NCBI GenBank assembly: GCA_016793775.1
Contig: JAEULK010000075.1
Coordinates: forward strand, 1-32,059
Direction: 5' to 3'
DNA length: 32,059 nucleotides
Source of the DNA: Sphingopyxis sp.
GTDB lineage: Bacteria; Pseudomonadota; Alphaproteobacteria; Sphingomonadales; Sphingomonadaceae
In this document: one piece after another, positions 1 through 32,059 of the stretch
Layout of the letters: each line of letters opens with the position of its first letter
How positions within the stretch are numbered: position 1 is the stretch's first letter
Translations under genes and position numbers: made by a program
The notes under the pieces: model-generated
Database searches by the model: none
What the model was told of the DNA's origin: nothing
The model's input: only the letters and a program-made list of their open reading frames with translations

Positions 1-38
1 GGCAGTCTTGTCCTATGTGGATGCGTAAAACGACAGCG

Positions 39-58
39 GCCCCCGCCTTCGCGGGGGC
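39..58. repeat. GC-rich hairpin repeat downstream of galE
   Basis: Perfect inverted repeat with 8-base arms GCCCCCGC / GCGGGGGC around CTTC. It lies just past the galE stop. On the minus strand a short T-run (GTTTTAC) follows about 8 bases after the stem, so it may also help end galE transcription. The core resembles the hairpin at 12134-12153 (same CTTC loop). Terminator function is inferred. Confidence 0.6.
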
Positions 59-63
59 GACGA

Positions 64-1080
64 TTACGCTGCGAGGCGGCGTTCTTCCAGCGCGCGTTCC
101 CATGCGAGCGCGTGGGCGACGATCGTGTCGAGGTCGGCGTGCTGCGGCTCCCAGCCGAGGATGCTGCGAATCGCTTCATTGTCAGCGATCAGCGCGTCGG
201 GATCGCCCGCGCGCCGGTCGCCCATATGGCGGTCGATCTTGCGATTCGTGGCGCGGTCGACCGCATCGAGCACTTCGAGCACCGAAAAGCCGCGGCCATA
301 GCCAGCGTTCAAACGGTGACTGACGTCGGGCTGCGCGATCAGCGCGTCCAGCGCGAGCAGATGCGCGGCGGCAAGGTCGCTGACATGGATGTAGTCGCGC
401 ACCCCGGTACCATCGGCGGTATCGAAGTCGGTGCCGAACACGTCGACATGGTCGCGGCGCCCGAGCGCGGCCTCGACCGCGACCTTGATCAGATGCGTCG
501 CGCCGGCGGTCGACTGGCCGCTGCGCGCCTTGGGGTCGGCGCCCGCGACGTTGAAATAGCGCAGCGCGCAATAGTTGAAGTCGTGCGCGGCGGCGACGTC
601 GGCGAGCATCGCCTCGGTCATCAGTTTCGACATGCCATAGGGGTTGATCGGCCGCTGCGGCGCATCCTCGCGCACCGGGATGACATCCGGAATCCCGTAG
701 GTCGCGGCGGTCGAGGAAAAGATGAAGTGCCGTACCCCGGCATGGACCGCGGTGTCGATCAAAGTGCGGCTGCGCGCGCTGTTGTTGTCATAATATTTGA
801 GCGGGTTGGTCATCGATTCGGGAACCACCACCGAACCCGCGAAATGCATGATCGCGCCGACATCCTGTTCGGCGACGATCCGCGTGACGAGGGCTGCGTC
901 GGCGACATCGCCCTCATAGAAGGCCGCGCCCTTGGGCACCGCCCAGCGAAAGCCGGTGACGAGATTGTCGAGCACTGCGACACGCCAGCCCGCATCGAGC
1001 AGCGCGAGCACCGCATGGCTGCCGATATAGCCGGCGCCGCCGGTGACGAGGATAGTGAAGGGATACGGCTGTGCGGTCAC
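64..1080 (-). CDS. galE: UDP-glucose 4-epimerase
   Basis: Interconverts UDP-glucose and UDP-galactose in the cytoplasm, feeding polysaccharide and LPS sugar synthesis. The 338-residue protein is of normal length for an extended short-chain dehydrogenase: the NAD-binding glycine motif TGGAGYIG is at residues 13-20 and the catalytic pair Y148-x3-K152 sits in NPYGMSK. The start is GTG, chosen because AAAGGAG lies 8 bases upstream. It follows rpoN on the same strand after 68 bases, and those 68 bases hold a CtrA-box-like site at 1120-1135, so it may have its own promoter. In many proteobacteria hpf and ptsN follow rpoN; galE occupies that place here. The match to GalE is strong, although epimerases acting on other UDP-sugars look alike. 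Confidence 0.93.
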   Translation of the reverse strand: MTAQPYPFTILVTGGAGYIGSHAVLALLDAGWRVAVLDNLVTGFRWAVPKGAAFYEGDVADAALVTRIVAEQDVGAIMHFAGSVVVPESMTNPLKYYDNNSARSRTLIDTAVHAGVRHFIFSSTAATYGIPDVIPVREDAPQRPINPYGMSKLMTEAMLADVAAAHDFNYCALRYFNVAGADPKARSGQSTAGATHLIKVAVEAALGRRDHVDVFGTDFDTADGTGVRDYIHVSDLAAAHLLALDALIAQPDVSHRLNAGYGRGFSVLEVLDAVDRATNRKIDRHMGDRRAGDPDALIADNEAIRSILGWEPQHADLDTIVAHALAWERALEERRLAA

Positions 1081-1119
1081 GCGGTCGGCTCCTTTGGCCG
1101 AAACGCTAGCCGCGACATG

Positions 1120-1135
1120 GTTAGGATATGGTTAG
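1120..1135 (-). promoter_or_regulatory. Candidate CtrA-type binding site upstream of galE
   Basis: On the minus strand two CTAAC half-sites are spaced as CTAA-N7-CTAAC. The CtrA consensus known from Caulobacter is TTAA-N7-TTAAC, so each half-site has one C for T change. It lies about 40 bases upstream of the galE start. Only the spacing and half-site similarity support it. Confidence 0.35.
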
Positions 1136-1148
1136 CGCCAAGCTTGGT

Positions 1149-2606
1149 CTAACCCGCGAGCGCCTTCTGCCGCCGCCGCTGCACCGACGAGCCATAACCC
1201 ATCGCCTCGCGGTACTTCACCACGGTGCGCCGCGCGATGTCGTGGCCCTCGGCCGAGAGCTTCTGCGCGATCGTCTCGTCGGAGAGGATCGCCTTGCCGT
1301 CTTCGCTCTCGATCATCGCCTTGATCCGGCTCTTGATCGATTCGGACGACACCGCACCATCACCCTCGGTCGCGGAGATGCCGCTCGAGAAGAAATATTT
1401 GAGTTCGAACAGCCCGCGCGCGCAGCTGAGATATTTGTTGCTCGTCACGCGGCTGACGGTCGATTCGTGCATGCCGATTTCCTCGGCGACCTGGCGCAGT
1501 GTCAGCGGGCGCATATGCGCGACGCCGTGGAGGAAGAAACCTTCCTGCTGCTTGACGATCGCGCTCGCGACCTTGACGATCGTGCGCTGGCGCTGGTCAA
1601 GCGCGCGCACCAGCCAATTGGCCCCGGCAAGCTGCTCCGACAGCCACGCCTTGCTCTTCGCCGCCGCGCCGGTGGCGAGTTCGGTATAATAGCGGCGGTT
1701 GACGAGCAGCCGCGGCAGCGTGCCGCCATTGATCTCGACCGCCCAGCCCTTGGCGGTCCGGCGCACATAGAGGTCGGGCACCACCGCCCGCGTCGGACTG
1801 CCGCCAAAACGCAGCCCCGGCTTGGGATCGTAACCGCGCAGTTCGCGAATCATGTCGGCGAGATCCTCGTCGTCGACCCCGCAGATGCGCTTCAGCTGCG
1901 GAAAGGCGCCCTTGGCCACCAGGTCGAGATGCGCGATCATCGTCGCCATCGCGGGGTCGTAGCGGTCGGCCTCGCGCGCCTGGATCGCGATGCATTCGGC
2001 GAGGTCGCGCCCGCCGACCCCCGAGGGGTCGAAACATTGCACCCCCGCGAGCACCTCCTCGACCAGCGCGAGGGGAACGCCGAGCCGCTGCGCGAGTTCG
2101 GACAGGTCGGCGCGCAGGTACCCCGCCTCGTCGATCATCGCGACCAGCTGCTCGGCAATCAGCGCCTCCAAGCCCGAAAAACGCTCGCCAACCTGTGCGA
2201 GCAAATGTTCGTAGAGGCTGTCGGCCTCTTCAGCGAAGCTGTCGAAATCGATGCCCTCGCCGTCGCCCGACAGGCCGACGCTGTCGCTCGCGCTGTCGTG
2301 GTGGAAGCTTTCGGCGCCGAGATCGACGTCGAGATCGTCGCTCGCGCCGCTGTCGGGGGCGAGCGCCTCATCGACGCCGAGGCTTGCGGCCTCGACCGGC
2401 ACCGCGTCGCCCTCCGGCGACTCATCGCCCGCGCCTTCGCTGTCGGGTGCAGCGGTGTCGAGCAGCGGATTGCCCTCGAGCGCCTCGGCCAGATAGGCGT
2501 CGAGTTCGAGGTTCGACAGCGCGAGCAGCTTGATCGCCTGCTGCAGCTGCGGCGTCATCACCAGCGATTGCGACTGGCGGAGATCGAGGCGCGGACCCAA
2601 CGCCAT
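1149..2606 (-). CDS. rpoN: RNA polymerase sigma-54 factor
   Basis: Sigma-54 directs RNA polymerase to -24/-12 promoters that need AAA+ activators. The 485-residue protein shows the family order: a Q-rich activator-interacting region I (residues 1-50, with QSQSLVMTPQLQQAIKLL), an acidic region II rich in D and E (about 51-130), the core-binding domain, a helix-turn-helix around TLRQVAEEIGMHESTVSRVTS, and the RpoN box ARRTVVKYRE at 458-467. It starts 15 bases after the lptB stop. No clear Shine-Dalgarno sequence is visible, so translation may be coupled to lptB. The lptB-rpoN order is widely conserved in proteobacteria. Confidence 0.97.
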   Translation of the reverse strand: MALGPRLDLRQSQSLVMTPQLQQAIKLLALSNLELDAYLAEALEGNPLLDTAAPDSEGAGDESPEGDAVPVEAASLGVDEALAPDSGASDDLDVDLGAESFHHDSASDSVGLSGDGEGIDFDSFAEEADSLYEHLLAQVGERFSGLEALIAEQLVAMIDEAGYLRADLSELAQRLGVPLALVEEVLAGVQCFDPSGVGGRDLAECIAIQAREADRYDPAMATMIAHLDLVAKGAFPQLKRICGVDDEDLADMIRELRGYDPKPGLRFGGSPTRAVVPDLYVRRTAKGWAVEINGGTLPRLLVNRRYYTELATGAAAKSKAWLSEQLAGANWLVRALDQRQRTIVKVASAIVKQQEGFFLHGVAHMRPLTLRQVAEEIGMHESTVSRVTSNKYLSCARGLFELKYFFSSGISATEGDGAVSSESIKSRIKAMIESEDGKAILSDETIAQKLSAEGHDIARRTVVKYREAMGYGSSVQRRRQKALAG

Positions 2607-2621
2607 CAGCGGCTCATGCCA

Positions 2622-3437
2622 TTACAGGGAGAAACCCTCGCCGAGGTAGAGGCGGCGCACCTCGGGGTCGGCGACGAGTTCGGCGGGGGATCCCGCGAGC
2701 AGCACCTTGCCGTCATAGATGATGCAGGCGCGATCGACGAGGTCGAGCGTCTCGCGGACATTATGGTCGGTGATCAGCACCCCGATGCCGCGCGTCTTCA
2801 AATCGGCGACGAGGTCGCGAATATCCGAAATCGACAAGGGATCGATGCCCGCGAAGGGTTCGTCGAGCAGCATGATCGACGGGTTGGCGGCAAGCGCGCG
2901 GGCGATTTCGGCGCGGCGCCGTTCGCCGCCCGACAGCGCCATCGCGGCCGCGCTGCGCAGCCGGGTGAGGCCGAATTCGTCGAGCAGCTCCTCGAGCCGG
3001 CGCTCACGCGCCACCCGGTCGGGTTCGCTGAGTTCGAGTACCGCGCTGATATTCTGTTCGACGGTCATGCCGCGAAAGATCGAGGTTTCCTGCGGCAGAT
3101 AGCCGAGGCCGAGGATCGCGCGGCGGTACATCGGCAGCGCGGTGATGTCGGAGCCGTCGAGCATGATGCGCCCCGCGTCGGGTTTCACCAGCCCCATGAT
3201 CGAATAGAAGCAGGTCGTCTTGCCCGCGCCATTGGGGCCGAGCAGCCCGAGCACCTCGCCCTTCGCCACCGACAGCGACACGTCGGACAGCACGACGCGC
3301 TTGTCATAGCTTTTGGCGATCGACACGACCGCGAGCCCGTTGCCCGCCGCCGCTTCCTCCTGGACATGCGCGACATGGTCGGAAACGCCATGGTCGCCGC
3401 CAGAAGGCGGGCTCGCGAGAGAAGTGTCGTCGGTCAT
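2622..3437 (-). CDS. lptB: LPS export ABC transporter ATP-binding protein LptB
   Basis: Cytoplasmic ATPase of the LptB2FG complex that extracts LPS from the inner membrane. It has Walker A GPNGAGKT at residues 67-74, Q-loop Q116, signature LSGGE at 168-172, Walker B IMLLDEP at 188-194 with E193, and switch H225. At 271 residues it is about 30 longer than typical LptB; the extra N-terminus (residues 1-34) is polar and low in complexity, so the true start could be internal. GAAGG lies about 14 bases before the chosen ATG. The usual upstream partners lptC and lptA are not adjacent; the gene upstream is a phosphohexomutase, 107 bases away. Confidence 0.95.
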   Translation of the reverse strand: MTDDTSLASPPSGGDHGVSDHVAHVQEEAAAGNGLAVVSIAKSYDKRVVLSDVSLSVAKGEVLGLLGPNGAGKTTCFYSIMGLVKPDAGRIMLDGSDITALPMYRRAILGLGYLPQETSIFRGMTVEQNISAVLELSEPDRVARERRLEELLDEFGLTRLRSAAAMALSGGERRRAEIARALAANPSIMLLDEPFAGIDPLSISDIRDLVADLKTRGIGVLITDHNVRETLDLVDRACIIYDGKVLLAGSPAELVADPEVRRLYLGEGFSL

Positions 3438-3544
3438 ATCGCGGTCATCGCCTTCAAATCAGGACCCGGCACTACCCCAACGGCGGCGGCGAGGTCAATC
3501 TGGCAAGATTATTGCAAGGAACGGCGGAAATCGAGCCGCGACAA

Positions 3545-4927
3545 TCAGTGCGCGGCTTGCGGTCCGCGCACGACGCCCGACAGCGCGAGCTGTTCGTCGA
3601 TCGCCGCCATCAGCCGCGCGAGTGCCCCCTCGTCCTTCGCCTCGGCACGCGCGACAAGCACATCCTGCGTGTTCGACGCGCGGAGTAGCCACCAGCCGTC
3701 GCCGGTCAGCACCCGCGCGCCGTCGGTGCGGTCCACCGTCGCACCCGCCGCCGTCAGCCGCGCGAGAACCTCGTCCACAATGGCGAATTTGCGGACCTCG
3801 TCGACCTGGAAGCGCAGTTCGGGGGTGTTGACCATCGGCGCCATACCGCCGCGCAGGTCGGTGACGCTCTGCCCGAGCTTGGTCGCCGCCTCGATCAGCC
3901 GGATCGCGGCATAAGGCGCGTCGTCATAACCATAATAGCGGTCGGCAAAAAAGATATGGCCGCTCATCTCGCCCGCGAGCGGACTGCCGGTTTCCTTCAT
4001 CTTCGCCTTGATCAGGCTGTGGCCGGTCTTCCACATCATCGGCTGGCCGCCGAGTTCGGCGACGCGGTCGAACAGAGCCTGGCTGGCCTTGACGTCGGCG
4101 ATCACCGTCGCGCCGGGCCGGTCCTGCAGCACCGCCGCGGCATAGATTTGCAGCAACTGGTCGCCCCATATCACCCGGCCCTGGCCGTCGATCGCGCCGA
4201 TGCGGTCGCCATCTCCATCGAAAGCGACGCCGAAATCGAGGCTCCTTTCGGCGACAAGTTTCCGAAGATCGGCCAGATTCTTTTCCTCGGTCGGGTCAGG
4301 ATGGTGGTTCGGGAAATGGCCGTCGATATCGGTAAACAGCAGGAAATGCTCGCCGGGCAGGCGCGCGGTCAATTTCTCGATGACGGTACCCGCGGCGCCG
4401 TTGCCCGCATCCCAGCCGATGCGATACGCGCCGCCGGCGAACCCCTCGACCAGCCGGTCGACATAGGCATCGACGATGTCGATGCTCTGCGTCGATCCCT
4501 CTCCGCTCTCCCAGTCGCCCGCCGCGGCCATGGTGCCGATGCCCGCGATGTCGGCGCCGTAAAAGGGGCGCCCCTGAAACACCATCTTGAAGCCGTTATA
4601 ATCGGGGGGATTGTGGCTGCCGGTTATCTGTATGCCGCCATCGACCTTTTCGGTTGAGGCCGCATAATAGAGCATCGGGGTGGGGCCGAGCCCGACGTTG
4701 AGCGCGTCGATGCCCGCCGCATTGATCCCCTCGATCAGCGCGTCCGCCAGCATCGGCGACGACAGCCGCCCGTCGTAACCGACCGCGACCGACCGGCCGC
4801 CGGCGCGGGCGATCAGCGTCGCGAAGCTGCGCCCGATCGCATAGGCGTCGGCGATCGACAGCGTGTCGCCGACGACGCCGCGGATGTCATATTCGCGCAG
4901 CATCGTCGGGTGGAAATCATGGGTCAT
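3545..4927 (-). CDS. Phosphomannomutase / phosphoglucomutase
   Basis: Alpha-D-phosphohexomutase moving phosphate between C6 and C1 of mannose or glucose phosphate, giving precursors of nucleotide sugars for LPS and exopolysaccharide. The 460-residue protein has catalytic S104 in TGSHNP, the Mg-binding loop DGDGDR at 237-242, the sugar loop GEMSGH at 319-324, and a C-terminal phosphate-binding region ([16 protein letters not shown]). The start ATG has AAGAGGAT 6 bases upstream. Its neighbours lptB and galE fit an envelope-sugar role. The family resembles AlgC/ManB/PgmG; which hexose is preferred cannot be read from the sequence. Confidence 0.93.
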
Positions 4928-4955
4928 CGTCGATCCTCTTGGGGAGAGAAGAAGG

Positions 4956-5765
4956 TCAGGCGGCGGCGAACAGGTCGCCGTCGGGGTGCAGCCGCTCGCG
5001 CGCCGGCAGGTTCAGCCCCGCCATCGCCTCGCGCAATTCCTGCCGCGCGACGACATGGCCGATGCCCATGCCGCCGAGATGCGCCTTGTCGAGCAGAGTC
5101 AGTCCGGCGGGAAAAAGCTCGCGGTAGATGACGCGCTCGCCGAGCCCCGGGATCACCCGGAAACCGACGCGGCGCGACAATTGGGTCAACGCGTCGCCGA
5201 CGCGGCGCATATTATGCGCATCGACATGCTGGAGGCGGTTGCGCAGGATGATCCAGTCGATCGTGCGCCCGTCCGATTTGGCGCGCGCCTTGCGCGCGTC
5301 CCAGATCAGCTCGGAATAGAAGCTGGGCCGCGTGACCTGGAAGTTTTCGGGATCGACCTGCCCGATCAGGTCGAAATCGATGAAGCTGTCGTTGATCGGG
5401 GTGATCAGCGTGTCGGCGCCGGTCGCGAGGTGGCGCGCGAACATATCGTCGCGGCCCGGCGTGTCGGCGACGAAATAATCGGCGCCCTCGGACAGGCGCG
5501 CGACCTGTTCGTCGAGCTCGGCGATCGTCGAGCCGGTGAACACCTCGAAATCGGGGGTCGGAAGCGCGATGTCGCGGCGCTTTTCGGTCTGGATGCGATT
5601 CTCCAGATAGCGGTGGAAGGTGCGCTGGCGCGGGTCGAGGTCGAGCCCCGCGACCTTCCAGCCCTGGCTCGCCAGCGCCACCGCGAAATGCACGGCGCAG
5701 GTCGATTTGCCGGTCCCGCCCTTTTCATTGGCAAAGATGATATGGTGCGGCGCGGGGGTCGTCAT
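4956..5765 (-). CDS. mipZ: Division-site positioning ATPase MipZ
   Basis: ParA/MinD-family ATPase. In Caulobacter MipZ binds ParB at the poles and blocks FtsZ assembly, placing the septum at midcell. The 269-residue protein has the deviant Walker A KGGTGKS near the N-terminus ([11 protein letters not shown]), DLDPRQRT, the ADTPGRD Walker B region, and MipZ-specific stretches such as [20 protein letters not shown] and [16 protein letters not shown]. The start at MTTPAPHH was chosen because the frame continues upstream into a low-complexity stretch opposite panC, and AGGAA lies about 13 bases before this ATG. It is divergent from panC with 82 bases between them. Confidence 0.92.
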
Positions 5766-5847
5766 GAGCGTTGCGAATTTCCTGTCGGCGGCGCATGGGG
5801 GCCGCGTGGGTGGCGTATCAGCCGCCATTATCGGAGGCGGGGCAGCC

Positions 5848-6687
5848 GTGCAAATCATCCGTGACATCACGACGCTCCGCCGTGCCGTTTCGGCACTGCA
5901 GCAGGGCGGCAAGAGCGTCGCGCTGGTCCCCACGATGGGGGCGCTGCACGACGGGCATCTGTCGCTGGTGCGGATGGCCAAACGCGTCGCCGACCATGTC
6001 GTCGTGTCGATCTTCGTCAATCCGACGCAGTTCGGCCCGAACGAGGATTTCGAGGCTTATCCGCGCGACGAGGCGCGTGACGCCGCGCTGCTCGCCGACG
6101 AAGGCGTCGCCTTGCTGTGGTCGCCCGATGTGACGACAATGTATCCCGCCGGACACAGCACGCATATCGAGGTCGCCGAACTCGGCAGCGATTATTGCGG
6201 CGCCGCGCGTCCCGGCCATTTCGACGGGGTCGCGACCGTCGTCGCCAAATTGTTCAACCAGGTGCGCGCCGACGTGGCGATCTTCGGCGAGAAGGACTGG
6301 CAGCAGCTCGCGATCATCCGCCGCATGGCGCGCGACCTCGATTTCAAGCTCGACATATTGGGCGCGCCGATCGCGCGCGACGCCGACGGCCTCGCGCTGT
6401 CGTCGCGGAACGCCTATCTCAGCGAGAAGCAGCGCGCGTCGGCGACCGCCTTTCCCGATGCGCTGAAAGACGCGGTCGCGGCGATCGCGGGCGGCGCCGA
6501 CGTCGCCCAAACCCTCACCGCCGCCGAAAGGGCGATCGTCGCGGGGGGCTTCGACAGCGTCGATTATGTCGCGCTCGCCGACGCCGACAGCCTCGAACGC
6601 CTCGCCGAATTTCATACTCCCGCGCGGCTGCTCGCGGCGGCGCGAATCGGCAGAACACGGCTGATCGACAATTATCCGGTCGGCTGA
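5848..6687 (+). CDS. panC: Pantothenate synthetase
   Basis: Condenses pantoate and beta-alanine with ATP to make pantothenate, the CoA precursor. The 279-residue length is normal. Visible motifs are PTMGALHDGHLSLV with H34 and H37 of the HIGH-like ATP site, the pantoate-binding FVNPTQFGPNEDF, GEKDWQQL, and the KMSKS-equivalent LSSRNAYLS. The start is GTG, with GGAGG about 10 bases upstream; an in-frame extension further upstream has no similarity to the family. panB is not beside it. An 8-base inverted repeat overlaps its stop codon. Confidence 0.95.
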   Translation: MQIIRDITTLRRAVSALQQGGKSVALVPTMGALHDGHLSLVRMAKRVADHVVVSIFVNPTQFGPNEDFEAYPRDEARDAALLADEGVALLWSPDVTTMYPAGHSTHIEVAELGSDYCGAARPGHFDGVATVVAKLFNQVRADVAIFGEKDWQQLAIIRRMARDLDFKLDILGAPIARDADGLALSSRNAYLSEKQRASATAFPDALKDAVAAIAGGADVAQTLTAAERAIVAGGFDSVDYVALADADSLERLAEFHTPARLLAAARIGRTRLIDNYPVG

Positions 6688-6719
6688 TTGACGCTGAAAC
6701 TCCTCGAAATCAGCCGTTT
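6681..6719 (+). terminator. Possible terminator overlapping the panC stop
   Basis: CGGCTGAT at 6681-6688 pairs with ATCAGCCG at 6709-6716, followed by TTT. The loop is about 20 bases and the T-run is short, so this would be a weak intrinsic terminator. Confidence 0.35.
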
Positions 6720-6752
6720 CCGTCACTTATCCCCGAAAAAAGCACCTCATCG

Positions 6753-6767
6753 TTAACGCTTTGTTGA
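6753..6767 (+). promoter_or_regulatory. Candidate CtrA-type site upstream of the Sel1 gene
   Basis: TTAA-CGCTTTG-TTGA has the CtrA spacing TTAA-N7-TTAA with one mismatch in the second half-site; the bases after it read CCAT, as often seen at CtrA boxes. It lies 61-75 bases before the Sel1-like gene start. Confidence 0.4.
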
Positions 6768-6827
6768 CCATGATCCGCAAGGTTCGCCCTCGAAGCTTCT
6801 CGGTGGGGGAAGCGACAGGGGGTTCTT

Positions 6828-7142
6828 ATGGCCAACAGTCTGAAGTCTGCGCAATATCTGATCGAAAGCCGGTTGCTCGACGCCGCGCGCGGCGACGCCA
6901 ACGCCTATTTCGATCTGGGCATCGCCTTTTCGACCGGAAGCGGCGGGGTCGATGTCGACCTGATCCAGGCGCATAAATGGTTCAATCTCGCGGCGCTCGG
7001 CGGCAACAAGGAAGGCCAGCAATGCCGCGCCGACCTGTCCGACGAAATGACGCGCGACGAAATCGCCGAAGCGCAGCGCCAGGCGCGCGCCTGGCTCGAC
7101 GAAACCGCGCGCCGCCCGGCCGCGCGCCGCTTCGCCGCCTGA
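6828..7142 (+). CDS. Small Sel1-repeat-like protein
   Basis: 104-residue soluble protein with one recognisable Sel1-like helical repeat: RGDANAYFDLGIAFSTG followed by DLIQAHKWFNLAALGG, then AQRQARAWLDE. Sel1/TPR-like repeats usually mediate protein contacts, and no catalytic motif or signal peptide is seen. AGGGGG lies about 6 bases before the ATG. It stands alone between panC and a convergent operon, with a CtrA-like box upstream and a large inverted repeat downstream. Its binding partner is unknown. Confidence 0.8.
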   Translation: MANSLKSAQYLIESRLLDAARGDANAYFDLGIAFSTGSGGVDVDLIQAHKWFNLAALGGNKEGQQCRADLSDEMTRDEIAEAQRQARAWLDETARRPAARRFAA

Positions 7143-7158
7143 GACCGTCCTCCCTTTC

Positions 7159-7238
7159 CCGTTTGTGCCGAGCGTAGTCGAGACACCCAGGGGGAATCCC
7201 GGTCGTCCGCGTGTCTCGACTTCGCTCGACACAAACGG
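7159..7238. repeat. Long inverted repeat (SSEVETR-type intergenic element)
   Basis: Two 28-base arms, 7159-7186 and 7211-7238, pair with only two mismatches around a 24-base loop. The arms begin CCGTTTGTG and contain GTCGAGACAC. One reading gives SSEVETR, a translation I recall from many sphingomonad intergenic repeats. It lies between two convergent genes, so the RNA hairpin could end transcription from both sides. Confidence 0.8.
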
Positions 7239-7253
7239 AGATCCGAGGGCGGC

Positions 7254-8405
7254 TTAATCCCTCCGCCGAAAGGGCATATGCCCTTCGAGCCAGTCCATTT
7301 CGGCTTCCTCGGCGCGGCGTTCGGTTTCCAGATAGTCGGCGACCGCGCGCCGGAACCCCGGATCGGCGATGAAATGCGCCGACCAGGTGGCGACCGGGCC
7401 ATAGCCGCGCGCGAGCTTGTGCCCGCCCTGCGCGCCCGCCTCGACGCGCGCGAGCCCGCGTTCGATCGCGATGTCGATCGCGCGGTAATAGCAGAGTTCG
7501 AAATGCAGATAGGGGATGTCGGCCAGGCAGCCCCAGTAGCGCCCGTAGAGCGTGTCGGCGCCGACAAAATGCATCGCGCCCGCGACCGCACGCGCATCGC
7601 CGTCGAAGGCGAGCACAAGGATGATATCCTCCGCCATCATCTGCCCCATCAGGTCGAACGCCTCGCGCGTGAGGTAAGGCTGGCCCCATTTGCGCGCGCC
7701 GGTGTCCTGATAGAAAAGCCACATCGCGTCCCAATGCTCGGGCTTGATCGCGTCCCCGCTGAGTTCCGCGATCCGTAACCCCTCGACCGCCCGCGCACGT
7801 TCCTTGCGCAATTGCTTGCGTTTCATCGAGGTCAAAGTGGCGAGGAAGTCGTCGAAGCTGCCATAGCCGCTATTCGCAAAATGGAACTGGATGTCGCGGC
7901 GGACGAGCCAGCCCGCCTCCTCGAACAGCGCCATCTGCTCAGGCGCGACGAAGGTCGCATGCGCCGACGAGAGGCCGTTCTGCCGCACCACGGCCTCGGC
8001 GCCGCGCAGCAGCAGCAGCGCATCGTCGGCGCTGTTCGCCAGCAGCCGCGGTCCCGGCACCGGCGTGAAGGGCGCGGCGATCTGCAACTTGGGATAATAA
8101 TCGCCCCCGGTGCGCGCCCAGGCATCGGCCCAGGCATGGTCGAAGACATATTCGCCCTGGCTGTGCGATTTGAGATAAGCGGGCGCCGCGGCGACGAGCG
8201 CCCCCGCGCCATCCTCGACGAGCAAGGGCGCCGTCTGCCAGCCGGTCCCCGGCCCGACGCTGCCCGAGCGTTCGAGCAAAGACAGAAAACGGTGCGACAC
8301 AAAGGGATTGCCGCCGTCGTGCAGCGCGTCCCAAGCTGCGGCGTCGATCGCATCGACGCCGGTGCCGAGCGAGATGCTGCGCGCGGGCGGGTCGGCTTCG
8401 GCCAC
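7254..8405 (-). CDS. FemAB/GNAT-like acyltransferase (COG3146/DUF482-type)
   Basis: 383-residue protein resembling the predicted N-acyltransferases once called peptidoglycan biosynthesis proteins. Typical stretches are FVSHRFLSLLE near the N-terminus, YVFDHAWADAW, YYPKLQIAAPFTPVPGPR, MKRKQLRKER, FYQDTGARKWGQPYLTR and ELCYYRAIDIAIERGL. The substrate is unknown. The start is GTG at the 8405 end; AGGA overlaps the stop codon of the RidA-like gene 8 bases earlier, suggesting translational coupling. A longer reading into the RidA gene is R- and S-rich and is not credible. It is the last gene of a four-gene operon. Confidence 0.85.
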   Translation of the reverse strand: MAEADPPARSISLGTGVDAIDAAAWDALHDGGNPFVSHRFLSLLERSGSVGPGTGWQTAPLLVEDGAGALVAAAPAYLKSHSQGEYVFDHAWADAWARTGGDYYPKLQIAAPFTPVPGPRLLANSADDALLLLRGAEAVVRQNGLSSAHATFVAPEQMALFEEAGWLVRRDIQFHFANSGYGSFDDFLATLTSMKRKQLRKERARAVEGLRIAELSGDAIKPEHWDAMWLFYQDTGARKWGQPYLTREAFDLMGQMMAEDIILVLAFDGDARAVAGAMHFVGADTLYGRYWGCLADIPYLHFELCYYRAIDIAIERGLARVEAGAQGGHKLARGYGPVATWSAHFIADPGFRRAVADYLETERRAEEAEMDWLEGHMPFRRRD

Positions 8406-8412
8406 CCGCGTC

Positions 8413-8877
8413 CTAGGCCGACCGCACCGCGACGATCGCGTCGGCCTCGACCGCGGCGCCGAGCGGCAGCACCGCGACGCCGACCGCGGCGCGGGCGTGG
8501 CGCCCCGCATCGCCGAACAGCGATTCGAACAGTTCCGACGCCCCGTTGGCGACCTTCGCCTGGTCGGTGAAATCGGGGGTGCTGTTGACGAACACGCCGA
8601 GCTTCACGATTTTTTCGACCCGCGACCAGTCGCCGTTCAGGGCATTGCCGATCTGCGCGAGCAGCATCAGCGCGCAGCGCCGCGCGGCGTCATAGCCGCC
8701 CGCGACATCGACATCGGCGCCGAGGCGGCCGGTAACGACCTTGCCATCGTCGAAGGGCAACTGGCCGCTGACATAGAGCAGGCCCCCCTGCTCGACGACG
8801 GGGACGTAAGCGGCGACCGGCGCGGCGGCCTTGGGCAGTTCGAGGCCGAGGTCGGCGAGTTTCGCGGCGATATCCAT
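8413..8877 (-). CDS. RidA/YjgF-family protein
   Basis: 154-residue member of the Rid family, trimeric enamine/imine deaminases and relatives. It has LLYVSGQLPFDDGKVVTG, LGADVDVAGGYDAARRCALMLL, KLGVFVNSTPDF and the C-terminal RHARAAVGVAVLPLGAAVEADAIV, which keeps the arginine that in RidA holds the substrate carboxylate. At 154 residues it is longer than RidA proper (about 128) and fits a longer Rid subgroup; deaminase activity is therefore not certain. AAGGA lies 7 bases before the ATG and overlaps the end of the HAD gene upstream. It is the third gene of the operon. Confidence 0.88.
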   Translation of the reverse strand: MDIAAKLADLGLELPKAAAPVAAYVPVVEQGGLLYVSGQLPFDDGKVVTGRLGADVDVAGGYDAARRCALMLLAQIGNALNGDWSRVEKIVKLGVFVNSTPDFTDQAKVANGASELFESLFGDAGRHARAAVGVAVLPLGAAVEADAIVAVRSA

Positions 8878-8889
8878 GATGAGTCCTTC

Positions 8890-9531
8890 TTAAGCCGGAA
8901 CGGGCCCGGGGGCGGGAATATTTTCGGCGAGGCGCGCCAATATCCAGTCCTGCGCCGCGGCCCAGTCGTCGATGCGGGCATGGGCGTGCTGCGACGGCGC
9001 GATCTTGTGGGCAATCGCGGGTTCGCCGACCAGATGGAGCCGCCAGACCTCGGGGGCTTCCTTGGCGACCGAGCCGTGGTGGCCCGCGAGGTCGTCGATG
9101 AAGATCGCGACCGACGGCCGATATTCCTCGATCAGGCGGCGCACCGGTTCGCCCTTGCCACCGCGGCTGCCGATCACCGGCGCGTGGAAGTCATGCTCGG
9201 CGAGCTGATCGATCCGGCGCTGCTGATGTTCGGGGCCGACATTGGTGAGCACGACGATGTCGGCGTGCCGCGCAATCTCCGCCATCGCGGCGAGCGCGCC
9301 GGGGATCGGATATTGGCGCGTCATTTCGGTGGTGAAAAAGCTGTCGAGCAAGGGCCAGACCTCGGCCGCTTCAAGCGGCGTGCCGCATTCCTTGCGCTTG
9401 AGCGCGCCGGCGAAGCTCGCGTCCTCGATGCGGAAGAGCACGCCATGTTCCTGGTCGACCCACTGCGCGAAGGGAACGACCATGTGCATCAGCACCTCGT
9501 CGCAATCGGTGATGACGAGCGGGCGGCTCAT
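8890..9531 (-). CDS. HAD-superfamily hydrolase
   Basis: 213-residue protein with the haloacid dehalogenase core: motif I DCDEVL (D9, D11), motif II threonine in VVLTNV, a lysine in GGKGEPV, and motif III FIDDLAGH. The cap region is small and helical (SFAGALKRKECGTPLEAAEVW). It is probably a cytoplasmic phosphatase of unknown substrate. Its ATG overlaps the DUF3572 stop by four bases (ATGA), and the RidA-like gene starts 12 bases after its stop, so the genes are co-translated. Confidence 0.85.
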   Translation of the reverse strand: MSRPLVITDCDEVLMHMVVPFAQWVDQEHGVLFRIEDASFAGALKRKECGTPLEAAEVWPLLDSFFTTEMTRQYPIPGALAAMAEIARHADIVVLTNVGPEHQQRRIDQLAEHDFHAPVIGSRGGKGEPVRRLIEEYRPSVAIFIDDLAGHHGSVAKEAPEVWRLHLVGEPAIAHKIAPSQHAHARIDDWAAAQDWILARLAENIPAPGPVPA

Positions 9532-9800
9532 GTCTCGATCCTTTCGTCACCCGACAGGCGGTGGGCGGCGGCGGCGATGGCTTCGGGCTTGACGTCGAGA
9601 CCGACCGCGCAAGCGACGAGGTCAGCCTCATGCGCGGTCAGGAAGGACAGGATAGCGGCAAGCGTCGTCCGCTCGCCTAGCGATTCGCGCAAGGCGTCGG
9701 GGCCGAGCCCGGTGAGCGCGAGCAGCCGTTCGGCGCGCGGCTCGTCGGTCAATATCCAGCCCAGCGCGTTCAGCGCCAGCGCTTCGTCGGCATCGTGCAA
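9528..9800 (-). CDS. DUF3572 family protein
   Basis: About 90 residues, helical, with the family pattern EALALNALGWILTDEPRAERLLALTGLGPDALR and ILSFLTAHEADLVACAVGL. The function is unknown; the family is common in alphaproteobacteria. I placed the start at the TTG at 9800 because AAGGG lies 9 bases upstream; another TTG at 9827 would add nine residues but has no ribosome site. It is the first gene of the operon with the HAD, RidA-like and acyltransferase genes, and is divergent from divK. Confidence 0.75.
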   Translation of the reverse strand: MHDADEALALNALGWILTDEPRAERLLALTGLGPDALRESLGERTTLAAILSFLTAHEADLVACAVGLDVKPEAIAAAAHRLSGDERIET

Positions 9801-9889
9801 GTCGATTTTCCCTTTCGCGGGAGGCAATTGTGTCGCGCGGCCGATTCGCCTAAACCGGCGCCGGACGCAAGGTGGGGAAGCGATTAATC

Positions 9890-10252
9890 ATGGGCAAGAC
9901 CATATTGGTGGTCGAGGATAATGAACTCAACCTGCGCCTGTTCTGCGACCTGCTCAATGCCCATGGCTATAGCGCCCATCCGGTGCGCGACGGGCGCGAT
10001 GCGCTGGCCAAGGCGCGCGAGCTGACCCCCGACCTGATCATCATGGACATCCAGTTGCCGCATGTCAGCGGGCTCGAGCTGATCGGCCAGATGAAGGCCG
10101 ACCTGATGCTGCGCGAGGTACCGATCATGGCGGTCACCGCCTATGCCGGCAAAGGCGACGAGGACCAGATCCGCGCCGCGGGTGCCGAGGCCTATGTCTC
10201 GAAACCGATTTCGGTGATCAAGTTCATCGAGAGCGTCGGGGCCTTTGCTTGA
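9890..10252 (+). CDS. divK: DivK-type single-domain response regulator
   Basis: 120-residue stand-alone receiver domain: acidic pocket E9/D10, phospho-acceptor D53 in IIMDIQLP, T83 in AVTAYA and K105 in VSKP. It resembles Caulobacter DivK throughout (ILVVEDNELNLRLFCDLL, MDIQLPHVSGLE, VTAYAGKGDEDQIRAAG, YVSKPISVIKF). DivK acts with PleC, DivJ and DivL to control CtrA activity in the cell cycle. The start at 9890 follows GGTGGGGAAG; an upstream in-frame GTG lies inside that ribosome site. Its stop overlaps the first bases of the next gene's leader. Confidence 0.9.
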   Translation: MGKTILVVEDNELNLRLFCDLLNAHGYSAHPVRDGRDALAKARELTPDLIIMDIQLPHVSGLELIGQMKADLMLREVPIMAVTAYAGKGDEDQIRAAGAEAYVSKPISVIKFIESVGAFA

Positions 10253-10265
10253 TAGGGGCGCCACG

Positions 10266-10523
10266 ATGGCCAAGCCGACATCGGTGCGATTTTGCGTGCT
10301 GTCCGAGAACCAAGAGCGGGCGATAGCCCATCTTACGGAGCGAGGCTATCCGCCCCTAAGGGTCGAGCGCGACGAGGACGGCCTCTCGGCCTTGATCCTT
10401 CCTTCCGTTCCGGACGATCAACTTTTTGCCTTGGGGCAGGCGATCCCGAAGCATCTCAGCGCGAAGGTCGCCATTGCCGGCGCGGCCTTCCCTTTTCGCG
10501 CGGAATCACGGGAGGGTCACTGA
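10266..10523 (+). CDS. Small conserved-looking protein of unknown function
   Basis: 85-residue protein with no family I recognise. It has an N-terminal TSVRFCVLSENQERAIAHLTERGYPPL and a mixed alpha/beta pattern with no signal peptide or membrane helix. The ATG has AGGGGCG about 7 bases upstream and starts 13 bases after divK ends, so the two are probably co-transcribed. Its frame has normal G/C-rich third positions. A 276-base frame overlapping it in another register is R- and S-rich and was discarded. Confidence 0.65.
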   Translation: MAKPTSVRFCVLSENQERAIAHLTERGYPPLRVERDEDGLSALILPSVPDDQLFALGQAIPKHLSAKVAIAGAAFPFRAESREGH

Positions 10524-10532
10524 GTGACTATT

Positions 10533-10552
10533 GGCGGGGGCATGCCCCCGCC
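10533..10552. repeat. Perfect 20-base palindrome after divK operon
   Basis: GGCGGGGGCATGCCCCCGCC is a perfect palindrome with no loop, 9 bases after the small gene downstream of divK. No T-run follows on either strand, so it is not a standard intrinsic terminator. It could be a protein-binding dyad, a cruciform, or an mRNA 3' stabiliser. Confidence 0.8.
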
Positions 10553-10559
10553 TTGACGG

Positions 10560-10712
10560 TCAGGTAGCCCAGGCTGCACTTTCGTCACTACGCTTCCCCT
10601 GTGACCGGCTCCACGGGGCATCATAATGCAGCGCCACCGCGGCTGCGGAGCTTTCGATCAGCGCGGCATAAATCCGGCCGATCCAGGTCTTTTCCTTACG
10701 AACATGGGTCAT
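10560..10712 (-). CDS. Candidate 50-residue small protein
   Basis: Reads MTHVRKEKTWIGRIY... and ends SDESAAWAT, 50 residues. AGGAG lies 7 bases before the ATG, a better ribosome site than many genes here have. The peptide is basic at the N-terminus with a central hydrophobic helix (AALIESSAAAVAL), perhaps amphipathic. It is divergent from the Lrp-type gene and ends next to the palindrome at 10533-10552. No known family is recognised. Evidence is limited to the ribosome site and a sensible composition. Confidence 0.5.
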   Translation of the reverse strand: MTHVRKEKTWIGRIYAALIESSAAAVALHYDAPWSRSQGKRSDESAAWAT

Positions 10713-10831
10713 GACATATCTCCTGTGCCCGGACCGGCAAGGTTGGGGAGAGCGGACCGGGCACCATTTTTACCCTCGCGCGCCCGGCGATTGGCGCCGA
10801 AATTGACCATATTGGTGACTAATTTTTGCGC

Positions 10832-10837
10832 TATATG
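10832..10837 (+). promoter_or_regulatory. Candidate -10 element for a leaderless Lrp-type gene
   Basis: TATATG ends 8 bases before the A of the ATG, so transcription would begin at or next to the start codon. The surrounding 10800-10845 is an AT-rich island; no good -35 is visible, though TTGACC occurs at 10803-10808. The lack of a Shine-Dalgarno sequence agrees with a leaderless mRNA. Confidence 0.35.
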
Positions 10838-10844
10838 ACGATTC

Positions 10845-11330
10845 ATGCGAAAAATGACCGATCTCGACGATTTCGACCGCCGCCTGCTCGCGCTGGTGCG
10901 CGAGGACAATCAGCAGCCCGCGCGCGTGCTCGCCGACAAGGCCGGGCTGTCGCTCTCGGCGGTGCTGCGCCGCCTCCGCCGGCTGCGCGACGAGAAGGTC
11001 ATCGTCGCCGATATCGCGGTGATCAATCCGGCGCTGACCGGATCGGCGCTGACCATGCATGTGCTCGTCCAGATGCAGCAGGCGGGGCCGCAGACGATGG
11101 ACCAGTTCGCGCGCGAGATCGTCCGTCACCCCGAAATCACCGGGGCCTGGGACGTCACCGGCGACGATGATTTCCTGCTGAAGGTCCAGGTCGGGACGAT
11201 GGAGGATTACGACCGCTTCACCCGCCGCGCGCTGAGCGAGGACAAGGGGGTACATTCGTTCACGACGATGATCGCGATCCGCAACATCATCGAGAATGAG
11301 GTCGCGCGGCGACCTTTGCGCGAGGGGTGA
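10845..11330 (+). CDS. Lrp/AsnC-family transcriptional regulator
   Basis: 161-residue regulator: N-terminal winged helix (LDDFDRRLLALVREDNQQPARVLADKAGLS, helix-turn-helix about residues 26-48) and a C-terminal RAM/AsnC domain (about 67-150, with GAWDVTGDDDFLLKVQV and FTTMIAIRNI). Such proteins form octamers and sense amino acids. There is no ribosome site before the ATG, and a -10-like TATATG is 8 bases upstream, suggesting leaderless translation. A second in-frame ATG at codon 4 is possible. Divergent from the 50-residue ORF, which could be its target. Confidence 0.93.
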   Translation: MRKMTDLDDFDRRLLALVREDNQQPARVLADKAGLSLSAVLRRLRRLRDEKVIVADIAVINPALTGSALTMHVLVQMQQAGPQTMDQFAREIVRHPEITGAWDVTGDDDFLLKVQVGTMEDYDRFTRRALSEDKGVHSFTTMIAIRNIIENEVARRPLREG

Positions 11331-11676
11331 GGAGGAGACGCGGCGCGCCAGCAGGAGCGGATTGCCGTGGCGCGGATGTCGGTAAGATTTTTTCGCGCGA
11401 AGACGCAAAGATGTTAGTTTGCGGCCGCACGGTCGCCTGTCCATCTTCGCCGCGTCTGGCGCAGCGTGAGGGGAATGGAGCCGCTTCGCGGTCATCGCGA
11501 CATCTTCGTGTCTTTGCGTCTTTGCGCGAAACCAAAAACCCCGGCCTGTCGGTCTTCGACGAAGCGTTATGGGCAAGCCGCCGCCTCCGTCCACGCGAAA
11601 TAGTCTCCCCAGAAACGCCATTCGCACACGCACAAAAAAGCGCGGCGCGCCATCGGCTTTCCTCCTAGGACAGCGC
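11331..11676. other. Gene-free gap with repeat element
   Basis: No credible gene. It holds the SRKDAKTRR-type inverted repeat described separately (11388-11540). Frames crossing it are R-rich and end in the repeat. A ribosome site (AGGA) for the next gene is at the right end. Confidence 0.7.
11388..11540. repeat. Inverted repeat with SRKDAKTRR-type arms
   Basis: The left arm 11388-11413 (TTTTTTCGCGCGAAGACG, then CAAAGATG) is repeated inverted in the right arm 11501-11540, which reads on the other strand TTTCGCGCAAAGACG, CAAAGACACGAAGATG. About 87 bases separate the arms. The translation SRKDAKTRR is one I recall as a spurious protein start in many bacterial annotations. Confidence 0.75.
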
Positions 11677-12075
11677 ATGGCCTATTATCCCGACCTGACC
11701 CCTTTCGTTTATGGCGGCGCCGAACCCGACCCCGCGATTCTCAATATCGGCTGGCTCTGTTCGGATCACGCGATCGCGACGGCGGTGCCGGACGCGGCGT
11801 TCGTCGCGGCGCTGGCGACGATCGCGGCCGATCCCATCAACCTCTATCGCGGCAGCCATCTGTGCGACTTCTGCCCCCGACCGCCCACCATCCTATCGCC
11901 GGGCGGTATTCCGATGCTGGACGCGCCCAGGGAAACCCGGGGCAATGGCGAAATCCGGGTCGAGGGGCGCGACGGGCTGACTTATGTCGCACCGGCGTTG
12001 ATCGTCCACTATGTCGAGCGACATCATTATGCGCCGCCGCAAACCTTCATCGACGCGCTAATGGCCGCTCGCTAG
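11677..12075 (+). CDS. Hypothetical protein, small globular
   Basis: 132-residue protein starting MAYYPDLTPFVYGG, with LNIGWLCSDH, LYRGSHLCDFCPRP (a CxxC pair in a histidine-rich setting), a glycine- and proline-rich turn, and a C-terminal helix ALIVHYVERHHYAPPQTFIDALM. No named family is recognised, but the composition is clearly that of a folded protein. AGGA lies 6 bases before the ATG; an upstream in-frame extension runs into the repeat region and was dropped. A single CxxC with nearby histidines could bind a metal; this is inference. Confidence 0.75.
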   Translation: MAYYPDLTPFVYGGAEPDPAILNIGWLCSDHAIATAVPDAAFVAALATIAADPINLYRGSHLCDFCPRPPTILSPGGIPMLDAPRETRGNGEIRVEGRDGLTYVAPALIVHYVERHHYAPPQTFIDALMAAR

Positions 12076-12103
12076 GCAGCTAGGCAGGCGGCGGCAGCGC
12101 ACG

Positions 12104-12129
12104 AAAAAGGGCGGCGCAAACGGCCGCCC
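12104..12129 (-). terminator. Intrinsic terminator of rpmG
   Basis: On the minus strand GGGCGGC and GCCGCCC (7-base arms, loop of 7) are followed by TTTTT. It lies 67 bases past the rpmG stop, in the right orientation. Confidence 0.8.
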
Positions 12130-12133
12130 CTCG

Positions 12134-12153
12134 ATCCCGGCCTTCGCCGGGAT
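12134..12153. repeat. VIPAKAGI-type hairpin repeat
   Basis: ATCCCGGC-CTTC-GCCGGGAT forms a perfect 8-base stem with a 4-base loop. Its minus-strand translation VIPAKAGIE is a hallmark of a REP-like element found in many proteobacterial genomes. The loop matches the hairpin at 39-58. Confidence 0.75.
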
Positions 12154-12196
12154 GACGCATTTCCGACCCGCGCGCTTCAACGCTCGGGGAAACCCA

Positions 12197-12364
12197 TCAC
12201 TTGATCTTGGCTTCCTTGAACTCGACATGCTTGCGCACGACGGGGTCATATTTGCGCTGCGCCATCTTCTCGGTCATCGTGCGCGGGTTCTTCTTGGTGA
12301 CATAGAAGAAGCCGGTGTCGGCGGTGCTCACGAGCTTGATCTTGACGGTCGTCGGCTTGGCCAT
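12197..12364 (-). CDS. rpmG: 50S ribosomal protein L33
   Basis: 55-residue L33 ([40 protein letters not shown]). It has no cysteines, so it is the zinc-independent form; zinc-binding L33 has two CxxC pairs. GAGGAA lies 9 bases before the ATG. It is monocistronic with an intrinsic terminator at 12104-12129 and a TTGACA box about 150 bases upstream at 12514-12519 on the minus strand. Confidence 0.97.
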
Positions 12365-12513
12365 GGCCCTGTTCCTCGAAATTTTGGCGCAGCGACCGGC
12401 GACCGGTCGATACGGCGGGGCTGAGCCCCGGCGGATGATGTGAAAAACAACAGGGCGGCGCGCAAGCACACCGCCCCCTTCAAGCGCGCGCCTTTGACCG
12501 GATTCGGCGCTTA

Positions 12514-12519
12514 TGTCAA
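12514..12519 (-). promoter_or_regulatory. Possible -35 box for rpmG
   Basis: A perfect TTGACA on the minus strand, preceded by C as in alphaproteobacterial promoters. No convincing -10 is visible at 17 bases (CAAAGG), so this is only half a promoter by eye. Confidence 0.25.
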
Positions 12520-12580
12520 GCGAAACGAACGAACGACGGCCGGTGTCGGGTGCGCGGCCGCCGCCCGCCCGGGGGAGGGG

Positions 12581-13318
12581 TCAGGCGTTCTTGATCTCGA
12601 ACCGCACGACCATCTCCTTCCAGCTTTCCTCGGCCACCCCGCCGCGCGTCGCGGGCTTGAAGCGCCATTTCGCCAGCGCGCGGCGCTTGGTCGCGTCGTA
12701 GAAGCCAGGGCTGTCGGTGCTGACCAGTTCGACCTGCTTGACCCGGCCGTCGGTGCCGATCAGTACGCGGACCCGCGCAACGCCCTCGATCCCGCCGCCC
12801 TGCTCGCGCGGCGGATAATCGGGCTGGAAACTCGCCATGTAACGCTGGTCGAGCTGCGCCAGCACCAGCTTGGGCGGCGGCGCGGGCAGCGGCGGCGGCT
12901 CGGCGATGGTCGGCCCGGTGCCCGTGCCCGGCAGCGGGATATATTCGGGCTTGGGCTCGAAGGCCGGCGCCTGGTCGGTGATCGGCGGCAGCGGCGATTT
13001 GGTCACGGTGACCGGCGGATCTTGCGTTTGCGGCTGTGCCTGCGGCTTGGGATCGGCCGGGGGATCGGGCACCGTGGGTAGCGGCACCGTTTTGACGATC
13101 GTCGGGTCGAGCTTGTCCTTGATCACCGAAATCATCGGCGACAGCGCCACCGTGACGACGAGCGCCGCAGGCAGGCCGATCGCGAACGCCGCGGCGAGCG
13201 GGCGGTGTCCGGCGCCGGGGTCGTAGCTGCCGCGTACCAGCAGCGATTCGCCGCCTGCCGGAACGCGCGCGGCACGGCGCGACGACAGGGCGGATGAAAT
13301 CAGGGGTATCAGGGTCAT
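12581..13318 (-). CDS. tonB: TonB-family energy transducer
   Basis: 245-residue TonB: one N-terminal membrane helix (about residues 41-60, AAAFAIGLPAALVVTVAL) after a short basic cytoplasmic tail, a proline-rich periplasmic span (about 79-150), and a C-terminal TonB domain (about 165-243; FQPDYPPREQGGGIEGVARV, YDATKRRALAKWRFKPA). It passes proton-motive energy to outer-membrane receptors. AAGGAG lies 7 bases before the ATG and an AT-rich promoter is at 13389-13418. exbB and exbD are not nearby. Sphingomonads usually carry several TonB paralogues; which receptors this serves is unknown. Confidence 0.92.
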   Translation of the reverse strand: MTLIPLISSALSSRRAARVPAGGESLLVRGSYDPGAGHRPLAAAFAIGLPAALVVTVALSPMISVIKDKLDPTIVKTVPLPTVPDPPADPKPQAQPQTQDPPVTVTKSPLPPITDQAPAFEPKPEYIPLPGTGTGPTIAEPPPLPAPPPKLVLAQLDQRYMASFQPDYPPREQGGGIEGVARVRVLIGTDGRVKQVELVSTDSPGFYDATKRRALAKWRFKPATRGGVAEESWKEMVVRFEIKNA

Positions 13319-13388
13319 GGCCTCTCTCCTTGCCTTTCCCGACCCGGGCCGCCCGCGCTTGGCTGCTATCCGGCCCAGTCGTCATAAT

Positions 13389-13418
13389 GATATATTATAA
13401 CATAACTGCGATTGTCAA
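13389..13418 (-). promoter_or_regulatory. Promoter of tonB
   Basis: Minus-strand TTGACA (13413-13418), an 18-base spacer and TATATC (13389-13394); a TATAAT also occurs at 13394-13399 but only 13 bases from the -35. The dyad ATAAT-N5-ATTAT over the -10 region could be an operator, perhaps for an iron regulator. The AT-rich patch stands out in its GC-rich surroundings. Confidence 0.6.
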
Positions 13419-13468
13419 GCGCAAAGGTCGGCAAGGGGGTGAAGCGGACGTTCGTTAAACCGTGGCCC

Positions 13469-14776
13469 CTAAACCGAAAGCCGCGCCACAGCCTCGTCCT
13501 TGAGGATCAGCGGCAACAGCTCGGCCATGTCGGGGCCATGGTCGCGCCCGGTCAGCGCGCGGCGCAGCGGCAGGAACAGCGCGCGGCCCTTGGCGCCGGT
13601 CGCCGTCTTCACCGCGCCGGTCAGCGCGTGCCAAGGGTCGGCGCTCCAGTCGATGCGGGGCGCGGCAGCAGCGGCGGCGGCCAGCACCGTACGGTCGGCT
13701 TCGTCCACCGGCGGCGGCGCCAGCGGCCCGTCGAACACCTGGGCCCAATCGGCCGCCTCGGCGACGGTCATCAGGTTCGGGCGAATCGCGTGCCAGCGCG
13801 CCGCGTCGATCGCCGCGGGTAGCCGCCCCGCGACCGCGTCATGCCCCAGTTGATGGACGATCTTCTGGTTGACCAGCGCCAGTTCGGCCTCGTCGAAGCG
13901 CGCCGGGGCGCGGCCGAAATGCGCGAAGTCGATCGTCGCCACCAGCGGCGCGGGGTCGGCGACCGGCTCGACCGGGTCGCTGGTGCCCAGCCGCGCGAGC
14001 AAGGATATCAGCGCCGCGGGCTCGATGCCCTGCTCGCGCAGGCTCTCCATACCGAGCGAGCCCAGCCGCTTCGACAATTTGCCCTCGGTGCCGACCAGCA
14101 ACGCCTCATGCGCGAATTCGGGCGGTTTCGCGCCGAGCGCATCGAACATCTGGATCTGCGCCGCGGTGTTCGACACATGGTCCTCGCCGCGCACGACATG
14201 GCTGATGCCCATGGCGATATCGTCGATCACGCTCGGCAGCAGATAGAGCCAGCTGCCGTCGGCGCGGCGGACCACCGGGTCGGACATGGATTTCGGGTCA
14301 AAATTCTGATCACCGCGAACCATATCCGTCCAAGTGATCGGCGCGTCCTGATCGAGCCGAAAGCGCCAGTGCGGTGCCACACCCGCGGGAACCGGCGCAT
14401 CGGCGGGCTTGCGCTCGTACACCGGGGGCAATCCGCGCGACAGCAGGATCTTGCGCCGGATGTCGAGCTCTTCGGGACTTTCGTAACAGGCATAGACCCG
14501 CCCCGCCGCCTTTAGCTTGTCGAACTCGGCTTCGTATAGCGCAAAGCGCGCCGACTGCCGCTCCTCCCCGTCGACATCGAGCCCGAGCCAGGCGAGATCG
14601 GCGCGGATGTCGGCGACATATTCCTCCTTCGACCGCTCGCGGTCGGTGTCGTCAATGCGCAGCAGGAAGCGCCCGCCGTTCTTGCGCGCCCACATCCAAT
14701 TGTGGAGCGCGGTGCGGACATTGCCGACATGGAGCAGGCCGGTCGGCGAAGGGGCAAAGCGGGTGGTGACACTCAT
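13469..14776 (-). CDS. gltX: Glutamyl-tRNA synthetase
   Basis: Class I aminoacyl-tRNA synthetase charging tRNA-Glu, and in organisms without GlnRS also tRNA-Gln for the GatCAB route. HIGH is HVGN at residues 16-19 (PTGLLHVGNVRTAL) and KMSKS is KLSKR at 233-237 (GTEGKLSKRLGS). At 435 residues it is shorter than the usual 470-480 and resembles the second, shorter GluRS found in many alphaproteobacteria. The start MSVTTRFAPSPTG fits the family; the frame continues upstream without similarity. It is divergent from the GGDEF gene. Confidence 0.95.
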   Translation of the reverse strand: MSVTTRFAPSPTGLLHVGNVRTALHNWMWARKNGGRFLLRIDDTDRERSKEEYVADIRADLAWLGLDVDGEERQSARFALYEAEFDKLKAAGRVYACYESPEELDIRRKILLSRGLPPVYERKPADAPVPAGVAPHWRFRLDQDAPITWTDMVRGDQNFDPKSMSDPVVRRADGSWLYLLPSVIDDIAMGISHVVRGEDHVSNTAAQIQMFDALGAKPPEFAHEALLVGTEGKLSKRLGSLGMESLREQGIEPAALISLLARLGTSDPVEPVADPAPLVATIDFAHFGRAPARFDEAELALVNQKIVHQLGHDAVAGRLPAAIDAARWHAIRPNLMTVAEAADWAQVFDGPLAPPPVDEADRTVLAAAAAAAPRIDWSADPWHALTGAVKTATGAKGRALFLPLRRALTGRDHGPDMAELLPLILKDEAVARLSV

Positions 14777-14882
14777 GCGCGCGCCTATAGCCGCCTTCGT
14801 TGCTCCATGGCGACCATGAATTGCCTTGCCTTCACGGCATCGCTTAACCGCTTCTTTGCGCTTTTCGGCGTAGCAAGGCGCC

Positions 14883-16091
14883 ATGGCGGGCGGAGCATCA
14901 GGATGGCGGTCGCGGCTGTGGCCGCGCGTGCCGGCAGCGATTGCCGACGACCTCGCGCTCGCGCGCGTCGCGCGGCTCCAAGTCGCCGTTCCGATTCTGT
15001 ATCTCACCCTGATCGCTGTGGTATTCACTGCCATGATCGCCACGACCGGCGATGCGCCATCGATCGCGGCCGGCGGCGACGCACCATGGCTGATCCGCTT
15101 CGGCATGCCGCTCGCCGCCATCGGTATCGCGGTGCTCAGGCTCATCCATTGGCTGCGCCGTCGCGGCACCGCGATCGACGCCGCCACGGCGCGGCGCCAG
15201 ATCGACCGCATGTTCCTGCTCGCGGCGCCGATCGCGGCGCTGTGCAGTCTCTGGACCGCGTCGAGCTGGTGGCTCTCGGTCCCCGGCGAGCGCAGCTATT
15301 ATCCGATGTTCATGGCGATGGGCACGCTGACCACGGCTTTCTGCCTCGCCTCGGTGCGCGGCGCGACGCTCGCGGTGCTCGCCGCGGGGCTGCTGCCGGT
15401 GGTCGCGGCGCTGCTGATCGCGGGCAATTGGATGGACCTGATCGCGGTCGCGATCACCCTGCTCGCCGCCGCCTTCCTGACCCGGCTGGTACTCGACCAG
15501 CATGGCCAACAGGTCGAGATGCTGATGCTGCGCCGCCGACTCCAGCGCCAGGCGATGACCGATCCGCTGACCGGGCTCGCCAACCGCCGCGCGCTGCATC
15601 TGGCCGCCGAAGAGCATTTCGCCGCGCCCGGCGCCCGCCCCGCGCTGGTGCTGATCGACCTCGACGGCTTCAAGCCGGTGAACGACCGCCACGGCCATGC
15701 CGCAGGCGACCTGCTGCTCATCGCGATCGGGGGGCGGCTACGCGCGCAGGCGGGCGAGGCGGCGGCGGTCGCGCGCATCGGCGGCGACGAATTTGCGATA
15801 TTGCTGCCCGATTGCGACGCCGAGACGCTCGATGTGCGCGCCAGCGCGCTGCTCGCGGCGCTCGCCGCGCCCTTCCCGATCGACGGCCGCCCGATCCGCA
15901 TCGGCGCCAGCGCCGGCCTCGCCTCTGCGCCCGGCGACGGCTCGAGCCTGCTCGACCTGATGCGCAGCGCCGACGCCGCGCTCTACGCCGCCAAGCCGCG
16001 CCGCGAGGGCGCCGATACCGCGGCGGTCAGCCCGCCGGCGCCGCTCGCCGCGGCCACCAGGCCCAGGCGAGCACGAGCAGCGCGGCGATAA
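14883..16091 (+). CDS. Membrane-anchored diguanylate cyclase (GGDEF)
   Basis: 402 residues: five or six membrane helices in residues 31-205 (for example VPILYLTLIAVVFTAMIA, FLLAAPIAAL, LAVLAAGLLPVVAALLIAG, LIAVAITLLAAAFL), then a GGDEF domain (about 215-380) with DPLTGLANRR at 227-236, IDLDGFKPVND and an intact GGDEF at 300-304, so it should make cyclic di-GMP. No RxxD inhibitory site precedes GGDEF (the stretch reads GEAAAVARI). The membrane part is not a sensor domain I can name. AAGG is 5 bases before the ATG. The 3' end overlaps the convergent DoxX gene by 65 bases. Confidence 0.9.
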   Translation: MAGGASGWRSRLWPRVPAAIADDLALARVARLQVAVPILYLTLIAVVFTAMIATTGDAPSIAAGGDAPWLIRFGMPLAAIGIAVLRLIHWLRRRGTAIDAATARRQIDRMFLLAAPIAALCSLWTASSWWLSVPGERSYYPMFMAMGTLTTAFCLASVRGATLAVLAAGLLPVVAALLIAGNWMDLIAVAITLLAAAFLTRLVLDQHGQQVEMLMLRRRLQRQAMTDPLTGLANRRALHLAAEEHFAAPGARPALVLIDLDGFKPVNDRHGHAAGDLLLIAIGGRLRAQAGEAAAVARIGGDEFAILLPDCDAETLDVRASALLAALAAPFPIDGRPIRIGASAGLASAPGDGSSLLDLMRSADAALYAAKPRREGADTAAVSPPAPLAAATRPRRARAARR

Positions 16092-16445
16092 GCAGCACGC
16101 TATATTCCACCCCGTTACGCCCCGCGCCGACGAACCAGCCCGCCGGCGGATGCACCAAGACCAGCCCGAGCGACAGGATCGCGGCATGGCCGAGCGCTGC
16201 AAGGCTGGTCCAGCGCCGTACCAGCATCAATGCCGGCCCGACCAGCTCGTAAAGCGTCACCGCCATCGCCCAGCCATAGCCATGGGAAAACCGAGGCTGT
16301 CGAGCCAGGTGCCGAACGGCGCCACCAGCCCCATCGTCAGCCGATGGACGCAGTGGACCCGGATCAGCAGCGCGGCGGTCACGCGCAGTACCTCCAGCGC
16401 CGTCGCGGCGCGCGCGGGCGCTACGCCCTCTCCAGGAAAGGCCAA
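16027..16445 (-). pseudogene. DoxX-family membrane protein, frameshifted
   Basis: Two adjacent minus-strand frames together make one DoxX-like protein of about 139 residues. The first part (from a TTG at 16445 with AGGGG upstream) gives ALEVLRVTAALLIRVH and APFGTWLDSLGFP, then shifts and stops. The second frame gives HGYGWAMAVTLYELVGPALM and the remaining helices. Adding one C to the CCC run at 16284-16286 restores a continuous reading through GFPHGYGWAMAVTLYELVG, a typical DoxX stretch. It is either a one-base deletion, a sequencing error, or much less likely ribosomal frameshifting. It follows the small membrane protein gene by 21 bases. Confidence 0.75.
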
Positions 16446-16466
16446 CTCCTCTCCCCTTTCGATAGT

Positions 16467-16952
16467 CTATGATGCCGGGTCCTGCTCAGCCATGGGATCA
16501 GGCTTGGTGACGAAAGTCCGAATCAAACGTGGGACCCGGAACGCGACATTCAGCAGATTTCCCCCATATAGCCACGCGAAAGCCAGCCCTGCCGTCCGTG
16601 CACTGGCACCGGCATCGCCGGTCAGGACGATCAGCAAAACAAAGAGCACTCCTGCCATGCCGACCACAACCCGAAATCCGATGTCGGCGGCGAGCCGCCA
16701 ATGCAGGTGCCGCGCGTCGCCGGTTCGTTCGATATGAAACAGGCCATCATCAAAGGCGATCAGGCTATGCCAATTGCCCTTGAAAGTCATAAAGGGGTTG
16801 TCCTTGAACCCGGCGCCATCGGCGACGTGAAAAATTTTCACCATTTGCTGCCGACGAAGTTCGGACGTGATGGCACCCAGGACCGCCAGATCGTCCATCC
16901 CGGGCGGAATTTCGAGCTGTCCGCGATATGTCCAAAGCGCGTCGAGCCTCAC
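16467..16952 (-). CDS. Small two-helix membrane protein, unknown function
   Basis: 161 residues starting with GTG that overlaps the nadE stop by three bases (GTGA). The N-terminal half is soluble (WTYRGQLEIPPGMDDLAVLG, FKDNPFMTFKGNWHSLIAFD). Two membrane helices follow, near VVVGMAGVLFVLLIVLTG and TAGLAFAWLYGGNLLNVAF, with a basic C-terminal tail. No named family is recognised. A longer upstream reading is the antiparallel-register shadow of nadE and was rejected. The overlap suggests co-translation with nadE, and the DoxX gene follows closely. An internal ATG at 16898 is an alternative start. Confidence 0.7.
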   Translation of the reverse strand: MRLDALWTYRGQLEIPPGMDDLAVLGAITSELRRQQMVKIFHVADGAGFKDNPFMTFKGNWHSLIAFDDGLFHIERTGDARHLHWRLAADIGFRVVVGMAGVLFVLLIVLTGDAGASARTAGLAFAWLYGGNLLNVAFRVPRLIRTFVTKPDPMAEQDPAS

Positions 16953-18616
16953 CCCGTGCGGAACCCATGGGTGATTGGATAGCGCCGGTCGCGCCCGAAA
17001 TTGCGCGTCGACAGCTTCACCCCCGGGGGCGCCTGACGACGCTTGTACTCGGCGATCGCCAGCAGCCGCTCGATCCGCGCCACCGCGTCGCGATCGAAAC
17101 CGTAACGCACCACGACATCGTCGACGCTCGCCTCCTCCTCGACCAGCATATGCAGCATCCGGTCGAGGTCGGGATAAGCGGGCAGGCTGTCTTCGTCCTT
17201 CTGATCGGGGCGCAGCTCGGCGCTCGGCGGCTTGGTGATGATCGTATCGGGCATCACCGGGGTCACGGGGTTGCGCGACAGCCGCGGCACATTGGCGTTG
17301 CGCCACTTCGCCGCGGCGAAGACCGTCATCTTGTAGGCGTCCTTGAGCGGGTTATAACCGCCCGCCATATCGCCATAGATGGTCGCATAGCCGACGCTCA
17401 TCTCGCTCTTGTTGCCCGTCGTGAGCAGCATCGGGCCGAATTTGTTGCTGAGCGCCATCAGGGTCACGCCGCGGATGCGCGACTGGACATTTTCCTCGGT
17501 GGTGTCGACCGCCGTGTCGGCGAAACTGTCGCTGAGCATCGCGTCGAACGCCTCAACCGCGGGCACGATCGAAATCGTGTCGAGCTTGCAGCCGATCATC
17601 GTCGCGCAGCCCGCCGCATCGTCGAGGCTGGCCTGGCTGGTGAAGCGGCTGGGCAGCATCACGCACCACACTTTGTCGGGGCCGAGCGCGTCGGCGGCGA
17701 TCGCGGCGCAGATCGCCGAATCGATCCCGCCCGACAGCCCGAGCACGACGCCGGGGAAACGGTTGCGTTCGACATAGTCGCGCAGGCTCAGGACCATCGC
17801 GCTGTAGATGTCGGCAGGATGCGCCTCCCAGTCGGCGATCGCGCCTGCATCGCACGTCCAGCCATCCGCGCCCTTTGTCCATAGGGTGACGCGCTCCTCG
17901 GCCTCCCAGTCGGTCAGGCGGTGCGCCGCCCTACCGTCGCCATTCAGCACGAACGAACAGCCGTCGAACACCAGCTCGTCCTGTCCGCCGATGCGGTTCA
18001 GGAAGATCAGCGGCAGCCCGGTTTCGGCGACGCGGCCCGCGAACACTTGGGCAAGCCGCCGGTCGTCCTTGTCGATCTCATACGGGCTGCCGTTGACCGA
18101 GATCAGCAGCTCGGCGCCCTGCCCCGCCAGATGCGCCGACACCTTGGGCAGCCAGCCATCCTCGCAGATCGGTAGGCCCAGCTTCACGCCGCGCCACTCG
18201 ACGACATCGGGCAACGGCCCGGGCGCGAAGACGCGCTTCTCGTCGAAGGTGCCGTAATTGGGCAGCTCGTGCTTCCTTCGCGTCGCGACGATCCGCCCGC
18301 CGTCGAGCAAGGCGACGATATTATAGAGGCTGCCCGCCTCCCATTCGACCGACCCGACCAGCATCGCAGGGCCGCCGTCGTCGGTCTCGGCGGCGAGTTC
18401 CGCAAGGATCGTCGCGGCACGCTCGGCGAGAGCGGGCTTGAGCACCAGATCTTCGGGCGGATAGCCGATCAGCTGGAGTTCGGGATAGAGGATCAGGTCG
18501 GCCGCAGGATGCCGCGCGCGAACGCCGCGCATCGCATCGGCATTGGCGGCAAGGTCGCCGACCGCCTGCGTCATCTGCGAAAGGACGATGATGAACTGCT
18601 GCGCGGGGGAGGTCAT
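16949..18616 (-). CDS. nadE: NAD+ synthase, glutamine-hydrolysing
   Basis: Last step of NAD synthesis: amidation of deamido-NAD using ammonia released from glutamine. The 555 residues have an N-terminal nitrilase-like glutaminase domain with the E46-K115-C151 triad (YPELQL, RRKHELPNYG, LPICEDGW), then the synthetase domain with the ATP loop SGGIDS at 295-300, TTGNKSEMSVGYATIYGDMAGGYNPLKD and the C-terminal RRYPITHGFR. The start MTSPAQQFIIVLSQ was chosen by family similarity; no good ribosome site is visible, and the frame continues upstream into repeat DNA. Confidence 0.96.
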   Translation of the reverse strand: MTSPAQQFIIVLSQMTQAVGDLAANADAMRGVRARHPAADLILYPELQLIGYPPEDLVLKPALAERAATILAELAAETDDGGPAMLVGSVEWEAGSLYNIVALLDGGRIVATRRKHELPNYGTFDEKRVFAPGPLPDVVEWRGVKLGLPICEDGWLPKVSAHLAGQGAELLISVNGSPYEIDKDDRRLAQVFAGRVAETGLPLIFLNRIGGQDELVFDGCSFVLNGDGRAAHRLTDWEAEERVTLWTKGADGWTCDAGAIADWEAHPADIYSAMVLSLRDYVERNRFPGVVLGLSGGIDSAICAAIAADALGPDKVWCVMLPSRFTSQASLDDAAGCATMIGCKLDTISIVPAVEAFDAMLSDSFADTAVDTTEENVQSRIRGVTLMALSNKFGPMLLTTGNKSEMSVGYATIYGDMAGGYNPLKDAYKMTVFAAAKWRNANVPRLSRNPVTPVMPDTIITKPPSAELRPDQKDEDSLPAYPDLDRMLHMLVEEEASVDDVVVRYGFDRDAVARIERLLAIAEYKRRQAPPGVKLSTRNFGRDRRYPITHGFRTG

Positions 18617-19038
18617 GCCAGCGGGTTTAGGACCAACCGCCCGGATTTCAACCCACCGGCAAGCGCGCCGACGACGCAGCGGTTTGGGGTGGAAACAAGG
18701 CGATCCTCCCCATCTGTTGGGAGGTGGCAGCGCGAAGCGCTGACGAAGGGGGCTTTCGTCCTTGAGCGAGGTGTCAGGCCGAGAGCCCCCTCCACCACCC
18801 CCTTCGGGCGCGGTCCCCCTCCCCGTTCCGGAGAGGATCGGCAACGTCCGCTATCCGCGCAAAGCCGCCTTTAACCGCCCTCCCCCCTCTTCGCGCGAAA
18901 CAAATCCGGCGCCCGCCGCATGCCACTGCGACCAAGGCCGCAAAACCGCCGTCGCCGGACGGGGGCCTCGCACAAAGCCACGAGGCCACAAGGAAAGAGG
19001 AGCCGCACGAATGCCGCGACTTATGCTACGGTCGACCG
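18617..19038. other. Gene-free gap with repeat element and a decoy start
   Basis: It contains the repeat at 18700-18850 and no credible gene. Near the right end a strong ribosome site (AGGAAAGAGGAG, 18991-19002) precedes an ATG at 19011, but that frame is R-rich for over 140 codons and is not protein-like; the credible gene begins at 19039 in another frame. Confidence 0.6.
18700..18850. repeat. Intergenic repeat with two hairpins (ALPPPNRWGG type)
   Basis: CCTCCC at 18705-18710 pairs with GGGAGG at 18719-18724, and CAGCGC pairs with GCGCTG around GAA at 18728-18742. Pyrimidine-rich sequence follows to about 18835. The minus strand reads ALPPPNRWGG, a translation familiar from repeats in sphingomonad and related genomes. 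The outer limits are approximate. Confidence 0.6.
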
Positions 19039-19347
19039 ATGTCGATCCTGATCGCCCTGATCTCCGTCGCAGCGCCCGGCGCGAGCGATATCCAGGCGCT
19101 GGAGGTCACCCGCGTGATCGGCCCCTATGCCAGCCCGGCGCGCGACGGCAGGCTCCACGCCGAATTTGCCCCCTCGGTCGAAACGCGCGGCGCCGTCTGC
19201 GAACCCGTTGGGGGCCGGGACTATGCCTGCCGCTACGAGCGGCGCACCAAGGGCTTTTTCGACAGCGACTTCGGCGTCTGGGAAGCCGCGTCGGTGCGAT
19301 TGCAGCGCAAGAAGGGCCGCTGGCGGGTCGTCGATCCGGGCGATTGA
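19039..19347 (+). CDS. Small probable exported protein, unknown
   Basis: 102 residues. A short hydrophobic N-terminus ([16 protein letters not shown]) looks like a signal peptide, followed by a compact domain with two cysteines ([19 protein letters not shown]) that could form a disulphide, and a basic end [17 protein letters not shown]. No family is recognised. The ATG has no ribosome site of its own, while a good one precedes an out-of-frame ATG 28 bases earlier, so the start is uncertain. It is 100 bases upstream of prs on the same strand. Confidence 0.65.
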
Positions 19348-19447
19348 GGCGACGATCGCCCCGTTCGCGCGACAACAGGCCTTCCCCTTCGCGCCCGCGC
19401 TGGCTAAGGGGCGCGCATCCATCCCGCGCGAAAGGGCGTCGCACCCC

Positions 19448-20383
19448 ATGAAACTGATCTCCGGCAACAGCAACCTGCCGCTGGCCCGCGCCATCGCCGA
19501 TTATCTCGAACTGCCGCTGACCGACACCAGCGTGCGCCGCTTCGCCGACGAGGAGGTCTTCGTCGAAATCCATGAAAATGTCCGCGGCCAGGATGTATTC
19601 GTCGTCCAGCCGACCAATTTTCCGGCGAACGACAATCTGATGGAGTTGCTGATCATCAACGACGCGCTGCGCCGCGCCTCGGCGAAGCGCATCACGGCGG
19701 TCGTCCCCTATTTCGGCTATGCCAGGCAGGACCGCAAACCCGGGCCGCGCACGCCCATCTCGGCCAAGCTCGTCGCCAACCTCATCACCACCTCGGGCGC
19801 CGACCGCGTGCTCGCGATCGACCTGCACGCCGGGCAGATTCAGGGTTTCTTCGACATCCCGACCGACAATCTCTATGCCGCCCCGGTGATGAGCGCCGAC
19901 ATCCAGGCGCGCTTTGCCGGCAAGAACCTGATGGTCGTGTCGCCCGACGTCGGCGGCGTGGTGCGCGCGCGCGCGCTCGCCAAAAGGCTCGACAACGCGC
20001 CGCTGGCGATCGTCGACAAGCGCCGCGAACGCGCCGGCGAATCCGAAGTCATGAACATCATCGGCGACGTGAAGGGGCGCTTCTGCATCCTGATCGACGA
20101 TATCGTCGATTCGGCAGGCACGCTGTGCAACGCCGCCGGCGCCTTGAAGGCTGCGGGCGCCGAGGGCGTCGTCGCTTATTGCACCCACGGCGTTTTGTCG
20201 GGCGGTGCGGTGGCGCGCGTCGAGGCGAGCGAGCTCACCGAACTCGTCATCACCGATTCGATCCAGCCGACCGACGCGGTCAACGACAGCGCCAAGGTCC
20301 GCGCGCTGACCGTCGCGCCGCTGCTCGGCGAGGCGATCAAGCGCATCGCCGACGAAACGAGCGTCTCCTCGCTCTTCGACTAG
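19448..20383 (+). CDS. prs: Ribose-phosphate pyrophosphokinase
   Basis: Makes PRPP from ribose 5-phosphate and ATP for purine, pyrimidine, histidine, tryptophan and NAD synthesis. The 311-residue length is standard. Motifs: [27 protein letters not shown] (flexible ATP loop), [11 protein letters not shown] at 125-135, VDKRR at 189-193 and the PRPP-binding [12 protein letters not shown] at 215-226. The start at MKLISGNSN matches the family; AAAGGG lies about 12 bases upstream. The VOC gene follows after one base. Confidence 0.97.
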
Positions 20384-20384
20384 G

Positions 20385-20792
20385 ATGAGCGCCAATCCGC
20401 CTTTCATCCAGGTGACCCCCTTTCTCGGGGTCGCTGCGATGGAGCCTGCGCTGGCCTTTTTCCGCGATATCCTCGGCTTCACCGTCCATGTCGACGAAGG
20501 CGGCTATGCCTATGTCGAACGCGAGCGTATCGCCTTTCGCCTGCTGCAATGCGAGGATGGCGCCGGCCATCCGCCGGGCAGCGCGCATGCCTATATCGAC
20601 GTCGGGGATGCCCATGCGCTGTTCGCCGAACTCGAACCCGCGTTGAGCGCCCTGTCCGCCGATCGCTGGGGCGCCCCGTGCGACCAGCATTATGGCCAGC
20701 GCGAATTCTGGGTCCGCGACCCCGACGGCAACCATATCACCTTCGGCGAGGGCGTCGGCGCCAATGCCGGCCAGTGGGACTATCGCCGATGA
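20385..20792 (+). CDS. VOC/glyoxalase-fold protein (bleomycin resistance-like)
   Basis: 135-residue vicinal oxygen chelate protein: FIQVTPFLGVAAMEPALAFF, RDILGFTVHV, RIAFRLLQCE, HAYIDVGDAHALFAELE and the closing EFWVRDPDGNHITFGEG, two beta-alpha-beta-beta-beta modules as in bleomycin-binding or glyoxalase-like proteins. The substrate is unknown; resistance is a family label, not a demonstrated role. Its ATG starts one base after the prs stop, so the genes are co-transcribed. It converges on the TetR gene 11 bases away. Confidence 0.88.
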   Translation: MSANPPFIQVTPFLGVAAMEPALAFFRDILGFTVHVDEGGYAYVERERIAFRLLQCEDGAGHPPGSAHAYIDVGDAHALFAELEPALSALSADRWGAPCDQHYGQREFWVRDPDGNHITFGEGVGANAGQWDYRR

Positions 20793-20803
20793 CGCTGCGG
20801 CGC

Positions 20804-21346
20804 TCAGCGCCCGAGCATCGCACCGACGATCGGATCAAGCTCGCGCCGAAAGGCCGCATGATCGGGGACCGCATGGACCAGTCCCTTCGCGGTCCAGGCG
20901 AGCGCCTGCGCCATGCCGCCGGCGCGCGGCGCGGCGGCACCGGGACCCGAGATGCGGATCGCCTGCGCCATCGCCGCGACCAGCTTGCGCTCGGCGGCGC
21001 GCGCGGCATCGCCCGGATCGCGGGCGACCATCGGCACCACCTCGATCGCATGCGGCGACGAGCGGAGCAGGTCGATATGCCGCCCCGCCCAGGCGTCGAG
21101 CGCTTCGATCAGGCGCGGTACCAGAGCGAGCTTCGGATTCGCCAGATGTCGCAACGCTGCCGCCAGACTCGCCTCGATCGATGCCTTGACCGCCCAGTCG
21201 GCGAGCGCCTCCTTCGATCCGAAGCGATTGTACAGCGCCTGGCGCGACACCCCGGTCGCGCGCGCCAGATCCTCCATCGACGCCTTGCGGAAGCCCGAGC
21301 GCGCAAGCGCGGCCAAGAGGCAATCGGCGGAAATGCGCTCGCTCAT
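20804..21346 (-). CDS. TetR-family transcriptional regulator
   Basis: 180 residues with an N-terminal TetR helix-turn-helix (residues about 22-45: ASMEDLARATGVSRQALYNRFGSKEALADWAV) and a helical ligand domain (about 60-180) of unknown specificity. There is no ribosome site before the ATG; a strong promoter (TTTACA-N16-TACAAT) ends 8 bases before it, so the mRNA is probably leaderless. TACAAT/TTGTA repeats in that promoter may be its own operator. It is divergent from hisN and convergent with the VOC gene; targets are unknown. Confidence 0.92.
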   Translation of the reverse strand: MSERISADCLLAALARSGFRKASMEDLARATGVSRQALYNRFGSKEALADWAVKASIEASLAAALRHLANPKLALVPRLIEALDAWAGRHIDLLRSSPHAIEVVPMVARDPGDAARAAERKLVAAMAQAIRISGPGAAAPRAGGMAQALAWTAKGLVHAVPDHAAFRRELDPIVGAMLGR

Positions 21347-21353
21347 CGGCTCA

Positions 21354-21381
21354 ATTGTACAAGAAATATAATTATTGTAAA
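21354..21381 (-). promoter_or_regulatory. Promoter and possible operator of the tetR gene
   Basis: Minus-strand -35 TTTACA (21376-21381), 16-base spacer, -10 TACAAT (21354-21359), with the gene's A of ATG 8 bases further on. TACAAT occurs twice 22 bases apart, and TTGTACAA is an 8-base palindrome over the -10. This would suit binding of a TetR dimer and autoregulation, possibly also acting on hisN. Confidence 0.6.
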
Positions 21382-21447
21382 ATCTATATATCGGCGGGGC
21401 GACGCCCCGATCTGGCGGTCGCGTCGCGCTTGGGCTAGGGTCGCCCC

Positions 21448-22230
21448 ATGTCGCTGACCTCCGATCTTGCGCTCGCCCATCGCCTCGCCGATGCTGCCGG
21501 TGCCGCCATCCGCCCCTTGTTCCGCGCCGCCTTCGCCCATGAAGCCAAGGCCGACGCCTCGCCCGTGACCGAGGCCGACCGCGGCGCCGAAGCCGTGATG
21601 CGCAGCCTGCTGATCGCCGAAGCACCGCGCGACGGCATCATCGGCGAGGAATTTGGCAGCGAACGGCCCGAGGCGTCGCGGCAATGGGTGCTCGACCCGA
21701 TCGACGGCACGGTCAGCTTCATGGCCGGCCGCCCGATCTTCGGTACGCTGATCGCGCTGCTCCAGGACGGCTGGCCGATCCTCGGCATCATCGACCAGCC
21801 GGTCGCCGGCGAACGCTGGGTCGGCGCACTCGGCCAGCCGACTTTGTTCAACGGCAATCCTGCGCGCACGCGCACCTGCCGCGTGCTAGCCGACGCGGTG
21901 CTCGCAACCAGCGGCCCGCAATATTTCAGCGATCATGACGGCGAGCATTTCATGGGCCTCGCGGCCAAGACCGCGCACAAGCGCATGCTCTTCGGCGGCG
22001 ACTGTTATAATTACGGTCTGCTGGCGAGCGGCCACATCGACCTGGTGGTCGAGGCGGGGCTGAAGCTCCACGATTTCGCCGCGCTGGTGCCGATCGTCGA
22101 GGGCGCGGGCGGCACGATGTGCGATTGGAATGGCGACCCGCTCAACGCCGACAGTTCGGGCCATGTTATTGCGCTTGGCGATTCAGCGCGGCTCGAGGAT
22201 GTGATCGAAGCACTGGCGTGTCACCACTGA
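21448..22230 (+). CDS. hisN: Histidinol-phosphatase (inositol monophosphatase family)
   Basis: 260-residue Mg-dependent phosphatase: VTEAD at 40-44, E67 in GEEFG, the metal motif DPIDGT at 83-88 and D209 in LKLHDFAALVPIVEGAGG. The GDCYNYGLLASGHIDLVVE stretch is typical of HisN-type enzymes, which take the phosphate from histidinol phosphate in histidine synthesis. A more general inositol or sugar monophosphatase role cannot be excluded. AGGG lies 8 bases before the ATG. No other his gene is nearby. Confidence 0.85.
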   Translation: MSLTSDLALAHRLADAAGAAIRPLFRAAFAHEAKADASPVTEADRGAEAVMRSLLIAEAPRDGIIGEEFGSERPEASRQWVLDPIDGTVSFMAGRPIFGTLIALLQDGWPILGIIDQPVAGERWVGALGQPTLFNGNPARTRTCRVLADAVLATSGPQYFSDHDGEHFMGLAAKTAHKRMLFGGDCYNYGLLASGHIDLVVEAGLKLHDFAALVPIVEGAGGTMCDWNGDPLNADSSGHVIALGDSARLEDVIEALACHH

Positions 22231-22252
22231 CCGCGCGTCGGCCCGAATCGCG

Positions 22253-24463
22253 CTAGAAAATCCCCAGGAACTTCTTGCGCTGTTCCTTCTTGCCCTCGGC
22301 AGACTGCTTGCCATCTTCCGACTTGGCGGTCGTGCCCTTGCCGACGTCGTCGCGCGGCCTGCCCTTCGTCGTACGCTGCGCCTTGGCGGTCGCGCCCGAC
22401 AGCACGGGGCCGCACTGGGCCGATTTGGCGTCGCCTGGGTCGATGAAGGGAATGATCGCCGCGGCGGGGCTGGCCAAGATGCCGAGACCGAGGCCCACGC
22501 CCGCGCGTCCGGCAAGTTCGTCGCTGATCGGGTCGATCGTCGGCGCCGCAAAATAGCCGCCGACGCCGACCGGCGACTGGCCCGAAAACAGGCTGAAGGT
22601 TTTGCCGTCGGCGCGCACCGCCATGTCGATCGCTTCCGAACGGAAGGAAAAGCCCCCGCGACCGAGCATCACATTCTTCTGCGTGTCGATCAGGATCGGA
22701 TCGGCCGCCGCCACCCCGCCGCGCACGGTGAAGGCGATGACGCCGCAGTTGATCTCGACCGGCTTCTTCAATTTGTCCTGGAACAGTTTCTGGACGAAGG
22801 TGCCGATGTCGAGTTCGGCGAGCTGGATATTGCGCGTCCAGAAGGTCCCCTGCGGCAGGACAAAGGCGATGCGACCGTCCGAGGTCGCGAGCGACTGGCG
22901 CACGCTGTCGCCATAACCGACCATCTGGATGCGCCCGCTGACCGTACCCTTCGTCCCCGATTCCTCGGTTCCGAAGCGCGCGAGTAAAGTGCCGAGCCGC
23001 GTCGGCGACAGGCGGATGTCATATGCGGTGCGCACCCGCGCCGGGCGGGTGTCGATCGATATGTCGCTCTTCACCTGCCCGCCCGCGACGATGAAGTTGA
23101 ACGGCTTCAACTCCATCAGCCCGTTTTTCAGCCCGAGCGTCAGGTCGACATTGCTGATCGGGAAGCTTTCGGCGCGTACCTTGGTGACGCGGTAACGGAC
23201 ATCGGCGTCGAAACGCTTGAGCGCCTCGACGCGCAGCGGCGCCTCGGGCAGCACGCGCGGCCGGCCGTTCACATTCTGCACCGTCCCGCTGGTCCCCATC
23301 TTGTCGAGGCGCTGCGGGTCGTAACCCACGAACGGCCCGGCATCGATGATGTTGAGCGAGCGGGTGACGAGGTCGGCCTTCATATAGAGGCGCCCCTTGG
23401 GCTGGCTGACCGCGAGCGACCCCGCGAGGTCGCTGTCGCCGAACACGCCCTTGATCCCGGTGAGTTTCCAGACCTCATCCTCATAGGTCAGCGCCGAGCT
23501 GACGCGATAGGCGCGCGTGTCGGGGATGGCGACGCCGAGGAAATCGAACAGCCGCGACAGATTGCCGCCGCGCGCCTGTAATTTGAGGTCGGCGCCTTCG
23601 AGCTCGGTCGGCCCCGGCAGCGTGCCCGCGAGGTCCAGCGTGTTGCCGAGCCCCACGGCGTGGAGGGTCAGCGCATTTTTGCCGCCGGCGATCGTCTCGT
23701 TCGGCGAACTCAACCCGCCCGACAGCGTGAAGGGCTGGGCGCGCATCGTGCCGCGGCCCGAAAAACGGATCGCATCGTCGATCCGCGTTCCGCGCGCTCG
23801 GACCGTATCGATATCGATATCGGCGAACAGGCGGAGCAGCGGATCGCGATAGGTGAGGCCGCTGGTCGTGATCGCGGCGCGCTGGATCACCGGCAGTTCG
23901 AGCGGCTGCGGCGGGCGATTGGGGTCGCCGAAGGTCCAGCTGTTGCGCTTGTTGCCGGCATCCCATTCGAGCGCGACCCGCGCGCCGTCGAGACCGGCGA
24001 AACGCAGGATGCGATCGCCGTAGATCAGGGGCAGCGTCGCGAGCCGCGTATCGACCTTCTTCGCGGTGAAAAACTGTTTTTCGCGCGCCCAGGCGGGGTT
24101 CGCGATGCGGATATTCTCGGCATAGAATTTGACGTTGAACGGGGCGAAATAGAGCTGGAAATCGCCGCCGACATCGACTTCGCGCCCCAGCTGCGACGTG
24201 GCGAAACGCTCGAACGGGCCTTTGAGGAAACGACCCTTGGTGATGAACAGGATCAGCCAGATCGCGAACAGGGTGAGCAGGATGATCGCCACCGTGCGCA
24301 CCGCGATGCGCAGTGGGCGCGGGCGTTTCGCCAGCCATGCGGGGGTCCAGGCGGTACGCGCCCAGCGTTTGGGGCGCGCGCTCCAGTGCGAATCGTCCCC
24401 CGCACCGCCGCGATCGGCAGTCGAGGCGGCCGCCGGGGCCATGTCACCCGAACGCATGTCCAT
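22253..24463 (-). CDS. AsmA-family inner-membrane protein
   Basis: 736 residues: an N-terminal cytoplasmic tail rich in A, R and W (1-50), one membrane helix (about 53-75, AVRTVAIILLTLFAIWLILF), then a long periplasmic beta-rich domain of AsmA type (for example GREVDVGGDFQLYFAPFNVK, IRIANPAWA, and the C-terminal LAELDIGTFVQKLFQ). AsmA-like proteins are thought to bridge the envelope and move phospholipids. The end is lysine-rich (KKEQRKKFLGIF). The start is uncertain: ATG codons 1, 3 and 8 are all possible and none has a clear ribosome site. Convergent with hisN. Confidence 0.88.
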   Translation of the reverse strand: MDMRSGDMAPAAASTADRGGAGDDSHWSARPKRWARTAWTPAWLAKRPRPLRIAVRTVAIILLTLFAIWLILFITKGRFLKGPFERFATSQLGREVDVGGDFQLYFAPFNVKFYAENIRIANPAWAREKQFFTAKKVDTRLATLPLIYGDRILRFAGLDGARVALEWDAGNKRNSWTFGDPNRPPQPLELPVIQRAAITTSGLTYRDPLLRLFADIDIDTVRARGTRIDDAIRFSGRGTMRAQPFTLSGGLSSPNETIAGGKNALTLHAVGLGNTLDLAGTLPGPTELEGADLKLQARGGNLSRLFDFLGVAIPDTRAYRVSSALTYEDEVWKLTGIKGVFGDSDLAGSLAVSQPKGRLYMKADLVTRSLNIIDAGPFVGYDPQRLDKMGTSGTVQNVNGRPRVLPEAPLRVEALKRFDADVRYRVTKVRAESFPISNVDLTLGLKNGLMELKPFNFIVAGGQVKSDISIDTRPARVRTAYDIRLSPTRLGTLLARFGTEESGTKGTVSGRIQMVGYGDSVRQSLATSDGRIAFVLPQGTFWTRNIQLAELDIGTFVQKLFQDKLKKPVEINCGVIAFTVRGGVAAADPILIDTQKNVMLGRGGFSFRSEAIDMAVRADGKTFSLFSGQSPVGVGGYFAAPTIDPISDELAGRAGVGLGLGILASPAAAIIPFIDPGDAKSAQCGPVLSGATAKAQRTTKGRPRDDVGKGTTAKSEDGKQSAEGKKEQRKKFLGIF

Positions 24464-24511
24464 CGAACCATAATCCGCGCTTCACCACATCGTTCCTTTC
24501 GCGCCGAATCG

Positions 24512-24540
24512 CTTGCTTTTCCGGGCCCGCGCCGCTAAGC
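24512..24540 (+). promoter_or_regulatory. Possible promoter of rpmI-rplT
   Basis: CTTGCT, a 17-base spacer and CTAAGC lie about 77 bases before rpmI. These are only loosely like the alphaproteobacterial CTTGAC/CTATAT pair. Confidence 0.25.
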
Positions 24541-24558
24541 GCGCGCCTTCCGATTGTG

Positions 24559-24587
24559 TCGGCTGGCTGAAAGGGCTGCCAGGCCGA
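24559..24587 (+). promoter_or_regulatory. Hairpin in the rpmI leader
   Basis: TCGGCTGGC at 24559-24567 pairs with GCCAGGCCGA at 24578-24587 with one bulged base and a 10-base loop, 29 bases before rpmI. L20 represses its own operon through leader RNA in other bacteria; whether this structure serves that role is unknown. Confidence 0.35.
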
Positions 24588-24616
24588 TACGCAAACGGAC
24601 TTCAAAGGAGACCAAA

Positions 24617-24820
24617 ATGCCCAAGCTGAAGACCAAGAGCGGTGTGAAGAAACGCTTCAAATTCACCGCCTCGGGCAAGGTGAAGCACGGCGTTGCCGGC
24701 AAGCGCCACCGCCTGATCAACCACAATGCCAAATATATCCGCACCAACCGCGGCACCAGCGTGCTGAGCGATTCGGATGTGGCCCATGTGCGCCTCTGGG
24801 CGCCCTATGGCCTCAAGTAA
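24617..24820 (+). CDS. rpmI: 50S ribosomal protein L35
   Basis: 67-residue L35 ([35 protein letters not shown]). The ATG has a near-perfect AAAGGAG 7 bases upstream; a longer upstream reading is not part of the family. rplT follows 12 bases later. infC, which precedes this pair in many bacteria, is absent here; the upstream neighbour is the divergent AsmA gene. Confidence 0.98.
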
Positions 24821-24832
24821 GGAACGCCAGAC

Positions 24833-25198
24833 ATGTCACGCATCAAACGCGGCGTCACCACGCGCGCCAAGCACAAACGCGTATTGGAACAGGCGAAGGG
24901 CTTTTACGGCCGTCGCAAAAACACCATTCGTATCGCCAAGCAGGCGGTCGAAAAGGCCGGCCAATATGCCTATCGCGACCGCAAGGTCAAAAAGCGGAAC
25001 TTCCGCGCCCTGTGGATCCAGCGCATCAACGCCGCAGTCCGCGCCGAAGGCTTGACCTATTCGCAGTTCATGCACGGTGTGAAGCTCGCCGGGATCGACC
25101 TCGACCGCAAGGTCATGGCCGATCTGGCGATGAACGAAGGCGGCGTCTTTGCGACCGTCATCGCGCAGGCGAAGGCAGCTCTGCCCAAGGCGGCCTGA
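24833..25198 (+). CDS. rplT: 50S ribosomal protein L20
   Basis: 121-residue L20, needed early in large-subunit assembly ([72 protein letters not shown]). AAGGAA lies 8 bases before the ATG. It forms an operon with rpmI that ends in the terminator at 25230-25258. Confidence 0.98.
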
Positions 25199-25229
25199 GC
25201 CACCTTCCGGCATCGCCGTATGAATTGAA

Positions 25230-25258
25230 GGGCGGTCCCGCGAGGGGCCGCCCTTTTT
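25230..25258 (+). terminator. Intrinsic terminator of rpmI-rplT
   Basis: GGGCGGTCCC pairs with GGGGCCGCCC (ten pairs, one G-U) around a GCGA tetraloop, followed by TTTTT. Confidence 0.9.
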
Positions 25259-25303
25259 CATGTCCGCCGCAACGGGAACCCGTCCGCCCGGAAACAGAAA
25301 CGA

Positions 25304-25323
25304 CGCGAGGGTCGCCCCTCGCG
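25304..25323 (-). terminator. Terminator-like hairpin on the minus strand
   Basis: CGCGAGGG and CCCTCGCG form a perfect 8-base stem around a 4-base loop. On the minus strand TCGTTTCTGTTT follows, a loose T-rich tail. No minus-strand gene is known that it would terminate. Confidence 0.35.
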
Positions 25324-25527
25324 CCGTTCCGACGATGATCGTAAACGACGCATCGCCCCCCTCCCTCCGTACCGAATGGCCGTGGGTCGCAGAAAGCCGC
25401 CGGCCGGTGGAAGATGTCCCTTGCCGCGACATATGCGGTCGCCGATGAGAGAAAAATTGTAAAAACCCGACAAAAGAGTCGCTTAGGCTGTTGTTTTTTT
25501 ACGCATAGGTGCGAAGGGTGCGACGTC

Positions 25528-26430
25528 ATGACGGATGCGGCCAGCCATTCGGATAAAAACACCGATATACGCGTTGCGACACGCTTTTTCCCCGTGTCGG
25601 CGGCGCTGCGCGCCTATTCGAGCATCATCTATCTGACCGAGGTCGACGTCCCGCCGGGTGTGCGCATCCACGATTATCTCCACCCCGAATGGGCGAATAT
25701 GCGCTTCGTCGAGGGCGAGGCGATGCGTGTGACGATCGGCGGCGCCCGCCCCGAGGCCGCGCCGTCCTTCATCGCGACCGGCCCGACGAGCAAGGCGGCC
25801 TATTTCTCGGCGGGCAATATGCGCGCATGGGGAATCGGGATCCTGCCGATGGGCTGGGCGAAATTTTTCGCGCTTCCCGCCGAGGACATGACCGACCGCT
25901 ATGTCGACGGCGCCGCGCACCCGGCCTTTGCGGCGCTCGTCCCGCTGGTCGAAAAATTGCGGCAGGCGAATGAGGTCGAGGCGGCGGCGCAGGCGATCGA
26001 CGATCATTTTGTCGGCCTGCTCGACGGCGCGCCGCGTGACGACCCCGCAATTCTCGCAGCGCACAGCGCGCTCGTCGATGCAGACCTTGGCAGCGTCGCC
26101 GAACTCGCCGACAAGCTCGGCCTTTCCGAGCGATCGGTCGAGCGGCTCAGCCGCCGCGCCTTCGGCTTTGCGCCCAAATTGCTGCTGCGCCGCCAGCGTT
26201 TCCTGCGCAGCCTCGCGCGCTTCATGCTCGACCCGTCGATGGCGTGGATCGATACGCTCGATTATCATTATTACGACCAGGCGCAGTTCACGCGCGATTT
26301 CCAGCGTTTCATGGGGATGAGTCCGCGCGCCTATGCCGCGCGGCCCAAGCCGATCCTCGGCGCCGCCGCCTTGGCGCGTGCCGCCGCCGCGGGCGCGGCG
26401 GTCCAGGGGCTGCACCAGCCGGGGAAATGA
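25528..26430 (+). CDS. AraC-family helix-turn-helix regulator
   Basis: 300 residues. The N-terminal part (about 1-170) looks like the beta-rich sensing half of AraC-type proteins (FFPVSAALRAYSSIIYLTEV, GILPMGWAKFFALPAEDM). The C-terminal DNA-binding half (about 185-280) has SVAELADKLGLSERSVERLS, RRAFGFAPKLLLRRQRFL and the family end YYDQAQFTRDFQRFMGMSP. The start at MTDAASHSDK has GAAGG 12 bases upstream; an in-frame extension upstream is possible but not protein-like. It precedes pheS by 86 bases on the same strand; target genes are unknown. Confidence 0.9.
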   Translation: MTDAASHSDKNTDIRVATRFFPVSAALRAYSSIIYLTEVDVPPGVRIHDYLHPEWANMRFVEGEAMRVTIGGARPEAAPSFIATGPTSKAAYFSAGNMRAWGIGILPMGWAKFFALPAEDMTDRYVDGAAHPAFAALVPLVEKLRQANEVEAAAQAIDDHFVGLLDGAPRDDPAILAAHSALVDADLGSVAELADKLGLSERSVERLSRRAFGFAPKLLLRRQRFLRSLARFMLDPSMAWIDTLDYHYYDQAQFTRDFQRFMGMSPRAYAARPKPILGAAALARAAAAGAAVQGLHQPGK

Positions 26431-26516
26431 CCCTTCGGGGTTGACCCGCGCCGCCGCTTCGGTGCAAGCGGCGCCCCGATAAAGCCCGGCATTTCGCCGC
26501 CGCAGGAAGACCGACA

Positions 26517-27614
26517 ATGAGCGACTATCAGGCCATGCAGGCCGAGCTGACCGGCGCGATCGCCGCCGCGAGCGACCTCGACGCGGTCGAGGCGCTGCGC
26601 GTCGCTGCGCTCGGCAAGGCGGGCAGCATCACCGGGCTGCTCAAGACATTGGGCGGCATGAGCCCCGAGGAGCGCCAGCGCGTCGGTCCGCAGATCCATG
26701 CATTGCGCGAGAGCGTCACGGCAGCGCTGGCGGCGCGCAAGGCGGCGCTCGAAGGCGCGGCGCTGGAAGCGAAGCTTGCGAATGAAAAGCTCGACATGAC
26801 GCTCCCCGCCGCCGCGGCCCCACGCGGCAGCGTGCATCCGGTCAGCCAGGTGATGGACGAGCTTGCCGAGATTTTCGCCGACATGGGTTTCGCGGTCGCG
26901 ACGGGTCCCGAGATCGAGGACGACTGGCATAATTTCACCGCGCTCAACATTCCCGAGACGCATCCGGCGCGGGCGATGCATGATACTTTCTATTTTCCGG
27001 AAGTTGGCGAAGGTGCCGCGCAGCATATGTTGCTGCGGACGCATACGTCGCCGGTGCAGATTCGCACGATGATGGAAAAAGCGCCTCCGATCAGGATCAT
27101 AGCCCCCGGCCGCGTCTATCGCAGCGACAGCGACGCGACGCATACGCCGATGTTCCACCAGGTGGAAGGTCTCGTCATCGACCGCGGCATCCATATGGGG
27201 CACCTGAAGTGGACGCTCGAGACCTTCCTCAAGGCCTATTTCGAGACCGACGATATCGTCCTGCGGCTGCGGCCCAGCTATTTCCCCTTCACCGAGCCCT
27301 CGGCCGAGGTCGATGTCGGTTACAGGCAGGAAAAGGGCCGCAGAATTGTGGGCGGTAACGGCGACGACGACGGCCATGCGTGGATGGAATTGCTCGGTAG
27401 CGGCATGGTCAACCGCCGCGTGATCGCCAATTGCGGGCTCGATCCCGACGTGTGGCAGGGCTTTGCCTTCGGGGTCGGGGTCGACCGGCTCGCGATGCTC
27501 AAATATGGCATGGACGATCTGCGCGCCTTCTTCGACGGCGACCTGCGCTGGCTGTCGCACTACGGGTTCGGTGCGCTGAGCGTGCCCACGCTGAGCGGGG
27601 GGATTTCGGCATGA
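26517..27614 (+). CDS. pheS: Phenylalanyl-tRNA synthetase alpha subunit
   Basis: Catalytic subunit of the (alpha-beta)2 class II enzyme. The 365-residue protein has an N-terminal coiled-coil (residues about 1-95), then [19 protein letters not shown], the class II motif region with [30 protein letters not shown], motif 2 [22 protein letters not shown], and motif 3 near [26 protein letters not shown] lies 8 bases before the ATG. pheT follows after 64 bases that contain a small repeat-bearing frame. Confidence 0.98.
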
Positions 27615-27682
27615 AGATCACCCGCCTTATGATTCTGGGCCCCGGATCGCAGTCCGGGGCACGACAGGGAGATATTCGATGA
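27611..27682 (+). other. 23-codon frame bridging pheS and pheT
   Basis: Begins with an ATG overlapping the pheS stop (ATGA) and ends with a TGA overlapping the pheT start (ATGA); it reads [20 protein letters not shown] and three more residues. A hairpin repeat, GCCCCGGA / TCCGGGGC at 27639-27660, is inside. The first 13 bases resemble the first 13 of pheT with two differences. Translation is not shown; it may simply be the trace of a repeat inserted at the old pheT start. Confidence 0.45.
27639..27660. repeat. Small hairpin repeat between pheS and pheT
   Basis: GCCCCGGA-N6-TCCGGGGC, perfect 8-base arms, lying in the 64-base spacer of the operon. Similar CCGG-rich dyads are common as intergenic repeats; no T-run follows, so it should not stop transcription. 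Confidence 0.7.
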
Positions 27683-30075
27683 AACTCACCCTGTCGTGGC
27701 TTCGCGAGCATCTGGACGGCGATTTCACCGTCGCCGATGTCGTCGCCACATTGAACCGCATCGGCCATGAGGTCGAAGGCGTCGAGAATCCGGCCGAGAA
27801 GCTCGCCGGGTTCCGCGTCGCGCGCGTGCTGACCGCCGAGAAACATCCGCAGGCCGACAAATTGCAGGTGCTGACCGTCGAGGCCGGCCCAGACATCAAC
27901 GCCGGGGCGCCGCTGACCGTCGTGTGCGGCGCGCCCAATGCGCGCGCCGGGCTGGTCGGCGTGCTCGGCCTGCCCGGCGCGGTGGTGCCCGCGAACGGCA
28001 TGGAGCTGAAGGTCGCCGCGGTGCGCGGGGTCGAATCGAACGGCATGATGTGTTCGACGCGCGAGCTCGAACTCGGCGACGATCATGACGGGATCATCGA
28101 ATTGCCCGCCGATGCCCCTGTCGGCACCCCCTTCGCCGATTACAGCGGCGCGGGCGATCCGGTGATCGACATTTCGATCACCCCGAACCGGCAGGATTGC
28201 ATGGGCGTGCGCGGGATCGCGCGCGACCTCGCCGCCGCGGGGCTCGGCACGCTGAAGCCGCTCGCCGTCCCCGCGATCGACGGGCAAGGTGCGATGGCGA
28301 CCGAAATTCGCACCGACGATCCCGAAGCCTGCCCGGCCTTCTATGGCCGCACCATCGCGGGCGTCGACAACAGGGTCGCCACCCCCGCATGGATGCGCCG
28401 CCGGCTCGAGGCGATCGGCCAGCGTTCGATCTCGGCGCTGGTCGACATCAGCAATTATGTCATGTTCGACCTCGGCCGCCCGAGCCATATCTATGACCGC
28501 GCCAGGCTGACCGGCGCGCTCGTCGCGCGGCGCGCGACGCCGGGCGAGAGTGTCACCGCGCTCAACGGCAAGGACTATATACTCACCGACACGATGACCG
28601 TGATCGCCGACGACAGCGGCGTGCACGATATCGCGGGAATCATGGGCGGCGGGCATTCGGGTTGCAGCGAGACGACGACCGATGTGCTGGTCGAGATTGC
28701 GTACTTCACCCCCGAACGCCTCGCGTTGACGGGCCAAGCGCTGGCGCTGAGCAGCGATGCGCGCAGCCGTTTCGAGCGCGGGGTCGATCCGGCGTTCCTG
28801 GGCGACGCGACCGAAATCGTGACGCGGCTGATCCTCGATATCTGCGGCGGCACCCCGTCGGTGATGACCAAGGCGGGCACGCCGCCCACCGGGACGAAGA
28901 CGGTCGAGTACGACCCGGCGCTGTCGGCGAGCCTCGGCGGCATCGCCATCGACCCCGCGAAGCAGCGCGCGATCCTCGAATCGCTGGGTTTCGGCGTCAC
29001 CGAGGGCAGCCCATGGCGGATCGCGGTGCCGAGCTGGCGCCGCGACGTCGATGCCGCGCCCGACATCGTCGAGGAGGTCACCCGCATCACCGGCTTCGAC
29101 GCGGTCGAATCGGTCGCACTCCCCCGCTCGGATGGCGTCGCCAAGCCGACCGCGACGGCGGAGCAATTGCTCGAACGCCGGCTGCGCCGCGCCGCGGCGG
29201 CGGCGGGCTATCATGAGGCGGTGACGTGGAGCTTCGTTTCGGACCGCGAGGCCGCGCCCTTCGGCGGCGGCGCGTGGAGCCTCGCCAATCCGATCAGCGA
29301 GGATCTGAAGGTCATGCGCCCGTCGCTGCTGCCCGGACTGCTCGCCGCGGCGGCGCGCAACCAGAAACGTGGGCAGGACAGCATCCGCCTGTTCGAGATC
29401 GGGCGCCGTTACCTGGCCGATGCCGAGCATCCCACCCTGTGCATCGTGATGGCGGGCAACAAGGCCGAGCGCGGCTGGCAGGCGGGCAAGGCGGCGGCGT
29501 TCGACGCCTATGACGCCAAGGCGGTAGCGCTGGCGCTGCTCGACGCCGCGGGCGCGCCCGCCGACCGCCTGCAGGTGATGGAGCCCGTCGCCGAGGCCGG
29601 CATCTGGCACCCCGGGCAGGCCGCGACGCTGCGGCTCGGCCCCAAGGCGGTGCTCGCCGAGTTCGGCGCGCTGCATCCGTCGCTCGCGCGCCATTACGAC
29701 GTCGACGGCGCGGTGATGGCGGTGCAGATCTTCCTGGGTGCGATCCCCGCGAAGCGCGCGAGCGGCCCCGCGCGCAGCGCCTTCACCCCGCCCGCGCTGC
29801 AACCCGTCCGCCGCGACTTCGCCTTCCTGGCGCCCGCCACCCTGGCGGCGGGCGACCTGGTCCGCGCGGTCAAGGGCGCCGATAAGACGTTGATCGTGGA
29901 CGCGCGCCTGTTCGACCGCTTCGCGGGCGCGGGCGTGCCCGAGGGTCAGGTGAGCCTGGCGATCGAAGTCGTGCTGCAACCGGCCGAGAAGAGCTTCGCC
30001 GAGGCGGAGCTGAAGGCGATTGCGGACAAGGTGGTGGCGGCTGCGGCGAAGGTTGGGGCGGTGTTGCGGGGGTAG
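27679..30075 (+). CDS. pheT: Phenylalanyl-tRNA synthetase beta subunit
   Basis: 798 residues, normal for bacterial PheT. Domains in order: N-terminal B1, the EMAP-type tRNA-binding domain (about 40-150; AEKHPQADKLQVLTVEAG), the B3/B4 editing region (about 210-380; SISALVDISNYVMFDLGRP, GIMGGGHSGCSETTTDVLVE), B5 (about 400-475), the catalytic-like domain (RPSLLPGLLAAAARNQKRGQ), and a C-terminal anticodon-binding fold (PVRRDFAFLAP, VSLAIEVVLQP). GGGAGA lies 7 bases before the ATG. Confidence 0.98.
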   Translation: MKLTLSWLREHLDGDFTVADVVATLNRIGHEVEGVENPAEKLAGFRVARVLTAEKHPQADKLQVLTVEAGPDINAGAPLTVVCGAPNARAGLVGVLGLPGAVVPANGMELKVAAVRGVESNGMMCSTRELELGDDHDGIIELPADAPVGTPFADYSGAGDPVIDISITPNRQDCMGVRGIARDLAAAGLGTLKPLAVPAIDGQGAMATEIRTDDPEACPAFYGRTIAGVDNRVATPAWMRRRLEAIGQRSISALVDISNYVMFDLGRPSHIYDRARLTGALVARRATPGESVTALNGKDYILTDTMTVIADDSGVHDIAGIMGGGHSGCSETTTDVLVEIAYFTPERLALTGQALALSSDARSRFERGVDPAFLGDATEIVTRLILDICGGTPSVMTKAGTPPTGTKTVEYDPALSASLGGIAIDPAKQRAILESLGFGVTEGSPWRIAVPSWRRDVDAAPDIVEEVTRITGFDAVESVALPRSDGVAKPTATAEQLLERRLRRAAAAAGYHEAVTWSFVSDREAAPFGGGAWSLANPISEDLKVMRPSLLPGLLAAAARNQKRGQDSIRLFEIGRRYLADAEHPTLCIVMAGNKAERGWQAGKAAAFDAYDAKAVALALLDAAGAPADRLQVMEPVAEAGIWHPGQAATLRLGPKAVLAEFGALHPSLARHYDVDGAVMAVQIFLGAIPAKRASGPARSAFTPPALQPVRRDFAFLAPATLAAGDLVRAVKGADKTLIVDARLFDRFAGAGVPEGQVSLAIEVVLQPAEKSFAEAELKAIADKVVAAAAKVGAVLRG

Positions 30076-30219
30076 TAGCGCCGCGTTCGTCGAACAGCCG
30101 ACCGTCTCGACGGCCTAGAGTCAACGATTCCCATGCTTGCCCTCGTGAGACTTGACATTCGCTCGCGGATGATTCACGTTTTGTTCACATCTTGTACTTC
30201 AAAAGGGGCGGAGGTACAT

Positions 30220-30441
30220 ATGAACGGCAAATCACCTAATCTAACTTTGAGCCTACCTAAATGCGGTAGCTGTGGCCGTCATTGGCGGCCAGCCAAGGGC
30301 GTAGTCGCCACTCAGGGATTTTGTTCAAAATGCTCGAAGCGAAGGCTCGCTGCGGCAACGGATAGATTTGAGCTAGTACCTATTCCAGTTGGAGGCTTGG
30401 GTGGTCCCTATTTGTTGCCTCGCGCGCTACGCGATGGCTAG
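30220..30441 (+). CDS. Small zinc-ribbon-like protein, unknown
   Basis: 73 residues with two CxxC pairs, C15-x2-C18 (KCGSCGRHWRPAKG) and C35-x2-C38 (FCSKCSKRR), spaced as in a zinc ribbon, followed by a basic patch and a hydrophobic tail (VPIPVGGLGGPYLLP). GGAGG lies 6 bases before the ATG, a strong start signal. Base composition is lower in GC than the core genes. Its stop overlaps the stop of the convergent kinase gene by four bases. No family is recognised; nucleic-acid or protein binding is a guess from the ribbon. Confidence 0.7.
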   Translation: MNGKSPNLTLSLPKCGSCGRHWRPAKGVVATQGFCSKCSKRRLAAATDRFELVPIPVGGLGGPYLLPRALRDG

Positions 30442-31472
30442 GCACCGAGATACCTTTCAAGCTCAGAGATGGCCTGCTTAGAGGGTACTACACCATTTGA
30501 CCCTCCTAGCGTTCTTTTTCGACCTCGCGCTCCATTGGCAGGCTCGCTCCAAGCAACCCATTCGTTTTGGCGAGGCGCACTCTTCCATTCAACTACGTTC
30601 AATCGCCCGTTGGATACGAGTTCCCAGCGGACCTTGTCCGGTTCAACTTCAGCTTGCCAAGCCGGGATGACCGGAAGGCTCGCAATAGCGCCCATAGCCT
30701 GATCTGCAGATTGGTATCGCTTCGACGTATCGTCTTCCATCATTTGCCTCAGCACACGCCGCCATCGTTTTGGGATATGCGGCAGCCACTTCAAGCCATC
30801 AGCGAAGCCACCATGTGCAATGATGTTCTTTGGTTCGGGCATTTCCTCGTACCACCGCTTACCGTGAAGAAGGCGGAACAATGTCGCCCCCAACGCCCAG
30901 ATGTCTGAGCGCACACTCGTGCCTTTTCCCTGCCAAATTTCATATGCAATATGGTCGTAGTAGCCCGCACCAGATGCGTATCCGAACGCAATTTCGTCCG
31001 TCACAAGACCAAAGTCGCCTATGAGCGCGTTACCGCGAGCGTCCAATAGGATATTCGCAGGTTTAATATCCCTATGTATCAGCTTGCGAGCGTGGAGCGC
31101 TGACAGACCGAGAAGGACGTCAGTACCGATCTTGCGAACGGCCGGGATCGTTAGGGGGCCGCGCTCATACGGGATTTGTAAGGAGCCTCCAGGACAGAAT
31201 GCCATGCAGATTAGTACGCTCTCGTCATCGTCTGCAGCCACAATGTGATGAACCTTAACGACGTGATCATGAGCAGCACGCGACAGGTTTTGCGCTTCAG
31301 CTAAAAACGCAGCCTTCCAGGCCTTCCATTTTACGTCATCCCAATCGGCCTTCCGAATGAGTCTTTTGACCGCTACCTGCCCCTGAGCTTCATCTTGACC
31401 CAACAAAACTTCGCCGAATGCTCCAGCTCCCAGCTTGTGATCGACTTGAAGGCCCGAGATTAGATTCGGCAT
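30438..31472 (-). CDS. Ser/Thr protein kinase with an extra C-terminal domain
   Basis: 344 residues, soluble. Eukaryotic-like kinase domain (about 8-265): glycine loop GAGAFGEV at 15-22, VAVK with K36, E59 in the C-helix, catalytic HRDIKPAN at 133-140 with D135 and N140, DFG at 153-155, and SDIWALG at 189-195. All key residues are present, so it should be active; the APE motif is changed to AYE. Residues about 275-344 form a tryptophan-rich tail (WELVSNGRLNVVEWKSAP, NEWVAWSEP) of unknown type; no membrane helix or PASTA repeats. GAGGA is 7 bases before the ATG, which overlaps the upstream gene's stop by one base. Lower GC than the core genes. Confidence 0.9.
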   Translation of the reverse strand: MPNLISGLQVDHKLGAGAFGEVLLGQDEAQGQVAVKRLIRKADWDDVKWKAWKAAFLAEAQNLSRAAHDHVVKVHHIVAADDDESVLICMAFCPGGSLQIPYERGPLTIPAVRKIGTDVLLGLSALHARKLIHRDIKPANILLDARGNALIGDFGLVTDEIAFGYASGAGYYDHIAYEIWQGKGTSVRSDIWALGATLFRLLHGKRWYEEMPEPKNIIAHGGFADGLKWLPHIPKRWRRVLRQMMEDDTSKRYQSADQAMGAIASLPVIPAWQAEVEPDKVRWELVSNGRLNVVEWKSAPRQNEWVAWSEPANGARGRKRTLGGSNGVVPSKQAISELERYLGA

Positions 31473-31915
31473 CAGTTATTCCTCGCCGCGATCACAATCA
31501 TAGCTGCCTCGCGGCTGTTCTTGCGCAATGAGCCTCCGATCGTGTTTCTTTTCCAGAAATCGTCGTCTTGAAGATACTCGTCCATATTCCGATCGCCGTA
31601 TGTACGGCTTATCAAAGCTTTTGAAATCGTTCGAACTACGGTGACTGAGGCAGCTGATGCAATCATCACACCGCGCAATTCAGCGCTTGTCATATGACTA
31701 AGCTTCGTCGAGCCCATGGTCAGAGCGCTCGCTTTCACCACGACCTTGGTGATCCCATTTTCTCTCAGATAATTGGCGCATCGCCGATACATGACTTCGT
31801 AAGCTTCCGCTCGGTCGCCACTTTGAAGCTTCCAAGTGTTGTCCGACAGTATTACGATCGGCGCGCCAGCATCGTCCGGCACTTCAGTATCAACAGCGGT
31901 TACCACGTCACCCAC
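31472..31915 (-). CDS. Kinase-partner protein, possibly RNase H-like fold; may lack its 5' end
   Basis: 147 residues from a GTG. The stretch IVILSDNTWKLQSGD, YRRCANYLRENGITKVVVKA, ELRGVMIASAASVTVV and the end NSREAAMIVIAARNN resembles, by eye, the order of strands and helices in RNase H-like proteins such as DUF3010; no residue set proves a nuclease. In that fold a first beta hairpin should come earlier, and it is missing. The GTG lies only five bases from the IS256-like end, with an in-frame TGA supplied by that element, so the true start may have been cut off. The stop overlaps the kinase start (TGATG), so the two are co-translated. Confidence 0.6.
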   Translation of the reverse strand: MGDVVTAVDTEVPDDAGAPIVILSDNTWKLQSGDRAEAYEVMYRRCANYLRENGITKVVVKASALTMGSTKLSHMTSAELRGVMIASAASVTVVRTISKALISRTYGDRNMDEYLQDDDFWKRNTIGGSLRKNSREAAMIVIAARNN

Positions 31916-31919
31916 GATA

Positions 31920-32059
31920 GGTCGCGTCCGTCAAGGTGGTGTAATTTCGGCTGTGGCCGTGGGCCATCGTCAGGCGGCTTTGGCGGTGATGTGTAGGGGC
32001 TGATTTTCCTCCTCGATCATGGGTTGGTTGAGTTCGGCCATGCCTTCGATCTGCATGTA
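31920..32059 (-). mobile_element. IS256-like insertion sequence, one end only
   Basis: The end begins GGTCGCGTCCGTCAAGG followed by TGGTGTAA. The GTCCGT and GTGTAA blocks agree with the IS256 terminal repeat as I remember it. The transposase C-terminus follows on the minus strand at 31970. The element continues past the window edge; its exact tip is uncertain by a few bases and no target duplication can be checked. Confidence 0.6.
31970..32059 (-). CDS. Transposase C-terminus (partial, IS256/Mutator-like)
   Basis: The last 29 codons of a frame that enters from the right edge: YMQIEGMAELNQPMIEEENQ then PLHITAKAA and a stop. IS256-family transposases commonly end with a RYM-x2-E stretch and about 20 further residues, as here. 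The family call rests on this short end and on the adjacent terminal repeat. Confidence 0.55.
   Translation of the reverse strand, partial: YMQIEGMAELNQPMIEEENQPLHITAKAA

What the first reader, a model, noticed from the sequence alone, without database searches (positions are those of the whole stretch)
30438..31915. Coupled kinase and RNase H-like-fold pair in a low-GC tract
Seen: an intact Ser/Thr kinase whose start overlaps by one base the stop of a 147-residue protein, in DNA with clearly lower GC than the core genes and beside an insertion sequence. Known: kinases with extra domains occur in several phage-defence systems. Inferred: the pair could be an accessory signalling or defence module in which the kinase controls, or is controlled by, its partner. 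I know of no described system with this pair.
Basis: partly seen in the sequence, partly recalled or inferred. Interest (0 to 1): 0.7.

Follow-up and report, generated by a model that had tools for sequence, protein, structure and literature searches.

The report
Prophage-type kinase module with SOS switch
The flagged kinase pair belongs to a family of mobile gene cassettes distantly related to a known prophage kinase that aborts infection by rival phages; this branch has a third gene that appears to sit behind a DNA-damage (SOS) switch, and its function has not been tested.

Summary
Kinase (30438-31472, -) and partner (31472-31915, -) are real, low-GC and overlap by one base; the partner's 147 residues are a stump, because ISSpma2 removed its first ~10.

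A third gene was missed: a basic 73-aa zinc-ribbon protein (30220-30441, +) convergent with the kinase. Thirteen loci carry kinase and zinc ribbon, and the partner in all 12 where it can be seen. In 397 same-family genomes the zinc ribbon and the kinase C-domain score strongly in the same 8; no fourth gene is shared. A LexA-box match precedes the zinc-ribbon gene in 13 of 13 loci.

The partner has a predicted RuvC fold with altered active-site residues. More distant plasmid and phage kinases also follow a RuvC-like gene: inside type I restriction operons, beside DarT/macro genes, and in the phi24B immunity region, where the kinase is Stk. Published passages say that the related 933W Stk aborts HK97 infection.

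Best reading: an SOS-wired branch of 933W-type abortive-infection kinase operons. Gene identity and linkage are strong; the mechanism is inferred.

The parts
31472..31915 (-). RuvC-fold partner gene, 5'-truncated by an IS; the 147-aa reading starts at an internal GTG, about 10 N-terminal residues (most of strand 1) missing
   Evidence: ORF; alignment with 11 homologues; AF2 model of the L004 homologue, pLDDT 87.8 for the best of five; Foldseek ranks 1-12 all RuvC, E 6.5e-9 to 1.7e-6
30438..31472 (-). Hanks-type kinase, 344 aa, catalytic residues complete
   Evidence: Pfam Pkinase 6.3e-39; invariant residues in 10 loci; ATG overlaps partner TGA by 1 nt
30441..30674 (-). C-terminal domain of the kinase (about residues 267-344): five predicted strands and a helix
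   Evidence: AF2 secondary structure, best model pLDDT 76.7; alignment A7; only sub-threshold Pfam and PDB sequence matches; strong in 8 of 397 genomes
30220..30441 (+). Third gene: basic zinc-ribbon-like protein, 73 aa, CxxC-x16-CxxC, convergent with the kinase
   Evidence: HMM hits in the module loci; alignment A10; pN/pS 0.18-0.52; net charge +7 to +15 in 11 loci
30438..30441 (.). CTAG shared by the two convergent stop codons; leaves no room for a terminator between the genes
   Evidence: 4-nt overlap in 8 of 12 loci, and by coordinates also in L039
30172..30186 (+). LexA/SOS-box-like site ATTC-N7-GTTC upstream of the zinc-ribbon gene (7 of 8 consensus bases)
   Evidence: GTTCN7GTTC at the genome's own lexA and recA genes
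30152..30157 (+). TTGACA, putative -35 element of the zinc-ribbon promoter
   Evidence: the generic sigma-70 scan found no full promoter here
31919..32059 (-). 3' end of ISSpma2 (IS256 family) interrupting the partner gene; the contig ends inside it
   Evidence: 100% match to annotated ISSpma2 copies on Sphingopyxis plasmids

Best explanation
This is a mobile abortive-infection-type module of the same general design as the Stk locus of phages such as 933W and phi24B: a small RuvC-fold protein and a Hanks-type kinase made from one overlapping operon. In this branch a convergent, apparently LexA-controlled gene for a basic zinc-ribbon protein is always added. Shown by sequence: the three genes occur together in every locus of the branch seen; no other gene is shared; the two-gene core recurs in more distant relatives; most contexts are mobile or defence-related. 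Inferred: the kinase is kept idle in a complex with the RuvC-like protein, whose active site is altered and which may read branched or phage DNA or a phage protein; infection releases the kinase, whose phosphorylation shuts down the cell or the phage. DNA damage, including that caused by an invader, induces the zinc-ribbon protein, which tunes the kinase as activator, substrate or brake.
For: Linkage in 397 family genomes: zinc ribbon and kinase C-domain strong in the same 8, partner in 7 of these; the eighth (G161) is cut by its contig end. Among 1004 flanking ORFs of 13 loci one family is shared by two loci and none by three. Core pair outside this branch: the three distant kinases examined from the plasmid search (Mesorhizobium, Novosphingobium, Providencia) and the phi24B immunity region have a 134-155-aa ORF directly before the kinase, as has a Methylocystis plasmid found through that ORF; the Providencia-type protein is annotated RuvC-like Holliday junction resolvase in some phage records. 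In phi24B the order is cI, RuvC-like ORF, stk; prophage contig L021 of this branch has an S24/HTH repressor, partner and kinase in the same order and strand. 933W Stk aborts HK97 infection and is little active before infection (passages in PMC3681748 and PMC3564112). RuvC fold. Context. SOS box: 13 of 13 at <=1 mismatch; for the 12 loci other than Pseudomonas 0.64 expected.
Against: No functional data. The four kinases of this branch compared are only 24-27% identical to phi24B Stk, a level that other Hanks kinases can also show; the partners of the two groups are linked only weakly by sequence (hhalign probability 19%). The zinc-ribbon HMM and the C-domain HMM find nothing convincing in the three distant plasmid loci scanned, so the third gene is not part of the known system. 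Ten of the 12 alpha-type boxes have one mismatch, 8 of the 13 loci are from one bacterial family and not independent, and in the window alone the box pattern is not enriched (3 against 1.5 expected). In the window and in Sinorhizobium the partner is broken by an IS. L015 lies, by eye, among ordinary chromosomal genes.
Confidence: 0.55

Rival explanations
1. Toxin-antitoxin reading: the basic zinc-ribbon protein is a LexA-repressed toxin, and the kinase with its RuvC-like adaptor neutralises it by phosphorylation (type VII-like). Convergent transcription adds antisense control.
For: SOS-controlled toxin-antitoxin systems are known (HigAB in Caulobacter, yafN-yafO; passages in PMC9578287). Zinc-ribbon distances follow the kinase catalytic domain best (r 0.78; 0.62 with the partner, 0.54 with the C-domain). 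Its pN/pS is the highest of the three genes in 9 of 10 pairs, tied in the tenth. In both IS-broken loci the zinc-ribbon gene and its box remain.
Against: No Ser or Thr is invariant in 13 zinc-ribbon sequences. The core pair exists without it in relatives. Toxicity untested.
Confidence: 0.18
2. Mobile-element life-cycle regulator: SOS-induced zinc-ribbon protein and the kinase control prophage induction or element transfer; defence is secondary or absent.
For: Four of 13 loci lie in or look like prophage; the KKP kinase module controls lysogeny through MvaU (PMC11341870); 933W stk is cotranscribed with cI (passage in PMC3564112).
Against: Also on a plasmid, beside TniB/TniQ transposition genes and in islands; positions within prophages differ (tail cluster in L020, repressor region in L021).
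Confidence: 0.14
3. The RuvC-like partner is an active, non-canonical nuclease or DNA-processing enzyme that the kinase switches on or off.
For: The fold is RuvC. Acidic residues remain: position 13, just after strand 1, is Asp or Glu in 12 of 12; E146 in the last helix is kept in 11 of 11 sequences that reach there. K71 and S73 are invariant.
Against: At the strand-4 Glu of the genome's own RuvC the alignment has an invariant Lys. In the five more distant partners the strand-1 Asp of RuvC is replaced by an invariant Arg. No residue-level superposition was available.
Confidence: 0.08
4. An ordinary chromosomal kinase pair, conserved only by descent, with no special role.
For: Bacterial Hanks kinases are common, and the kinase domain score is unremarkable.
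Against: Rare and scattered: 7 of 397 genomes and 6 of 96 genera in the family, 2 of 398 in a phylum sample, 1 of 385 in a class sample, own genome included each time; mobile contexts; fixed gene set.
Confidence: 0.02

Closest known systems
Stk of phages 933W / phi24B (immunity-region kinase; Friedman et al. 2011, not held, known here from passages in PMC3681748, PMC3564112, PMC6356687)
   Same: Kinase of the same size (348 aa) with a C-terminal extension that aligns, including one invariant Trp; a 153-aa RuvC-like ORF directly upstream, overlapping by 7 nt; on prophages; repressor-partner-kinase order as in L021.
   Different: 24-27% kinase identity; no zinc ribbon noticed in the short stretch held, but a 54-aa basic ORF on the same strand; its cI operon, not an SOS box, is the known context.
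KKP (PfkA-PfkB-PfpC) prophage kinase-kinase-phosphatase module (PMC11341870)
   Same: Three genes, kinase-centred, mostly in prophages or near mobile and restriction genes; toxin-antitoxin and defence.
   Different: KKP has two kinases with FHA and cold-shock domains and a PP2C phosphatase; here one kinase, a RuvC-fold partner and a convergent zinc ribbon.
MADS protein kinase MAD6 (PADLOC PDLC04138, NCBIfam NF047741)
   Same: Best-scoring PADLOC defence kinase, kinase domain only (2e-49).
   Different: 101.8 bits against a cut-off of 460; models of 612-659 positions. Other MADS genes were not searched for.
PD-T4-6 and Stk2 single-gene defence kinases
   Same: Hanks kinase domain (PD-T4-6 models to 2.2e-39).
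   Different: Single-gene systems (Stk2 per PMC11341870; PD-T4-6 recalled).
RuvC Holliday-junction resolvase (PF02075)
   Same: Fold of the partner.
   Different: No Pfam RuvC hit in 12 members, hhalign probability 0.1 with the genome's own RuvC, altered active-site positions.

Membership tests
933W-type Stk locus | About 345-aa Hanks kinase with a C-terminal extension | tested here: met
   344 aa; extension aligns in 9 kinases with invariant W279 and G322 of Stk, although the branch's C-domain HMM does not detect the distant ones
933W-type Stk locus | RuvC-like ORF directly upstream | tested here: met
   the relation between the two partner groups itself is weak by sequence
933W-type Stk locus | Downstream of a phage repressor gene | tested here: not met
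   Not seen in the window (IS and contig end); met in prophage contig L021 and by annotation in phi24B
933W-type Stk locus | Aborts infection by another phage | not testable with these tools
   Needs experiments
KKP module | Two adjacent kinase genes with cold-shock and FHA C-domains | tested here: not met
   One kinase of this family per locus; no CSD or FHA match
KKP module | PP2C phosphatase gene in the cluster | tested here: not met
   No flanking family is shared by three or more of 13 loci; single loci were not scanned for PP2C
MADS (MAD6) | MAD6 above the curated cut-off | tested here: not met
   101.8 bits against 460
RuvC resolvase | RuvC fold | tested here: met
   AF2 model (best pLDDT 87.8; two of the five models were 65 and 53) and Foldseek, E 6.5e-9
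RuvC resolvase | Sequence membership in PF02075 | tested here: not met
   No RuvC hit in 12 members at E<=1
RuvC resolvase | Catalytic acids (recalled motifs) | tested here: inconclusive
   Lys at the strand-4 position; an acid at position 13 in 12 of 12 and E146 in 11 of 11; a non-conserved Glu at position 3 in 4 of 11; Arg for the strand-1 Asp in 5 of 5 distant partners
Active Hanks-type kinase | Lys, alpha-C Glu, HRD Asp, Asn, DFG Asp | tested here: met
   Invariant in 10 loci
SOS (LexA) regulon | LexA box of the host's type upstream | tested here: met
   13 of 13 loci at <=1 mismatch, 3 exact; hosts of L020 and L021 are unnamed. 7 of 8 bases is the criterion used in PMC4211646
SOS (LexA) regulon | Induction by DNA damage | not testable with these tools
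   Needs RNA data
Anti-phage defence system | On mobile elements or beside defence genes | tested here: met
   L015, L016 and the visible side of the window give no such support

The most novel reading that the evidence does not exclude
A RuvC-fold pseudo-nuclease plus Hanks kinase is a general, so far unrecognised two-gene immune core, of which phage Stk is the known case: the RuvC-like subunit reads replication or recombination intermediates of an invader for the kinase. In the branch found here a convergent LexA-controlled zinc-ribbon protein adds a second, SOS-dependent input.
Probability: 0.25. Interest if true: 0.85.

Novelty: new variant of a known kind. Interest (0 to 1): 0.62.

Why it matters
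If right, a prophage kinase cited in the passages seen as a single exclusion gene would be one example of a wider two-gene system found in phage immunity regions, type I restriction operons and islands, with an overlooked RuvC-like partner. The branch found here would tie such a kinase to the SOS response. The cassette is about 1.8 kb and testable in laboratory strains.

Tried and rejected
Rejected: membership in KKP, MADS or RuvC (see membership test); 147 aa as the native length; a fourth module gene; the longer ORF 30133-30441 as the true start, since it would run through the SOS box and GGAGG precedes the ATG at 30220. My own first statement that strand 1 of the partner holds no acidic residue was wrong on recount and is withdrawn; so is the idea that the kinase pair has no described relative.

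Led nowhere: PHROGs, NCBIfam, Pfam and PDB sequence searches with partner, zinc ribbon and C-domain gave only sub-threshold matches, for instance DUF3010 at 0.04 in one of 12 partners. The L004 partner has no match in 50,697 phage records and one plasmid record; a single-sequence scan of viral contigs found none. Foldseek of the kinase is dominated by kinases; AMPK alpha chains rank first with alignments longer than the kinase domain, which hints at a KA1-like C-domain, but rmsd is about 22 and the aligned residues are not shown. WGR- or AP2-like readings of the C-domain are recalled resemblances, untested. The promoter scan found no sigma-70 promoter, and terminators at chance level. The promoter-plus-box pattern has 3 matches in the genome against 2 for its reversed control, so no enrichment in number; one match is lexA's promoter, one is this gene's, one was not assigned. 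Weak hits not inspected: 8 of 16 genomes (E 3.9e-4 to 8.8e-3) and 15 of 23 (E 5.6e-4 to 9.9e-3); the two weak sets share no genome. Not examined: the E. coli and Klebsiella plasmid places, and 13 of the 14 phage records beyond their row in the listing.
Full report
What is in the window. The right end of the window (which is the whole contig C98) leaves the pheS-pheT-like genes (named by eye) and drops to 53-55% GC. On the minus strand lie the partner (31472-31915) and a 344-aa kinase (30438-31472), overlapping by one base. From about 31919 on the DNA is the end of an ISSpma2 copy. The L004 homologue has ten more N-terminal residues, and residues 2-11 are its first predicted strand, so the 147-aa reading is a stump with an internal GTG start.

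Relatives of the branch. The partner led to Pseudomonas sp. GV071 (L004, 62% identical) and a Sinorhizobium meliloti plasmid (L005); both have the kinase downstream, and in Sinorhizobium ISRm4-1 interrupts the partner. Comparing the loci showed a third conserved ORF, convergent with the kinase. Whole-genome searches with the partner gave 7 of 397 in the family, 2 of 398 in a phylum sample and 1 of 385 in a class sample, own genome included. One viral contig came from the partner (L020), one from the zinc ribbon (L021), one genome locus from the C-domain (L039).

The three-gene unit. In 13 loci (window, L004, L005, L012-L017, L019-L021, L039) kinase and zinc ribbon are present, and the partner in the 12 where the DNA reaches that far. 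Ten of the 13 were found through the partner and the window was given, so the partner's presence there is no independent test; the kinase and zinc ribbon are. The reciprocal test: in samples of 397 family genomes (same handles, apparently the same genomes) the C-domain scores E<1e-25 in 8, the zinc ribbon E<1e-29 in the same 8, the partner in 7 of them; in the eighth the kinase runs off the contig end. Weaker hits, 8 and 15 genomes, share no genome and were not inspected. Kinase and zinc-ribbon stops overlap by 4 nt in 8 of 12 loci (14 nt in L017; gaps of 2, 5 and 109 nt in L004, L005 and L020), and partner and kinase overlap by 1-8 nt in 10 of 12 (L021 has a 3-nt gap, L005 is interrupted). 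pN/pS is 0.13-0.36 (partner), 0.12-0.35 (kinase) and 0.18-0.52 (zinc ribbon) in 10 pairs, with pS of 0.67-0.92, hence rough. Of 1004 mechanical flanking ORFs within 8 kb, one family occurs in two loci (L013, L014) and none in three. Component distances correlate over 11 loci (r 0.54-0.86), partly through shared descent.

Context. L020, L021 (viral contigs) and L039 carry phage genes by Pfam: tape measure, S24 repressor, terminase and tape measure; L004 looks prophage-like, with a chitinase-class endolysin-like gene and an IMS polymerase gene. L005 is a conjugative plasmid, with DprA and phosphoribosyltransferase neighbours. L019 directly follows Mu-transposase C, TniB and TniQ genes; whether it lies within the element was not tested. 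L012 is next to BglII endonuclease, MT-A70 and OLD-like genes; L013 next to ResIII, Eco57I, N6 methylase and integrase genes. L014 has ArdC and ParB-type genes on one side, L017 a DNA_pol_B_2 gene on one side and a serine recombinase beyond the next ORF or two on the other. L015 looks like ordinary chromosome by eye, and L016 is on a 7.7-kb contig.

The wider family. A check of three more distant plasmid kinases (26-30% identical) changed the picture. Each has a hypothetical gene directly before it: in Mesorhizobium next to DarT and macro-domain genes; in Novosphingobium inside a type I restriction operon, hsdS-hsdM-hsdS-X-kinase-hsdR; in Providencia downstream of a LexA-family regulator gene and near recT. 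A second type I operon, in Methylocystis, has the same insertion. The Providencia partner is 70% identical to ORFs in 12 Escherichia/Stx-type phage records, some annotated RuvC-like Holliday junction resolvase, and partly similar to two Bacillus phage places. In the phi24B immunity-region record the order is cro, cI, this ORF (unannotated there), stk, with a 7-nt overlap. Passages in three papers state that the tyrosine kinase Stk of 933W is cotranscribed with cI, is activated on HK97 infection and aborts it (PMC3681748, PMC3564112, PMC6356687); the original paper is not held. L021 of our branch shows S24/HTH repressor, partner and kinase in the same order on one strand. The four kinases of our branch that I compared are 24-27% identical to Stk but align with it over the whole length, C-terminal extension included. 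The partner groups are linked by position, size and pattern more than by sequence: hhalign 19%; the distant group aligns with the genome's own RuvC from residue 1 at 30%, with Arg7 opposite RuvC's Asp7. Neither zinc ribbon nor C-domain HMM finds a convincing match in the three distant plasmid loci; the Providencia and phi24B loci instead have a 53-54-aa basic ORF after the kinase.

Protein anatomy. The partner model (four sequences; five models with mean pLDDT 87.8, 86.9, 84.6, 65.1, 53.0) is a complete RNase H fold; the twelve best PDB hits are RuvC (E 6.5e-9 to 1.7e-6, TM 0.68-0.76); many of the viral structure hits are named RuvC or Holliday junction resolvase. By sequence our group is not detectably RuvC. 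An invariant Lys stands opposite the strand-4 Glu. Position 9, where I place the strand-1 Asp by hand (G-x-D of RuvC), is Ser, Val or Thr in the 10 complete members, but position 13 is acidic in 12 of 12, and E146 is kept. Loss of nuclease activity is therefore likely, not shown. The kinase has all catalytic residues; its model is moderate (pLDDT 76.7 for the best, 51-66 for the others), and the C-domain is predicted as five strands and a helix. The zinc-ribbon proteins are 70-75 aa with net charge +7 to +15 (11 loci); in L019 and L020 the second pair reads GxCC instead of CxxC.

SOS box. Upstream of the zinc-ribbon gene, starting 23-77 bp before the start codon, each of 13 loci has a LexA-box match: GTTCN7GTTC with at most one mismatch in the 12 loci other than Pseudomonas (exact in L020 and L021), and CTGTATATATAGACAG in Pseudomonas, which fits the P. 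aeruginosa entry CTGN2TN7CAG listed beside the Caulobacter one in PMC9578287 (passage). In random 85-mers of the same 12 loci such a site occurs with frequency 0.02-0.08, expected 0.64 of 12; 10 of 209 ORFs of at least 100 aa have one within 85 bp (module ORFs not removed). Exact gamma-type boxes occur three times in the 20 kb of L004, one of them, at 6961, between ORFs that look like SRAP and umuD. Upstream of the partner no exact site occurs; one of 12 has a one-mismatch alpha-type site, three a one-mismatch gamma-type site, and L012 has an exact gamma-type match before its zinc ribbon, presumably chance. The genome's lexA and two recA genes have GTTCN7GTTC upstream, lexA behind TTGACA as here. 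Limits: shared ancestry, mostly one mismatch, nothing measured.

Mechanism. Convergent genes that share stop codons leave no room for a terminator, so SOS-induced zinc-ribbon transcription may also act antisense on the kinase. I hold the three-gene identity at about 0.9, the relation to the Stk-type core at about 0.75, and the abortive-infection reading at about 0.55. All steps of signalling are inferred.

Literature. Ten searches of the held library (titles and abstract starts of the listed part only) showed no description of a RuvC-like-kinase module or of the three-gene unit. For KKP I saw abstract, passages and one results section; [quoted passage not shown] For DefensePredictor, PMC9578287, PMC4211646 and the three papers on Stk I saw passages only.

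Noticed in passing
L077:1401-1862 (phage phi24B immunity region): An unannotated 153-aa RuvC-like ORF lies between cI and stk and overlaps stk by 7 nt; other phage records annotate it as a RuvC-like resolvase. It may be an overlooked partner of Stk.
   Followed up: partly
L075:3468-5008 and L078:4001-5538: RuvC-like gene plus kinase inserted between hsdS and hsdR in two type I restriction operons (Novosphingobium, Methylocystis).
   Followed up: partly
G000:C9:510-1295 and G000:C37:4260-5045 (L063, L064): Two recA genes on different contigs of the host assembly, each with a GTTCN7GTTC site upstream; duplicate, mobile copy or contamination.
   Followed up: no
L004:6961-6976: Exact gamma-type LexA box between ORFs that look like SRAP and umuD in the same Pseudomonas region.
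   Followed up: partly
L005:5548-7684: HAD hydrolase, DprA and phosphoribosyltransferase genes next to the module on the Sinorhizobium plasmid; possibly another accessory cassette.
   Followed up: no
L017:6372-9104: A 910-aa protein with a type B DNA polymerase domain of viral or organellar type lies directly upstream of the module in G121.
   Followed up: no
L021:5940-6260: A tandem array of roughly 18-bp units in a prophage contig, seen by eye.
   Followed up: no
window 31919-32059 and L005:8224-9069: In two of 13 loci the partner is the gene hit by an insertion sequence.
   Followed up: partly
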